A stretch of 64,000 nucleotides of DNA from Akkermansiaceae bacterium. GTDB lineage: Bacteria > Verrucomicrobiota > Verrucomicrobiia > Verrucomicrobiales > Akkermansiaceae. Below, piece by piece: positions 1-64,000 of the stretch; position 1 is the stretch's first letter, and each line of letters starts with the position of its first letter. Under the pieces are notes generated by a model, which was not told the origin of the DNA, did no database searches, and was given only the letters and a program-made list of their open reading frames with translations. The translations under genes and the position numbers were made by a program. The stretch covers positions 1 to 64,000 of the forward strand of contig JARWZU010000070.1 in assembly GCA_029866215.1 (NCBI GenBank), read 5' to 3'.

Positions 1-143
1 GGCTGGGATGAGTTATTAGACCAAGAGGGCGTGATCATCGCAGAGTGGGGCGACAAATTCCCAGAGTTGCTCCCACCGGACACGCAGTGGTTGCATTTCA
101 CCGTGGAGCCCGATGGCAGCCGAACGCTGCGCGAAGGACCAAC

Positions 144-1238
144 TTAGGTCCGCCTCGTAGTGACACTTTTGAAAAACAACGTGAATTCATGCCGATTGTA
201 GGTGAGATGCGTGCTCGCAAGGAGCTCAAGTCCACCGGCCACGGCCTCGCTCAACACGCCGCGATAGAGCAAGTTGGTTTCCAGGTAGGACGTCACACCC
301 GGAGTCTTCAGCGTGAAAATCACCAGCCCGCCTGGATTGAGATTTTTTTCCAATCGCACCACCTGCCGAATCGCCTCACGGGCATCGCCATTCATGTCCG
401 ACAAAATCGCGTGGTACTTCATGCTCCCATTCGGCACGAACGCCGCGACGTCCATCTGAGCAAACGACAAATCGCTGCGGCGATCGAGCCGCTTGTCGAG
501 CGGCGCACGGTCGATCGCAGTGACCTTGTAGCCCCTTGCCAGCAACTCCGCCGTCATCCCGCCAGGGCTTGCACCGAGCTCAAGCCAATGACTGCCCTTC
601 TGCGGTGCTGGATGGTGCAGTAGCAATCCATGAAGCGCCTCGGCCGCTTTCGCCCCCGCTCGGCTGATGGTGTCTGGCGAGCTTTGGCTGATGTACTTGG
701 TGCCGCCCGGATAGAATCCATTCGAATCCAGCGGACTCTGCATCCCACAAAACAAACCCTCCTTGCCCACCAGGCAAAACAATGTTTCCCGCTCCGGCTG
801 CTGCGCTTCAACCTCCTTAAATGCGGCGATCTCCTTTGAAAAAAGCTGGAGCGTTCTCCCACGGAGGTTCGATGCCAGCGTCTTGTAGTAGCGGCTTGCT
901 GCGCTTGGATCGAGCTGGCCAATGAAAACCGCCTGAGGATGGCGCCCGGCAAATTTGCGAAACATCGCTTGGGCCGCCTTCTCGACAAATCCCTCCATTT
1001 TCTCAGGATTGCACGGCCAAGCATGCTCAACCGGCAAGTTCCACCTGAGATACTTGGACGCCTCCGAACCCCGCACCCCCACGGCACTCGCCACCTGAAT
1101 CAGCTGATACTCCGTGCCCAACTTCCTCAGCAACTGACCTCCCAACCCCTCGACAATCTCACCCGAAAAATCCGCAAACACCTCCGAGATACGGATCAGC
1201 CACGTCGCAGGGGATTGATCAGGTGAAACAGCGGTCAA
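144..1238 (-). CDS. RlmM-like SAM-dependent 2'-O-ribose methyltransferase (RrmJ/FtsJ fold)
   Basis: Probable 23S rRNA 2'-O-methyltransferase acting in the cytoplasm on the ribosomal large subunit. The C-terminal half has a SAM-binding motif I (LELGASPGG, residues 219-227) and a candidate K-D-K-E catalytic tetrad typical of RrmJ-fold enzymes: K197 in SRAGAK, D281 in SDMNG, K311 in FTLKTPG and E351 in HEFT. The N-terminal ~190 residues match the RlmM layout (substrate-recognition region before the methyltransferase) only loosely. The 364-residue length fits RlmM. The start used is TTG at 1238; no in-frame ATG lies close upstream, so the N-terminus is uncertain. The gene stands alone. It could be another RrmJ-fold RNA methyltransferase; the exact rRNA position is inferred only. 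Confidence 0.78.
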   Translation of the reverse strand: MTAVSPDQSPATWLIRISEVFADFSGEIVEGLGGQLLRKLGTEYQLIQVASAVGVRGSEASKYLRWNLPVEHAWPCNPEKMEGFVEKAAQAMFRKFAGRHPQAVFIGQLDPSAASRYYKTLASNLRGRTLQLFSKEIAAFKEVEAQQPERETLFCLVGKEGLFCGMQSPLDSNGFYPGGTKYISQSSPDTISRAGAKAAEALHGLLLHHPAPQKGSHWLELGASPGGMTAELLARGYKVTAIDRAPLDKRLDRRSDLSFAQMDVAAFVPNGSMKYHAILSDMNGDAREAIRQVVRLEKNLNPGGLVIFTLKTPGVTSYLETNLLYRGVLSEAVAGGLELLASTHLTYNRHEFTLFFKSVTTRRT

Positions 1239-1483
1239 AATCGTTGGAGTTGGACGCGGATGCTATTGCCCCCACCGCCACCGTGCAATCTCGATCACGC
1301 CGCCACGCAAACCACCCGCATCGCGCCAAGCCGACATGACGCCACACCGTTGGTGCTGATGACTCGGCTCCGCTCTTGTTCGGGATACTGAGACTCGACC
1401 CGAATGCTCCCTCGAATCGGAATTCCTTTATCGGCTCGATGGGCTCTTCAAGTTGTGTGGGAAATTGATTCGTGTTCTCCCAC

Positions 1484-1918
1484 TTAGTTTGTGTATATTC
1501 CCGAGACTATCAATGAACCCTCAGAATTACTTTTGACAAGGGCTACATCCCAGAAAAAGGTTCTGTAGTATAGCGCCTCAGCATCGAAAGCTACATCCTT
1601 GTCCTCCAACTCGCCGAAGCCTCCGAGGTCAAATGGATGCCAGCTCATTTTGTAATCGGATAGCTGCGTTGATCCTCCTGGTGTAGTCAAGGTCGCTGCA
1701 ATTGCTGGATCGAGCTTCCACTTAAAGTATACGTTGTTGGAATCGCCTCGACTCTCGATAAATTGTGCATTATCTGGTATATTAAAACCTGCAATTTTAT
1801 TGGCAGTTGATCGAGGGTCGCGCGAAAAGCGAACTGACGACCAAACAATGAGCGCAAGTATTGCTCCGACAATGACAAAGGAGACCACTTTAATCTTCAT
1901 TTTCTTGGAGAACGTCAA
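1484..1918 (-). CDS. hypothetical membrane-anchored protein
   Basis: Not recognised. The 144-residue protein begins with a basic stretch (KKMKIK) followed by one hydrophobic helix at about residues 9-27, so it is probably anchored in the inner membrane with an extracytoplasmic domain of about 115 residues. That domain is rich in aromatic residues and acidic patches. Base composition here is lower in GC than in the metabolic genes downstream, and it lies in the accessory-looking 1.4-3.7 kb stretch with other orphan genes. No operon partner: the next gene on the same strand is about 110 bp away. Function unknown. Confidence 0.55.
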   Translation of the reverse strand: MTFSKKMKIKVVSFVIVGAILALIVWSSVRFSRDPRSTANKIAGFNIPDNAQFIESRGDSNNVYFKWKLDPAIAATLTTPGGSTQLSDYKMSWHPFDLGGFGELEDKDVAFDAEALYYRTFFWDVALVKSNSEGSLIVSGIYTN

Positions 1919-2028
1919 AGAGCACGCGCCGCCACTAGCGGGAGCGAGCGTCGATCACGGAGTTGTTGTTGTAGTTCCAGAAAACCATCGAAACAGGGCG
2001 ACTTCTCGTGGTTGGTTAATGCGGCTTC

Positions 2029-2262
2029 TTAGCGTTTGGCATGGGCTCGGAGTAGGCCGCGAATCGATAAGTCCTCGTCGAGGTCTGGCCAGTGCAGACC
2101 CATAGGAGACAATTCGATATTCGAGCGCTCCTCATCCGTTGCCGCGCCTAATCTGGGGTATGCCTCACAAGGAAATGCGAGTTCAACCCCGCTCTCCATT
2201 AGGATGGTGATCATCCCGGAGGAGTGTTTCGCCGATTTAGGTGTATCAATCAAAGTATTCAT
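2029..2262 (-). CDS. DUF2442 family protein
   Basis: Small cytoplasmic protein of the DUF2442 family, recognised by its C-terminal signature GLHWPDLDEDLSIRGLL and by its partner gene. The start chosen is the ATG at 2262, giving 77 residues and a 17-bp overlap with the end of the upstream DUF4160 gene; a longer reading from 2325 would bury much more of that gene. DUF4160-DUF2442 neighbours recur in bacterial genomes, often in variable regions, and a toxin-antitoxin-like or regulatory role has been suggested, but no biochemical function is firmly known to me. The overlap means the two proteins are probably translationally coupled. Confidence 0.72.
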   Translation of the reverse strand: MNTLIDTPKSAKHSSGMITILMESGVELAFPCEAYPRLGAATDEERSNIELSPMGLHWPDLDEDLSIRGLLRAHAKR

Positions 2263-2479
2263 GCCATTTCTGTGTAATAAGCTCTTGATGCTCGATTGCA
2301 AGGTCTTCTGCCTTAGAAAGTTCACTCGTCTTCATGCCGACAGACTCCCGCAAAACGACATCGCCCTCAACGATAAATACAGCTTCTCCGTTCCCAAACT
2401 TCACATGGACGTGGATTGGGGTGTGGTCGTTGCTGTAGAAGAAGAATCGGAATCCGTCTTTGGTGAATACAGTCGGCAT
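2246..2479 (-). CDS. DUF4160 family protein
   Basis: 77-residue protein of the DUF4160 family. The diagnostic elements are the N-terminal MPTVF, the FFFYSNDH segment and the PIHVHVKFGNGEA motif (about residues 20-33), typical of this compact alpha/beta family. It is the first gene of a two-gene unit with the overlapping DUF2442 gene. The pair sits between orphan genes and a tandem array, which suits a mobile or accessory cassette. The family's function is not established; a toxin-antitoxin-like role would be inference only. Confidence 0.78.
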   Translation of the reverse strand: MPTVFTKDGFRFFFYSNDHTPIHVHVKFGNGEAVFIVEGDVVLRESVGMKTSELSKAEDLAIEHQELITQKWHEYFD

Positions 2480-2716
2480 TGTATTTTTGATCGCTAACGT
2501 TTGAGTGCGCCCACCGGCGCGGTTGAATGGGAAAATGAGATGAGATTGAAAGGCTTATGGCCCGTTAGGAGCCACGACTTACTCGGATTCTTTCATCCGA
2601 GGTGTTGTTGTCGAGGCGGAATCGTTCCGTCGAAGTCTGACTTCCTCAACTTGGGCAGGCCGTTCTAAAAAGCCGCTTTGATCACCCCGAATGTTGATGG
2701 TCTTTCGAACGTCGCT

Positions 2717-2742
2717 TCACTTTGGGTGGAAAATTGAATTTA
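2717..2742 (+). repeat. diverged copy of array-flanking motif
   Basis: TCACTTTGGGTGGAAAATTGA is a diverged copy of the TCACTTTGTGTGGGAAATTGA motif found as a perfect tandem pair at 3149-3202. A further partial copy (TTGTGTGGGAAATTGATTCGTG) lies near 1453-1475. This copy marks the left edge of the degenerate 21-bp array, in the same orientation as the right-edge copies. Confidence 0.55.
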
Positions 2743-2789
2743 GGGGTTATCTTAGGTCAAAAATTGACAAAAAGGCGGGTAAAATGGCG

Positions 2790-3145
2790 TCCCGCGACGC
2801 AAGGGGACGTTTTGGTGCCGCGCGGGGCGTTTTTTCTGCGCCAAGGGGAAGATCCCGCGTCGTAGGGGGAGAGAAATCTGCGGCGCGGGATAAATCCCCT
2901 GCCTCAGGGGGAATTCCCCTTGCGGCAGAAAAACCATCCCCAGAGGCATGGGATCTTCCCCATGAGCCAAGGGATTTTCCCCAGAGGCAAGGGATAGCTT
3001 CCCCATGACGCAAGGGGAAGATCCCGCATCGCAAGGGGAAAATCCCCTAGCGTAAGGGGAAAATCCCATGGCGTAAGGGGAAGACCCCATGGCGTAAGGG
3101 ATTTTCCCCTTGAGGCAGGGGAATGATCCCCCAGCAGTGGGGATC
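2790..3145. repeat. degenerate GC-rich tandem array, about 21-bp period
   Basis: About 16 imperfect copies of a unit like GCGTAAGGGGAAAATCCCATG. In the best-kept part the AAGGGG element recurs at 3012, 3033, 3054, 3075, 3096 and 3117, exactly 21 bp apart; further left the register slips by 1-2 bp. Many units contain a short inverted repeat (GGGGAA..TTCCCC or GGGAT/ATCCC), so local hairpins are possible. Long open frames cross it on both strands because 21 is a multiple of three, but they encode only a seven-residue low-complexity repeat and are not taken as genes. There are no unique spacers, so it is not a CRISPR array. Confidence 0.8.
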
Positions 3146-3148
3146 ACC

Positions 3149-3202
3149 TCACTTTGTGTGGGAAATTGACCTGTGTCACTTTGTGTGGGAAATTGACCTG
3201 TG
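3149..3202 (+). repeat. perfect 27-bp tandem duplication at array edge
   Basis: Two adjacent identical 27-bp units, 3149-3175 and 3176-3202, each TCACTTTGTGTGGGAAATTGA plus CCTGTG. They border the right side of the 21-bp array; a diverged copy in the same orientation borders the left side (2717-2742). Confidence 0.9.
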
Positions 3203-3221
3203 ATTGCTAGAATAAGCGTTC

Positions 3222-3650
3222 TCAAGCGCCGACTGGTTCGCTTCTTTTCTGGATGAACGATTGCCGATGATCGGTAAAAAAAATCAAAATTAAAATAGCT
3301 CCCGCAGCCATCGTCGAAGCATCTTCAAGAGTGCGCCCCCATGCGGTCGAGACCAAAGGCCCCATTAGCGGCGTCGTGATCCAAGCGACTGCAAGCCCAG
3401 TCGCATAAATATACCTCGCAGGATTCCAAAAGGACCAGAGACCAATCAAGGAGATGATCATCAAGCAAACGGTCACAGCGCCTATGCCGTTGGATACCAC
3501 AGGGTATTGCTCGAAGAACTCAGAGTAATAGTAATCACGAATGCCGGAAGGTAGAGAATCTTGGGTGATGTGGTCCGCAACCAAAGACCCAGCACCAAAT
3601 GCGATATACACGATGATAAGTAGCCTCAGGGGCCATAGGAGACTTTTCAT
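3222..3650 (-). CDS. hypothetical multi-pass membrane protein
   Basis: Not recognised. The protein has about four hydrophobic segments: near the N-terminus (LLWPLRLLIIVYIAFGAG), two in the middle (around VTVCLMIISLIGLW and YIYATGLAVAWITTPL) and one near the C-terminus (MAAGAILILIFF), followed by a basic cytoplasmic-type tail. The start used is the ATG at 3650, which puts the first membrane segment at the N-terminus; an ATG at 3692 would add 14 residues with no membrane-protein character, although AAGGTG lies 4 nt before it. It lies directly beside the tandem array in the accessory-looking region. Confidence 0.5.
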   Translation of the reverse strand: MKSLLWPLRLLIIVYIAFGAGSLVADHITQDSLPSGIRDYYYSEFFEQYPVVSNGIGAVTVCLMIISLIGLWSFWNPARYIYATGLAVAWITTPLMGPLVSTAWGRTLEDASTMAAGAILILIFFTDHRQSFIQKRSEPVGA

Positions 3651-3829
3651 TATAGTGCGAACAGTATTATTGAGACACGCGCGGCATTTCACCTTGAGCA
3701 GTCGCGCGCGGTTGTTTCAGGACAGAGGCAGCCCCGAAGGGTGCTTTTCTAGGAATTCCAGTTATGACCGCTGCTTCTGTGGCCTCAAAGGAAGTAGTCA
3801 GTTGGAGTCGAGGCGAGCCAATCGGCCAC

Positions 3830-4288
3830 TTAGCGACTTAGGTCGTCTTGGTACATCAACTTGAACCCGCTTTGATGGAGGATGCCCACCGCGAATTCGT
3901 AGTCTTCGACGTGCATGGCGAGCATCGACTGACCTTCTGGACTCGGCATCAGGGCGTAGGCGAAATCGATGTTGGTCTCCGCGATCATCAAGGTGTCGAG
4001 ACATTGGAGGAGACCGGGGCCCGACTCACGCATGGCAATAACCACCAACTCGCAGGTGGTGTATGGAATCCCTTTTTCCATGAAAAGCTGCTCCGTCCCA
4101 TCGGGGTCAGAAACCACCAAGCGAGCCACCGTCGCATCGCGTGAATCCTGAACACTCAACCCGATCACCTCGATGCCAAGTGAGCGCAACAGCTTGACCA
4201 TCGCGGCCAATGCACCGACGCGGTTGGGCAATAACACGGAGAACTGGCGAACCGGCTCGCTGTGATCGACAATCATTTCGGAATCCAT
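3830..4288 (-). CDS. tandem ACT-domain protein
   Basis: Small cytoplasmic protein built from two ACT-like regulatory folds, roughly residues 14-75 and 80-150. The first begins with the characteristic QFSVLLPNRVGALAAMVKLL, where the N-R-x-G-x-L turn forms the amino-acid-binding interface in ACT proteins. No catalytic domain is attached, so it is probably an amino-acid sensor or the regulatory partner of another enzyme; ligand and partner cannot be read from the sequence. It is the last gene of the minus-strand run starting at the ABC transporter (8735), 75 bp after trmO. Confidence 0.75.
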   Translation of the reverse strand: MDSEMIVDHSEPVRQFSVLLPNRVGALAAMVKLLRSLGIEVIGLSVQDSRDATVARLVVSDPDGTEQLFMEKGIPYTTCELVVIAMRESGPGLLQCLDTLMIAETNIDFAYALMPSPEGQSMLAMHVEDYEFAVGILHQSGFKLMYQDDLSR

Positions 4289-4363
4289 GGCGGTGAAAGT
4301 ACCCTAACCGAACCATTCGCGCAAGACGATCGTCTCCAACCGCATTCGGCGGCCCCAACAACC

Positions 4364-5086
4364 TCAATACCCCACGCTGGGATCATCCAATCCGGCATCG
4401 CAAACCTGTTCAATTTCACCGATCCGACAAACTCCATCGCGAATCGTGAACCGGACATTGTGGCCACCCAAGAGGGCGCCGAACACCCTCTCGGGGTCGG
4501 CCGTCTGCGTGGCGGGCCGCGGATCCAGCGACAGCGCTTCTAATACCAATGCACGCGTCCGCACCGGCAACCGCTCGAAATCCGGTCTCGCACCCGTCTC
4601 AACTTCCACTGGCAACCGAGAAATCCCGTCCCCAGCGAAGCCGCCGGTCGCATCAGGCAACGCCTCAGCATAAGCCAAATACGGCTTTACATCGAACACC
4701 GGAGTCCCATCGATGAGGTCGACACCGCCTAGCAAAAGAACCGGCGATTCTGGATCGGCTAGATCAACGCTCTCCAATTTCACCAGCGAGAGACCGACCG
4801 AGTTGGGACGAAAGGTCGACCGGCTGGCGAAGACCCCGACCCGCTGGTTCCCCCCGAGACGCGGCGGACGGACGGTCGGTCTCCAACCCTGTTGCGCAGT
4901 TTCATGAAACCCGAAAATTAACCACAAATGCGAGAACCCTTCGATGCCACGCACCGCTTCCATGCTCCGGTATGGAGGATGAAACACCAGCCTCCCCCAC
5001 GCGCTCGGGCAAAGGCCAGGCTGCCGCGGCGCCGCAAATTTCCCGCCGAAGCAAGAACGCACCACACCGATCGGATCAAGATTCAT
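4364..5086 (-). CDS. trmO: tRNA (N6-threonylcarbamoyladenosine(37)-N6)-methyltransferase TrmO
   Basis: TrmO (TsaA/YaeB family) methylates t6A37 of certain threonine tRNAs to m6t6A using SAM. Family hallmarks are an N-terminal PIGVVRS, then FAAPRQPGL, the RPPRLGGNQRVGVFASRS block, RPNSVGLSLV and the highly conserved DLIDGTPVFDVKPYL. The start at 5086 (MNLDPIGVV) places the first strand as in characterised members. Readings from 5146 or 5158 remain possible; anything beyond 5171 would run into the metallophosphoesterase gene. The t6A substrate modification is made by the TsaC/Sua5 system, and a tsaC/sua5 gene lies at 21336. Part of the minus-strand run 3830-8735. Confidence 0.88.
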   Translation of the reverse strand: MNLDPIGVVRSCFGGKFAAPRQPGLCPSAWGRLVFHPPYRSMEAVRGIEGFSHLWLIFGFHETAQQGWRPTVRPPRLGGNQRVGVFASRSTFRPNSVGLSLVKLESVDLADPESPVLLLGGVDLIDGTPVFDVKPYLAYAEALPDATGGFAGDGISRLPVEVETGARPDFERLPVRTRALVLEALSLDPRPATQTADPERVFGALLGGHNVRFTIRDGVCRIGEIEQVCDAGLDDPSVGY

Positions 5087-5171
5087 TTCGAGCGCATTGA
5101 AGCCATTTCCGCATGGAAAACAAGCCTCCACTCCACCGGTCTCCATTGGAAATTTCATCCCCGCCCGAGGA

Positions 5172-5894
5172 TCAGCAGCCTTCTTGGATGCGCGTGGCAA
5201 GCATCTCGGGCAAGCCCGCCGCAAGAATCTTCTGCTGTGTCGTTGCGATATCATACTCCACACGTCTGAAAACCACCAACTGTTCCTCCAGATCGTAAAT
5301 CACGTAGCACGCGCGCCAATCCCCGTCGCGCGGCTGACCCACCGATCCCGCATTGATGAAATACTTCATGCCTGGCTCGATGGCCACTGACTCAGCAGGC
5401 ACCTCCTGGACTTTGTCGGATTTCAAATACACCCGAGGGACGTGAGTGTGGCCGTGGAAACAGACTTGGGTGAATTGGTATGAAAAATTCGACATCGCAT
5501 CGAAGCGATTGGTCACGTAGTTCCAACGGTTCGGCTGATCGAGCGTGCTGTGCACCACGGTGAAGTCCGCCACCTGACGGACCATTCGCAGCTTGGCCAG
5601 CCACTCCCGCTGCTCGGGGGAAAGTTGTTTGCGCGTCCACTCCAATGCTTGAGCCGCCACTGGGTTCATCGTTTCAAGCGAATGACTGCCCGCCGCATCT
5701 TCATCGTGATTGCCCTTGATGGTCGGGCAATCCATCTGACGCACGATTTCGAGACACGCGGCTGGATCCGCATTGTATCCCACGATGTCGCCAAGGCAGA
5801 CGTAGTCCGTAACGCCCTGTTGAGAAGCATCCTGAAGCACTGCTTCAAGAGCCTCAAGATTGGCATGAATGTCACCGAAGAGTGCGATCCGCAT
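5172..5894 (-). CDS. calcineurin-like metallophosphoesterase
   Basis: Cytoplasmic dimetal phosphoesterase of 240 residues. All family motifs are visible: GDIHAN (7-12), GDIVGYN (35-41), GNHDED (61-66), VVHS (113-116) and HGHTHVP (147-153), which supply the Asp, His and Asn metal ligands. The layout is that of the YfcE/diadenosine-tetraphosphatase-like group with a short helical insert; the substrate is not predictable. It lies between the ABC/helical-repeat genes and trmO in the same minus-strand run, with 72 bp separating it from the upstream gene. Confidence 0.88.
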   Translation of the reverse strand: MRIALFGDIHANLEALEAVLQDASQQGVTDYVCLGDIVGYNADPAACLEIVRQMDCPTIKGNHDEDAAGSHSLETMNPVAAQALEWTRKQLSPEQREWLAKLRMVRQVADFTVVHSTLDQPNRWNYVTNRFDAMSNFSYQFTQVCFHGHTHVPRVYLKSDKVQEVPAESVAIEPGMKYFINAGSVGQPRDGDWRACYVIYDLEEQLVVFRRVEYDIATTQQKILAAGLPEMLATRIQEGC

Positions 5895-5966
5895 GGGGAA
5901 AATTGGAAATTAGGGAGGGGTTTGATTGCCGTTAATGGCGGCGGTGTCGAGAAGGAATACTCGTGA

Positions 5967-6974
5967 TTATTTGGAAAACCATTGGTCGGGTCCGCTGGGG
6001 ACTTGTAAGGGCTTGTTAAAAATGCTCTTTTCCGGCGGCACTGCCAACGTTTGTTCCAATGCCCCCAAGGCACTCGCGACCCCATCCACGGGGAACCGTT
6101 CGCGGGTCCGCTGCCAGTGACCGGACAACGCTTCAAGCGCGCGCTCGGGAGTTCCAAACAACTCCACCGCCAGCTTCGCCGTATCCAGGGCAGGATTCTC
6201 ATGAGCCTCGAGGACCAAAAGCAGGGCCTGCAAGGTCGGGAGGCGGTTTTTAGGATCGGCGTAAAGTGCCCTCGCAAGCGCAAGCGCCTCCGTCTCGCGC
6301 CCCTTGGCACGGGCCAGTGCGTAGAACTGCGCGCGATTCACAAAGGCCGGCGCATTACCGGTATCGACCGCCTTCTGGTAGGTATCCGCCGCCGTAATGA
6401 AGGTGGCATCCGGATCACGAAATGCGGGGAATTTATTCGCATCGGTCAGCATGAAACCCAAGGTGGACAGCAGGCTCCAGTCTCCGGGGTTGTTGCGGAT
6501 GCCCCGCTCCAAAAAGGCCCGCCCACGATAAATCGCCGCACGCCACGCCTCCTTCCGGCGGAGGGATGGCATGCTGGAATTGTTGATGTAATACGATGCC
6601 GCATTGTAGGCGGAGTGCCAAGATCCCGTTTCCCAGTAATAGCGGGTACGAGGCGCAAGATCCACGATCATCTCGAAGGTGTCTGCAACGTCTTCCCAGC
6701 GTTGCTCTTGGAAAAACGAGAAAGCCCGCAAATTCAGGAAGGTCGCCACCAGTGTCCGCAAGCCGCCCAAAGCCACCGCCGAACTGGTCTGCCCGATTTT
6801 ATCCCGCGTGCCAATCTCTAGCGGCGGCGGAACGAGTCCATCCTTGCGCAACTCGTCTCCCAAGGATTTTTCTAACGGTAGACGGATCGCCCCAAAGGCC
6901 AGCAACGCTGCCAACAAAATCCCATTTCGTTGCCAGGCTTTCACGTGCTTAAAACTCCTTTTCCGCAAAGACAA
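5967..6974 (-). CDS. membrane-anchored TPR-like helical-repeat protein
   Basis: 335-residue protein with one hydrophobic N-terminal segment (about 17-31) after a basic leader, so probably anchored with its body outside the cytoplasm. The rest is helical and Ala/Leu/Arg-rich with TPR-like pairs, for example YQKAVDTGNAPAFVNRAQFYA and ALARALYADPKNRLPTLQAL. Its start overlaps the last 26 bp of the ABC permease gene, so it is coupled to the transporter and probably assists it; a scaffold role is inference. The central region repeats W-x-G/Y-rich motifs around residues 109-180. No enzyme motif is seen. Confidence 0.7.
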   Translation of the reverse strand: MSLRKRSFKHVKAWQRNGILLAALLAFGAIRLPLEKSLGDELRKDGLVPPPLEIGTRDKIGQTSSAVALGGLRTLVATFLNLRAFSFFQEQRWEDVADTFEMIVDLAPRTRYYWETGSWHSAYNAASYYINNSSMPSLRRKEAWRAAIYRGRAFLERGIRNNPGDWSLLSTLGFMLTDANKFPAFRDPDATFITAADTYQKAVDTGNAPAFVNRAQFYALARAKGRETEALALARALYADPKNRLPTLQALLLVLEAHENPALDTAKLAVELFGTPERALEALSGHWQRTRERFPVDGVASALGALEQTLAVPPEKSIFNKPLQVPSGPDQWFSK

Positions 6975-7875
6975 ACCATGAGGCGATCGTGAAGAACAAG
7001 GCGTAATAAAGCCCGATCAGGCTCAATTTTACGAGAACCATCAATGGCATCGCCTGCCCCTCGATCACCGCGTCGATTACGTTGAAGTTCTGAAAATCTG
7101 GCAGCGCCAGCGAGAAAACCAAAGCCGTCATCCTCGCGAAAACCCCCTCACCCGCTTGGCCAGCTTGAAGGTAGGCATCACGTGCATCCGCTTGAAAGTG
7201 CCCGATGAAATAAATGAGGAAGCTGATGATCGTCGTGAACAAGGTGCTCGTCGAAAACGTCGAAATCAACAGCGCCAAGGAGGCCATGATCGAGGCGCGC
7301 AAAAAGACCGCAAAAACCGCACCTTGCAGCGCCCAGTTCGGGCCATGCTGCGCCGTCTCCGCCCGCAACGATTCAATCGCATCCTGCGGCCAACCCTGCG
7401 CCTGCGCCATGGCAATTTGCTGCGTGAGGATCATCGAAGAACGGATCTGCAACACCACCGTCATCAGCACATCCATCATCGCCAACGAGACAAAAACCAA
7501 GATCAACACGCCGAGCAATTTCCCCGCCAAATAATCGAAGCGCGGCACGGGTTTGGCTAAAATCGTGTACAAGGTGCGATCCTCCACGTCTTTGGGCAGA
7601 AGCAGCGCCGTCGCCACGATCGACAATACCACCGAAAACAACGTCATCGTTCCGAGCGACCAACTTTTGATCGAGCGCAGCACGTTCATCCCAATCGACT
7701 CAGGGCCTTCATGCTGCGGCAGATCGAAAAAGTTACTGGCGATGGCGATCACCGCAAACACGGCGAGAAAATAAAAGACCTTCATGCGCACCAGCTGCGT
7801 GAACGCGTGACCGGCGATCACGAGGATGCGGTTGAAATGAGATCCCCGCGCGATGGGTTCGGTTATGCTGCTCAT
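6949..7875 (-). CDS. ABC-2 type transporter permease
   Basis: 308-residue integral membrane protein with about six hydrophobic helices (near 25-45, 80-105, 130-155, 195-225, 228-245 and 280-303), the usual ABC-2 permease topology. The N-terminal amphipathic region and the motif EDRTLYTILAKPVPRFDYLAGK match the coupling region of ABC-2 permeases. Its ATG overlaps the stop of the ATPase gene by 4 bp (ATGA), so the two form one transporter. A large extracytoplasmic loop spans about residues 155-190. Substrate unknown; a multidrug, lipid or gliding-type exporter are all possible. Confidence 0.87.
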   Translation of the reverse strand: MSSITEPIARGSHFNRILVIAGHAFTQLVRMKVFYFLAVFAVIAIASNFFDLPQHEGPESIGMNVLRSIKSWSLGTMTLFSVVLSIVATALLLPKDVEDRTLYTILAKPVPRFDYLAGKLLGVLILVFVSLAMMDVLMTVVLQIRSSMILTQQIAMAQAQGWPQDAIESLRAETAQHGPNWALQGAVFAVFLRASIMASLALLISTFSTSTLFTTIISFLIYFIGHFQADARDAYLQAGQAGEGVFARMTALVFSLALPDFQNFNVIDAVIEGQAMPLMVLVKLSLIGLYYALFFTIASWFVFAEKEF

Positions 7876-8735
7876 GAGTCCTTTCCTTGGGTGGTTTCAC
7901 GGAGGAAAAGCCGCTCCAATGTCGTGCGAGGCTTGCCCGTCCGCACCAGCGAGGCCGTGGTCGAATTTCCCACCAACGCGGTGATCTGCGAAATCAACTC
8001 CGGGCTCGCATCTTTGATGATGATCTCGGTCTGGTCTTCGATGGCGATCAGGTCCTCCAAACGCCCTTCTTTCACCATTTTTCCTCTGAAAATAATCCCA
8101 ACATGGTCGCAGACCTCCTGAACCTGCTCCAACAAGTGCGAGCAAAGAAACACGGTGATGCCCCGCTCCCTGAGCTTGAGAATGAGATCTCGGATCTGCC
8201 GCGATCCCACGGGGTCCACCCCGGCGGTTGGCTCATCGAGGATGACCAAGCGGGGCTCCTGGATCATCGCCTGTGCGAGCCCGATCCGCTGCAACATCCC
8301 TTTGGAGTAACCACCAAGCCGACGATCCCGTGCATTCTCGAGATCGACCAATGCGAGCAATTCCGAGACTCGGTCGTCGAGGTGCTTCCCCTTCAGCCCG
8401 CAGAGTTTTCCATAAAACCGCAGGGTCTCCGCACCGCTCAGGTGTTTGTAGAAATAGGGATTCTCAGGCAAAAATCCCACATCGTTTCTGGAATCCACCT
8501 TCAACGAGTCCTTGCCAAAAATAGCACAACTCCCAGACGTCGGAGCCACGAGGCCCAGCAACGCCTTCATGGTCGTCGATTTCCCAGAGCCATTCGGCCC
8601 GATCAACCCGTAAACCTCGCCGGGCATGATGCGGATCGAAACATCGTCGACCGCACGGAGCATCTGCCTTCGGAAGGAGGTCTTGAAATCCTTAACGAGG
8701 CCTTTGATTTCAACAGCGGGTGTGGGTTCAGCCAT
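7872..8735 (-). CDS. ABC transporter ATP-binding protein (ABC-2 exporter)
   Basis: 287-residue nucleotide-binding subunit. Walker A GPNGSGKS (46-53), signature region YSKGMLQR (143-150), Walker B LVILDEP (163-169) and the H-loop (SH in CSHLLEQV) are all intact. The signature reads YSKGM rather than LSGGQ, as is usual for exporters of the CcmA/NatA type. A C-terminal extension of about 60 residues follows the core. First gene of the minus-strand transcript that continues through the permease (4-bp overlap) and the helical-repeat protein. Confidence 0.9.
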   Translation of the reverse strand: MAEPTPAVEIKGLVKDFKTSFRRQMLRAVDDVSIRIMPGEVYGLIGPNGSGKSTTMKALLGLVAPTSGSCAIFGKDSLKVDSRNDVGFLPENPYFYKHLSGAETLRFYGKLCGLKGKHLDDRVSELLALVDLENARDRRLGGYSKGMLQRIGLAQAMIQEPRLVILDEPTAGVDPVGSRQIRDLILKLRERGITVFLCSHLLEQVQEVCDHVGIIFRGKMVKEGRLEDLIAIEDQTEIIIKDASPELISQITALVGNSTTASLVRTGKPRTTLERLFLRETTQGKDS

Positions 8736-8817
8736 CAGCGAAAAAAGTCTTAATCAAGCATACGGATCTGGCAACGGACAAATTACTAGAATCTGCAATC
8801 TTGCCTCGTCCCGCTCA

Positions 8818-9825
8818 TCAGCTCCGGCATTTTTCCAGCAGTCCCCCGAGGAAACGGGTGATCTGAACGAGAGCGTCCGAGTGGACCGATTTCCCAAGCG
8901 GCGCGAGATCTTCCCGGCATTCGACCAAGAGACTCATGGCCGTATCCACTGCCCTCTCGATGGCGCCCTCATACTCGGCGATCCCCAGTAAAATCGGCAA
9001 ATCCAGCGGCTCTTGATCGAGAATCCGCTTATTGAGTTTCATCCGCTGAGCATCCGAGGCGGTCTCGAGCAAGTTGAGAATGGGCAGGGTCAGCTTGCCC
9101 TTGATGAGGTCGGTGCGGAGGGTTTTGCCCACCACCTCCTCAGAACCCACGAGATCGAGGCAATCATCGTAGATTTGATAGGCGGTCCCCAACTTCATTC
9201 CGTAGCCATACAACCGAGCCTCCGTCTCCGCATCAAGGCCCGAGAGATTTGCCGCAAGCCCAGTGGCGGCAGCGAAAAGCGCCCCAGTCTTCATTTCGAT
9301 GACCCGAAAATACTCGTCCTTGGTGAAGTTGAGGTCGAAGCGCCGCTGGGTCTGGATGATTTCTCCCTGACAAACCTCGCGGGCGGCATTTCCGACCTTC
9401 CGGCAGATGTCGATGCTGTTAAAATCCGTCGCGAGGGTGAGTGCGTGCGAAAACAAAACGTCGCCAAGCAATACCGAAAGCGCATTTCCCCACTTCGCAT
9501 TGGCGGTAGGAACCATCCGGCGGGTGTTGGCTCCATCCATGATGTCGTCGTGCACCAAGGTCGCCATGTGAATGAGCTCAAGGATCACGCCAATCTTGAG
9601 ATGGTCGTCATTCACGCCACCGGCCGCCCCGCCAACGAGAATGGCAAGTGCCGGGCGAATGCGCTTGCCCGAGGTGTTGCAAATGTAAGCTACATAAGGC
9701 TCAACCGCAGGATCAAAACTGCGAACCTGCTCGCGGATGGCAATTTCGATTTTTTCGAGCTCTGGGCGGACCAGATCAAATGGAAAAAGAGCGTTGCTGG
9801 AAGATGGAATGGTAGGAGTGGCCAT
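8818..9825 (-). CDS. polyprenyl diphosphate synthase (octaprenyl/heptaprenyl type)
   Basis: All-trans long-chain prenyl transferase, condensing isopentenyl diphosphate onto farnesyl or geranylgeranyl diphosphate to make the side chain of menaquinone or ubiquinone. The 335-residue protein has GKRIRP (53-58), the first Asp-rich motif DDIMD (93-97) followed by RR, and the second Asp-rich motif DDCLD (220-224). The spacing of the first motif is the short DDxxD form of long-chain synthases. Chain length cannot be read reliably. It is divergent from the DUF1080 gene at 9926 and 83 bp upstream of the ABC ATPase gene on the same strand. Confidence 0.88.
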   Translation of the reverse strand: MATPTIPSSSNALFPFDLVRPELEKIEIAIREQVRSFDPAVEPYVAYICNTSGKRIRPALAILVGGAAGGVNDDHLKIGVILELIHMATLVHDDIMDGANTRRMVPTANAKWGNALSVLLGDVLFSHALTLATDFNSIDICRKVGNAAREVCQGEIIQTQRRFDLNFTKDEYFRVIEMKTGALFAAATGLAANLSGLDAETEARLYGYGMKLGTAYQIYDDCLDLVGSEEVVGKTLRTDLIKGKLTLPILNLLETASDAQRMKLNKRILDQEPLDLPILLGIAEYEGAIERAVDTAMSLLVECREDLAPLGKSVHSDALVQITRFLGGLLEKCRS

Positions 9826-9925
9826 GGTCGTCGGGCTGCACTTAAGTCACACATCTCGACCACTCCCGCAACATGGATGTGATAAGAACTTGAAAGAATG
9901 GTGCAGAAATGGCGTCCTTTACGCA

Positions 9926-10696
9926 ATGAAAGTCCAACAATTGGTGATTTTGGCTGTCTCGGTCGCCTGTGGTGCGGCTCAAGCAGAAATTCGTGGCTAC
10001 GCCGGCGGTCCGAAATTGCCCGGTGTCCCCTACTGCGTTCACGATCCCGCACGTCCACAACCCCGGATCATCACGACCGGAGGAGCCATGGTCGTGAAGG
10101 CACCCTCGGATGCAGTCGTGCTTTTCGATGGCACTTCGCTCGACGCGTGGACACCCGGCTGGATTATCAAAGACGGTGCAATGGTCGCCGCGACCCGTAA
10201 CATCCAATCGAAGGAATCATTCGGCGCGATTCAATTGCACTTCGAATGGCGCTTGCCCGCAGGCCGCAAGGTCGATGGCCAAGGCGGCGGCAACAGCGGC
10301 GTTTTCCTCATGGGGCTTTACGAAGTGCAAGTGCTGCAAGGCAACAACAACAAGACCTACCCCGATGGGCAAGCCGGTGCACTCTACGGCCAACTTCCGC
10401 CCCTCGTGAATGCGACATCACCCCAAGGCGAATGGCAAAGCTTCGACATCGCATTTGAGCCACCCATTTATAGAGAGGGCAAAGTGACTCAACCCGCCAA
10501 AGTAACCGTCATTCACAACGGCGTGGTATTACAGCATGGCGAAGCGTACCTGGGCCCGACCCTGCATCGCAAGCTGGCTTCCTATCCAGCCACCCACCCC
10601 GAGACCGCGCCCCTAGCCCTTCAGTTTCATGGCGACCCCATGGAGTATCGCAACATTTGGGTCCGCCCGCTCGGCAAACGCGACCTACCGAACTGA
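9926..10696 (+). CDS. secreted DUF1080 (3-keto-disaccharide hydrolase family) protein
   Basis: 256-residue protein with a signal peptide (MKVQQLVILAVSVACGAAQA, cleavage after residue 20), so periplasmic or exported. The mature part is a concanavalin-like jelly roll of the DUF1080 family, with the entry signature VVLFDGTSLDAW, then FGAIQLHFEWRLP and GNSGVFLMGLYEVQVL. The family is strongly expanded in Verrucomicrobiota and Planctomycetota and includes 3-keto-glycoside hydrolases; the substrate here is unknown. The frame is open further upstream, but the ATG at 9926 is the one that yields the signal peptide. Confidence 0.87.
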   Translation: MKVQQLVILAVSVACGAAQAEIRGYAGGPKLPGVPYCVHDPARPQPRIITTGGAMVVKAPSDAVVLFDGTSLDAWTPGWIIKDGAMVAATRNIQSKESFGAIQLHFEWRLPAGRKVDGQGGGNSGVFLMGLYEVQVLQGNNNKTYPDGQAGALYGQLPPLVNATSPQGEWQSFDIAFEPPIYREGKVTQPAKVTVIHNGVVLQHGEAYLGPTLHRKLASYPATHPETAPLALQFHGDPMEYRNIWVRPLGKRDLPN

Positions 10697-10769
10697 GCCA
10701 ACGACAACGAAACTTCCTCGCCGTTCGAATTCTCACGTGAAACTGAATACGCCTTAACCAAAAATTCCT

Positions 10770-12977
10770 ATGAAAATCCATCCCCCTCTGTTTTTCATCG
10801 CCACTTTGGCGATCACCCTTGTTGCCTGTAAGCAAAAAGAAGCCCCGAAAAATACCGACCTGCCGAAGCCAGCTCAGGCGTCGTCCTCCGAAAAACCAGC
10901 AGCCGCAAAGCCCAGCACCCCACAACGAAACGCTGCGGAACGCGCCAATCAACTGGGATTCGTCAAGTACCTCGCTCAGGACACCGAAGTCGTCGTCTCG
11001 TATCACAACGGCAAAAAAATCGCCGATCGGATTCAGTCGAGCAACCTCTGGAAACTCGTCCAGAGCGAGATGGGAGTCTCAGACCAAAGCGATCCCAATG
11101 CGGCGGATGAACCCACCGGACCGGCTGCGCTTTTTGCCACGGAGTTCACCATGGCTCTCGGAAAACCCACCGGCGAACAAACCGCCAATCTCCTGACTTT
11201 CAGCTCGCGCCTGAACTACTTGCAAATGCGGGCACTTCCAAAGGCATTTGCGGCTGCGATGAAATCCAACGACCTCAAAGCATTCAGCAAGTCGCTTCAA
11301 GACTCCAGATTTAGCGCTGAGCTGACGAAAGACCTCCTCAACGACCCAGAATCCGGCATCACCCTCCTGCAAAAGATGCAAATGCCGCCGCTCTATCTGG
11401 CGTTCAAAACCACCGAAGCGAATCGGTCTGCCGCCGCTCAAGAGCTCGCCGCAACCATCGCCAACGTCGGCATGCTCGGTCCAATGGTCAAACCCATCGC
11501 CACCGAAAGCGCAGGCTACAAATTCGAGGGAATGAAAATCCTCGGCTCCGAGGTCTCCAAGGTGATTGCCGCAGAACGAAGAAGCATGGACCAAGAACTC
11601 GGCGCATCCATGGTCGATCAAATCCTCGTGGCCATGAATGAAAAAAATATCGTCGCACTCAGCGGCACCGTTGGCGATTACGTGGTCTTATTCATTGGCG
11701 GCGATGAGGCCGATCTCAAGCTGGCCGCAGACGTCGATCATTCCCTAACCGCATCGACTGCCCTTGCATTCAGCGACGCATACGCATCCAAGGAACTTGC
11801 CGCCATGATCTACGTGCAGAAGGAGATGCTGGCCTCGAGCATGGCCTCCCTCGGCGGCATGGAGACGATCACCAGCGGCTTGCGCGACGGCATCGCCGCA
11901 ACCAGCGGCCTCGGCGACACCCGCGACCTCGAGGCGATGCTTAAAATTGTCTCCGAGCGCGAAGCCGTCCTCCGTAAACTTGGAGGATATGACGCAAGCG
12001 GCATGATCGCTTTCTTCGAAGATGGTCTCAAGATCGAGTCCTTCGGCGGAGTCGACACTGGCAGTGTCGATTGGAATTCACCCAACCAACTCGCCTCGCT
12101 CGGCGATTCAGAGCAGGTGGTGCTGTTCGCAAACATGACCACCGACGCGATCTACGATGAGAAAGCTCGTGCCTACGCGGAGTCTCTGTTAGAAACTGGA
12201 TACGCCATGACCATGAAATTCGTGGAGTCTCCCTCCGAGAGCGACGAACTCCTCCAATTCAAGGGGCTCGCCAAATGGTTCGACCTCAAACTTCGCTCCG
12301 ATATGACCGAATTATGGGACACCTTCAGTCACGATTGCGGGCCGAGCCTCGGGCAGGAGACCGCATTCATTGTCGACCTCAATGGCTCCGCCCCAACCGT
12401 CCCAGGCCTCCCTCAAGCGGTGGTGGATCATGCCAAAGCCCCTCGCATTTCGGTGATCAAACCCGTGAAAGATCGCGCCAAACTCGCATCCTCATGGGAC
12501 AAGATGAATGCCACCCTCACGAGCACTCTTGGAAAAATCAGTGATCTAACCGGGTCCAAGATCCCCATGCAGAAACCCATCAGCTCGGAGAAAAATGACA
12601 TCACCACCTGGTTCTTCCCCATGCCATTTCTCAATGACGACTTCATCCCTTCCATCAGCCTGAACAACCAGTGGCTTGTCGCATCATCATCCAAGAACCA
12701 AGCACTTGACCTCATGGCAAAGGCATCGTCTGGCGGAGCCGCACGGGACGGGTTTTTCTTCCGGCTGAATTTTAAGGCCCTCGAAAACTACGCGCGGGAC
12801 ACCTTCAAGGTGGTCGATGAAAATGCCGAGGCGCTCACGGGAGCCCCACTTTCCGAAGCACAAAAGAAGTTGATCAAAGCCTCGATCGTGACGCTCGGAA
12901 ACCTCGACTCGCTGACGGTTCACTCTCGCCGCGAAGACGGCACGCTACGCTCAAGCGTCCACTTCAAGGCACGCTGA
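10770..12977 (+). CDS. large hypothetical lipoprotein
   Basis: 735-residue protein with a lipoprotein signal peptide: hydrophobic core, then the lipobox TLVAC with the lipidated Cys at position 20. A Lys/Pro/Ala/Ser-rich linker (about 21-55) tethers the globular part. The body is predicted alpha/beta, Ala- and Lys-rich, without Cys or recognisable catalytic motifs; residues 60-110 resemble the start of the DUF3352-type surface proteins in general character only. Downstream flank is a 69-bp gap before the convergent hprK. Probably an envelope protein of unknown function. Confidence 0.7.
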   Translation: MKIHPPLFFIATLAITLVACKQKEAPKNTDLPKPAQASSSEKPAAAKPSTPQRNAAERANQLGFVKYLAQDTEVVVSYHNGKKIADRIQSSNLWKLVQSEMGVSDQSDPNAADEPTGPAALFATEFTMALGKPTGEQTANLLTFSSRLNYLQMRALPKAFAAAMKSNDLKAFSKSLQDSRFSAELTKDLLNDPESGITLLQKMQMPPLYLAFKTTEANRSAAAQELAATIANVGMLGPMVKPIATESAGYKFEGMKILGSEVSKVIAAERRSMDQELGASMVDQILVAMNEKNIVALSGTVGDYVVLFIGGDEADLKLAADVDHSLTASTALAFSDAYASKELAAMIYVQKEMLASSMASLGGMETITSGLRDGIAATSGLGDTRDLEAMLKIVSEREAVLRKLGGYDASGMIAFFEDGLKIESFGGVDTGSVDWNSPNQLASLGDSEQVVLFANMTTDAIYDEKARAYAESLLETGYAMTMKFVESPSESDELLQFKGLAKWFDLKLRSDMTELWDTFSHDCGPSLGQETAFIVDLNGSAPTVPGLPQAVVDHAKAPRISVIKPVKDRAKLASSWDKMNATLTSTLGKISDLTGSKIPMQKPISSEKNDITTWFFPMPFLNDDFIPSISLNNQWLVASSSKNQALDLMAKASSGGAARDGFFFRLNFKALENYARDTFKVVDENAEALTGAPLSEAQKKLIKASIVTLGNLDSLTVHSRREDGTLRSSVHFKAR

Positions 12978-13046
12978 CCTGCGGGAAACGGATGCCCCCC
13001 TGCGCTTAGGAAGAAACCAAGCCACCACCCACTCGACCCACGCCGA

Positions 13047-14000
13047 TCACTTCAGCGGGGACATGTGGTTGAGCAATTTCTGATTGAACTCATCCGCCAT
13101 GTTGTAACCGAGGCGGCGCAGCTGCTGGTCAAGCGCGGCGATGGTCACCATGCGCGCGGTGTCGCGGCCAGGGCCGACGGGAACTTCGACATGAATCACC
13201 TGCTGACCGAGGATTTCATAAGTCTTTTGCTGCAACCCTATGCGATCCACCTCATTGAGGTCGGCCTGTGGCTTGAGGGTCACGACGAGATCCAACCGCT
13301 TCTCGGGCCGGATCGAGGCTAGACCGTAAAGGTTCGCCACGTTGATGATGCCGATTCCTCGGATTTCCATGTACCCCCGCGAGAGATCAGGGGACGTTGC
13401 GACCAGCTCGCCTCCCACATATTTGATCCTCACCATGTCATCCGCCACCAGCGACGCACCGCGCTCAAGCAAACCAATGGCGGTCTCCGATTTGCCCGAA
13501 CCGCTTTTGCCAATAATCAGAACTCCCACACCCCGCATGTCGACCATGCATCCATGCAGCGTCACGCTTGATGCGAATTCATGCTCCAGCCGAATGGTCG
13601 CGGCATTGAGGAAATTCATGGTGACCTGCGAGGTCCCCAAAACAGGAATCCCGTGCCGCCTTGCGACTTCGGTCAGAGCTTCGTCGAGCGTCAACCCACG
13701 CGCCACGGCGATGCACGGGATCTCGCGGTCGCACATCCGGCTGAAGCGGTCGACCCGCATCGTTTCGGGAAGTTTTTTTAAATACGAAATTTCGGAGTTC
13801 CCTAGCACTTGGACGCGCTTTTTGGCAAAGTAGGAAAAAAATCCTGCAAGCGCCAGACCGGGACGATTCATGGCCGGTTCACTGATCGGCCGATCCAAGC
13901 CGACTCGGTCGCCCTGCAATGTCAGTCCAAGCGCATCTCCGTGAGCATCCAAAAATTTCTCGACGGAAATCGAGGCGACGGTTTTCACACGCGGTGGCAT
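13047..14000 (-). CDS. hprK: HPr kinase/phosphorylase HprK
   Basis: Bifunctional Ser kinase/phosphorylase that phosphorylates HPr-like carriers with ATP or pyrophosphate. The 317-residue protein shows the Walker A GKSGSGKS (164-171), LHGCMV with His149, the acidic ADD (186-188) and the family signature EIRGIGIINV (212-221). The N-terminal domain (1-140) is of the usual length. No ptsH or other PTS gene is visible in this window; many bacteria with HprK lack a complete sugar PTS and use it in regulation. Divergent from the fmdB-type gene at 14133. Confidence 0.93.
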   Translation of the reverse strand: MPPRVKTVASISVEKFLDAHGDALGLTLQGDRVGLDRPISEPAMNRPGLALAGFFSYFAKKRVQVLGNSEISYLKKLPETMRVDRFSRMCDREIPCIAVARGLTLDEALTEVARRHGIPVLGTSQVTMNFLNAATIRLEHEFASSVTLHGCMVDMRGVGVLIIGKSGSGKSETAIGLLERGASLVADDMVRIKYVGGELVATSPDLSRGYMEIRGIGIINVANLYGLASIRPEKRLDLVVTLKPQADLNEVDRIGLQQKTYEILGQQVIHVEVPVGPGRDTARMVTIAALDQQLRRLGYNMADEFNQKLLNHMSPLK

Positions 14001-14132
14001 GAAGCTGACTCAACCAGATCCAGCGCGTGAGGGCACGCGAAATCCTCCACGAACGATCACATCGCCCAGAGAACCCCAAGCACACGAAGGTTGCACGGCG
14101 GTAGGAACGTGCTACAAGCCTGTCCAAGAATT

Positions 14133-14414
14133 ATGCCAAACTACGATTACGAATGCCAAAAATGCGGGAAACGATTCGAAGTTTTTCAGAGCATGAACGA
14201 TGCAAAGCTCAAAGACTGCCCTGAATCAGGATGCGAAGGCGAAGTCAAACGCCTCCTCGGAACCGGCGGCGGGATCATCTTCAAAGGCGCAGGGTTTTAT
14301 CAAACCGACTACCGCTCAAGCTCGTACCAAGCCGGTGCCAAGGCAGACGTTGCATCCACCCCGACTCCCGCCGCACCACCCGCAACGCCCGCACCAACAA
14401 AGTCCGCCGATTGA
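14133..14414 (+). CDS. FmdB-family zinc-ribbon protein
   Basis: 93-residue cytoplasmic protein with the N-terminal FmdB/CxxC zinc ribbon: MPNYDYECQKCGKRFEVFQS, then CPESGCEG supplying the second pair of Cys ligands. A GIIFKGAGFYQTDY segment follows, standard for the family, and then an Ala/Pro/Thr-rich flexible tail of about 30 residues. The start is the ATG at 14133, which gives the canonical N-terminus. First of three co-directional genes (14133-16614). Members are thought to be regulatory; a specific role is not known. Confidence 0.88.
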   Translation: MPNYDYECQKCGKRFEVFQSMNDAKLKDCPESGCEGEVKRLLGTGGGIIFKGAGFYQTDYRSSSYQAGAKADVASTPTPAAPPATPAPTKSAD

Positions 14415-14467
14415 GCCTCCGATGCAGGCTTTGCAAGTGCGCTAGGACGTGATAGGTAAATCACCCC

Positions 14468-15166
14468 ATGGCAAAATCCACACCGCAGCGACTCAGTGCA
14501 GGATGCGCATCTCGCCTGCTTTTTTTCATGTTGCTCACCGCATGCATCGGCCTCGGGTGGGCGATCACTTCGGCCCTGCAGCCTCAAGACCTATCCGACA
14601 TCGGCGGCCATGGCCCATCGAACAAAGTCACACAAGCACCGCGCGACCTGAAGGCGACCTTGCGAAGCTCCATCGACCGCAAGTATCCGCTCACTCTCTC
14701 AGAAACCGAGATCAATCGATGGCTCGCCCATACTCTGGCGACGCGCCAAGGCGGATTCTTGGGAGAAAAAATCACTCTCGATGCCGTCTGTGTGCGCCTT
14801 GAAGACGGAGTGGCAGAAGTGATCATGGAACGCCATTTCCTCAGCAAGCCCTTCACGGTCTCGATGTTCCTACAAATCGAACGCATGGAGGGTCTGCAAG
14901 GAGTCACGACCGAAATCCAACTGCATGGCGGCCCTTATCATCCAGACTTCCCCAAGCCGCCGAAAGGTGGACGTTTCGGAAACCTCGTCGTGCCTCAAGG
15001 ATTTCTCATCTTGGTGATGCCCGCCTACGAAAAGTTGGCTGCTCTTTTCTCGGAGGAAATCGATCTAGCATTCCGCGAGATGTCCCGCATCAAAATTGAA
15101 AAAAACCAACTGGTGCTCGACCCTCGCGATCCTGCCGACAGTGGGATGATCCCGCAGACGTTCTAA
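14468..15166 (+). CDS. hypothetical membrane-anchored protein
   Basis: 232-residue protein with one hydrophobic segment near the N-terminus (about 18-34), so inner-membrane anchored with the body outside. The body has the pattern YPLTLSETEINRWLAHTL and hydrophobic beta segments, vaguely like lipid-binding or LptD/DUF-type periplasmic domains, but no family is recognised. It is 53 bp downstream of the FmdB-like gene and ends 5 bp before the next gene, so the pair 14468-16614 is very probably co-transcribed and may act together. Confidence 0.65.
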   Translation: MAKSTPQRLSAGCASRLLFFMLLTACIGLGWAITSALQPQDLSDIGGHGPSNKVTQAPRDLKATLRSSIDRKYPLTLSETEINRWLAHTLATRQGGFLGEKITLDAVCVRLEDGVAEVIMERHFLSKPFTVSMFLQIERMEGLQGVTTEIQLHGGPYHPDFPKPPKGGRFGNLVVPQGFLILVMPAYEKLAALFSEEIDLAFREMSRIKIEKNQLVLDPRDPADSGMIPQTF

Positions 15167-15171
15167 CATCG

Positions 15172-16614
15172 ATGACGGCTAGGACTCTGGTTTTGGGATG
15201 GATTCTCACGTCAGCCCTTCTCGGGCAGGAAACGTCTCCGCCCGTTCCCGTTCCCGAGCCGCCCGCTCCTGCTGGACGGATCGATCAAGAGCGCGTCATC
15301 AGCCACACCCAGCAATTCCAAGTCTACGGCGGCGAACCCAAACAGCGCGGTATCATTGCCACCCTGGCAGAAGAGGCCAAAGATGAACTGCTGCGCCTCA
15401 CCGAAGAACAAGACACTTGGAAGGTCCCCATTTCCATTCGGCTTCACGGCAAGCTCGGCGACCCGATCCCGAAACGATCGATGGCGATGGAAATCCTCGT
15501 CAGCGAAGTCGGCTACCAAATCCGCCTGGAGTTACACCTCGCCGAGGGCATCGCACCCGAAAAAATCAAGTACGAGCTCACCTCAGCACTCACCCTCGAG
15601 CGCACACTTCGCACCATGCCGCCCCATGAATCCGACACCCCCTTACTAGTACCACCTTGGTTGATCGACGGTCTCCTTGAAGCGAGCGACTGGCGACTCA
15701 ACCAGAGCGACCGCAAGCTCTATGGCGCACTCTTCAAAAGCGGGAATCTTTTCAAGCTCGACGAACTTTTCGCCCTCAACGAACAGGAGTTCTGGGAAAT
15801 GGACGGTGCCAGCCGCGCCGCCTTCCACGTGTCTGCTGGTGCTCTTGTCATGGCTTTGCTCGAGCAACCCCAAGGCAAACAAGGGTTCAAAAAATTCCTA
15901 ACCGATGTTGGATCTTACGGTGGAGAAATGCCTTCCCTGCTTCGCAAACATTTTCCAGAACTCAACCTTTCCGAAACCAGCCTCTCCAAATGGTGGGCTC
16001 TAAAACTCGCAAGCATCGGCGGCAAAAACCTCGCGACGGAAGTTTTAACCATTTCTAACACCGAATCAGCACTCACTGAGGCACTGCGCCTCAACTTCCA
16101 CACCGCTGAGGGCATCATCGAACAAAAAGAATTCACTGCATGGCCAGAACTCGCCGCCCTAACAGTCGCCGAGCGCACCAAATCCGTGCAAGCGGCCCAA
16201 GATGCCATCGCCCGCCTCAGCTACCGCTGCTTCCCGTCCTACCGCCCGATCCTCGCCGAATACCAACTCATCCTCCGAGCCATCGCCGCCAACAAAACCA
16301 AGGATCTCCCCGCCCAAATCGCCGCCCTCAGCGAACGCCGCAGCGTCATGCTCGCCAAAGCCAGCCGCGCTCGCGATTACCTCGATTGGTTTGAAATCAC
16401 CCGCGCCCGCAAAACCAGCGGCGCATTCAACGACTACATCCGGCTGAAGGAGCGCCTCAAGGACCCCCCCCACCGCCGCAATGACGATATTTCGAAGTAC
16501 CTCGACCGCATGGATGCCATCTTCAACCGTGGCCAAGATCGAACAAAACCTCCCAGCAATGTCCCTCAGGTTGAGTCGAACGAGCCGACCGATTTAGCTC
16601 CCTTGTCGAGGTGA
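15172..16614 (+). CDS. secreted hypothetical protein with degenerate peptidase-MA-like region
   Basis: 480-residue protein with an N-terminal signal peptide (cleavage likely after about residue 18) and a Pro-rich linker. Residues about 120-180 show YELTSALTLERTL followed about 30 residues later by PPWLIDGLLEAS, the arrangement of gluzincin peptidases (HExxH helix then WLxEG), but the metal-binding His residues are absent, so this would be an inactive relative. The C-terminal half is helical and Ala-rich. It begins 5 bp after the upstream membrane-protein gene. The peptidase relationship is inference from this short pattern and weak. Confidence 0.6.
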   Translation: MTARTLVLGWILTSALLGQETSPPVPVPEPPAPAGRIDQERVISHTQQFQVYGGEPKQRGIIATLAEEAKDELLRLTEEQDTWKVPISIRLHGKLGDPIPKRSMAMEILVSEVGYQIRLELHLAEGIAPEKIKYELTSALTLERTLRTMPPHESDTPLLVPPWLIDGLLEASDWRLNQSDRKLYGALFKSGNLFKLDELFALNEQEFWEMDGASRAAFHVSAGALVMALLEQPQGKQGFKKFLTDVGSYGGEMPSLLRKHFPELNLSETSLSKWWALKLASIGGKNLATEVLTISNTESALTEALRLNFHTAEGIIEQKEFTAWPELAALTVAERTKSVQAAQDAIARLSYRCFPSYRPILAEYQLILRAIAANKTKDLPAQIAALSERRSVMLAKASRARDYLDWFEITRARKTSGAFNDYIRLKERLKDPPHRRNDDISKYLDRMDAIFNRGQDRTKPPSNVPQVESNEPTDLAPLSR

Positions 16615-16618
16615 AATC

Positions 16619-17851
16619 CTAGCCGACCAGCGCGCGCAACCTACGGCAGACTTCCTCGACGTTGGCGCGGGAATTGAATGCGGAAATCCGGAAATACCCC
16701 TCACCTGCCGAGCCAAAGCCAGAGCCCGGCGTGATCACGACCTGGGCCTCACCGAGCATTTTGTCAAACATGTCCCATGAGCTCAATCCCACAGGACAAC
16801 CGACCCATACGTAGGGAGCATTCACGCCTCCGAAAACCGCTAAACCTGCTGCCGCTGCGGCCTCACGCAGCAATTTCGCATTCCCCATGTAGTGGGTGAT
16901 CAAGGCATGGACTTGAGCTTTTCCCTCTTCCGAGAAAACCGCAGCCGCTGCCTTTTGGACGGGGTAACTCGCACCATTGAACTTGGTGCTGTGACGGCGG
17001 GACCAAAGTTGATGCAGCGGAATGCGCTCACCGGTGTCTGATTTACCACTGACCGTTTTTGGAATCACGACATAGGCACAACGCACCCCCGTGAAACCTC
17101 CATTTTTCGAGAACGAGCGGAACTCAATCGCCACATCCCTCGCACCTTCGATCTCAAAGATCGACCGCGGAATCGCAGGGTCTTGGATGAATGCCTCATA
17201 GGCAGCATCAAACATGAGGATCGCATCGTTGGCCTTGGCATACTCTACCCAAGCTTCTAACTGCTCACGTGTCGCCACTGCCCCAGTCGGATTGTTAGGG
17301 AAACAAAGGTAAATCAAGTCGGCCTTCTCGGTGGGCACGTCGGCGACAAATCCATTCGCAGCATCGCAGCGAAGATAGAGCAATCCACCATACGCTCCGT
17401 TTTCATCTGCATCGCCCGTATTGCCAGCCATGACATTGGTATCGACATAAACCGGATACACCGGATCAGTGATAGCGATGACGTTTCCTTTACCAAAAAT
17501 ATCGAGGATGTTCCCCGTGTCGCACTTGGATCCATCTGAAATGAAAACCTCATCGGCGGAAATGCCGAGATTCGCGAACTGATGGTCGACGATCGCTTGG
17601 CGAAGAAACTCGTACCCTTGCTCAGGCCCATAGCCCTTGAACGTCTCGCGGCTTGCCATTTCATCCACCCCTTCGTGCATGGCCTTGACCACGGCCGACG
17701 GCAACGGCTCGGTCACATCACCGATGCCACAACGGATGATGCGGGCCGCCTTGTCCGGATTCTGCTCGGTGTAAACGCGAACCCGTCGGGCGATTTCAGG
17801 AAAAAGGTAACCCGCCTTGAGCTTGAGGAAATTGGAATTGATCGTTGCCAT
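16619..17851 (-). CDS. dapL: LL-diaminopimelate aminotransferase DapL
   Basis: PLP enzyme that converts tetrahydrodipicolinate directly to LL-diaminopimelate for lysine and peptidoglycan synthesis, bypassing the acylated intermediates. The 410-residue protein is full length. Diagnostic features are the N-terminal [41 protein letters not shown] (106-115), FPNNPTGAV (184-192) and the Schiff-base lysine K249 in [13 protein letters not shown]. The ATG at 17851 gives the standard N-terminus. DapL is the usual route in Verrucomicrobiota and Chlamydiota. Convergent with the preceding gene, 4 bp apart. Confidence 0.95.
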
Positions 17852-17944
17852 GCGCGCGGACGTTTAACGGTCAAACCGCCATCGTGCAAGGGCAGAGGCG
17901 CAATCCTCGAATTCCGCACGCCAGAAATCTTGTGGCAGCAAACG

Positions 17945-17977
17945 AAAAGTGGCTGGCAGATCTCACCCGCCAGCCAC
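17945..17977 (-). terminator. intrinsic terminator of the YlbF-like gene
   Basis: On the minus strand a perfect 9-bp stem (GTGGCTGGC / GCCAGCCAC) closes an 11-nt loop and is followed by TTTT, 33 bp after the stop codon of the YlbF-like gene. Confidence 0.8.
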
Positions 17978-18009
17978 CAAAAAATCGGTTGGAATTCAAG
18001 CCTTAGGCA

Positions 18010-18429
18010 TCAGCAGCCACAGCCACCACCACCGCAGCAACCGCCGCCCTTTTCAGCGAGGTCTTCCGCCGTCGGCACACGGCCCAGCTCGATCGTGGCG
18101 CCCACGTATTTGCTGATTTCCCTCTGGAGCGTCTCCAATTCGCGCTGGGCGGACAGGAAATCAGTGGCGATTGGATTCTCGTAAAGCGCATCGCGAGCAT
18201 TCTCGAACTCACGGATCTCCGCCGCACCCAATTCGATGCCGGCTTGCTGCTTCTGGTGCAACTCCTCACCGCGCTCATGGACGCTCTGGTACTGGAGGCG
18301 CGCAGCGTCGTCGCTCAAAAAGCGCTCGACGTCAGCTTGGAGCTTCAAAAATGAGGAATGGCTGGCGATTTCAGCGCACAGTTCCTTGGTCTTTACAATG
18401 AGGGTGGATTCTTCGGCAACAATGGACAT
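18010..18429 (-). CDS. YlbF/YmcA-family protein with Cys-rich tail
   Basis: 139-residue cytoplasmic, mainly helical protein resembling the YlbF/YmcA (ComK/biofilm regulator) family: KTKELCAEIASHSSFLKLQADVERFL, then ARLQYQSV and LHQKQQAGIELGAAEIREFE. It ends in an unusual Gly/Cys tail, GGGCCGGGGCGC, with four Cys suited to binding a metal or Fe-S cluster. In Bacillus the YlbF-YmcA-YaaT complex carries Fe-S clusters and controls RNA processing; transfer of that role is inference. The start used is the ATG at 18429; the frame extends to 18507 but lacks family similarity. A strong terminator follows. Confidence 0.78.
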   Translation of the reverse strand: MSIVAEESTLIVKTKELCAEIASHSSFLKLQADVERFLSDDAARLQYQSVHERGEELHQKQQAGIELGAAEIREFENARDALYENPIATDFLSAQRELETLQREISKYVGATIELGRVPTAEDLAEKGGGCCGGGGCGC

Positions 18430-18558
18430 GAGTGGTCCATAACCCTGCAAGGCCCAACTGGCAACGGCATTTGCGCGATTTTTGCATCCCATCCCCCCTG
18501 AATTCACAACAAGTGCGTGACAGAATGCCCATCCGAGGTTTTGTTGAACCTACGAAAA

Positions 18559-18963
18559 ATGGCATTTGAACCCCTTAAAGACGGCATCCGCTCGACCGTA
18601 CGCATCGATTTTCACGGCAACGTCCACAAGCGATTGCGCGGAACCGATGCCGAACAACGCTACGCCATGGAAGTCGCCGTGCTCAAGGTGCTCGAAGAGC
18701 GCGGCTGCCCCTACGTCCCTCGTTTATTAGAAGAATACCCCGAGGAGCTCTACTTCGTCTCGACCAACTGCGGAAAACCCGCAACCCAAATTTCCAAGGA
18801 AAAATCGGACCAGCTTTTCGCAAAGCTCGAGCGCGACTACGGCGTCCGCCACCTTGATGCGGAACCCCGGAACATCACCTACTCGGATAAACTTGGCACC
18901 TTTTGCATCATCGACTTCGAGCTCGCAGAAGTCCTTCCCGTTCCACCACACCCGGCACCGTGA
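18559..18963 (+). CDS. minimal protein-kinase-like protein
   Basis: About 134-residue protein with the elements of a stripped-down protein kinase fold: a candidate ATP-binding Lys in VHKRLRG, a Glu in AMEVAVLKVLEERG (alphaC), then RHLDAEPRNI in place of HRDLKPxN, and IDFELA in place of DFG. The order and spacing resemble the Bud32/RIO-type small kinases. The catalytic Asp and Asn are present, so activity is plausible. The GTG at 18517 would add 14 residues; ATG at 18559 is preferred because the kinase-like region starts there. A PP2C phosphatase gene follows 45 bp downstream, pointing to an opposing enzyme pair. Confidence 0.65.
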   Translation: MAFEPLKDGIRSTVRIDFHGNVHKRLRGTDAEQRYAMEVAVLKVLEERGCPYVPRLLEEYPEELYFVSTNCGKPATQISKEKSDQLFAKLERDYGVRHLDAEPRNITYSDKLGTFCIIDFELAEVLPVPPHPAP

Positions 18964-19007
18964 AATCCGAAGCATCGCAGACTCGCGTGAACCGATCCAT
19001 CCAAGCC

Positions 19008-19832
19008 ATGCCCCCAGAGATGTCTCTCAACTGGACCGCGCTCAGCCACAACGGCTCGCGAAAACCTCTCAACGAAGACTCGCTCATCGCCTTCGCTTCC
19101 GGGCCTCATGGCGCCGAAATCCTCCCCACCACGGGCAGCCACTCGCTCGCCCACCACGATCTCGTCTTCGCCATTTCCGACGGCATGGGCGGTGCCAACG
19201 CTGGCGACATCGCTTCCTCGATCATCCTCCAACAAATGACCGAGATCATCCCCGAAACCTTCAAAGCCGCCGCCAGCGGAATTTTCCCAGACTCGCTAAG
19301 TCACTTGGCCGACGCCCTCCGCAGCGTCCATGAACAAATCAACACGCTGTCGCAAGAATCTCCGGAAAAATCCGGCATGGCCGCCACCCTCGCCCTGGCA
19401 TGGTTCACCCCTGAGAACCTCTACATCGCCAATGTCGGCGACTCCCGAATCTACCGCTCACGCGGAGAATCCCTCGAACAACTCAGCCGCGACCACACCT
19501 CGGCATGGGGCCAATGGAAGCGCGGAGAAATCAGCGAGATCGAATACCGAGCCCACCCGCGACGCGCCGCTCTCTACGAGGTGGTCGGCGGCGGGCAACC
19601 TATGGTCAACCCTCAGTTCGCAGCAATCCCCTATGAAGCAGGCGACCGATTCCTCATTTGCTCGGATGGCCTCATCGATGGGCTTTGGGAACGCCACCTC
19701 TCAAATGGCCTTGCCCACTGCCCCAAAGACCCAAGCGTCACCGCCGCATCCCTTCTCACCCGCGCCATCACCAACGCCGGTGCCGACGACACCAGCCTCG
19801 TAATCATTGCGGTTTCTGACAAAAATTCGTGA
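19008..19832 (+). CDS. PP2C-family protein serine/threonine phosphatase
   Basis: Metal-dependent PPM phosphatase, cytoplasmic. All catalytic motifs are present: KPLNEDS near the N-terminus, ISDGMGGANAGD, TLALAWFTPENLYIANVGDSRIYR, QLSRDHT, LICSDGL and GADDTSLVII, which supply the metal-binding Asp residues. The length of about 274 residues equals a single PPM domain without regulatory extension. Start chosen at the ATG 19008 (19020 is an alternative). It lies directly after the mini-kinase gene and is probably co-transcribed with it, suggesting that the two set the phosphorylation state of a shared target. Confidence 0.88.
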   Translation: MPPEMSLNWTALSHNGSRKPLNEDSLIAFASGPHGAEILPTTGSHSLAHHDLVFAISDGMGGANAGDIASSIILQQMTEIIPETFKAAASGIFPDSLSHLADALRSVHEQINTLSQESPEKSGMAATLALAWFTPENLYIANVGDSRIYRSRGESLEQLSRDHTSAWGQWKRGEISEIEYRAHPRRAALYEVVGGGQPMVNPQFAAIPYEAGDRFLICSDGLIDGLWERHLSNGLAHCPKDPSVTAASLLTRAITNAGADDTSLVIIAVSDKNS

Positions 19833-19950
19833 CGAATTCCACGCTTGGGCAGGGAGATCAGTGCATTGCGCCAGGTTAACAGGCTCAGGTCACACGATGC
19901 TTTTCAGCTTTTCAGCGTCTACCCACATCCCGAATAAAATGACTTGGAGC

Positions 19951-19967
19951 TTGGCATGCGAGGTGCT
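19951..19967 (+). promoter_or_regulatory. sigma-54-like promoter upstream of glutamine synthetase
   Basis: TTGGCATGCGAGGTGCT carries the invariant GG and GC of sigma-54 promoters with exactly ten bases between them, and six of the conserved -24 region bases match TTGGCAC. The site is 101 bp upstream of the glutamine synthetase ATG, at a suitable distance for a leader of about 90 nt. Nitrogen control of glutamine synthetase by sigma-54 is common in bacteria; activity of this site is untested. Confidence 0.45.
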
Positions 19968-20067
19968 TTATTTCGCCCGTCAGTGAGTCTTGGCAGGTGA
20001 AATTATTGATTCACCCGCTAGGACTTATTGGAATCCACACCGTTAATTACCGAAACTCATCATTACC

Positions 20068-21084
<1,017 letters not shown>

Positions 21085-21106
21085 ATCTGAGCTTTATTCA
21101 TCCAGA

Positions 21107-21139
21107 AGCCGTCTTCCTTCGCGGGAAGGCGGCTTTTTT
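21107..21139 (+). terminator. intrinsic terminator after glutamine synthetase
   Basis: An 11-12 bp stem (AGCCGTCTTCC with GGAAGGCGGCT) closes a short TTCGCG loop and is followed by six T, 22 bp after the stop codon. Confidence 0.9.
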
Positions 21140-21335
21140 GTCTCAAGGTCTTGCTGGAATCCGGCGAAGAAGTTCCGGGCTTCATCGCCGAGCCCCGGGC
21201 GATCGTGGGCGCAAATGAGATCACCCACCTCGGAGGGTGGCGCGCTTGGCTCGATGAAGCGTAGCACTCCTGACACTGCCGAATTTTGAAAATTCGAGGA
21301 TCGCCAGATGCCCGAAGCTCTGGCACAAATCCCGC

Positions 21336-22367
21336 GTGCCAGAGACCCGAATTGTCCAAGTTGCTGATGATGAAATGAAGGATGCCGTCGCCGATGCCTG
21401 CGCGTTGTTGCGCGCCGGTGAGGTGGTTGCGTTACCTACTGAGACCGTTTACGGCCTTGCCGCAGATGCCCTGAACCCCACAGCCGTCGCCAAGATTTTC
21501 GCCGCCAAAGAGCGCCCATCGTTCGACCCACTCATCGTCCACATCGCCTCCCGCAGCGATCTGAAATCCGTTGCGATCGTGCCCGATGACATCGCGGATG
21601 CGGTCAACAAACTCACCAACGCCTTCTGGCCAGGCCCTCTCACCCTGATTTTGCCAAAGCACCCCGACGTGCCAGACCTCGTCACCAGCGGACTCGCCAC
21701 GGTCGCGGTGCGGCAAAGCGCCCACCCAGTTTTCCGGGCGGTGAACAAGGAGCTTGGCCACCCGATCGCCGCTCCGAGTGCCAACCGGTTCGGCCGGATC
21801 TCACCCACCTCCGCCTCCGCCGTGATGAAGGAACTTGGCGATCGAATCCCCCTCATCGTCGATGGCGGTGCCTGCTCGGAAGGGGTCGAAAGCACGATCA
21901 TTTCGATCGAACCCCGCGAAGGGAAAAAACCGATTTTCCGGCTGCACCGCGCAGGCCCTGTCACCAAGGAACAACTCCAAGAGTTCGGGAAAGTTGAAAA
22001 AGTTCGCGAGGTCCAGCTCGATGCCCCCATGGCCCCTGGCCAGCTCGCGAGCCACTACGCTCCCCTCACGCCATTGATTTTACTGGAAAATCTCGCAGAT
22101 TTCACCCCCGAGGAAGGCAAAAAGTACGGACTTCTGTGCTACACGGGCGACGACGACAGCCCATATGTCACACTCCACGACTGGGACGTGATCGAATCCC
22201 TCAGCCCGGGAAGCGGAAAACTCGCGGAGGCTGCCATCCGCCTGTTTTTCGTGATGCGCGCGCTTGATGAGGCCGGACTGGACGCGATCATCGCCGAGCC
22301 TGTCAGTGAAACTGGCCTTGGCGTCGCCATCATGGATCGCCTCCGCCGCGCCGCCGCCCGTCCCTGA
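21336..22367 (+). CDS. tsaC: L-threonylcarbamoyladenylate synthase (TsaC/Sua5)
   Basis: Makes threonylcarbamoyl-AMP from threonine, bicarbonate and ATP, the first step of t6A37 tRNA modification. The protein has the full Sua5 length of 343 residues: the YrdC domain (about 10-195) with GEVVALPTETVYGLAADAL, KERPSFDPLIVHI, FWPGPLTLIL and APSANRFGRISPTSA, then a linker and the C-terminal Sua5 domain (about 235-343) starting near APGQLASHYAPLTPL. The initiation codon is GTG at 21336. Its product feeds the pathway whose tRNA end is further modified by TrmO at 4364. Followed by the SH3 gene after 45 bp. Confidence 0.93.
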   Translation: MPETRIVQVADDEMKDAVADACALLRAGEVVALPTETVYGLAADALNPTAVAKIFAAKERPSFDPLIVHIASRSDLKSVAIVPDDIADAVNKLTNAFWPGPLTLILPKHPDVPDLVTSGLATVAVRQSAHPVFRAVNKELGHPIAAPSANRFGRISPTSASAVMKELGDRIPLIVDGGACSEGVESTIISIEPREGKKPIFRLHRAGPVTKEQLQEFGKVEKVREVQLDAPMAPGQLASHYAPLTPLILLENLADFTPEEGKKYGLLCYTGDDDSPYVTLHDWDVIESLSPGSGKLAEAAIRLFFVMRALDEAGLDAIIAEPVSETGLGVAIMDRLRRAAARP

Positions 22368-22412
22368 TTTCGATCCATCCCATTTCCCCAACTCATCTCC
22401 TACCCACGCCCC

Positions 22413-22754
22413 ATGCCATCCTTCACCGCCAACGCTGACTACGAAGACAAAGACAGCCAACCGCTCCACTTGCAGGCTGGAGACGAGGTAACGGTAGGCA
22501 TCTCCGATCGCGCATGGCCCGGCTGGGTCTGGGCCTCGGACAACGACGGCAACGATGGCTACATCGCCGAGGAATTCCTCGAACCGCTGGGCGGCGGGCG
22601 ATTTGCGGCCACCGAACCCTACGATCCCACGGTGCTCACCATCAAACGGGGCGACCGCCTCGAGTCACTCCGCCAGATCCATGGCTGGCATTGGTGCCAG
22701 AGCGAATCTGGCTCCCAAGGCTGGGTCGCCGGGTATTTGCTCAGGCCCATTTAA
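22413..22754 (+). CDS. tandem SH3-like domain protein
   Basis: 113-residue protein made of two SH3-type domains of about 50 residues each: the first has ADYEDKDSQPLHLQAGDEV, the ALYDY/LSF pattern of eukaryote-like SH3, plus WPGWVWA and GYIAEEFLE; the second has AATEPYDPTVLTIKRGD, GWHWCQSE and GWVAGYLL. No signal peptide, so likely cytoplasmic. Eukaryote-style SH3 domains are uncommon in bacteria compared with SH3b; ligands are unknown. It follows the Sua5 gene by 45 bp on the same strand. Confidence 0.78.
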   Translation: MPSFTANADYEDKDSQPLHLQAGDEVTVGISDRAWPGWVWASDNDGNDGYIAEEFLEPLGGGRFAATEPYDPTVLTIKRGDRLESLRQIHGWHWCQSESGSQGWVAGYLLRPI

Positions 22755-22797
22755 CCCTCCAGACCGAAGAATTCCTGAAATGAACGGAGGATTTCCC

Positions 22798-22826
22798 TTG
22801 CCAAATCCTGCGAGTTTCCCTATTCC
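22798..22826 (+). promoter_or_regulatory. candidate sigma-70 promoter for rpsB-tsf
   Basis: TTGCCA and TATTCC separated by 17 bp, 113 bp upstream of the rpsB start. The -35 element matches TTGACA at five of six bases; the -10 is weaker. It would give an rpsB leader of about 105 nt. Confidence 0.3.
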
Positions 22827-22938
22827 CCGCGTCCCTCTTTGAGCCGCATTAACACCAGCGAAGACCCGAGGGACCACTCACGCGGCAAGTCTTCAAGAAT
22901 CGCCCGACCTGAATCAAGGCGGGAAACCTGAATATCCA

Positions 22939-23622
22939 ATGATCAACGACCTCATCAACGAAATGGTGGACGCCGGCGTCCACTACGGCCACCAAACGAA
23001 AAAATGGAATCCACGCATGAAGCCCTTCCTCATGAAGGACCGCGGCGGGATTTACATCATCGACCTCGAAAAAACCGTCCAACAACTGGACAAAGCCTCT
23101 GATTTCCTCGCCGATCTCGTCGGCAAAGGCAAAAAGGTTCTTTTCGTCGGTTGCAAACGCCAAGCGCAAGACGCCATCCGCGAAGCCGCCGAAGCCACTG
23201 GCCAACACTACGTCAATCACCGCTGGTTGGGCGGAATGCTCACCAACAGCCTTACCGTCCGCAAGTCGGTCGAGCGCCTCAAGTACCTCGAAAACATCGA
23301 GAAACAGCCTGAGTTCAAGGCCATGTCGAAAAAGGAACTCGCCGCCCTCGGCCGCGAGCGCGAAAAACTCCTCCGCAACCTTCGCGGCGTGCGCGACATG
23401 GACAAGAAGCCTGATGCCGTGGTGATCGTGGACTCCGCTCGCGAAACCATCGCCGTAGCCGAAGCCCGCCGCTTGAACATCCCAATCATCGCCTTGGTCG
23501 ACACCAATGCCGACCCTGCACTCGTCCAGTTCCCAATCCCTGGCAACGACGACGCCATCCGCTCGATCCGCCTCATCCTCCAGAATCTGGTCGATGCCAT
23601 GGTCGCTGGTCGCAAAAATTAA
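22939..23622 (+). CDS. rpsB: 30S ribosomal protein S2
   Basis: Structural protein of the small ribosomal subunit, contacting S1 and 16S rRNA. The 227-residue protein has the standard start [38 protein letters not shown], the coiled-coil insert around 100-150, [10 protein letters not shown], and the C-terminal [22 protein letters not shown] signature. The length is close to the usual 225-260. It is the first gene of the rpsB-tsf operon, with a hairpin and 77 bp between the genes. A likely promoter and about 105-nt leader lie upstream. Confidence 0.97.
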
Positions 23623-23634
23623 CAACTTTGTCAC

Positions 23635-23669
23635 ACGGGCGTCCTGTCATTTGGCGGGGCGCCCGTTTT
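23635..23669 (+). terminator. hairpin between rpsB and tsf, likely attenuator
   Basis: ACGGGCG (23635-23641) pairs with CGCCCGT (about 23660-23666), followed by TTTTG. Located 12 bp after the rpsB stop and 30 bp before tsf. It could terminate part of the transcripts, as seen in other rpsB-tsf operons; strength is moderate because the loop is long. Confidence 0.5.
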
Positions 23670-23699
23670 GATCTCTTACCACCTCTTCATTTTAAAATT

Positions 23700-24566
23700 A
23701 TGATCACCGCAGCAATCGTCAAAGAACTTCGCGATAAAACCAATGCCGGCATGATGGACTGCAAACGCGTCCTCACCGAAACCAACGGCGACCTCGAAGC
23801 CTCCATCAAACTCCTCCGCGAGCGCGGAATCGCCAAGGCTGGTGCCAAGGCCGACCGCGCCGCCAACGAAGGCGTCATCACCGCACGCGTCAACGCCGAC
23901 GCCACCTCAGGCCTCTTGCTTGAAGTCAACTGTGAGACCGACTTCGTCTCGAAAAACGAAAGTTTCCAAGCGTTCGTCGCTGGCATCGCAGACGCTCTTG
24001 CCGCGTCGGACGCCTCCGACCACAGCGCAGCCCTCGCCCAACAGTTCGGCGAGTACACCATCGAAGACACGGTGAAGGCCAAGGTCGTCGAGGTCGGCGA
24101 AAACCTCCAGTTCCGCAAGTACGTGCGTTTCAACGCAGCCCCAGGCGGCGTGGTGGCATTCTACATCCACCTTGGTGGCAAAGTCGGCGTGCTGATCGAA
24201 GTGGGCACCACCAAGCCTGAAACCAAATCAACCGAGACATTCCGCGACCTCATCAAGGATCTCACCCTCCACATCGCGGCATCCGCTCCGAAGGGGCTCT
24301 CCCGCGACGACATCCCTGCCGATCTTGTGGACGCCGAGCGCGAAATTTTCCGTGCCCGCCTCGTCGAAAGCGGCAAACCTGCCAACATCATCGAGAACAT
24401 CCTCGTCGGCCAAGTTAGCAAATTCTTCGCAGAAAGCTGCTTCCTCGAACAAGGATTCGTGAAGGATCCAGACATCACGGTCGCGAAACTGCTCGAAGCC
24501 AAAGGCAAGGAACTTGGCGACACCCTCACGGTGACCCGCTTCGTTCGCTTCGGCCTCGGCGAATAA
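23700..24566 (+). CDS. tsf: translation elongation factor Ts
   Basis: Guanine-nucleotide exchange factor for EF-Tu, cytoplasmic. 288 residues. The N-terminal UBA-like domain ITAAIVKELRDKTNAGMMDCKRVL and the core signatures LLEVNCETDFVSKNESFQAFV and HIAASAPKGLSRDDIP identify it. The ATG at 23700 gives the canonical N-terminus; the frame is open for 24 codons upstream because of the rpsB-tsf spacer. The C-terminus ends LTVTRFVRFGLGE, typical. A strong intrinsic terminator follows. pyrH and frr, frequent followers of tsf, are not present downstream. Confidence 0.97.
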   Translation: MITAAIVKELRDKTNAGMMDCKRVLTETNGDLEASIKLLRERGIAKAGAKADRAANEGVITARVNADATSGLLLEVNCETDFVSKNESFQAFVAGIADALAASDASDHSAALAQQFGEYTIEDTVKAKVVEVGENLQFRKYVRFNAAPGGVVAFYIHLGGKVGVLIEVGTTKPETKSTETFRDLIKDLTLHIAASAPKGLSRDDIPADLVDAEREIFRARLVESGKPANIIENILVGQVSKFFAESCFLEQGFVKDPDITVAKLLEAKGKELGDTLTVTRFVRFGLGE

Positions 24567-24592
24567 TCGAACGTATTCAACCAAGCACTTTA

Positions 24593-24628
24593 AAACGCCT
24601 GCCTCCCACAGTGGAGGCGGGCGTTTTT
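24593..24628 (+). terminator. intrinsic terminator of rpsB-tsf
   Basis: A 12-bp GC-rich stem (ACGCCTGCCTCC with GGAGGCGGGCGT) around a CACAGT-type loop, then five T, 27 bp after the tsf stop. Confidence 0.92.
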
Positions 24629-24706
24629 ATGTCATTGGCGCCCGCGACTCAGCCGAGGTCTGCGCTCGATTGAGCGAAGTTTCTTATGCCACCATTTCAC
24701 CCTCTC

Positions 24707-24896
24707 ATCCTCAGTTAAGAGTGATGGAGAGGATCACAAATTCTGATCTTGTCGGCGTTTGAAGGCGGAAACCAACGCACCACGGGTTTACCCATTGGGG
24801 GGAACCAGCGGCGCGTTGGTTTTCATCCTAGAGCGCCGACAAGATCAGCACTTGCGCCCCTCGTCATCACTCTTTCTTAAGTGCGAATTAGAGGAT
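24707..24896 (-). other. 190-bp near-complete inverted repeat just past the recA stop
   Basis: Between convergent tsf and recA almost the whole 190 bp can fold on itself. Paired blocks from outside in: ATCCTC/GAGGAT, TTAAGAGTGATG with CATCACTCT..TTAA, a perfect 15-bp core 24743-24757 with 24834-24848, then AAACCAACGC (24769-24778) with GCGTTGGTTT, capped by GGGTTTACCC. Several mismatches between the arms are A opposite C on the plus strand and become G-U pairs on the minus strand, so the fold is better as RNA on the recA strand. It begins 19 bp after the recA stop. It may be a structured 3' UTR, an independent small RNA or a MITE-like element. The rest of 24630-24915 holds no gene. Confidence 0.65.
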
Positions 24897-24915
24897 TATT
24901 AGCGATGGCGGTAGC

Positions 24916-25959
24916 TCACTTCTTCTTTTTCGCTTCGAGGCCTTCTTTTACCTTGGCCTCGATGTCGGCGTAAAGAGCGGGATCGCCTTTGAGCAACTCC
25001 TTGGCAGCATCACGGCCTTGAGCGAGTTGCGTGCCATTGTAGCTGAACCAAGAACCCCGCTTTTGGACGATTTCCATTTCGAGGGCGAGATCAAGCAACG
25101 AGCCCGTGGACGAGATCCCCTCGTTGTACATGATGTCAAATTCAGCCTCCGTGAAAGGAGCTGCGACCTTGTTTTTTACGATCTTAATCTTGGTCCGGTT
25201 GCCGGTCACCGTGCCATCGGTCGACTTGATGGCGCCGATTCTGCGGATGTCCACACGGACTGAGGAGAAGAACTTGAGGGCACGTCCGCCAGGAGTGGTT
25301 TCAGGGTTTCCGAACATCACGCCGATTTTTTCGCGGATCTGGTTGGTGAAGATGCAGACCGTTTGGGCTTTGGAAATCAAAGCCGTGAGCTTCCGCATCG
25401 CGGCGCTCATCAAGCGCGCTTGGGCACCGACCGTGGAATCTCCGATTTCTCCGTCGAGTTCCTGCTTCGTCACCAAGGCCGCCACCGAATCGAGCACGAT
25501 GACCGCAATCGCGTTGGAGCGCACCAAGGCCTCACAGATTTGGAGTGCTTCCTCGCCCGATGAGGGTTGAGAGACGAGAAGATCGTCGAGATTCACGCCG
25601 AGCTTGCGAGCGTACTGAGGGTCAAGCGCATGCTCGACGTCGATGAAGGCCGCCAATCCGCCCCGTTTTTGAGCTTGAGCGATCACCGTGAGGGTCAGCG
25701 TTGTCTTACCCGAAGATTCCGGACCGAACACCTCGACGATCCGGCCGTTCGGGAACCCACCCACTCCGAGGGCACGGTCGATGAGAAGATTGCCGGTCGG
25801 GATCACATCCACATCGACGCAACGGTCGTCACCCAAGCGCATGATGGCAGACTCGCCGAACTCCTTCTGAATGTGGGAAATGGCCAGATCCAAGTTGCGC
25901 TTGCGAGCTTCATTGAGTTTTTCGGTGGCAGTTTCTTCGGCGGATTGTTTGGTGGCCAT
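24916..25959 (-). CDS. recA: recombinase RecA
   Basis: DNA-dependent ATPase for homologous recombination and co-protease for LexA self-cleavage. The 347-residue protein is full length: Walker [10 protein letters not shown] (79-87), the allosteric Glu in the [11 protein letters not shown] context, the L1/L2 loop region including [18 protein letters not shown], Walker B-type [10 protein letters not shown], and a Lys-rich C-terminus. A TGTTC-N4-GAACA palindrome lies 81-94 bp upstream of the ATG, consistent with LexA control. A 190-bp inverted repeat begins 19 bp after the stop. Divergent from the rpiB-glyA fusion. Confidence 0.98.
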
Positions 25960-26039
25960 GGGAGTGTGTTGTGGTTTGGATTAATGTTTCGTGTCGCCAA
26001 AGGATTTGCAGTCCTTGGTGTTCGATGCAAGAAAAAAGA

Positions 26040-26053
26040 TGTTCACTCGAACA
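26040..26053. promoter_or_regulatory. LexA (SOS) box, TGTTC-N4-GAACA, upstream of recA
   Basis: TGTTCACTCGAACA is a perfect 5-bp inverted repeat with a 4-bp spacer, in the recA / rpiB-glyA divergent region, 81 bp from the recA start. It has the form I recall being reported for LexA of Verrucomicrobia (not re-checked here) and differs from the E. coli CTGT-N8-ACAG and the Bacillus GAAC-N4-GTTC sites. Confidence 0.7.
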
Positions 26054-26237
26054 AAAAAGTGAGTTTTCTTGGCGAGTAACAGAAATGAATGCGGGCGTTG
26101 GCAGGCGGGAGAGCCAAATTGCGAGTGACGATCCCCCGTCGGAAATTACGGGAATTTTAATTTTCGCGAGACAATTTGGCATTTCGTCGAACTTTGCGGT
26201 TTGCAAGTTGGCGATCAGAGATTTAATTCAGCCATTC

Positions 26238-27911
26238 ATGAGCCAACCAAAACTTCGCATTGCCATTGGAGCCGATCACGGAGCCTTCGATCTCAAAAAC
26301 GCCGTGGTCGCACACCTGAAGGCCGCGGGTCACGAGGTGCGCGACTTCGGGCCGGACACGGGCGAGCCCGTTGACTACGCGGACTACGCCAATCTAGTAG
26401 CTCGCTGTGTGGCCGACGGCACCTATGATTTCGGCATTCTTGCCTGCACCTCCGGCGTCGGCATGTCGATCGCAGCAAACCGCCACCGCCACGTGCGTGC
26501 CGCCAGCGTACGCTCGGTCGACGAGACGATCACCACCCGCAAGCACAACGATGCCAACGTCCTTTGCCTCAGCGGCAAGTTCACCGACGCGGCAACCGCC
26601 ACCGCGATGGCCGATACATTTCTAACCACCGCATTTGAAGGCGGCCGTCACGAGGCGCGTATTTGCAAATCATCCGGTAGCCGCATTTCTGAGACCGATC
26701 CGGCGATCTACGCGGCAATCACCGCGGAAGAGCGCCGCCAGCGAAATAACATCGAGTTGATCGCATCAGAAAATTTCGCATCGCCTGCGGTGATGGAAGC
26801 ACAGGGCTCACTCCTAACCAACAAGTACGCCGAAGGATATCCCGGCAAGCGCTGGTACGGCGGATGTGAGAATGTCGACGTGGTGGAGCGACTCGCGATC
26901 GAACGTGCGAAAGAGTTGTTTGGCGCAGAACATGCAAACGTCCAACCCCACTCAGGTTCACAGGCAAACACCGCCGTTTATTTTTCGGTGCTGAAGCCGG
27001 GTGATAAGATTTTCACGATGGACCTCGCGCACGGTGGTCACCTCACCCACGGCCATAAGGCAAACTTCTCCGGCCGTTTCTACGATGTGACGCACTACGG
27101 GGTGAGCCCAGATGACGAACGGATCAACTACGATGAGTTAGAAAAAACTGCACGCGAGTTGAAGCCCGCGCTCATCACGGTAGGTGCCTCCGCATACTCC
27201 CGCATCATCGACTTCGAGCGCATGGGCAAGCTCGCCCGCGAAGTCGGCTGCTACCTTTTCGTCGACATGGCACACATCGCCGGACTCGTCGCCGCGGGCG
27301 TGCATCCAAGCCCGTTTCCGCATGCAGATTTCGTCACCTCCACCACCCACAAATCGCTGCGTGGTCCGCGAGGTGGCATCATCCTCTGCAAAGAAGAATT
27401 CGCGAAAAAGATCGATTCCCAAGTCTTCCCCGGCATCCAAGGTGGCCCGTTGATGCACGTCATCGCCGCCAAGGCCATTTGCTTTGGCGAGGCCCTCAAG
27501 CCTGAGTTCAAGGAGTACTCAGCACAGGTCGTCAAGAACGCACAAGCCATCGCCACCCGACTCACCCATCATGGATTCCGGATCTGCTCTGGCGGCACCG
27601 ACAACCACGTCATGCTGGTCGACCTCCGCAACAAAAACCTCAACGGCACCGATGCCTCACACGCACTGGATGAGGCGGGCATCACCGTAAATAAAAATGG
27701 TATCCCCTTCGACACCGGCAGCCCGATGAATCCAAGCGGCATCCGCATCGGAACACCAGCGGTCACCACTCGCGGCATGAAAGAAGCCGATGCCGAACAA
27801 GTCGCAGATTTCATCCACGAAGCTCTATCCGATCACACCAACCTTGCGAAGCTCCACGCCATCCGTGACCGGGTGTTTGCCTTCAATCGCAGCTTCCCGC
27901 TGCCCTGGTAA
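26238..27911 (+). CDS. ribose-5-phosphate isomerase B fused to serine hydroxymethyltransferase
   Basis: 557-residue fusion. Residues 1-142 are RpiB, interconverting ribose-5-P and ribulose-5-[14 protein letters not shown] (8-20), catalytic Cys70 in [24 protein letters not shown] and [10 protein letters not shown]. Residues about 150-557 are complete SHMT (GlyA), converting serine and tetrahydrofolate to glycine and methylene-THF: [41 protein letters not shown] and the PLP lysine K372 in [12 protein letters not shown]. No stop or frameshift lies between the halves, and both active sites look intact. The frame is open far upstream; ATG 26238 gives the canonical RpiB start. zwf follows 82 bp downstream. 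Confidence 0.93.
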
Positions 27912-27993
27912 TTCAACGTCATGGCGCATAAAGCGCGGATGATCGGTCATGTCCGACCTTGATTTCCATGCTTCCAACCATGACCCATCACTC

Positions 27994-29532
27994 ATGACCA
28001 CGCCCAATCCCTTCCGCGAAGACTTGGTTTCACGCTCGCGTGCCGAGTCTTGCAGCATTGTGATCTTCGGAGCCACTGGCGATCTCACCCACCGCAAGCT
28101 GATCCCGGCGCTGTACAACGTCGCAGTCGATGGCGAGCTGCCGACGGGCGTCAAGATCATCGGGTTTGCACGGCGCGACAAATCCGACGCAGATTTCCGC
28201 AGTGGTCTCGAAGAGCTCAACCGCAAAGTTTCCCGCTCAGGTCACGACAGCGAGATCTGGGAGAGCTTCATTCAGAACGTTTCCTATCACACCTCAGAGT
28301 TTTCGGATCCCGCTGGCTACCGCAGCCTTGCGGAAAAGCTCGATGCCATCGACGCCGATCACGGAGGCAAGGGCAACCGCTTGTTTTACATCGCATCGGC
28401 ACCGGAGTTCTTTGATGAAATTCTAGTGAATCTGAAAAATGCTGGCCTCAACGAGGCCAAGCCGGGTTGCTGGGCGCGCGTGATTGTCGAGAAACCCTTC
28501 GGCACCGATCTCGCCACCGCGAAGCGCCTCAACGAGGTGGTGAATGACACGTTCCAAGAGCGGGACACCTACCGGATCGACCACTACCTTGGCAAAGAAA
28601 CCGCGCAGAACCTCATGGTGCTGCGCTTCGCCAACGCGATTTTTGAGCCACTCTGGAACAGCAAGTACATCAGCCACATTCAAATCACCTGCTCGGAAAA
28701 TCTGGGCATGGAAGGCGGCCGCGGCGGGTACTACGAGAAATCCGGTGCGCTCCGCGACATGGTCCAGAACCACCTCCTCCAACTCCTCAGCCTCGTGGCG
28801 ATGGAACCACCCACAGATCTCAGCGCCGATGGCGTGCGCGACGAGAAGGTGAAGGTCATCCGATCACTTCGCCAATGGGACACCCCTGAAAAGGTCGCTC
28901 AAAACGTGGTCCGCGCCCAGTACACCGCTGGCCATGTCGATGGCAACCCAGTCCCAGGCTATCGCGAGGAGGACCGCGTCAGCCCGCAATCGAACACCGA
29001 GGCTTACGTCGCCGTCCGCCTTCTCATCGACACCTGGCGCTGGAGCGGGGTGCCGTTCTATATCCGCATGGGCAAACGCCTGCCGAAGCGCTCGACCGAA
29101 ATTTCCATCCATTTCAAAGAAGCGCCTTGCGTGCTGTTCAATGCCATCAGCGGTGGTGTTCCCGGCAGCAATGTGCTCGTCATCCGCATCCAACCCGACG
29201 AAGGCATCTCGCTGCGCATGGTTTCAAAGATCCCAGGAACCAGCCTCCGCCTTGAGCCTGTGAAAATGGATTTCCACTACGCCACCAGCTTTGGTAAGGG
29301 CAGCCCAGAAGCCTATGAGCGACTTCTATTAGATGCAGTCGCGGGGGATGCCACGCTCTTCGCCCGCCGCGACGAAGTGGAGGAAGCATGGAGATTCATC
29401 GATCACATCGAGCGCGCATGGCACCAATCACCGAACCCACCACCGATGGCGGAGTTTGTCGCCGGTTCATGGGGCCCCAAGGAAGCAGATGACCTGCTAC
29501 ACAGCGACGGCAATGCATGGCGCAGGCTCTGA
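27994..29532 (+). CDS. zwf: glucose-6-phosphate 1-dehydrogenase
   Basis: First enzyme of the oxidative pentose phosphate pathway, making 6-phosphogluconolactone and NADPH. About 512 residues, full length. The nucleotide-binding GATGDLTHRKLIPALYN lies near the N-terminus, the substrate signature RIDHYLGKE near 194-202, and the C-terminal domain has IRMGKRLPKRSTEI. The start at ATG 27994 (TTPNPFRED) matches the N-terminus common in the family; ATG 27949 would add 15 residues. The OpcA gene follows after 75 bp, making a zwf-opcA pair. Confidence 0.94.
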   Translation: MTTPNPFREDLVSRSRAESCSIVIFGATGDLTHRKLIPALYNVAVDGELPTGVKIIGFARRDKSDADFRSGLEELNRKVSRSGHDSEIWESFIQNVSYHTSEFSDPAGYRSLAEKLDAIDADHGGKGNRLFYIASAPEFFDEILVNLKNAGLNEAKPGCWARVIVEKPFGTDLATAKRLNEVVNDTFQERDTYRIDHYLGKETAQNLMVLRFANAIFEPLWNSKYISHIQITCSENLGMEGGRGGYYEKSGALRDMVQNHLLQLLSLVAMEPPTDLSADGVRDEKVKVIRSLRQWDTPEKVAQNVVRAQYTAGHVDGNPVPGYREEDRVSPQSNTEAYVAVRLLIDTWRWSGVPFYIRMGKRLPKRSTEISIHFKEAPCVLFNAISGGVPGSNVLVIRIQPDEGISLRMVSKIPGTSLRLEPVKMDFHYATSFGKGSPEAYERLLLDAVAGDATLFARRDEVEEAWRFIDHIERAWHQSPNPPPMAEFVAGSWGPKEADDLLHSDGNAWRRL

Positions 29533-29607
29533 TCCGCATCATTCTAACAGAGTGCTAGTGAAACCGTCCCCCAGCACGACCGACCCTCGACCATCCTCGC
29601 CGCCACC

Positions 29608-30672
29608 ATGAGCCCATCCACCGATACCATCCCTGACGTCTGCCCCGAGCTTGGGGTCGCCGTACCCGTGGCTGCGATCGACCTCGAGCTGCGCAAACTC
29701 TGGGAACAGGATGATGCGCGAACGAATGCTTCGTTGATGAATCTGGTGGTTTATTCAGAGAAACCCGGAGCCCTCATTGAAAATTCGGAGATCATCCGAT
29801 CACTGACCCGCGATCACGCCTGTCGGGCGATTCTAGTAGGAATCGATCGCACCGAGCCAACGCCTAGCCTGCGCGCTTGGATCACCGCTCACTGCCACCT
29901 TGCCGATGGACGGAAATCGGTATGCTGCGAACAGATCGCGTTTCACCTAACAGGCCGCGTCACCGGTCGCTTCCGCAACACAGTTTTTGCCCATCTGAAC
30001 TCGGACTTGCCGCTCGTCTTCTGGTGGCAGGGTGAGCTGTCAGATATTCTAACAGAGAGCCTTGTCCGGGTGATGGACCGCTTCATCATCGACAGCTCCG
30101 CATGGGTAAATCCAGCCGCGTCGTTTGCCATGATCGAGGAGGTTTCCGGCAGCAACCCAGATCTAATCATTCAGGACCACGCATGGACACGCTCGTGGCA
30201 ATTCCGAGTGGGGATCGCCGGCCTGTTTGATGATCCAGTGGCGCTGCAAGCCTTGCCTCACGTTCAAGGGGTCGAGATCATCCACCACTCAGATCACCGC
30301 AACACCGCGTTGCAGGTCCTCGCGTGGCTTGCAGTTCAGGCGGGTTGGAAAATCATTTCTAGCAAAGGCACCATCGTATTCGAGTCAAGCGGTGGCTCTG
30401 CGATCACCGTGGCGCTCCACGCGAATCCCACATCGCCACCGTTGTCCGCTGTCACGATTCGTGCGGGAACAACCCAAGTTCAAGTCACCCAAAAAACTGG
30501 CGCATCTCACGTCGAACGCACGTTAGATGCAGGACCATACCACGCAAGTTCACTCTCCCCCATCGATCCCACCATCTCCGCCGAACTCGTCGCCGTCCAG
30601 CTCGCACGCGGTGGACGCAACTCGCTCTATCAGAAAATTCTTTCCGCTTTCCGCGCCATGCTGGAAGCTTAA
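29608..30672 (+). CDS. opcA: glucose-6-phosphate dehydrogenase assembly protein OpcA
   Basis: OpcA promotes oligomerisation and redox activation of Zwf in cyanobacteria and actinobacteria. The 354-residue protein has the family pattern: an N-terminal LRKLWEQDDARTNASLMNLVVY, a central region with HACRAILVGID, CCEQIAFHLTGR, the LPLVFWWQGEL segment and the second repeat around DHRNTALQVLAWLA. It is co-directional with and immediately downstream of zwf, which is the standard context. Regulation by redox in this organism is inference. Confidence 0.88.
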   Translation: MSPSTDTIPDVCPELGVAVPVAAIDLELRKLWEQDDARTNASLMNLVVYSEKPGALIENSEIIRSLTRDHACRAILVGIDRTEPTPSLRAWITAHCHLADGRKSVCCEQIAFHLTGRVTGRFRNTVFAHLNSDLPLVFWWQGELSDILTESLVRVMDRFIIDSSAWVNPAASFAMIEEVSGSNPDLIIQDHAWTRSWQFRVGIAGLFDDPVALQALPHVQGVEIIHHSDHRNTALQVLAWLAVQAGWKIISSKGTIVFESSGGSAITVALHANPTSPPLSAVTIRAGTTQVQVTQKTGASHVERTLDAGPYHASSLSPIDPTISAELVAVQLARGGRNSLYQKILSAFRAMLEA

Positions 30673-30677
30673 TCTCG

Positions 30678-31496
30678 ATGCCTACCCCACTCCTTTACGA
30701 ATCCCACTGCCACACGACCTTGTGCAAACATGCATTCGGAACGACCGACGAATACGCAGCGGTAGCGGTAGCACGCGGATTTAAAGGCATCACCTTCACC
30801 TGCCACTGCCCTCTGCCCGACGGATTTTCTGCCAACGTGCGGATGTCCCCTGACCAATTCGACGACTATGTGGCCATGGTCGCCGCCACGCGCGAGGTCT
30901 TCGCAGGTCGGCTCGATGTGCGGCTCGGCTTAGAAAGCGATTTCTATCCGGGCGTCGAACCATGGCTCGCCGAACTCCACTCACGCGTGCCCTTGAGTCA
31001 CGTGCTTGGATCGGTCCATTACCAAGTCTCTGACTATCGTAAACGTTTCTACACCGGCGACACCTTCAGCTACCAACAACTCTACTACGACCACCTCGCA
31101 CAATCCGCCGAGAGCGGGCTGTTCGACACCCTCGCCCACCCAGATCTCGTGAAAAACGAATCTCCTGACGAATGGGATTTCGCACGAATCGAGCCAGACA
31201 TCGCGCGGGCGCTCGACCGCATCGCCGCGACAAGCGTGGCCATGGAACTGAATACCAGCGGCATTCAAAAGGCATTGCCGGAGATGAATCCATCTCCCTC
31301 GCAACTCGCGATGATGCTAGAACGCAACATCCCCGTGGTGATCGGTGCAGACGCCCACGTTGCAGAACGCGTCGGAGATGGCTATGCCTTCGCCCTGCAA
31401 CTCTTGCGCGAGGTCGGCTACTCAGAGGTCAGCTTCTTCATCGACCGGCAGCGCCAATCGGTGCCAATCGATGATGCACTCGCTTCACTGCGTTGA
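30678..31496 (+). CDS. PHP-family histidinol-phosphatase
   Basis: 272-residue PHP-domain metal-dependent phosphatase of the HisK/HisJ type, last-but-one step of histidine synthesis (histidinol phosphate to histidinol). Metal ligand motifs are YESHCHTTLCKHA (7-19), HCPLPDG, GLESDFYP, LGSVHYQ, LAHPDL and IGADAHVAER in the expected order. It starts 5 bp after opcA, so it may be co-transcribed with zwf-opcA, and ends 3 bp from the convergent hisF, which supports a histidine role. Other PHP phosphoesterase activities cannot be excluded. Confidence 0.82.
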   Translation: MPTPLLYESHCHTTLCKHAFGTTDEYAAVAVARGFKGITFTCHCPLPDGFSANVRMSPDQFDDYVAMVAATREVFAGRLDVRLGLESDFYPGVEPWLAELHSRVPLSHVLGSVHYQVSDYRKRFYTGDTFSYQQLYYDHLAQSAESGLFDTLAHPDLVKNESPDEWDFARIEPDIARALDRIAATSVAMELNTSGIQKALPEMNPSPSQLAMMLERNIPVVIGADAHVAERVGDGYAFALQLLREVGYSEVSFFIDRQRQSVPIDDALASLR

Positions 31497-31499
31497 TCC

Positions 31500-32264
31500 T
31501 CAAACAATCGGCCTAACAGGCACGCCGCGCGCCGCAAAATGCTGCTTGGCCTCGCCCACGGTGTGTTTGCCAAAGTGGAAAATACTTGCTGCTAGAACGG
31601 CGTCCGCCTTGCCGGCATTGAGCACATCCACCATGTGATCAAGATTTCCAGCGCCCCCACTCGCAATGACTGGAATGCCGATCGCCGATGAAACCGCGGC
31701 GGTAAGCTCGATGTCGTAGCCGGCTTGGGTGCCGTCAGAATCCATGCTTGTTAGAAGAATCTCACCGGCTCCTCGCCGCCAGACTTCCTTGGCCCACTCG
31801 ACAGCATCCAAGCCGACCGGCGTGCGGCCACCGTGCGTGTAGACCCCCCACTTGCCCGGGCCTTCCCGCTTGGCATCGATCGCCACCACGATGCACTGGC
31901 TGCCGAATGCTTTCGCTCCTTCATCGACCAACCCAGGATTGGTCACCGCAGACGTATTCACCCCGACCTTGTCGGCCCCAGCCAAAAGCATTTCGCGCAT
32001 GTTCTCAACGCTGCGAATCCCGCCACCCACCGTCAGGGGAATAAAGCATTTTTCTGCCGTGCGCCGAACGACGTCCACCATCGTTTTGCGATTGTCGGAC
32101 GACGCCGTGATGTCGAGAAACACCAACTCGTCAGCCTGCTGAAGGTTGTAGGCAATCGCACATTCCACTGGGTCACCGGCGTCGATGAGATCCACAAAAT
32201 TCACGCCCTTGACGACGCGGCCAGCCGTGACATCGAGGCAAGGGATGATTCGTTTCGCAAGCAC
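31500..32264 (-). CDS. hisF: imidazole glycerol phosphate synthase subunit HisF
   Basis: Cyclase subunit that, with glutamine amidotransferase HisH, forms imidazole glycerol phosphate and AICAR. The (beta/alpha)8 barrel of 254 residues is complete: [11 protein letters not shown] with catalytic D11, [32 protein letters not shown] with the second catalytic Asp, [15 protein letters not shown] and SGGAGNLDH. The GTG at 32264 gives the canonical HisF N-terminus; an ATG at 32321 would add 19 residues. hisH and hisA are not in the window. Confidence 0.93.
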
Positions 32265-32388
32265 GCCCGAAGCAAAGCGTGATCCAGCGCCCGCGCCAAG
32301 AAAAAGGGGCACATCGACCATTAAATCATCGCCCGCCGGATGAGATCATGGAAAATGCGTCCTCGACCAAAGCCACCCGCGACAAACC

Positions 32389-33720
32389 ATGAACCTTCTG
32401 CACGAATCACGCCTGACCCTCCGGTTAGCCGTTCCGTTGATGATCGGGCAACTGAGTCAAATGCTCATGGGCGTGGTGGACACCTTGATGGTCGGGCACC
32501 TCGGCGTATCTGATCTCGCGGCACTGACGTTTGCAAACTCGCTGTTTTACGTGCCCTTCGTGTTTGGGATCGGACTGCTGACTGGCATTTCGGTTTTCAC
32601 CTCAAGCTCGCGTGGCGCGAACGACCCAGCGGGCGCGCGCGGCAGTTGCCGACACGGACTCTATCTTGCATTGGCAATTGGGCTGGTGCTTTTCGCCATC
32701 GCATGGGTGATCTCGATGCGGTTAGAAATTTTCCAACAACCGGCAGAGGTCACGCAACGAGCCAAGAGCTTTTTCCTGATTCTCATGGCCTCGGTGATTC
32801 CCGCGCTGGCATCGATCTCACTGAAAAACCATGCCGATGCCCTCGGTCGCGCATGGCCGCCGTTTTGGATTTTCCTCGGAGGAGTTGGCTTAAACGCCGC
32901 ACTGAACTGGGTGCTCATTTATGGGAATCTTGGCTGTCCAGCATTGGGCTTAAATGGCGCTGCGTGGGGCACGCTCATCGCTCGGGTCGCTATCCTGCTT
33001 GCCATGCTGCTCTGGTTAAACCGCGCCAACGGGCTGCGGGATTGGGTGCCTCATCACTGGCTGCGAGCACCGGATTTTAAAGATCTCCGCCGCCTTCTGT
33101 CCGTCGGATTTCCAGCAAGTCTGCAGATGATCTCCGAAGTCTCCGCCTTCTCGTTGGCCGGGCTCATCATGGGCCGCTTCGGGCCTGCGGCGATGGCGTC
33201 GCACCAGATCGCGATCACGCTCGCCGCCACCGCATTCATGGTTCCACTCGGATTGTCGATGGCCCTCACCGTCCGGATCAGCGAGGCCGATGGTGCCGGC
33301 GAAATCGCACGCCTGCGCCCGATTGTCGTGTCGGGGTGGCTGCTCGGCGGTGGGTATGGACTCATCGCCGCAGGCACGCTTTTGGTATTCGGCAGATTCC
33401 TCGCTTCACTTTTCATTCATGCGCCCGATGTCATCGAACTCGCGGGATCAATGCTGATGATTGTCGGAGTTTTCCAACTGTGTGACTGTCTCCAGGTCGC
33501 ATCGGCATCGATGCTGCGTGGCCTGAGCGATGCTAGGATTCCAGCGGTCATGGGATTTGTATCGTACTGGTTAGTCGGTTTACCGGTCGCCGCAGGCTTG
33601 GCCTTCGGCCTGAAACTCGGCGCTCTCGGGGTTTGGTGGGGCCTCGCCGCCGGACTCGGGGTTGCCTGCCTGACCTTAAGCCCGCGCTTGTGGAAACGAA
33701 CCCGCACTGCTAACTGTTAG
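32389..33720 (+). CDS. MATE-family efflux transporter
   Basis: 443-residue integral membrane protein with about 12 transmembrane helices, the NorM/DinF topology of two six-helix halves. Family features include LRLAVPLMIGQLSQMLMGVVDTLMVG at the N-terminus, and the matching second half around ASLQMISEVSAFSLAGLIMGRFG. It exports cationic drugs, peptides or metabolites coupled to Na+ or H+; the substrate is unknown. It ends 2 bp before the nuclease gene, so the two are likely co-transcribed. Confidence 0.9.
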   Translation: MNLLHESRLTLRLAVPLMIGQLSQMLMGVVDTLMVGHLGVSDLAALTFANSLFYVPFVFGIGLLTGISVFTSSSRGANDPAGARGSCRHGLYLALAIGLVLFAIAWVISMRLEIFQQPAEVTQRAKSFFLILMASVIPALASISLKNHADALGRAWPPFWIFLGGVGLNAALNWVLIYGNLGCPALGLNGAAWGTLIARVAILLAMLLWLNRANGLRDWVPHHWLRAPDFKDLRRLLSVGFPASLQMISEVSAFSLAGLIMGRFGPAAMASHQIAITLAATAFMVPLGLSMALTVRISEADGAGEIARLRPIVVSGWLLGGGYGLIAAGTLLVFGRFLASLFIHAPDVIELAGSMLMIVGVFQLCDCLQVASASMLRGLSDARIPAVMGFVSYWLVGLPVAAGLAFGLKLGALGVWWGLAAGLGVACLTLSPRLWKRTRTANC

Positions 33721-33722
33721 TC

Positions 33723-34568
33723 ATGATTCGTTGCTTTCTCATCCTCCTGATGACCCTACTCGCTTGCCGCGCAAACGAGGAACTCCTCCGATTCACCGGC
33801 TGCGTGCTGGTCCCAACCGAGTGGTCAGATGGTGATAGCTTTTCCGTTAAATTCCCTGATGGCAAGGAGCGCACGATCCGGCTGTATGGTGCCGACTGCA
33901 TCGAAATGCACATCAACGGCGACGATTCCAACGCACGACGCCTGCGAGACCAGCGCCGGTATTTCGGGATCGCCGACATCCTAACTGCAAAATCATTGGG
34001 TGAGACGGCGAAGGTAGAAACCTGCAAGCTGCTGGCCAAACCTTTCACCGTGGTGACTGCCTTCGCCGATGGGCGGGGTGATGGGAGGTTTGAGCGGGTT
34101 TATGGATTCATCGAGACCTCGGACGGAGAAAACCTTTCGGAATGGCTTGTTTCGCACGGTCTTGCGCGTGCCTTCGGTGTGGTGCGTCAGCTTGCAGACG
34201 GCACCAGCGGGAGCGAATGGAAAGAAGAGCTTGCCGATCTTGAACTCACCGCCGCGCAAGCAGGACGAGGCGCCTGGGCGAAGACGGATTGGAAAAGACT
34301 GGCAAGCATTCGCAAAGAAGCACGCGCAGAAACCGCCGAACTCCAAACGGCGAAAGGGACCGGCCAAGCAGTCGAGAACAAGCCGGTCGATCTCAACCAC
34401 GCAACCCGCAATGAATTGATGACCTTGCCTGGGATCGGTGAGAAAACCGCAGCGAACATCATGCAAGCCCGCCCATTTCAATCGCCCGAGTTAGTCAAAA
34501 ACGTGAAGGGCATGGGCGCATCAACCTACGAAAAGATCAAGGCCTTCATCCACGTAACTCCGCCCTGA
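33723..34568 (+). CDS. exported SNase-like nuclease with C-terminal helix-hairpin-helix domain
   Basis: 281-residue protein with an N-terminal hydrophobic signal ending in the lipobox-like LLAC (Cys15), so secreted and possibly lipidated. Residues about 22-175 form a staphylococcal-nuclease OB fold (CVLVPTEWSDGDSFSVKFPDGKE, IRLYGADCIE, RFERVYGFIET). Residues about 215-278 are a ComEA-like HhH domain: PVDLNHATRNELMTLPGIGEK, TAANIMQARPF and LVKNVKGMGASTYEKIKAF. The combination suggests binding and cleavage of extracellular DNA; this is inference. Its 3' end overlaps the convergent gene by 23 bp. Confidence 0.85.
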   Translation: MIRCFLILLMTLLACRANEELLRFTGCVLVPTEWSDGDSFSVKFPDGKERTIRLYGADCIEMHINGDDSNARRLRDQRRYFGIADILTAKSLGETAKVETCKLLAKPFTVVTAFADGRGDGRFERVYGFIETSDGENLSEWLVSHGLARAFGVVRQLADGTSGSEWKEELADLELTAAQAGRGAWAKTDWKRLASIRKEARAETAELQTAKGTGQAVENKPVDLNHATRNELMTLPGIGEKTAANIMQARPFQSPELVKNVKGMGASTYEKIKAFIHVTPP

Positions 34569-35022
34569 GCCTCCAGTGCGCGTCACGCTTGAGCAAAAAC
34601 TTTTGACGCTTCCCCTTGCCCCGCGCTGCCGTGCCATGCTCGACCAGCACGTTGATTTCCACATCATTCGACTGGATGTCTAAAATCCGAAATACCGGCT
34701 CGCGGCGGATTCGGAAAAAACAATGAAGCGGCACGTCTGAATGGTCTGCATTCCAAAAATACCGGCTAGGTGGAAAATCGGGCACTTCCGCGAGAGCTGC
34801 TAGAATTTGCCGGATCAACGAGGCTCCGTGGCGGCGCTGCAACTGACCGGCTGCCCGCCGTGCCAAAAGCGTTTCAATCCAAGCGGCCGCCGGATTTTGA
34901 TAGTCTTCCTCCATTTCTGAAATCAACTCGCGGGCGTGCAACGCCATCAAGGCATGCATTTCATCACGCTCGATTTCACCGCGCTCGAAACTCATGAAAA
35001 TTTGATGAGGCGACGGAATCAT
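34546..35022 (-). CDS. hypothetical cytoplasmic protein
   Basis: Not recognised. 158 residues, soluble, with an acidic helical N-terminal half (residues 1-80) and a beta-rich C-terminal half containing SRYFWNADHSDVPLHCFFRIRREPVFRILDI. There is no signal peptide or membrane segment. It lies 8 bp downstream of the CoaC-like gene in the same direction and is probably co-transcribed with it. An ATG 27 bp inside (MSFERGEIERD) is an alternative start. Its end overlaps the convergent nuclease gene by 23 bp. Confidence 0.6.
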   Translation of the reverse strand: MIPSPHQIFMSFERGEIERDEMHALMALHARELISEMEEDYQNPAAAWIETLLARRAAGQLQRRHGASLIRQILAALAEVPDFPPSRYFWNADHSDVPLHCFFRIRREPVFRILDIQSNDVEINVLVEHGTAARGKGKRQKFLLKRDAHWRLRAELRG

Positions 35023-35030
35023 CGATCAAA

Positions 35031-35579
35031 TCACGCGCCACAAGAACCCGCGCGCTTGGCAATTTCTAATAAAATTTCATCCACGGGAGCCAAGCGACCC
35101 ACCCCTTCGTAACCGCAAGCAAGCCCCCCCTCGGCAGGACCAACGAACGAGCAACCATCAGCCACCAACTGGGCGAAATTACGCTGCGTTGCCGGATGAA
35201 GCCACATCTTGCCATTCATCGCAGGAGCGATCACCACCGGGGTCGAGCGCGGGAGTGCGAGATAGATCGAGGAAAGCGGGTCAGCCGCGAGCCCATGCGC
35301 GAGTTGGCCTAGCAGATTTGCGCTTGCCGGCGCCACCACGAACAGATCCGCCTGATCGGCGAGCTCGATGTGACCGGGCTTCCATGAATTTTTTTCGTCT
35401 TCTAGCGAGACGAGCACGGGGTTCCGAGTGAGCGTCTGAAGCGTGAGTGGCGTGATGAACTCCACGGCAGCTCGACTCATGACGGCATGAACCTGATGTC
35501 CCTGCTTGACCAACTGCGACGCGAGATCGGCCGCCTTGTAGGCCGCGATCGATCCAGAAATTCCGAGGACGATGTTCAT
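35031..35579 (-). CDS. coaC: phosphopantothenoylcysteine decarboxylase (CoaC, stand-alone flavoprotein)
   Basis: FMN-dependent decarboxylase that converts 4'-phosphopantothenoylcysteine to 4'-phosphopantetheine in CoA synthesis. The 182-residue protein has the flavoprotein fold: GISGSIAAYKAADL (6-19), ADLFVVAPASANLLGQLAHGLAADPLS, the PAMNGKMW active-site motif, and ACGYEGVGRLA. Most bacteria have a CoaBC fusion of about 400 residues; here the frame stops straight after the CoaC domain and the CoaB synthetase domain is absent, so CoaB must be encoded elsewhere. Other HFCD flavoproteins remain possible. Confidence 0.82.
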   Translation of the reverse strand: MNIVLGISGSIAAYKAADLASQLVKQGHQVHAVMSRAAVEFITPLTLQTLTRNPVLVSLEDEKNSWKPGHIELADQADLFVVAPASANLLGQLAHGLAADPLSSIYLALPRSTPVVIAPAMNGKMWLHPATQRNFAQLVADGCSFVGPAEGGLACGYEGVGRLAPVDEILLEIAKRAGSCGA

Positions 35580-35624
35580 GAGATGAGTCTGTGCTTTCCC
35601 TGAGTGCCTCTCAAGAACAGATCT

Positions 35625-36842
35625 TTAGCGCAGCATGGAGACTGCCTTGGTGGTGGCTACGGCCAGCGCATCGATGTCGTTCTGAGAGTTGTAGAGGGCA
35701 AACGACGCCCGCACGGTGCCCGTCATTCCAAATCGCGCCATGAGCGGCTGGCAGCAATGATGACCCGTCCGGACCGCCACGCCCATCTGATCGAGCAGTG
35801 TACCTAGGTCGTAGTGATGGATGCCTTCCACCTGAAAGGATAGCGAACCCGCGCGGTCATCTGGACCAAAGAAACGGATGCCCGAAATCTTCGAGAGTGC
35901 CGCCGCCGCCGAGCGGATCAATGCTTGTTCGTGCACCTCGATTTCCTCCAAGCCAAGGCCATTGACGAAGTCGATTGCCGCTGCAAGCGCGATGACCCCC
36001 TCGATGTTGGGCGTGCCCGCCTCATACTTGAATGGGAGCACGTTGTAGCTGGACTTCTCGAAGGTGACCTCTTTGATCATTTCCCCCCCACCCCGCCATG
36101 GCGGCAAGCGATCCAGCAACGCAGCACGTCCCCACAAGACGCCGATGCCGGTGGGCGCATAAATTTTGTGGCCGGAAAACACCAAAAAATCGATGTCCAG
36201 AGCCTGCACGTCGATCTGCGTGTGGGCGACCGCTTGGGCAGCATCCAGCATCACCAGCGCTCCGACCGCTTTGGCCGCCGCTGCCATTTCGGCGACCGGA
36301 TTGACGGTGCCGAACGAATTGGAAATCCACGTCAGCGAGAGGATACGGGTCCTCTCGTTCAGAAGCGCACCGTATGCCGCCTGGTCGAGGACGCCGTCTT
36401 CGTCGCAAGGGATCACCTTGAGAACCGCGCCAGTCCGTTCGCAAAGCATCTGCCACGGCACGATGTTGGAATGGTGCTCTAGGGTCGAAATAAGCACCTC
36501 GTCGCCCGATTGGATAAGTCCCGAGAGCGCGAGAACGTTGGCAACGAGATTGATCCCATCGGTCGTGCCGGAAGTGAAAATCACCTCGTCGGAGGTGGCG
36601 GCATGGAGGTAGTTCGCGACCGTTTGGCGGGCGTGTTCAAAAGCCTCCGTCGCCTGCCGGGCGAGATGGTGAGTTCCTCGGTGAATGTTCGAATTAATCG
36701 CCTCGTAGTAATGCCGTGAGGCATCAAGCACCACGCGAGGCTTCTGGGTGGTCGCAGCATTGTCTAAATAGATCAATCGCCTACCATGAACCGTCTGATT
36801 CAAAATAGGAAACTCAGGAAGAAGCGAATCGGGTGACAACAT
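35625..36842 (-). CDS. sufS: cysteine desulfurase SufS
   Basis: PLP enzyme that removes sulfur from cysteine as persulfide for Fe-S cluster assembly. The 405-residue protein has the family signatures LIYLDNAATTQKP, the PLP lysine K226 in FSGHKIYAPTG, RGGGEMI, and the catalytic Cys364 in RTGHHCCQPLM, where the usual HHCAQP reads HHCCQP. This is the SufS/CsdB-type group II. It is not beside the scaffold gene found at 53390 in this window, and no sufBCD genes are seen, so partners lie elsewhere. Confidence 0.93.
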   Translation of the reverse strand: MLSPDSLLPEFPILNQTVHGRRLIYLDNAATTQKPRVVLDASRHYYEAINSNIHRGTHHLARQATEAFEHARQTVANYLHAATSDEVIFTSGTTDGINLVANVLALSGLIQSGDEVLISTLEHHSNIVPWQMLCERTGAVLKVIPCDEDGVLDQAAYGALLNERTRILSLTWISNSFGTVNPVAEMAAAAKAVGALVMLDAAQAVAHTQIDVQALDIDFLVFSGHKIYAPTGIGVLWGRAALLDRLPPWRGGGEMIKEVTFEKSSYNVLPFKYEAGTPNIEGVIALAAAIDFVNGLGLEEIEVHEQALIRSAAAALSKISGIRFFGPDDRAGSLSFQVEGIHHYDLGTLLDQMGVAVRTGHHCCQPLMARFGMTGTVRASFALYNSQNDIDALAVATTKAVSMLR

Positions 36843-36997
36843 AGGCGTGGATTCAGGCGGTACGGCCTAACGGCATCAAGGTGGAACAGGTGACCCAAGT
36901 CCGCAATGCCAGAATCACTCGCCGCCCGAGATCAGATCGCACTCGGGCTTTCAAATCCCTCACACTCCGCAGCACCCTGCCTGCGGCCTTGCCACCG

Positions 36998-37243
36998 CTA
37001 ACTGCTCATGCCCCATCCTATCGCTCCAAGCCACCCAGGCGGAAACTCTACTTTCTGAACGGGATCTTTGAGGTAAGCGTCACCCAAGTTGATATAAGTC
37101 GTGCCACCACCGGTCGTAAAACCTTTCACCTCGCCCCGTACTTCCATGACCTCTCCGGCATGTTTCTTAGCGTCCTCGGGGCGGATCGGTTCGCCCGACA
37201 GCGGCAGGGAGATTTGGAGGGACACGAAAGCCAATATCAGCAT
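36998..37243 (-). CDS. small exported protein with OB-fold-like region, possibly truncated
   Basis: 81-residue protein with a short N-terminal signal (MLILAFVSLQISLPLSG). The body resembles the OB-fold of exported DNA-binding-like proteins, with HAGEVMEVRGEVKGFTTGGGTTYINLGDAY, but it ends in a non-family tail (WLGAIGWGMSS) instead of the final strands, so it is possibly frameshifted or truncated. The frame stays open upstream through the 20-21-bp array, but the ATG at 37243 gives the signal peptide and is preferred. Confidence 0.45.
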   Translation of the reverse strand: MLILAFVSLQISLPLSGEPIRPEDAKKHAGEVMEVRGEVKGFTTGGGTTYINLGDAYLKDPVQKVEFPPGWLGAIGWGMSS

Positions 37244-37330
37244 CGTTTTCACGCTGCACCGGAGCGCGACTCCAGTTTTACTTGGTCTGGGAAAATCGAT
37301 GGCGGATTGGAAGATCATGGCTGGGGATTC

Positions 37331-37620
37331 GGGAAAACGGAGGGTGAGAAGGAGAAAACAGGGCGGGAGACGCTGAAAACGACTTGGAGGCCGTGAAAAC
37401 GAAACGGGTGAGAGTGAAAACGACACCGGAGGGGCGAAAAACGATACCGGAGAGGCCAAAAACGACTCCGGAAGGGCCAAAAACGACTCCGGAGGGGCTA
37501 AAAACAACTTTGAGAGGGCGAAAACGACTCGGGAGAGGCGAAAAACAACTTTGAGAAGGCGAAAACGACACCGGAGAAGCAAAAAACAACTTTGAGAATG
37601 CGAAAACGACTCGGGTGGCG
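37331..37620. repeat. tandem array with phased A-tracts, 20-21 bp period
   Basis: Fourteen imperfect copies of a unit like CGAAAACGACTCCGGAGGGG. The first base of the ACG/ACA that follows each A-tract lies at 37337, 37358, 37379, 37399, 37420, 37441, 37462, 37483, 37504, 37524, 37545, 37565, 37586 and 37606, a spacing of 20 or 21 bp. Each copy carries an A4-A6 tract, so the tracts are phased at about two helical turns and may curve the DNA. There are no spacers of unique sequence. The array lies between the small OB-like gene and the end of the beta-strand-repeat gene. Confidence 0.85.
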
Positions 37621-37631
37621 ACTGAGTCGAA

Positions 37632-40600
37632 TCATGGATTCACGGCCACCCGGTAAAAGCCGGAGCCTGCCGAGGATGAAGCGGTAAATTCGAGAATGGT
37701 TCCGGTGCTGCCGGTTTGCGGCAGGCCAATGTTCACAAACGATCCGCCGTTCAATGTCGGGGAATGTTGGAGTTGATAAGTGTGCCCCGTGTTCGAGTTG
37801 ATACGGACGGTGACGTTGTTGCTCGACCTTGAAACAGAGGTCACACGGACCGAGTTCGCATCTATGATCACCCCGTTGTTCTGGAAACCTTGCGGCGGAG
37901 TGAACGTGCCTGCGTTGATAACATCCAGTGTGCCGTTATTCACAAACGACGAGCTGTTTCCCGTGAAGCGGGCGCCGTTGCTGAAAATGATGAGGCCGTT
38001 GTTGGTGATGCTACCGTTGACCGCAAATGTGCCGCCGCTGAATTGGGCGATGCCCCCGCTTGCCACGGTGAGATTTCCTCCGATGCTCCCGCTGCCAATC
38101 AACCTCCCGCCGGCCTGCACCGTGAGATTACTCGCAACCGAGCCGTCGAGTTGCAGGGTGCCTGCGGTGACGTTCGTGAGGCCGGTGTAGGTGTTGTTGC
38201 CGGTGAGGGTCAGCGTGCCGGCGCCATTCTTGGTCAGGCCACCGCTCGGTGAACCGGCCCGCAGGTTCGCCGCAGCCGTGATATTAAAGCCCGCCGTGTC
38301 GAAAATCGCACCGCCAGACTTCACGTTGTAGGTGGTATTTGCAGTCTGTGTGAAGTCTGTGGCGTTTGCCCTCGCTAGCACTGAGGCTCCATTGAAATTC
38401 ACGGTGCCAGTGAATCCGACACTTTGAAATTGGCTCAATTTAACGGTGCCACCATCCAGGTTGACGGTTCCGACACCTTGACTCACACGGATGCCACCGA
38501 TATCGATAAGTCCACCACTCACAGTCGTTGTTGCCGTGCCACCGTAGGCGTTTAGCAGCCATGCGTTTGATATGTAGGTGCCGCTGGAAACGGTGAGTGT
38601 GCCGGTCTGGAGAGTCACATAACCGGTCGTGCTCAGCGCACCGCCCGCCACCGTGAGGTTGCCGCCATTCAACCACAGACCTGACGTAGAGCTCTGCACT
38701 TCGGTACCCGTAATGTTGAAGGCACCGCTATTGATGTTTACTTGGCCGCTTGTAAGTTTAAAGCCAACTAGCGTGTCTGTATTGCCGACACCGGGGCTGA
38801 ACGTCAAATTGCCGCTTCCCGTTTTGGTCAGGGCACTTCCACCGGACACGAGTCCGGTCAGCGTTGTGCCAGCGGTATTAGAAGTATCAATCGTACTGTT
38901 ACCGGTAACCGAGATTGCTCGGCTGGAACTGAACGCCGAACTCCCCGTGGTCTGAAGCGTGCCGCCATTTAGCGTAATAGCGCCGCCACTGCCAAGGTTC
39001 ACGTCAGTTGAGACTGATAATGCGCCCGCGTTGATCGTTGTCGCTCCGGTGTAGGTGCTGCTGCCAGAGAGAGTCAGCGTACCGGTACCATTCTTGGTAA
39101 GGCCGCCACTCGGTGAACCGGCCAGCAGGGCCGCCGGAGCCGTGATGTTAAAGCCCGCCGTGTCGATGATCGCACCGCCAGACTTTACGTTGTAGGTGGT
39201 ATTTGCAGCCTGGGTGAAGTCTGTGGTGCTTATCTTGGCTTGTACCGTGGCTCCATTGAAATTCACGGTGCCAGTTGAAGTAGGGTTCCCCCCCTGAAAT
39301 CCCCACAATTTGAGGGTGCCATCATCTAGGTTGACGGTTCCTGTTCCATTTCCTGCACTCACACGCAAGACACCATCGATATCGAAAAGTCCACCACTCA
39401 CCGTCGTTGTGGCAATACCCCAGTAGGCATTCTGCAGCGATCCCTTTGATGCGTAAGTGCCGCTGGCGACGGTGAGTGCGCCATTATTGAGGACAACATA
39501 ACCCACGGTAGACAAAGCGCCACCATCCACCGTGAGGTTGCCGCCATTCAACGACAGACCCAGCGAAGCATCTTGCCATCCGCTACCCGTCACGCTGAAA
39601 TTACCGCTCGTCAGGTTCACCGCACCGCTCACGATTTTAAGCCCCGTCAGCGTGTCCGTGTAGCCGGTCCCGGGGCTGAACGTCAAACTGCCGCTTCCCT
39701 TTTTGGTCAAGCCCCCGGAACTGGTGAGCACTCCAGTCAGCGTGGTACCCGACGCGTTGGAGGCGTCAATGGTACTGTTACCGGTAACCGAGATTGCTCG
39801 GCTGGAACTGAACGCCGAACTCCCCGTGGTCTGAAGCGTGCCGCCATTGAGAATAATGCCGCCGCCATTGCCAAGGTTCGCGTCAATTGAGACCGACAGA
39901 TTGCCAGAGCGAATGGTTGTGTTGCCGGTGTAAGTGCTATTGCCGGAAAGCGTCAAGGTGCCGGATGCAAAGTGGGTGAGGCTGCCGTTCCCGCTGATTG
40001 CGCCACTGATCGCCATGTTGCCCGAGCCAGCCACGGTGAGAGGGAAGCCGCCATTGCTCACGGCACCGGTGCCGAGAGTGAGCAGGTTGGTAGAGTTATT
40101 GGTCCATGACTGAGCCGCGCCCAGGGTGACCGGGGCGGAGATGGTATTTGCACCTGAGCCGGAGTTGACAGTGATACCGCCGTTGTTGATTTGCAGAGTT
40201 CCTCCAGAGCCCGCGCCGATGCTCGATCCGGCGGTATTGGAGCTGCCGGTGCCGGTAAAGGTCAGGCCGTTGATGGTAAATGCCTGATCCAGCGTGGTGT
40301 TGAGGTTACCCGCCGAGTTTGCCACCATGAAAACGTCGCTCACCGAACTGGGCAACTCAAACGTGTTGGTGGCTCCGGTAGCTTCGCTGGTAAAATTCGT
40401 ATTCAGCGTCCCGCTATTCTGTGATTTCCAACTCGCATCGATGCTGCCCTGCCAATAGAAGGGCGGAATCGTCGCACCGGCCTCAAACGAAAGAATTACC
40501 GCCGTGTCGGTGGAGGTGGCAAGGCTCGTGTGATAAGGGCTCCCCCCGATCATGAAGTTTCTGGGAGCAAGTTTGAATTTGGCTGCGCCGCCCAGACCGC

Positions 40601-42566
40601 TTGCCGCAGTTATGAGGGTGTAAGTCTTCGTGCTGTCCGAGGGAGCGGCGAGGAAGTTTGTGACAATCACGGGGAGCTTCGTTTCGACGATGGCTCCGCC
40701 GGAAATGGCCAGCCTGTCGCTCGTCTGGTTGGCTGTAGCAATGTCAAACGTTAGAACCGGAGACGCGGCATTGACATCGCCACTCGACAGCCTTGCCCCG
40801 CCCACGTTGACAATGCTGGTGAATGTATCGGCCATCGTGAAGTTCGCGCCGGTATACAGCGTCAGGTAGTTCAGCCCGTTCGAGGTGCCGCTTGCGTTCT
40901 GACGGATGGCTAGGGTGCCGGAAGAGAAGACCGGAACCCAGGTGTTAGTGAGGTTGCCGCCGTTTCCCAGCTTCAGCGAACCGGCTTTGACCGCGGTCAT
41001 GCCCGTATGGGTGTTGCTGCCGGTGAGAGTCAGCGTGCCGGCGCCGGTTTTGTTAAGACCGCCAGAGCCAGTGATCACCGAAGCAATCTCCGCATCCACA
41101 TTCACGTTAAACCCGCTGATGCCAGGGTAGGCGGGCAGGGCGAGCGTGCCACCCATGAGCTTGTAGCCGGCAGTGTCAAAGCAAAGCGCCGTCAAACTGT
41201 CGGCCAGCGTCTGCGTGCCGGAGACCGTGACCGTGCCCACGCCTGTAGCGCCGAATACCGCATCGGCACCGGAAGTCCAGACCGCCCCACCCCAGTTGGT
41301 GGAGGTGGTGTTCCAAAGAAAATCTCCGGCGCCGTTGTTCCATGCAGCCGCGGCATTTTTGTTAACCACAAATGGCTGGGGAATGGAGGTCCGCTCGTTG
41401 CCCGACGCGTCGCGGGCAATCGCAGTCACTCCTCTGCCGCCCCAGGGCCGGACTGCGCGGACCGACATGGACCCACCTTTATCGACGGTTCCTAGCTTAA
41501 AGGCGCCATCATAGACATCTGCTGAAGTCCAATTCGGAAACGCATTCGAATCCACTGCCACCCTGAACTCGATCTCCTGAGACGCTGAGAAAAGCGGACC
41601 GCCCACGGCCGTTACCGTTACCGCCGGGTTATAAGTGGCAAATCCCCGGTAGAGATTGGCGACGTCCGCATCCATCAGCCAGCAGGCGGTGGTTTTGGTG
41701 CCCGAATAAGCAGCATAAGGGTAAACCGTGCCAGATAGCCCACCGCTGACTGTCGGCTTTGCAGCTAGCCAACCGTTGGACTCAGACAAATCCAGCAGGG
41801 TGACCGGACCGAGGAGCGGCGTCACTCCGGCAGGATAACGCGCCCGAATGGCATGATCAAAAAAAGTGAAAAACAGGCCGTTGACGTTCCCCTCGACATG
41901 CCCGGCATTCTGTTCAACGGCAAGGGCGCAGAGCCCTCCCCTGAGGCGGTTTGAGTCGAACCTGTCAATGATCCCCGTGCGGCCTGCTCCGAGATCAAAT
42001 TGACCGCCTACGGCAATAGACGGTGTCTTCAGAGCGGCTGAAGACAGAGGGTCGGGAACATAAAATGCTCCCTTATTCATGATGTAGGCAATCACTCGCT
42101 CCGGGATCTTGGTATTGATTCCATAAGCGATCTGCCCGCCACCCGACCACCCAGCGAGAACAAACGGCAGATTCGCGATTTCAGGACGGTTGCTTGCCGT
42201 TGCATACCAAGCGAGATCCGCCAGGAGCATCGGCACTTCCGCATTCACATCATTAGCTGATTGGCAAATGTATAGAGAAGTGCCCATCAGCGCAAAGTCA
42301 TGTGCACGTGCCAATGCCTGCCAGTCCGTCTCCTCGGTCCTATTGCGTTGATCTCCATTAGCGCCGTTACCGAGAACAATAACACCCCTGATGGTGGCCT
42401 CGGTCTTCGGGATCCACAATCGGGTGTTGTGGACAAACCCACGATAAGACGGCGACAAGGTCGCGTTATAATACGTGCCCTGTTGTGCCCTAGCCAACCC
42501 GCTCAAGCACAGAAGTGGGATGGCAAGTAGCCAAGTGGCAATCGAAGCAAACATACGTGATTTCAT
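37632..42566 (-). CDS. secreted alpha/beta-hydrolase fused to autotransporter-associated beta-strand repeats
   Basis: 1644-residue exported protein. Residues 1-27 are a signal peptide (ending SGLARA). Residues about 35-290 form an alpha/beta-hydrolase-like domain with the nucleophile elbow GWSGGG and a candidate His in NAGHVEGN, suggesting an esterase-type enzyme. From about 420 on it is a long beta-helix with four autotransporter-associated repeats (GGLxKxGxGTLTLxGxxxYTG) near 505, 862, 1152 and 1440. The final ~70 residues (YQLQHSPTLNGG...FYRVAVNP) are the phylum-typical C-terminus in place of an outer-membrane barrel. Probably surface-exposed or secreted; substrate unknown. Upstream 42567-42809 shows no other gene. 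Confidence 0.88.
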   Translation of the reverse strand: MKSRMFASIATWLLAIPLLCLSGLARAQQGTYYNATLSPSYRGFVHNTRLWIPKTEATIRGVIVLGNGANGDQRNRTEETDWQALARAHDFALMGTSLYICQSANDVNAEVPMLLADLAWYATASNRPEIANLPFVLAGWSGGGQIAYGINTKIPERVIAYIMNKGAFYVPDPLSSAALKTPSIAVGGQFDLGAGRTGIIDRFDSNRLRGGLCALAVEQNAGHVEGNVNGLFFTFFDHAIRARYPAGVTPLLGPVTLLDLSESNGWLAAKPTVSGGLSGTVYPYAAYSGTKTTACWLMDADVANLYRGFATYNPAVTVTAVGGPLFSASQEIEFRVAVDSNAFPNWTSADVYDGAFKLGTVDKGGSMSVRAVRPWGGRGVTAIARDASGNERTSIPQPFVVNKNAAAAWNNGAGDFLWNTTSTNWGGAVWTSGADAVFGATGVGTVTVSGTQTLADSLTALCFDTAGYKLMGGTLALPAYPGISGFNVNVDAEIASVITGSGGLNKTGAGTLTLTGSNTHTGMTAVKAGSLKLGNGGNLTNTWVPVFSSGTLAIRQNASGTSNGLNYLTLYTGANFTMADTFTSIVNVGGARLSSGDVNAASPVLTFDIATANQTSDRLAISGGAIVETKLPVIVTNFLAAPSDSTKTYTLITAASGLGGAAKFKLAPRNFMIGGSPYHTSLATSTDTAVILSFEAGATIPPFYWQGSIDASWKSQNSGTLNTNFTSEATGATNTFELPSSVSDVFMVANSAGNLNTTLDQAFTINGLTFTGTGSSNTAGSSIGAGSGGTLQINNGGITVNSGSGANTISAPVTLGAAQSWTNNSTNLLTLGTGAVSNGGFPLTVAGSGNMAISGAISGNGSLTHFASGTLTLSGNSTYTGNTTIRSGNLSVSIDANLGNGGGIILNGGTLQTTGSSAFSSSRAISVTGNSTIDASNASGTTLTGVLTSSGGLTKKGSGSLTFSPGTGYTDTLTGLKIVSGAVNLTSGNFSVTGSGWQDASLGLSLNGGNLTVDGGALSTVGYVVLNNGALTVASGTYASKGSLQNAYWGIATTTVSGGLFDIDGVLRVSAGNGTGTVNLDDGTLKLWGFQGGNPTSTGTVNFNGATVQAKISTTDFTQAANTTYNVKSGGAIIDTAGFNITAPAALLAGSPSGGLTKNGTGTLTLSGSSTYTGATTINAGALSVSTDVNLGSGGAITLNGGTLQTTGSSAFSSSRAISVTGNSTIDTSNTAGTTLTGLVSGGSALTKTGSGNLTFSPGVGNTDTLVGFKLTSGQVNINSGAFNITGTEVQSSTSGLWLNGGNLTVAGGALSTTGYVTLQTGTLTVSSGTYISNAWLLNAYGGTATTTVSGGLIDIGGIRVSQGVGTVNLDGGTVKLSQFQSVGFTGTVNFNGASVLARANATDFTQTANTTYNVKSGGAIFDTAGFNITAAANLRAGSPSGGLTKNGAGTLTLTGNNTYTGLTNVTAGTLQLDGSVASNLTVQAGGRLIGSGSIGGNLTVASGGIAQFSGGTFAVNGSITNNGLIIFSNGARFTGNSSSFVNNGTLDVINAGTFTPPQGFQNNGVIIDANSVRVTSVSRSSNNVTVRINSNTGHTYQLQHSPTLNGGSFVNIGLPQTGSTGTILEFTASSSAGSGFYRVAVNP
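38150..39937 (-). repeat. in-frame tandem duplication inside the beta-strand-repeat gene (~879-bp unit)
   Basis: Two copies of a unit of about 293 codons. The best-conserved stretch, 38893-38969, is identical over 77 nt to 39772-39848, an offset of exactly 879 bp, which is a multiple of three. Other parts of the units have diverged, so the duplication is not recent everywhere, with patches kept identical or re-homogenised. Confidence 0.85.
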
Positions 42567-42809
42567 AGAATTGAATGACGGGCAGACGAAGTGAATGAGA
42601 GTGTGGAACTAACATCATCTGTGTTACCCTACACACCGGCCCGGTTCTGTATATAAGCCTCTGGTCGTATTTTTTGCGCTGTTTAAATTCTCCGAGTTGG
42701 CCGAAGGTACCTTCTCAGCAAGGCTGGATTGCAGGACACGCTCATCGTTTGGTGAAATGGTGATGCCTAGTGATTCAATACAGGCCCCCCCTCTCCCCCA
42801 CCTGAAAAT

Positions 42810-43805
42810 CTAATCATCCGCTAAAATTGCATTGATCCGCTCGAGTTCCTCGGTCGTGAATTGAGCCGAGCTCGCGGCGGCAACGCACTGGTCGACCTGA
42901 TGCGTCTTGCTAGCACCGATGATGGCGCTTGTGACTCGCGGATCGCGGAGCACCCATGCGATGGCCATCGAGGCGAGCGGCTGCCCGCGCTCGGCTGCCA
43001 GTCCAGCCAGCGCGCGGATCTTTACCAGTTTGGCCTCATTGACATCATCCCGTTTGAGAAAACCAGTTGGCTTGGCCGCACGGGCATCCGATGGAATCCC
43101 CTGCAAGTAGCGGTCGGTGAGAAGCCCCTGTGCGAGTGGCGAAAAAACCGCAGCACCGATTTTCTCCCTGCCAACGACATCGAGCAAACCTCGCTCAGGC
43201 GTCCGCTCGAACATGCTGTATTTCGGTTGGTGAACGACGCACGGGGTGCCCAACTCACGCAAGATGGCACACGCACGCACGGTATCCTCTGGCGAATAGT
43301 TTGAAATCGCAGCGTAGAGCGCCTTGCCAGATTTCACCGCCGTCGCAAGCGCACCCATGGTCTCTTTCATCGGGGTGTTCGGGTCTCGCCGGTGACTGTA
43401 AAAAATATCCACGTAGGGAATGCCCATCCGCTTGAGCGACTGGTCCAACGATGCCAGCAAGTATTTGCGCGAGCCAAAATCACCATGCGGCCCGGGCCAC
43501 ATCGTGTAGCCTGCCTTGGTCGAAATGATCAGTTCATCGCGATAATCGCCCAGATCCTCGCGCAGAATTCGCCCGAAAGTCTCCTCTGCCGATCCAGGAA
43601 CCGGCCCGTAGTTGTTGGCTAAATCGAAATGCGTCACTCCAAGGTCAAAGGCGCGAAGGGCAATCGCGCGCGCATTTTCCAAATCGTCCACACTCCCAAA
43701 GTTATGCCAGAGGCCCAGGGAAATTTTGGGCAAATGAAGCCCCGAATTCCCGCAACGAGCTTGAAAAGACAAATCCGCGTAGCGCGAAGGACTGGCGAGG
43801 TGCAT
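42810..43805 (-). CDS. aldo/keto reductase (YghZ/KvbB-like)
   Basis: 331-residue NADPH-dependent aldo/keto reductase, cytoplasmic. TIM-barrel signatures are present: GLWHNFG, the catalytic set Asp/Tyr in FDLANNYGP, Lys in ELIISTKAGY and His in YSHRRDP, then SNYSPED and the cofactor-binding SAIIGASKTHQVDQ. It resembles the YghZ subgroup acting on glyceraldehyde or methylglyoxal-type substrates. The start is ATG 43805; the frame is open to 44048 but that part overlaps gltX. Divergent from gltX with 112 bp between starts. Confidence 0.9.
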   Translation of the reverse strand: MHLASPSRYADLSFQARCGNSGLHLPKISLGLWHNFGSVDDLENARAIALRAFDLGVTHFDLANNYGPVPGSAEETFGRILREDLGDYRDELIISTKAGYTMWPGPHGDFGSRKYLLASLDQSLKRMGIPYVDIFYSHRRDPNTPMKETMGALATAVKSGKALYAAISNYSPEDTVRACAILRELGTPCVVHQPKYSMFERTPERGLLDVVGREKIGAAVFSPLAQGLLTDRYLQGIPSDARAAKPTGFLKRDDVNEAKLVKIRALAGLAAERGQPLASMAIAWVLRDPRVTSAIIGASKTHQVDQCVAAASSAQFTTEELERINAILADD

Positions 43806-43917
43806 GAACACAACCAAGCGAGAATTGGACGAATTGACCAGCGGCAAAAGCCAGCGAAGCACACCCCTGTCCTTCTCCTGCTTGCGCATGGCCCATCTGC
43901 CACCTACAACCTTGGTC

Positions 43918-45228
43918 ATGACCATTCGCACTCGATTCGCTCCGTCGCCCACCGGGTACCTCCATGTTGGCGGAGCACGCACCGCATTATTCAACTGGTT
44001 GTTTGCCCGCAAACACGGCGGCGTTTTCGTCCTCCGAGTGGAGGACACCGACGAAGCAAGAAATACGGAAGAGGCGCGTCAGGCGATTTTTGACGGCATG
44101 CATTGGTTAGGCCTCGACTGGGATGAAGGGCCCGAAGCCGGTGGAAATTTCGGACCATACTTCCAAAGCCAGCGCAGCGAAATTTACGATCGGTGGTTCG
44201 CCAAACTCGTCACCGCAGATCGCGTCTACGAAGATGGCGGCGCGTGGCGATTCCGCTTTGACCGAAAACCGGTAACGATGCACGACTTGGTGTGCGGCGA
44301 GGTCACGATCGATTACCGCGACGAATCGAACACCCCAGACATGGTGGTGAAGCGCTCCGATGGTTCTTATGTATTCCATTTCGTCAATGTGGTGGACGAT
44401 CTCGAAATGGAAATCACTCACGTAATCCGAGGCGAAGACCACCTCATGAATACGCCCAAGCATCTTCAACTCATCGAGGCATTTGGCGCCCAGCCACCGC
44501 ATTACGCACACATCCCACTCATCCTCAACCCCGACGGGTCTAAAATGTCAAAGCGCGATGCAGGTGCCGCGGTTTCGGACTACCCGAGGCAAGGATTTCT
44601 GCCCGGAGCCGTGGTAAATTTCATCGCATTGCTCGGATGGAACCCAAAGACCGAACAAGAAATTTTCAACCTAACCGAACTAGTCGAGCGCTTCTCACTG
44701 GAGCAGGTCAACCGCTCGCCCGGTCGCTTCGATCTCGAAAAATGCAAATGGGTGAACCAGCAGCATCTGCTCGGCTTGAGTGTCGATGACTTTGCGGCTG
44801 CAGCAAAACCCATGGTTGTAGCTGCTGGCTTGCCCATTCCTGCCAACTTCACTGAGGTGGTCCAAGCCGTTAAAGACAAGGTCCGTCTGTTCAGTGAGGT
44901 CCCAGCGGCGTTAGACTTCCTGCTCAAAGATGAGTTCTCTTACGAAGATGAGGCGGTCGAGAAGGTACGCGCCAATGCCACAGCAACCGCTTTGTTTGGA
45001 GATCTAGCAGATGCCTTCAAGGATCTCTCAGAGTGGTCGGCAGACGCGGCCAAAGCCGCACTAACCACCACCGCACAAGCTGCCGGAGCAAAGCCAGGAC
45101 AGTTGATGTTCCCTTTGCGAGTCGCACTTTCCGGCCGAGGCCATGGGCCCGACCTTGGTGACATGCTTAAATTGTTAGGCCAAGATCGCTGCGTGCTACG
45201 CATCCGCCAGCTCATTAAAATGATCTAA
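43918..45228 (+). CDS. gltX: glutamyl-tRNA synthetase
   Basis: Charges tRNA(Glu) with glutamate. Class I synthetase with the HIGH variant YLHVGGAR (13-20) and SKMSKRD (about 207-213). RTRFAPSPTG at the N-terminus, the GEDHLMNTPKH region and the LLGWNPKTEQEIF region are typical. The 436-residue length is at the short end of the family, the C-terminal anticodon-binding part being compact. The start is ATG 43918. It is followed by aroE after 8 bp, so both are on one transcript. Whether it also charges tRNA(Gln) cannot be read. Confidence 0.93.
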   Translation: MTIRTRFAPSPTGYLHVGGARTALFNWLFARKHGGVFVLRVEDTDEARNTEEARQAIFDGMHWLGLDWDEGPEAGGNFGPYFQSQRSEIYDRWFAKLVTADRVYEDGGAWRFRFDRKPVTMHDLVCGEVTIDYRDESNTPDMVVKRSDGSYVFHFVNVVDDLEMEITHVIRGEDHLMNTPKHLQLIEAFGAQPPHYAHIPLILNPDGSKMSKRDAGAAVSDYPRQGFLPGAVVNFIALLGWNPKTEQEIFNLTELVERFSLEQVNRSPGRFDLEKCKWVNQQHLLGLSVDDFAAAAKPMVVAAGLPIPANFTEVVQAVKDKVRLFSEVPAALDFLLKDEFSYEDEAVEKVRANATATALFGDLADAFKDLSEWSADAAKAALTTTAQAAGAKPGQLMFPLRVALSGRGHGPDLGDMLKLLGQDRCVLRIRQLIKMI

Positions 45229-45236
45229 TAAAATTC

Positions 45237-46139
45237 ATGAAACAAGTCTACACGTTCGAGGATTTGGCATCGCGGGATCAACTAGATGCTGATTGCACCA
45301 AGCCGGCACGCCTTGCCGTGATCGGCCACCCGATCGCCCACTCGGCATCTCCTAAGATGCACCAAGCGGCACTCGATTCTCTCGGAATCCACGCACGCTA
45401 TGTGCGCATCGACATCCAGCCTGGGCAAGTCGCAGAAGCCTTTGCCCAAATGCGCACCTTGGGCTTCATCGGCTGCAATGTCACCGTCCCTCACAAACTT
45501 GAGGCCATGGCGTGTTGCGATGTTTCACCCGAAGCATTTGCCCTCGGAGCGGTCAACACCATCCGTTTTGATTCCGACACCACCCGCGGATTCAACACCG
45601 ATGGACCAGGATTTGCCCTCGCGATCGAGGAGGATTTCAACGCTCCATTGGCGTCATTGAACGTCCTCATCGCTGGCGCTGGCGGTGGTGCTGGGCAGGC
45701 AATTGCAACTCAATGCTGCCTCCAATCAGTTAGGAAACTTGTCATGGTCAATCGCAGCTTAGACAAACTTGCAAACCTAACCGAACGATTGCACGCCTTG
45801 AATCGAAGCACAGACATCACCGCATTGTCATTTGATGACCCAGCCCTTGCGGAAGCGTGCGTAAGCTGTGACTTAATCGTCAACACCTCATCAGTAGGAC
45901 TCAAGTCAGGTGACCCATTGATCCTGCCCGTCTCTTGTTTAGGCCGCGATCACTTGGTTTACGACACCATTTATCAACCTCCGATGACGCCGCTGTTAGT
46001 TGCAGCAGAAAATCTCGGGTGCAAGACAGCCAATGGCTTGTCCATGCTAATTCATCAAGGCGCATTGGCATTCCAGCATTGGTTCCCTGGAACCTCGCCA
46101 CTCGCCGTGATGCGCGATGCAATGCGCCCCCCCGAGTGA
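45237..46139 (+). CDS. aroE: shikimate dehydrogenase AroE
   Basis: NADPH-dependent reduction of 3-dehydroshikimate in aromatic amino-acid synthesis. 300 residues: N-terminal substrate domain with AVIGHPIAHSASPKMHQAAL, the catalytic Lys in GCNVTVPHK and GAVNTI, then the nucleotide-binding domain with LIAGAGGGAGQAIA, VNRS and NGLSMLIHQGALAFQHW. An N-terminal extension of about 25 residues precedes the core. The gene begins 8 bp after gltX. Confidence 0.94.
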   Translation: MKQVYTFEDLASRDQLDADCTKPARLAVIGHPIAHSASPKMHQAALDSLGIHARYVRIDIQPGQVAEAFAQMRTLGFIGCNVTVPHKLEAMACCDVSPEAFALGAVNTIRFDSDTTRGFNTDGPGFALAIEEDFNAPLASLNVLIAGAGGGAGQAIATQCCLQSVRKLVMVNRSLDKLANLTERLHALNRSTDITALSFDDPALAEACVSCDLIVNTSSVGLKSGDPLILPVSCLGRDHLVYDTIYQPPMTPLLVAAENLGCKTANGLSMLIHQGALAFQHWFPGTSPLAVMRDAMRPPE

Positions 46140-46164
46140 CCGATTTCTAGAGCTAACCCTTGGT

Positions 46165-47274
46165 TCACTTTGCCGGAGCATCCTCTGGAATTTCAACTCC
46201 AGGTGCATCCGTAGAAAACCAATGGCACGCAATCACCTCATCGATTTCAAACGTATTTTGATCAACCCCCTTGATGCGGCTAACCTTCACTCGAACTCGA
46301 ACGAGCCCCTCGGGATCAATATTCGGAAGTTTCGATTCAAATACATGCTTACCACTTTGATTCAATTTAAACGCAGCATCGAGCATACGACCGTTTTTAC
46401 TGCTTCGTTCAATTAGAAATTCGGGTGATCTAATTCCAAGTTTATCGGGAAAGCCAAAGCGAGGCGCATAAAGCGCGATACTGATGGTGTCTTCGTTTTT
46501 CCTCTCGTCCGCCAAGCGCTCACGCGCGAGGAGACGGAACTCACCCACATCATCACCCGCACCCGACAAGAATGACGCCCATGGATAGTCGCTATACCTG
46601 ACATAGTGATTCCAATCGAGTAGCCACTCACCATTTTCTTCAACAAAAACAGTATCTAGCACTTCGCCACCGTCAGCAGTCCAGTAGCATTCAACCGCCT
46701 TGCCTATAGGTAGATTGACAATGCCGTAATGGGTCAAATTCAGCTTCTCCGTCACCACATTCACCCGAGCGTTGAAGCTGTAGTAACGATCGATCCGGCC
46801 TGCAGCGGCAATGGGCGCAAGAATAAACTGCGACCACTCTTCCGGAGTTCTAGCATCAACGAAACTACCGATCGTTTTCTGCAATAGAGGCATCGCCTTA
46901 TCAATTAAGGCGGCATCTACCTCGGAGATTGTAACTTCGCTTATGGCAGCAGATTCGGGCTTTTCCGTCTCAAAGCCAGTCCCTATCAAAAGTTGAGCAC
47001 TAACTACAATCACTACAGCGAATGCCAAACATCCCAGAAGTACCTTGGCCATCACCGGAAGCGTCCTACGCTTACTTCGTGAATTTCTCGAATCATGGCG
47101 GACTTGGACCTCTGGCGCGGCAGATTGGACCTGAACTTCCGGAGTTACAGCCCCGAAGCCGATAAAGGGACTTCGCCCACAACTGGTGCAAGCCCTAACT
47201 TCGGTTGCCAAGCTGCGCGCTCGGAACAACGAGCTGCAACGTCCACAGTGGAACCAATAATTATTTTTTACCAT
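46165..47274 (-). CDS. zinc-ribbon membrane protein of unknown function
   Basis: 369-residue protein. Residues about 8-35 form a zinc ribbon (CGRC...CTSCG), followed by a polar linker and a single membrane segment near 82-105 (VLLGCLAFAVVIVVSAQLLIG). The remaining ~260 residues lie outside and contain YYSFNARVNVV, ECYWTADGG and WLLDWNHYVRYSDYPWASFL, giving a beta-rich domain I cannot assign. It is the last gene of the minus-strand block 46165-51506, 62 bp after the Hsp70 gene. Sensor- or secretion-linked roles are guesses only. Confidence 0.65.
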   Translation of the reverse strand: MVKNNYWFHCGRCSSLFRARSLATEVRACTSCGRSPFIGFGAVTPEVQVQSAAPEVQVRHDSRNSRSKRRTLPVMAKVLLGCLAFAVVIVVSAQLLIGTGFETEKPESAAISEVTISEVDAALIDKAMPLLQKTIGSFVDARTPEEWSQFILAPIAAAGRIDRYYSFNARVNVVTEKLNLTHYGIVNLPIGKAVECYWTADGGEVLDTVFVEENGEWLLDWNHYVRYSDYPWASFLSGAGDDVGEFRLLARERLADERKNEDTISIALYAPRFGFPDKLGIRSPEFLIERSSKNGRMLDAAFKLNQSGKHVFESKLPNIDPEGLVRVRVKVSRIKGVDQNTFEIDEVIACHWFSTDAPGVEIPEDAPAK

Positions 47275-47336
47275 CAGAGCTTAACCTTTGTTTCTAGTAT
47301 CATGCTGGCGAAAGTTAACATTGATCAAGTGCCGAT

Positions 47337-49127
47337 TCAATCGCGGACGACCAACTGCCGGTCCAAGGCGAAATCCAATGCTTGTTCCACCAGCCGCGCG
47401 GCAAGTGCCTCCGTCGCGAGGTCAAGCCGTTGCACCGCTGGCTTGAGAAGATTGGGCGTTCCATCCAAAAGTCCGGCGCGTACCGCAGCGAGGGCATTCT
47501 CGATTTCTCCACGCTCCTCAGCGGTGGCCAGTCCCTGACTCAATGCCAGCTCAACCGCCGGAATCAACTCCTCCGCCTTCAACTTTGCCTCGGTGAAAAC
47601 CCGCTGAGCCATGTCGGCGAAGGCATGTTCCACGGACTCGCTCACCATGGCCTCAACCGCAGCATCATCGACATTCACTGCCGCACTTTCAATCTGGATC
47701 ACTTGGTCAATCCCAGTTGAAACATCTCTTGCGAGCGCCTCAAGGATGCCATTTTCATCGATTTTAAATTGCACGCCGACACGTGCCTGGCCTTTTGGCG
47801 AAGGTGAAAACGGAACATCGAAGCAGCCAAGCTCCCAGTTATCCTTGGCCATTTCCCTCTCGCCTTGGAGCACCCTCACACGCATTCCCATTTGCTGATC
47901 CGCCGCATTGGTAAACATTTCACCCGCTTTGCAAGGAATCGTCGTGTTTCGCGGAATCAAAACATTCATCAACCCGCCGAACGTTTCAATCCCAAGGCTC
48001 AATGGCGTCACATCCAACAAAATAATCTGACGCATCGCACCGCTGAGCACACCACCTTGGATCGTGGCACCAAGAGCAATCGCCTCATCGGGGTGCTGAG
48101 AAATGTCTGGCTCAAGCCCGAAAACCTCTTGGACTGCTCGTCGAACCGCAGGGATGCGGCTGCTCCCCCCGACGAGCACCACGGCGTTTAGATCAGAAGC
48201 CTTCAGCGATGAATCTGCTAGAGCTTGGCGACATAGACGCACAGTTTTCTGAATCCATGGCATGGCGATTTGCTCCAGCTCCGCACGACGGATCGTTTGC
48301 TCAAGGCTGCGGATGCCATCATAGAATGGTACCCGAAAAACCGCCTGCTCATGCTCGGAAAGAGCCACCTTGACTCGATCTGCCTCGGCGAGCAACCGGA
48401 CCCGCACCGCAGGATCCACCCAGGAAATCCCTACGCGCATGAGTAACTCATCAAGAATCATCGCATTGAGATCATCCCCGCCCAATCGAGTATCGCCATG
48501 GGTCGCCAGCACCTGAAACACACCATCTTGCATTTCCAAAATGGATAGATCGAAAGTTCCGCCGCCCAAATCATAGACGGCGACTCGCGCCATCTCGCCC
48601 AATCGATCAAGCCCGTACGCTAGGGCTGCAGCCGTTGGCTCATTAAGAATCCGAATCACCTCAAGCCCAGCCAATTCCCCAGCACGCTTGGTCGCTGCAC
48701 GCTGGCCATCATGAAAATACGCCGGCACCGTAATCACCGCCTTGGTGATTTCCACGCCCATCCGCCACTCCGCGATGCGCTTCATTTCACGAAGAATTTC
48801 AGCGCTAACCTCCTCGGGTTTTTTACCCAAAACCTGCGGGAAACCGTCGGGACCATCGGTGATGGCAACTGGGAAATCCTCTCCAATCTCACTCGTGCGA
48901 CGCCCCATCAGCCGCTTAATGCTCGTAATGACTCGCTCAGGTTCAGCCGCTTGGCGACGCACCGCCTTCTCTCCCACCTCGACCGAGCCGTCCGCCCCAA
49001 TCCACACGGCACTCGGAGTGATGCGCCGACCCTCCTCATTGGCCAAAAGCATCGGAAATCCAGAATCGACGATGCCAACCGCAGAATTCGTCGTTCCTAA
49101 ATCAATTCCCAGAATCAGTTCGCTCAC
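47337..49127 (-). CDS. Hsp70-family chaperone (DnaK/HscA-like)
   Basis: ATP-dependent chaperone of 596 residues. The actin-like ATPase domain has GIDLGTTNSAVGIVD (7-21), AVITVPAYFHDGQR, ILNEPTAAALAYGL, VAVYDLGGGTFDLSIL and VLVGGSSRIPAVR. The substrate domain begins at about LLDVTPLSLGIE and ends with a helical lid. At 596 residues it is shorter than DnaK (~640) and closer to HscA. No dnaJ, grpE or isc genes adjoin it; instead it is in a block with a helical-repeat secreted protein and two membrane proteins. So it may be a paralogue with specialised clients. Confidence 0.9.
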   Translation of the reverse strand: MSELILGIDLGTTNSAVGIVDSGFPMLLANEEGRRITPSAVWIGADGSVEVGEKAVRRQAAEPERVITSIKRLMGRRTSEIGEDFPVAITDGPDGFPQVLGKKPEEVSAEILREMKRIAEWRMGVEITKAVITVPAYFHDGQRAATKRAGELAGLEVIRILNEPTAAALAYGLDRLGEMARVAVYDLGGGTFDLSILEMQDGVFQVLATHGDTRLGGDDLNAMILDELLMRVGISWVDPAVRVRLLAEADRVKVALSEHEQAVFRVPFYDGIRSLEQTIRRAELEQIAMPWIQKTVRLCRQALADSSLKASDLNAVVLVGGSSRIPAVRRAVQEVFGLEPDISQHPDEAIALGATIQGGVLSGAMRQIILLDVTPLSLGIETFGGLMNVLIPRNTTIPCKAGEMFTNAADQQMGMRVRVLQGEREMAKDNWELGCFDVPFSPSPKGQARVGVQFKIDENGILEALARDVSTGIDQVIQIESAAVNVDDAAVEAMVSESVEHAFADMAQRVFTEAKLKAEELIPAVELALSQGLATAEERGEIENALAAVRAGLLDGTPNLLKPAVQRLDLATEALAARLVEQALDFALDRQLVVRD

Positions 49128-49179
49128 CGAGTTGAGTTTCGAGCTGCCAATCCTTCAAGTCAACTGCCGACTGTCCAAC

Positions 49180-51084
49180 TCATTGCGCCTCGGAAGATGC
49201 CGCCGCCGCTCTTTCGTCAGGTGGCAGAATCTCATCGGCAAGCCGCTTGTAGCCCAATTCCGCGAGATTGCTCTGCGGATAAATGCTACGAGCCTTAAGA
49301 TACCAGGACAACGCAGATCCAACCTGCTTTGGCGTCCGGTTCTCGAACTGGCGAGCCTTGTCCAGAGCGCGGGTGAAATCTGCCACCTTAGGAGCTAACA
49401 ACTCCAACTCCCGGCCCAGTTTTGGGTCATCAGGGAAATCCTCACGCAACTTGGCGAGCTGCTCCCATGCCGCATAGTCTTGGCCCATCTTGCTGAATTC
49501 CGTGGCTTTCCCCAGAGCTGCTTCGATCTTGGTGAGATTGACGATGATTTGCTTAAAAGCCTCCTCGCGTTTTGCGTCGCCCTGGATCACCGGAGCGATC
49601 TCATACTGGCGGCGCGCCACTTCGCGAAAGTTATTCTCACTGATAAGCCGATCAAAATCGTTCCGAACACTCACGAGTCCACTGCTGTTATTCACTAGAT
49701 TACGAAACTCCTTAAGCTTTGGGTTCGTAGGCCAAATCTCGGCAGCCACACGGATTTTCTCTGCGGCCTTATCACTTTCCTTCGCAAGAAGGTGTGCCTT
49801 TGCCTCCTCAACGGCCAGATCCGATGCAAGAGTGTAAGCCGCGATGGCGCTGTCAACCTTGGACGAAGGGAAGTCTTTCGCGGTTTTTTTCAGACGTTCA
49901 GCAAGCTCCATGGTCTTCGTGTAGTCGTGCGCTTGCAAAGTCCCATATAGCTCATGCAAGTCACGGACGTAATCGGCGACGCGGCGCTTTTTTTCTAATG
50001 AAAGCGTGGCAAGCGGCTCCAAGTACTCGCCGATGGCATAAGCCTCCATCAACCGCTGCGAAGCATTGTGCAACTCATCGCGCGAGAGCATGAGTTCGAA
50101 GGCCTCGATGTATTTACTGGCTTCACGAATCGCCTCGTTTGAGAGCGAATCAAGCGACGCCACCGTGGGGCTCACTCCGACCGACTCAGAGAATAATTTC
50201 GAAACGTCCGAATTCTTGTCGATGCGTAAAGCTGCATCGCCATCCTGCCAAATCTGGTTGTAGAAACGAGCTGCCATGAGCACATGCTCATACCGCCGCT
50301 GAACAAACCATTGAATCATGCTGACTTGATACTGCGCCTTGGTCCGCAGGGTTCCCGCCTCGGTGCGGGCAATGTTCGATTTCTTTAGTACCTCGATTTC
50401 GGCGATGCGACGGAGCGTCTCGACATACTTGAGCGAGTTGACACCACTACCCGTTTGCGTGGCAGCCTTGGGTTTTTCCTTCTTCTCTTTTATATCTTTG
50501 CTTTCTCCCAGGTCATTGTCCCGCTCGTGCCTCGCCAACCAGTCACCTTCGGCGATGATCGCCTTCTTTTCTGACTCGATGGAAAGGTTGAGTTTGTTGA
50601 GGCCATTCACATCCTGCTTCGCGAGCATCGCCATGTAGATCGACTCCGCAAGTGAGCCACAAAGATTCGCATCGCCAGGATATGCAGATGCCCCAGGCAA
50701 TAACTTGAATGCAGAATACAAGTCAGGGCCACCCGACTTGAACGGCGAAATGGTACTGAGGATTTTCGCAATCGCCTCGCGGTACTTAGCAGCCGCTTGA
50801 TCGCTTTCCGGCGGTTGGCTCAAAAACTTTTCAAACCGAGCCTTCAGCAAACGATTGTCTCCAAGTGGGATCGCAACGCCCCCCACGGTGATCGTCTCTG
50901 CCGATGGATCGAGCATCGGAATTTCCTGCCCGAGCGGACTGGCTGCAGCTGGTTTTTGCTTGGCAGGTGCGGGGGCATCAGTCGGCGTGGCCTCCTTGGC
51001 GGGCGATGCTGCAGGCGGCGGCGTATAAACTTGGCCATGAGCCATTCCGACGAAGCAGATGAAAAAAAGAATCGGCGATTTCAT
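49180..51084 (-). CDS. secreted helical-repeat (TPR-like) protein
   Basis: 634-residue protein with a signal peptide (first ~18 residues, ending GMAHG) and an Ala/Pro/Lys-rich linker to about residue 50. The remainder is almost wholly alpha-helical and charged, with TPR-like pairs and long heptad-like stretches, and a late QVGSALSWYLKARSIYPQSNLAELGYKRLA unit similar to a TPR. No enzyme motif. It lies 52 bp upstream of the Hsp70 gene and 17 bp downstream of a membrane-protein gene, so is likely part of the same transcript. Function unknown. Confidence 0.72.
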   Translation of the reverse strand: MKSPILFFICFVGMAHGQVYTPPPAASPAKEATPTDAPAPAKQKPAAASPLGQEIPMLDPSAETITVGGVAIPLGDNRLLKARFEKFLSQPPESDQAAAKYREAIAKILSTISPFKSGGPDLYSAFKLLPGASAYPGDANLCGSLAESIYMAMLAKQDVNGLNKLNLSIESEKKAIIAEGDWLARHERDNDLGESKDIKEKKEKPKAATQTGSGVNSLKYVETLRRIAEIEVLKKSNIARTEAGTLRTKAQYQVSMIQWFVQRRYEHVLMAARFYNQIWQDGDAALRIDKNSDVSKLFSESVGVSPTVASLDSLSNEAIREASKYIEAFELMLSRDELHNASQRLMEAYAIGEYLEPLATLSLEKKRRVADYVRDLHELYGTLQAHDYTKTMELAERLKKTAKDFPSSKVDSAIAAYTLASDLAVEEAKAHLLAKESDKAAEKIRVAAEIWPTNPKLKEFRNLVNNSSGLVSVRNDFDRLISENNFREVARRQYEIAPVIQGDAKREEAFKQIIVNLTKIEAALGKATEFSKMGQDYAAWEQLAKLREDFPDDPKLGRELELLAPKVADFTRALDKARQFENRTPKQVGSALSWYLKARSIYPQSNLAELGYKRLADEILPPDERAAAASSEAQ

Positions 51085-51101
51085 TGGTGATACGGGAGGA
51101 G

Positions 51102-51506
51102 TTAGAGTCGATTCAGTCCAGTTGCGACAGGGATACCACCTTGTCGAAATTTCACTCGAAATGCATATTTCTGTTTGGTGTCGATGTTCAGCCTGTTGAA
51201 TTCTTGCGGAATCTCCACTCCCACAAAATCATCGCCGCTCGGCGTCGTCACCCGCACACTAACTAGCTGGCCACGCTCGGTGGTCCACTGGAGTTTTTCG
51301 TCGATCTGCCCCTCGATGACGTATTCATTTCCACGCAGGCTGTTGCCGTTCTCAAGGAGATCTCCGACGCTGAGTTTGCCAATGTCGCCGAAGCTGGCAG
51401 ATTTCTTTCCGATGAGAGATTTCCCAGCAAAAACTGCGACGACCATGGCAGCGAGCGCACCAATGATCATTCCCGGGTGAAGTTGTGAACTAGCGCGACG
51501 TGCCAT
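51102..51506 (-). CDS. hypothetical single-pass membrane protein
   Basis: 134-residue protein with a short basic N-terminus and one hydrophobic helix at about 13-31 (IIGALAAMVVAVFAGKSLIG). The outside part has a beta-strand pattern with DLLENGNSLRGNEYVIEGQIDEKLQWT, resembling a small OB-like domain. It starts the 46165-51506 minus-strand block, 17 bp before the helical-repeat gene. Not recognised beyond this. Confidence 0.6.
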   Translation of the reverse strand: MARRASSQLHPGMIIGALAAMVVAVFAGKSLIGKKSASFGDIGKLSVGDLLENGNSLRGNEYVIEGQIDEKLQWTTERGQLVSVRVTTPSGDDFVGVEIPQEFNRLNIDTKQKYAFRVKFRQGGIPVATGLNRL

Positions 51507-51570
51507 AAGTAATGGGGGTTTGAAAATTTAAGTTAATTGAGGAATCCATAAAATCGAGCGAAAAAACGGC

Positions 51571-53301
51571 TCAGTCCCACTGAGGGCGACGAGCCCCGGC
51601 CCAAGTGGCAATGAGCGCCACCGCAATATGAGCCCCTAAAACATAGTAACAACCCTGCTGGGCCGAGAGACTGGTGTCCACCACCGACTTCACCGCATGG
51701 TGCACTTGGCTTTGCAGGGCCTCGACAGACCCTGACCATGCCCAATACGCAGAAATGAACGGGCGGGTGAACACCTCGATGTTTTCAGGCAACGCCAGCA
51801 CCGCGCCCGACAGTGGGAGCTGAAAACCCACCAAATAAATCGAGAGCAACGACGCCTGCTCGGCCGTGCGCATCAACGAGGAAATCGCCAAGCAAATGGC
51901 CGTCATGGCCGCGTTGACGAGCAATAAAAATCCCGCATGCTCGACAAAATTACCACGAAAGGCGCCGAAAAAATTCACGAAGAACGCCATCCAGAGCGAC
52001 TGTCCGATCACCAAACACGTCAAAAAAACCACCTTCGATGCCAGATAGGCCGAAGGTCTCAATCCGCCAAATTTCTCTTTCTCGTAAATTGATCGCTCGC
52101 CGGCAATCTCACGCGCCGAGTTATTAGATCCCATTAGAGAAAGCAGAACCACTTGAAACATGATAATGCCAGAAATCGCTGAACCAACCTTGGCCTGATC
52201 CGAGCGCACGCTCTGCTCCTCTTGGATTTCTGCCGCCATGTTGTTCTGTCGCGTGTCAGAATATCGCCGAATATTTCCTGATGCCTTATCGCTGAAAATA
52301 GTCACCAAAACCGGAAAGCAAATGATAATTGCGAGTTGCAGAAATACCTGCCCTCGATCCCGGAAAAAAATCCGCCAACGCCGAGAGATAAGCGTGGCGA
52401 CCTGACTGAAAAAACCAGGGAGTTGCAAAGCCTCGGCCTCATCACTGGTGCCGTCGACTTTGGACGATGAAAACTCACCATTGGCCACCTGGCGTGCGCG
52501 GTTCACCTCCATCATTTTCTGAAAGGATTCGCGGTGCTTCTGCCACGAAACGTGCCACCGCTCCGCGTCTTGGGAGGTCAACCGCGGGTAAACGTCCTCG
52601 GTATCACTCACCGAGAAATAATAGTTTAACTGATCAGGCGGTCCGTGAAATACCACCTTGCCCTCGTGAAGAACCAAAATCGAATCATACAACTCAAGGT
52701 GCGCCAACGAGTGAGTCACCGAGAGCACGATGCGTCCATCATTGCGTGAGAGGTCATGCAGCAACCGAACAATTTCCCTCTCCGACCTTGGATCAAGCCC
52801 AGAAGTGACTTCATCACAAAGCAATAACTTGGGGTCTGAAACCAGCTCCATCGCCAAACCAAGACGACGCTTCTGTCCGCCCGATAGCACCTTGACCTGA
52901 CGATCACTGATCGAACTAAGCCCGGTCTCCGCGAGCACTCGGTCTATGCGTTCGTCCAACTCGGCATGATTGTGGCATCGGACGCGCAACCGCGTGGCAG
53001 CCTCGATCGATTCGTCAACCGTCAGCGGTTCATAAGCAATGGAAAACTGCGGGACATAGCCGATCTCTAATGGCGAAAAATCACCCTCTTCTGATAGGTT
53101 TCTTGAATCCCAAAACAAGGCACCACCCGACTCGGGATTCAGGCCCGCGATGGTTTTCAACAAGGTGGTCTTGCCGCAGCCCGAGGGCCCAACAATCGCC
53201 ATGAAATGCCCCTTGGGCACAGCGATGGAGACGCGGTCAACCAACGGGATATCCTCCCCGTCTTTGCGGATGGTGAAACTGACTTCGTTTAACTCGAGCA
53301 C
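51571..53301 (-). CDS. ABCG-type half transporter (fused ATPase and ABC-2 membrane domain)
   Basis: 576-residue half transporter. The N-terminal ATPase (about 1-230) has Walker A GPSGCGKTT, signature LSGGQKRRLGLAMEL and Walker B-like LLLCDEVTSGLDP. The C-terminal part, from about 310, has six membrane helices with a Gly/Asn-rich loop and the NBD-TMD order of ABCG proteins. It probably works as a homodimer. Substrate unknown; the ABCG fold often handles lipids or hydrophobic compounds. It is 64 bp upstream of the 46165-51506 block and may be co-transcribed. Confidence 0.88.
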   Translation of the reverse strand: MLELNEVSFTIRKDGEDIPLVDRVSIAVPKGHFMAIVGPSGCGKTTLLKTIAGLNPESGGALFWDSRNLSEEGDFSPLEIGYVPQFSIAYEPLTVDESIEAATRLRVRCHNHAELDERIDRVLAETGLSSISDRQVKVLSGGQKRRLGLAMELVSDPKLLLCDEVTSGLDPRSEREIVRLLHDLSRNDGRIVLSVTHSLAHLELYDSILVLHEGKVVFHGPPDQLNYYFSVSDTEDVYPRLTSQDAERWHVSWQKHRESFQKMMEVNRARQVANGEFSSSKVDGTSDEAEALQLPGFFSQVATLISRRWRIFFRDRGQVFLQLAIIICFPVLVTIFSDKASGNIRRYSDTRQNNMAAEIQEEQSVRSDQAKVGSAISGIIMFQVVLLSLMGSNNSAREIAGERSIYEKEKFGGLRPSAYLASKVVFLTCLVIGQSLWMAFFVNFFGAFRGNFVEHAGFLLLVNAAMTAICLAISSLMRTAEQASLLSIYLVGFQLPLSGAVLALPENIEVFTRPFISAYWAWSGSVEALQSQVHHAVKSVVDTSLSAQQGCYYVLGAHIAVALIATWAGARRPQWD

Positions 53302-53389
53302 GGGATCAAGGGGCTGAATGGTTTGCGGCGCCTAGCGGAATCGTTGTAACGTGTTAGATAGAGATATCAAAACGACAACCGGCATCATT

Positions 53390-53869
53390 TCAATCAATGG
53401 GAACAATCCGAATCGAGCCAGAGCGTGATGGTTGGAGTGACGAAGCAAGCGTGGGAGCCATGGCGCTTGCCTGTGGGTTGCTAGAGGCGATGGCAGAGGC
53501 GTCTTGATCCAACGCATTGCGAAGCGCGCCTTCTACCAACTGCCCGCAATGAATTTTCATCGGCGGCAGCGGGCCGAGATCACCCGTAAGTTCCTGCGCG
53601 GTGAGATGCTTCGCTTCATCCGCAGTTTTCCCTCGAAGCAACTCGGTCGCCATGGATGCCACCGCAATCGCAGTTTGGCAACCGAATGCCTGGAATGACG
53701 CCCGATCGATCACGCGTTTGCCGTCTTTTTCGGTGAATTTAAGCCACATCCGCAGCATGTCGCCGCATTCAGGAGAGCCTACAGTCCCGACAGCATCTGC
53801 ATCAGGGATTTCGCCTTGATTCTGAGGACTCGCAAGCGCTTCACGGACTTTGGTTTCAAAGGAACTCAT
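53390..53869 (-). CDS. NifU/IscU-like iron-sulfur cluster scaffold
   Basis: 159-residue cytoplasmic scaffold on which Fe-S clusters are built. The three conserved Cys are present: C35 in SPECGD, C64 in FGCQTAIA and C108 in IHCGQLVEGAL, with D37. The C-terminal ~40 residues beyond the fold are Ser/Ala-rich and atypical. Its partner SufS is at 35625, not adjacent. The 89-bp gap to the ABCG gene and the same direction leave co-transcription open. Confidence 0.85.
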   Translation of the reverse strand: MSSFETKVREALASPQNQGEIPDADAVGTVGSPECGDMLRMWLKFTEKDGKRVIDRASFQAFGCQTAIAVASMATELLRGKTADEAKHLTAQELTGDLGPLPPMKIHCGQLVEGALRNALDQDASAIASSNPQASAMAPTLASSLQPSRSGSIRIVPID

Positions 53870-53954
53870 GGTAGTTTAAAAGTTTGACTGCTGGTTCACG
53901 CTAACGAATTAAGATAGGATCGCTTCGTTTCGCCGTCATGCTGAAATGCGATGC

Positions 53955-54491
53955 TCACTTTGCGTTAAACTTCCGACCGCGGCCCGTTTCCCATGCGTTT
54001 TGGACGCTGCCATAAAGCGAGGAAAGTTCGGCCTCGGTGAGCAGTCGATACTCGATCGACTTGGCATGGGTGGTGTCGGGATATTTTTTGACCACCATGT
54101 TCTGCACCTCAGTGCCCACGTATTTGGTAGCCTTATCAACGAGTTCGCGCCCACGCTTTGCGAGATCGGCCACCGTGTTACCCGGAGCGGCGTCGGTGAC
54201 TGGGGAAATGAAATAAAACCGCGCCAAGGCTTGCCCAGTCGTATCGATGGTCACTTCATCGACAATCAGTGCCCCATCGAGCAGATATTGATGACGGCTC
54301 ACTGACACAATCCGGTCCAATGCCACCATGTAGCTTCCACCGCTGAGATTGGCTTGCCAGAACCGGGCATCTCCTACCGACTCCTTAGTTTTTTCGGTCG
54401 GGGACTCGGTTTGGGCACGAAGATCAACCGAAACTGCGACCACACTCGCAAAAAAGATTCGCAGGATTTTGCACAACATGAAAAAGTTCAT
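53955..54491 (-). CDS. secreted hypothetical protein
   Basis: 178-residue protein with a signal peptide of about 26 residues (ending DLRA). The mature part has WQANLSGGSYMVALDRIVSVSRHQYLLDGALIVDEVTIDT, a beta-rich segment, and a helical end with LLTEAELSSLYGSVQNAW. Not assignable to a family. It is separated from the NifU-like gene by 85 bp and from the transposase remnant by 225 bp that hold no gene. Confidence 0.6.
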   Translation of the reverse strand: MNFFMLCKILRIFFASVVAVSVDLRAQTESPTEKTKESVGDARFWQANLSGGSYMVALDRIVSVSRHQYLLDGALIVDEVTIDTTGQALARFYFISPVTDAAPGNTVADLAKRGRELVDKATKYVGTEVQNMVVKKYPDTTHAKSIEYRLLTEAELSSLYGSVQNAWETGRGRKFNAK

Positions 54492-54716
54492 GGCAGGTTG
54501 ATCTTCGTTTGACCAGTCCCAGCATCGGCCAACGCGAAAAATTTTCGACGCTCAGGTTCTTTTGGCCGCATGCTCCGCACGAGATTTTATGGCTGATGCC
54601 GTTGGTGGGTGCAGCCTTAGGAAAAAGGCGTGGCGTACGTAGAGTTTTCGTGGGCTGCCGCAGATGCACGAGGTTTCTGAGACCTATCCAACATCGAGAT
54701 CATACCCAGACACGCC

Positions 54717-54881
54717 ATGACAAAAAGCTACTACATCGAACTCGACTGCGTCCTCATGGCGCCGTCCAAGACCGAGCGCAAACCCAACGAGAAAATCAAA
54801 ACCGACAAGCGCGACGCCTGCAAGATCACCGGGCACTGGAGCCCCGTCGTCCGGGCTAGAGAGCCCCATCGTCCGGGCTAG
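54717..54881 (+). pseudogene. IS110-family transposase remnant
   Basis: 54-codon open frame; its first ~39 residues match the N-terminal DEDD domain of IS110 transposases, including CVLMAPSKTERKPNEKIKTD and KRDACKI, corresponding to the family motif CxVIAPSxxPxKPGxxxKTDRRDA. The catalytic core, the C-terminal Ser/transposase_20 domain and the ends of the element are missing. Reading passes directly into the 22-bp array, so the insertion has been cut short or overgrown. Recognisable part 54717-54830. Confidence 0.72.
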
Positions 54882-55136
54882 GGAGCCCCAACGTCCGGGT
54901 TCAGGAGCCCCAACGTCCGGGCTATGGAACCCCAGCGTCCGGGCTATGGAACCCCAGCGTCCGGGCTAGGGAACCCCAGCGTCCGGGCTATGGAACCCCA
55001 GCGTCCGGGCTAGGGAGCCTCGTCGTCCGGGTTCAGGAGCCCCGTCGTCCGGGCTAGGGAGCCCCAGCGTCCGGGTTCAGGAGCCCCAGCGTCCGGGTTC
55101 AGGAACCCCGTCGTCCGGGCTCCGATCCCGGTCCGC
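54838..55136 (+). repeat. 22-bp tandem array, 13 copies in exact register
   Basis: Unit CCGGGCTATGGAACCCCAGCGT with variants (TTCAGG for CTATGG, CCCCGTCGT for CCCCAGCGT). CCGG starts at 54851, 54873, 54895, 54917, 54939, 54961, 54983, 55005, 55027, 55049, 55071, 55093 and 55115, always 22 bp apart. Copies differ by substitution only, never by length. It begins inside the transposase remnant and ends about 200 bp before the CHAD gene; 55137-55335 holds nothing recognisable. No unique spacers. Confidence 0.92.
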
Positions 55137-55335
55137 CGGTATCGCCCGAGCGTTTTGCGGCGGCGTAGTGGTGACCACCACCCGAATCAATCCCAGAAGT
55201 CGCAGCGACTTTCAACGTTGTCCGAGACCGAATTTCGGTCGAACGATTCTCTCGATCCCACCAAACAGTCGTGATAGTCTGTCACCCCCTTCGCTGGCAT
55301 CATGCTCGCGTATTGCCCCCATCGAATCCAATCCC

Positions 55336-56130
55336 ATGATCTCCCCCAACGAACAAGATGCACGGTTCGCCCATGAGAAACTTGCCGCCTGCTGCGATGC
55401 AATGAAGCATTTACTCCAAGGTCTCCAATGCCCCAAGGGCCCGGTCGCCGATGACATCCATGCCATCCGCAAACTCGGGAAATCCCTGCGTGGCGGCTTC
55501 TCGCTCTTCAGCCTGAGTGCCACTTCGGCACGAGAGATCCAAGCAATCGGGCGACTGCTTTCTGGCCCACGCGACGCGGTTTCCAGACTCAGCACATGGC
55601 AAAAACTTGGCTGGAATGAGGACCCATCAGTCGCCTTAGCCATCATCGGCCTCCTCGAACAACAAGGGCACTCGGCAGCACTCAGCCCACCCGCCGAAAC
55701 CATCTCGTGGTGCACGGATCGCCTCGATGCCGCCACCCGAAATCTACAGCAAGCCAGCACGAAATCTCTCGCACACGACCTCGCTCGCCGCCTCGCCAAG
55801 CTTCACCGCAAGCTCTGCAAACGCTGCCGCAACCTCGGACTGAATGGCAAAGAGGACTTTCATGAGGCTCGAAAGGCTCTCAAAGCCTACCTCGGCGCCG
55901 TCGACTTCCTGCCCAAAGGCAGAATCCCACTCGACCCAAAAATCACCGAAATCGCCGAGATTCTTGGCGATGAAAACGACCTCACCACTCTCTCAGCTTG
56001 GTTGAAATCTCACGGATTCACCCGTCATTTCGTCCCTTCCTTGTGGATTGCAATCACCCAAGCCCATCGCACATTCCAAAAACAGGCGATCCGCGATGTC
56101 GCAGCATGGGCCTCCGCACGCGAAAGTTGA
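55336..56130 (+). CDS. CHAD-domain protein
   Basis: 264-residue helical protein with a CHAD (conserved histidine alpha-helical) domain, a polyphosphate-binding fold. It shows the positively charged surface pattern and HAIRKLGKSLRGGFSLFSL, KLHRKLCKRCRNL, FHEARKALKAYLGAVDFL and ILGDENDLTTL. No CYTH domain is attached. Start is ATG 55336; the frame is open to 55168 but the extra part is Pro/Ser-rich and partly array-like. It lies just downstream of the 22-bp array. Confidence 0.8.
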   Translation: MISPNEQDARFAHEKLAACCDAMKHLLQGLQCPKGPVADDIHAIRKLGKSLRGGFSLFSLSATSAREIQAIGRLLSGPRDAVSRLSTWQKLGWNEDPSVALAIIGLLEQQGHSAALSPPAETISWCTDRLDAATRNLQQASTKSLAHDLARRLAKLHRKLCKRCRNLGLNGKEDFHEARKALKAYLGAVDFLPKGRIPLDPKITEIAEILGDENDLTTLSAWLKSHGFTRHFVPSLWIAITQAHRTFQKQAIRDVAAWASARES

Positions 56131-56259
56131 GGGTTTTCCAGAAGCCTGGGCAGAAATTCGCTGAATACTTGCGCCCAAGGGTTGCGTAGAAATGATCTTC
56201 CATTATGCAATGGGCACGCCGCTCAGTAGATCCACTTACCAAACCGATCACCTATTTCC

Positions 56260-59094
<2,835 letters not shown>

Positions 59095-59113
59095 CTTTTG
59101 ATCCTACCTAACT

Positions 59114-59611
59114 ATGCCACACACATCTCCCATTGACTGGACTTCCTGGCGTGGCGAGATGCACGCGACGATTCTTTTCATCATCAAAGATGGCAAGATT
59201 CTACTGATCGAAAAAAAACGGGGCCTCGGCGCAGGGAAAATCAATGGCCCAGGCGGAAAAATCGATGCAGGTGAAACTCCGCTCGAAGCGGCAGTCCGCG
59301 AAACCGAAGAGGAACTCTGCATCACCCCCACCGCCCCAAGAAAACTGGGCGAGCTTCAATTCTCCATGTCGGATTGCCCACACATTCATTGCCACGTGTA
59401 CCGCGCCGATGACTATACAGGAACTCCCACAGAAACCGATGAGGCCGTACCTGTCTGGACCGCTATCGATGCAATTCCCTATCAGAGAATGTGGGAGGAC
59501 GATCAACACTGGCTACCGATCCTATTAAAGAACCAATCGTTCCTCGGGCGTTTTGTCTTTGAGTCAGATCGATTGCTCTGGAGCGAGGTCACCCTCGACC
59601 TTACCTGGTAA
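59114..59611 (+). CDS. Nudix hydrolase, MutT/MTH1-like
   Basis: 165-residue Nudix hydrolase. The Nudix box GGKIDAGETPLEAAVRETEEE (48-68) is complete, with the REuxEE metal-binding Glu residues. GKINGPGG immediately before it and the following HVYRADDYTGTPTETDEA resemble MTH1-type 8-oxo-dGTP diphosphatases. Start ATG 59114. Likely co-transcribed with gcvP (19-bp gap). Substrate, oxidised purine nucleotide or other NDP-X, is inference. Confidence 0.88.
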   Translation: MPHTSPIDWTSWRGEMHATILFIIKDGKILLIEKKRGLGAGKINGPGGKIDAGETPLEAAVRETEEELCITPTAPRKLGELQFSMSDCPHIHCHVYRADDYTGTPTETDEAVPVWTAIDAIPYQRMWEDDQHWLPILLKNQSFLGRFVFESDRLLWSEVTLDLTW

Positions 59612-59639
59612 TCGAGGCGAGACCCTCCCACCAGAACAG

Positions 59640-59675
59640 CAAAAAGCCGCCCACCGACCAGCGGCAGACGGCTTG
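59640..59675 (-). terminator. intrinsic terminator of the double-HTH gene
   Basis: On the minus strand AGCCGTC pairs with GCGGCT across a 16-nt loop, followed by TTTTT, 24 bp beyond the stop of the double-HTH gene. Confidence 0.65.
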
Positions 59676-59698
59676 ATGATTGTAAATTTAATCTATAA

Positions 59699-60364
59699 TC
59701 AGAGCGATGCCTTGATCGAACTGAACTTCGAGTTGAGTTGAGCAAGCTCAGCCTCTGCCTTAGCGATTTGATTGCTCAATGAAAGAAGCAAGCTCAGCTT
59801 GTTCGTGATTCCTCCCGAAACAGCTGGAGTTGCTGCAACCTTGCGAGGTCTTCCGGCTGTTCCAAGCTTGCTAGCTTTTTTGACCAACTTCTTGGGAGCC
59901 TTCTTGATTCCTGCGGCCTTCAACCAAGCCATCACCGTGATTGGCGAAAGCTTGAACTTCTCGGCTGCCTTGCTCTGCCCACCACGTCCATTGGCAGCAT
60001 TGTAGTCACTGACAAAGTCAGTAACTTCCTTTTTCTCAGCAGGAGTGTAGCGCGGACGGACGCCCTTTGCGGCATTCGGAGCTTTTGCTGCCTTCGGAGC
60101 TTTTGCTGCCTTCGGAGCCTTTGCTGCCTTCGGAGCCTTCGCTGCCTTCGGAGCCTTCGCGGCTTTGAGGGACTTCCCAACCCCAGCGGCTTTCAGCCAT
60201 GCCCCAATGGTGATCGGGGAAATTTTGAATTTGCTGACTGCTTTAGCCTGTCCTCCACGACCACTTGCCGTGTTGTGACTAACGACAAAGTCTACCACTT
60301 CTTTCTTTTGCGCATCGGTATATCTAACCCCTTGCACTGCTTTTTTGTTAACGTTGGTACTCAT
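59699..60364 (-). CDS. double-HTH DNA-binding protein with AKAP-type linker, AT-hook-like motif and coiled coil
   Basis: 221-residue basic protein. Two near-duplicate helix-turn-helix domains of the transposase/Orf-A type occupy about 14-60 and 104-152 (R/P-x-YT-x-A/E-K-KEV... GRGGQ-K-A...FK-SPIT..AWLKAAG). They are joined by a Lys/Ala/Pro linker of five KAAKAP hexapeptides (about 65-100), like the tails of histone H1 and bacterial Hc/Kap proteins. After the second HTH comes an AT-hook-like GRPRK (about 171-175) and a ~35-residue leucine-rich helix suited to coiled-coil dimerisation. It probably binds or bridges DNA as a nucleoid-type protein. Start ATG 60364; adding 9 residues at 60391 is the alternative. 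Confidence 0.75.
   Translation of the reverse strand: MSTNVNKKAVQGVRYTDAQKKEVVDFVVSHNTASGRGGQAKAVSKFKISPITIGAWLKAAGVGKSLKAAKAPKAAKAPKAAKAPKAAKAPKAAKAPNAAKGVRPRYTPAEKKEVTDFVSDYNAANGRGGQSKAAEKFKLSPITVMAWLKAAGIKKAPKKLVKKASKLGTAGRPRKVAATPAVSGGITNKLSLLLSLSNQIAKAEAELAQLNSKFSSIKASL
60069..60168 (-). repeat. 18-bp coding repeat encoding KAAKAP units
   Basis: Five in-frame 18-bp units (for example GGAGCCTTCGCTGCCTTC) starting near 60075, 60093, 60111, 60129 and 60147. On the minus strand each encodes the hexapeptide KAAKAP. The units are nearly identical, so copy number may vary between strains. Confidence 0.9.
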
Positions 60365-60457
60365 GACGAGAGCGAACCTATAAATCGGCACCCTACTGGC
60401 AAGCTAAATATAATTCGCCGATTTCAGATATTTTGACGACGCAAACGATATCCATGA

Positions 60458-61579
60458 TTACCCCGAAATCACATCACTCAGAATTGGCCACTCATTGAGA
60501 TCCATCAACCAATGATCGCAACGCTCTTTGATCATTGGGCGACTCACGACGCCACCAAAGCCGATAAAATGATCCACATCAGACCGAGTCTCTAAATCGG
60601 AGATTCCATCACCCATCATGATCACCCGTTTGGGGAGGGTTGCCTGCTTCCACTCACGAATCACCTCATTTTTACCCATATTCCGAGTGGTAGGGTAATC
60701 CTTTCCATAGCCCCTGTAAGAACCATCTTCATTAAAATATAAAGGCACAGCTTCCACATGCTCAATGCCTAGCATATCCGCTAACGGCTGGATCAATGGG
60801 GCAAATCCACCCGAAAGCACTACTGGCAACCAGCCCGCCATCTTCAATTCTGCAACCATTTCCACCGCACCCGGCACAACCGTCCGCATATAGAGATCCG
60901 CGATGGCATCACAAAGCTCACGGTCAGGACGGATCATTTCCATCCGGCGCGGGAATACCTCATTGATGGGAATTTCTCCATTCATCGCCGCATGAGTCAA
61001 TTGAACCACGCGCGAGAACACATCACCTCCTCTCGCACGTGCCAATTCATCGATGCCTTCGATCGTCGAGAGCGTCGAGTCGCAGTCGACAAAGAATAAT
61101 TTACCTCTGCGTCGCGTTGCCGGTTTGATTTCGAGCTGCATTCCTTCATGAGCCATTTCAAATAGCTCGAGGATCGCCGTGTGACTCAGCCGGATGCAGC
61201 CCTTACTGGCGGGCTGCCCGAGCTTGTCTTCATGATTCGTACCATGAAGATAAATCATTCTCTCCATGGTGTTGGCATTGTCGGCACCCAGTCCTTCAAT
61301 CCGCAGAATCCGCGTCAAAATCAAATCGCCAACGTCCAATGAATCTCTCTGCCAGACACCGATGGGTTTTCGATGTTTAAAGATCGTTCCAACAGGTTCA
61401 CCCTCTCCGATTTTTTCAGAAATCCGGAAATGCCCCGTTGGGGTACGATAACTCCCTTCGGAAAAACCCATCCCTTTGATTGAAGAAGAGATGGAAAACT
61501 CCGTGATGCATTTTGAACCCTCCATGACCTGGAGCAATTGATCATCTAGGGAAACGACGAGATGGCGATTTGAACTCAT
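60458..61579 (-). CDS. L,D-transpeptidase (YkuD) fused to phosphoserine phosphatase-like HAD domain (SerB)
   Basis: 373-residue two-domain protein. Residues about 1-152 are a YkuD domain: RTPTGHFRIS (45-54), HGTNHEDKLG (112-121) and the catalytic Cys128 in ASKGCIRLSH. Residues about 160-370 are a SerB-type HAD phosphatase: nucleophile motif VDCDST (164-169) with EGIDELA, motif II SGGF (256-259), a motif III Lys in MGKNEVI and GDGISD (323-328). No signal peptide is visible, so the YkuD half would be cytoplasmic, where transpeptidation is unexpected. Its ATG overlaps the ketosynthase gene stop by 4 bp. Confidence 0.85.
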   Translation of the reverse strand: MSSNRHLVVSLDDQLLQVMEGSKCITEFSISSSIKGMGFSEGSYRTPTGHFRISEKIGEGEPVGTIFKHRKPIGVWQRDSLDVGDLILTRILRIEGLGADNANTMERMIYLHGTNHEDKLGQPASKGCIRLSHTAILELFEMAHEGMQLEIKPATRRRGKLFFVDCDSTLSTIEGIDELARARGGDVFSRVVQLTHAAMNGEIPINEVFPRRMEMIRPDRELCDAIADLYMRTVVPGAVEMVAELKMAGWLPVVLSGGFAPLIQPLADMLGIEHVEAVPLYFNEDGSYRGYGKDYPTTRNMGKNEVIREWKQATLPKRVIMMGDGISDLETRSDVDHFIGFGGVVSRPMIKERCDHWLMDLNEWPILSDVISG

Positions 61580-62724
61580 GGCGGCGAAAGAACAAGTAGA
61601 GCATTGTGCCCGCCCATTCCGTGGGAGAGCTTATAAATGAGTCCACTGAGATCAAGCGATTGATCAGGCACGAGAAACCCTGCAGGCATGTGTCGCCCAG
61701 CAAGATTCGGCGGGAGTTGATGATCTCTGGCGAACCTTGCTAGAATCACACTCTCTAACAAGCCGCTCGCACCGATGGTGTGTCCGATGAATGACTTGAG
61801 GAGGTGCAAGGTGGGCCGAGATGCAGCCTCGCAAAAGACCCGACTCAATGAAGCTGGATCAGCCACTGCTTGGACAGCGGTTCCGGTCGCGTGAGGACAA
61901 ATAGCCGCCGGGGCACCAAACTGACTGATTGCTTTTTCTAACAGAGAATAGGTATTTCCACCATCGGCAGGGATGCCCACCGGATCACACGCATCGGAGT
62001 TGCATCCGTAGTGGAGCAGTCGGGGAAAAGCGCCCGAGTGCCTCTCGATCGCCATCGCGGCTGCTCCCTCAGCAGGGATAAATCCAGCTGACTTTGGGTG
62101 ATACGGGTCAAGATCCATCTCAGATGCCAGCAGTCCAGAGGCAGCGTAGTTATCTAATAGAATCGGGACCAAAGGGAGATCCACTGCGACAGCCAGGGCA
62201 CGCGACGCAGCCCCTGACTGAACCAGCATCATCGCAATGCCAACGGCATCCAGACCCGCAGCGCAACCGCTTGCAAGCACGTGATTTGGGCCTGCGATTC
62301 CAAGCTCGATGGTGATTGCTGAAGCGGGCTCGCTGTGAATCGTGTTGCTGGCCGCCATCAGTCGAAACGGTCGCCGCCCCGGCCACGGCCCAAGCCAGCC
62401 CGCTGCGTTTCCACGGCTTGTTCCCACTACTAGAGCTGCATCGCGCAAATCTGCGTCGCTCCAGCCCGCTTCGGCAACCGCTTCCCGCGCCACGTGCAAC
62501 GCGGCCATCGTTGCAGGGCTCCATTTTCGATTCACCAATAACGATCTCCGCTCGATCCATGCTCCAGGCCGCATGGCATGGGGACTCTCTGCACCCAAAA
62601 GATCTCCTAGCCTACGAAACGGAACGTGCCGCAGTCTAAGATTTCGGTGGTGAGACGCCACATCATTGCCCAACGCAGAGAGGGCTCCGAGGCCGGTGAT
62701 CGATAGAGAGGATGAGGTGGCCAC
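61576..62724 (-). CDS. ketosynthase-like protein (FabF/KS-related)
   Basis: 382-residue thiolase-fold condensing enzyme. The C-H-H triad is present: C154 in ASGCAAGLDAVG (usually TACASG), H278 in CPHATGTAVQ (usually HGTGT), and K310/H315 in LKSFIGHTIGASGLLE. Sequence around these differs from FabF, and the protein is slightly shorter, so it is a divergent KS, perhaps acting in aryl-polyene or other secondary lipid synthesis, though no acyl-carrier gene adjoins. It overlaps the L,D-transpeptidase-SerB gene by 4 bp and is therefore coupled to it. Confidence 0.82.
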   Translation of the reverse strand: MATSSSLSITGLGALSALGNDVASHHRNLRLRHVPFRRLGDLLGAESPHAMRPGAWIERRSLLVNRKWSPATMAALHVAREAVAEAGWSDADLRDAALVVGTSRGNAAGWLGPWPGRRPFRLMAASNTIHSEPASAITIELGIAGPNHVLASGCAAGLDAVGIAMMLVQSGAASRALAVAVDLPLVPILLDNYAASGLLASEMDLDPYHPKSAGFIPAEGAAAMAIERHSGAFPRLLHYGCNSDACDPVGIPADGGNTYSLLEKAISQFGAPAAICPHATGTAVQAVADPASLSRVFCEAASRPTLHLLKSFIGHTIGASGLLESVILARFARDHQLPPNLAGRHMPAGFLVPDQSLDLSGLIYKLSHGMGGHNALLVLSPP

Positions 62725-62770
62725 AAGCGATCAATCAGAAAATCGTCCAAGCGAATAGGCGCACAGCGAG

Positions 62771-64000
62771 TTATAAGGTAATCTGTCCGCCGAGCTCAAC
62801 CACGCGCCCAGGAGGGAGTTGAAAGTAGGCGGTTGCAGATGAAGCATTGCGGGCCATTGCCGCGAATAAAGATAACCTAACACGGTCGGCAAACGATGCT
62901 TTCTTGGTAATGCCGTAAGTTTCTCGGCCAAGGAAATAAGTGGCCTTGCCGGGTTGAAATCGCGCACTTTCCGGCATCCGAAGCTTAAGCGCCGTGGGCA
63001 CGTCTGGTGTTTCGGCAAAACCGAACCGCAGAGTGGCTCGATGCACTCCATCTCCCAAATCTTCGTACTCCAACATTTCGGCAGGATTCGCCCTTGGCTG
63101 GTCGAGGGTCATCACATGAAGAAGCACCACCCGCTCGTGAAGAACTTGATTGTGCTTCAAGTTATGCAAAAGCGCAGTTGGAACCTGCAGTCCTTTGCCA
63201 CTCATGTAAATGGCCGTGCCAGACACTCGATGAATTTTCCCTCGGTGCAGGTCGCTTAACAGGTCTTGGATTGGCAAAGAATCCCTCAAGATCCGCGCAT
63301 AAAGCCGCCGCCGCCCCCAGATCCAAACGAGCATGAACGACATCACCACAGCGGCAATCAGCAGCGGCAACCATCCAGTTGGCCAGATCTTCAAGGCATT
63401 TGCGGCGAGGAATGCCCCATCCAGCAACATGAAACAAAAGGTGACCAAGCCTGCCTTCGCCACAGACCATCCCCACACCTCACGGGCGGCAAAGAAGAAC
63501 AAGAAGGAGGTGACCGCCATGGTGAGCGAAATGGCAATGCCATAGGCACCCGCAAGTGCTGCGGATGTCTTGAATGTGATGACGAGGAAAATACATGCAG
63601 CGGCAAGGATATGATTGACCACCGGCACATACACCTGCCCCATCGAATGCTCGGATGTATAATGAATCCGGACGCGGGACAAGCATCCCAATTGAACCGC
63701 TTGGGTGGTGAGCGAAAAAGCGCCAGAAATCAGCGCCTGACTTGCAACGATGGCTGCACAAGTCGCGAGAATGGTTAGCGGCAACTGCATTACATCAGGA
63801 GCCAGCAGGAAGAAGGGACTGCGAATCGCCGATGGATCTGCGGTAAGAAGGGCAGCCTGACCGAGGTAGTTTAAGACCAAAGCAGGCAAAACCACATAGA
63901 ACCAGCCGACCTTAATAGGCCTCGTACCAAAGTGCCCAAGATCCGCGTACAGAGCTTCACCGCCGGTAACTGCTAGAAACACGGCCGCCAACAACGGAAA
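62771..64000 (-). CDS. kup: potassium transporter Kup, 3' part
   Basis: Low-affinity H+/K+ symporter of the KUP/HAK family, cut by the window's right edge (the frame is open through base 64000). The visible 409 codons have MQLPLTILATCAAIVASQALISGAFSL, SRVRIHYTSEHSMGQVYVPVVNH and the later hydrophobic helices, then the cytoplasmic tail with VSGTAIYMSGKGLQVPTALLHNLKHNQVLHERVV. The start and first helices lie outside the window. Confidence 0.94.
   Translation of the reverse strand, partial: FPLLAAVFLAVTGGEALYADLGHFGTRPIKVGWFYVVLPALVLNYLGQAALLTADPSAIRSPFFLLAPDVMQLPLTILATCAAIVASQALISGAFSLTTQAVQLGCLSRVRIHYTSEHSMGQVYVPVVNHILAAACIFLVITFKTSAALAGAYGIAISLTMAVTSFLFFFAAREVWGWSVAKAGLVTFCFMLLDGAFLAANALKIWPTGWLPLLIAAVVMSFMLVWIWGRRRLYARILRDSLPIQDLLSDLHRGKIHRVSGTAIYMSGKGLQVPTALLHNLKHNQVLHERVVLLHVMTLDQPRANPAEMLEYEDLGDGVHRATLRFGFAETPDVPTALKLRMPESARFQPGKATYFLGRETYGITKKASFADRVRLSLFAAMARNASSATAYFQLPPGRVVELGGQITL

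Follow-up and report, generated by a model that had tools for sequence, protein, structure and literature searches.

A YkuD domain joined in frame to a SerB-like phosphatase in Akkermansiaceae

The fused gene and its neighbours

The window analysed here is a stretch of 64,000 nucleotides (positions 1 to 64,000 of contig JARWZU010000070.1) from an Akkermansiaceae bacterium whose genome assembly (G000) amounts to 3.0 Mb in 88 contigs. Near its end, a single open reading frame on the minus strand runs from a YkuD domain straight into a HAD phosphatase domain. The features of the locus, with the evidence for each in brackets, are as follows.

60458..61579, minus strand: fused coding sequence of 373 aa with an ATG start, predicted ElsL-type YkuD plus SerB-like HAD-IB phosphatase (ORF, Pfam, NCBIfam, 47 genomes)
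61130..61567, minus strand: YkuD domain, residues 5-150, with His112 and Cys128 in HGTN...SKGCIR (Pfam YkuD)
61103..61129, minus strand: junction, residues 151-159, without a linker (alignment of fused homologues; gap lengths in fused versus unfused loci)
60497..61102, minus strand: SerB-like HAD domain, residues 160-361 (approximate), with DCDST, SGG, K303 and GDGISD (TIGR00338, PDB matches)
61576..62724, minus strand: upstream beta-ketoacyl-ACP synthase-like gene, overlapping the fusion by 4 nt (ORF, Pfam)

The N-terminal half matches Pfam YkuD over residues 5-150 (2.3e-14; 54.6 bits, cut-off 23.4), and its best NCBIfam match, over residues 6-145, is the ElsL model NF040925 (2.8e-23), with a score of 82.5 bits that stays below the cut-off of 270 bits. 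The C-terminal half matches Pfam HAD across residues 163-330 (5.7e-12) and the NCBIfam serB model TIGR00338 over residues 156-355 (7.7e-29), in the latter case at about 101-102 bits, below the equivalog cut-off of 144 bits. A first-pass annotation, made from the window alone, had noted an intact YkuD pair (His112/Cys128) and all four HAD motifs. The four motifs are indeed present, and both catalytic sets are invariant in 30 aligned fused homologues, which share His112, Ser125, Gly127 and Cys128 in the YkuD half and Asp165, Asp167, Thr169, Ser256, Lys303, Asp324 and Asp328 in the HAD half. The alignment of fused homologues contains no conserved internal methionine at the start of the HAD half.

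The fusion had also been described as coupled to a divergent ketosynthase. The coupling stands, the 4-nt overlap being real, and the product of 61576-62724 keeps the Cys-His-His set when aligned to FabF. A 743-aa open reading frame in another locus (L093) had suggested a triple fusion with the ketosynthase, which was rejected because the ketosynthase is matched in a different frame. Next to YkuD, the ketosynthase-like gene is conserved (window 61576-62724; loci L059, L063-L065, L077 and L078), and it precedes several unfused YkuD genes too, while in several unfused genomes bioB is found directly upstream of the ketosynthase/YkuD set; the gene could conceivably act near biotin precursor synthesis. 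Downstream of the fusion, positions 59699-60391 (minus strand) encode a small basic protein in which KAAKAP repeats are flanked by two similar HTH-like segments; in most of the loci inspected, a homologue of this protein comes after the phosphatase gene.

Distribution and origin of the fusion

The same open YkuD-HAD frame occurs in 47 of 145 Akkermansiaceae genomes, that is in 19 of 22 genomes of the window's own genus (g1), 18 of 18 of g7 and 10 of 10 of g11. This bears out the in-frame fusion proposed at first pass, excludes the frame error that the same annotation had raised against itself and equally rules out a misassembly; 60458-61579 is a genuine in-frame fusion and a new domain combination. 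A scan of 289 genomes of the phylum turned up no such fusion beyond the family, HAD and YkuD being separate there, and no description of a fusion between YkuD and phosphoserine phosphatase was found in the literature searched. Within the family, 11 genomes (10 of g9 and one of g10) have YkuD and HAD on one strand, separated by stop codons, and in many others the two are matched separately; 41 of the 145 genomes have no SerB match at E<=1e-8, though YkuD is matched in almost all of them. Where unfused loci were fetched, the YkuD and HAD genes mostly adjoin, often on the same strand, and in four loci (L059-L062) they are in frame with each other, with a gap of 15-60 nt and a stop between.

In a tree of 71 HAD sequences, the 33 fused rows form one side of a branch with an SH-aLRT support of 99.5, a placement that agrees and is compatible with a single fusion event, in what is a quick tree with midpoint rooting only, where one fused row (L063) sits on a very long branch. 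Many relatives preserve the gene order ketosynthase-YkuD(-HAD), including some whose HAD gene sits elsewhere by hisI, so the genes that fused were most likely neighbours in an operon beforehand. In the ancestor of three Akkermansiaceae genera, an ElsL-class YkuD gene and the next gene of the operon, serB, would have become one reading frame. Among the closest relatives dN/dS is about 0.10-0.17 in both halves, which indicates purifying selection on both.

Predicted activities and location of the two halves

YkuD enzymes normally act on peptidoglycan in the periplasm while SerB is cytoplasmic, and the first-pass annotation had therefore invoked either a novel role of the YkuD half in the cytoplasm, in amidation or on peptides, or export by an unusual route. 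The lack of a signal peptide on which this reasoning was built is confirmed by hydropathy, with KD(15) peaking at 0.73 within the first 45 aa, against 2.46 in an exported paralogue, and a hydrophobic N-terminus is found by the same measure in none of the 30 fused homologues. Neither of the two proposals is supported, however, since Acinetobacter baumannii has a YkuD protein without a leader, ElsL, which serves muropeptide recycling as an L,D-carboxypeptidase in the cytoplasm (PMC8649774), and with such a class known the paradox dissolves. That the YkuD half might nevertheless be an ordinary envelope L,D-transpeptidase, exported without a recognisable signal, is very improbable: the fold is mostly exported and an exported, lipoprotein-like YkuD paralogue outscores the fused domain on the ElsL model, but the uniformly non-hydrophobic N-termini, the established cytosolic YkuD class and the cytosolic location of the partner phosphatase's known relatives all argue against it. 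The paralogue in question bears a lipobox (L002; G000:C38:21031-21462) and reaches 107 bits, so that the model alone is no marker of a cytosolic carboxypeptidase; the stand-alone YkuD of a relative (L078) scores 98 bits.

The rest of the genome points in the same direction. Mpl is present (412 bits, over the cut-off), LdcA (Peptidase_S66) was not found at E<=1 and the six other YkuD proteins have N-termini that look, by eye, Sec- or lipobox-like (following an internal Met in the case of L047), which makes the fused YkuD domain, as judged from sequence, the natural candidate for the carboxypeptidase that serves recycling in this genome. In that role, His112 and Cys128 would support thiol hydrolysis of L,D bonds in muropeptides, trimming the terminal D-Ala off recycled tetrapeptides for reuse of the tripeptide by Mpl. 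Orthologues of ElsL have been reported in all orders of Verrucomicrobia, in a survey that kept single-domain proteins of 105-200 aa and discarded those of >200 aa (PMC8649774). Fusions of 373 aa would thus have been filtered out, and surveys of ElsL-type recycling enzymes that filter by length overlook the fused ones.

For the HAD half, the best PDB matches are entries for human phosphoserine phosphatase. Its residues Glu174, Met199, Arg212, Ser256 and Gly257 align with human Glu29, Met52, Arg65, Ser109 and Gly110, which together with Phe58 make up the phosphoserine-site residues considered for the human enzyme. The loss of serine-binding residues that had been named at first pass as fatal to the proposal is therefore not seen at the sequence level, five of the six being kept and Phe58 being replaced by Ile or Leu in all 30 fused copies; a structure prediction from a three-row alignment gave a mean pLDDT of 34.4, too low for use. 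A search for another serB in the genome, also suggested at first pass, leaves the HAD half as the sole candidate, with 102 bits against 22 for the next. As for the rest of the pathway, SerA scores above its cut-off, and a search of the genome for canonical SerC (TIGR01364) gave no hit; contig C54 encodes a class V aminotransferase that could replace SerC. Phosphoserine phosphatase appears to be the likeliest role, in which Asp165, Asp167, Lys303 and Asp324 would remove the phosphate from phosphoserine in a Mg-dependent reaction through an aspartyl-phosphate.

Alternatively, the HAD half could have changed its substrate to a different phosphomonoester, such as a sugar phosphate of cell-wall recycling, which would make the fusion a two-step recycling enzyme; in Pseudomonas, MupP has the role of a MurNAc-6-phosphate phosphatase. 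The replacement of Phe58 and the missing canonical SerC would fit such a shift, as would the scores across the family, where the serB cut-off is reached in 0 of 145 genomes (most genomes with a match having exactly one). There is also a precedent in an algal fusion of a PSP-like domain with glycerol-3-phosphate dehydrogenase (PDB 6iuy; PMC7468427), which makes glycerol from DHAP, so that its HAD acts on glycerol-3-phosphate and the family name does not fix the substrate. We nevertheless regard a shifted substrate as unlikely, because the remaining phosphoserine-site residues are kept, a genome that has SerA contains nothing else that is SerB-like and the unfused HAD relatives, several of which adjoin hisI, share the same motifs.

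Significance of the fusion and comparison with known systems

The fused gene thus probably encodes a bifunctional cytosolic protein that arose from operon neighbours and combines an ElsL-type carboxypeptidase with a phosphoserine phosphatase. We infer both enzymatic activities and the cytosolic location, where the two active sites would operate independently, and any benefit of the fusion would lie in co-expression at a fixed stoichiometry rather than in substrate channelling.

It is quite possible, if short of probable, that the fusion of these same two enzymes is neutral, i.e. that a stop codon between operon neighbours was lost and the change fixed by drift without any interplay between the halves. 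Such an origin is compatible with the bifunctional cytosolic protein proposed here, since it concerns only why the fusion exists. It would fit with what is seen in one genome (G053), whose fused homologue (L063:5001-6137) has lost HAD motifs I and IV (DxDST and GDGxSD) and has Lys303 replaced, while the frame is open and the YkuD His and Cys are kept, but with Ser125 changed to Gly; G053 carries another weak SerB-like gene, on contig C53. It would fit as well with the many relatives, such as the listed g3 genomes, that have YkuD without any SerB match, which shows that the two functions are not obligatorily linked. On the other hand, two genera keep a single frame in every one of their 28 genomes and a third does so in 19 of 22, which speaks against neutrality. 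The decay in G053 and the occurrence of YkuD without SerB elsewhere indicate that the functions are separable, which makes co-expression or drift likelier than tight coupling. A functional coupling, in which the HAD would act on an intermediate of cell-wall recycling or the half that trims muropeptides would tune serine synthesis (or the reverse), seems improbable, although if true it would link peptidoglycan turnover to amino-acid metabolism in Akkermansiaceae. A need for serine at position 1 of the stem peptide was also considered and found no support: MurC of Verrucomicrobium spinosum takes L-Ser in vitro, but the peptidoglycan of that species carries L-Ala at this position.

For the bifunctional cytosolic protein, the novelty is the domain combination, the YkuD class itself being already known and calling for no unusual export or chemistry. 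As a natural fusion, it hints at a possible shared regulation of muropeptide recycling and serine supply in these relatives of gut Akkermansia. Like its fused counterpart, ElsL of A. baumannii (PMC8649774, NF040925) is a leaderless YkuD of about 150 aa with the His and Cys motif, but it is a single domain, whereas the Akkermansiaceae protein has a SerB-like phosphatase at its C-terminus and falls far short of the NF040925 cut-off. With SerB (human PSP 1nnl/6hyy; TIGR00338), the HAD half shares the HAD-IB motifs and most phosphoserine-site residues, and it differs in its N-terminal YkuD partner, the change of Phe58 to Ile/Leu and a sub-equivalog score. The algal bidomain enzyme (PDB 6iuy; PMC7468427) is likewise a natural fusion of a SerB-like HAD to another enzyme, but with a different partner and with a HAD that acts on glycerol-3-phosphate. 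Finally, the MurB/MurC fusion of V. spinosum (PMC4803751) resembles the present one in being phylum-restricted and in involving cytosolic peptidoglycan enzymes, but while MurB/MurC joins two steps of one pathway, YkuD-SerB joins two pathways.
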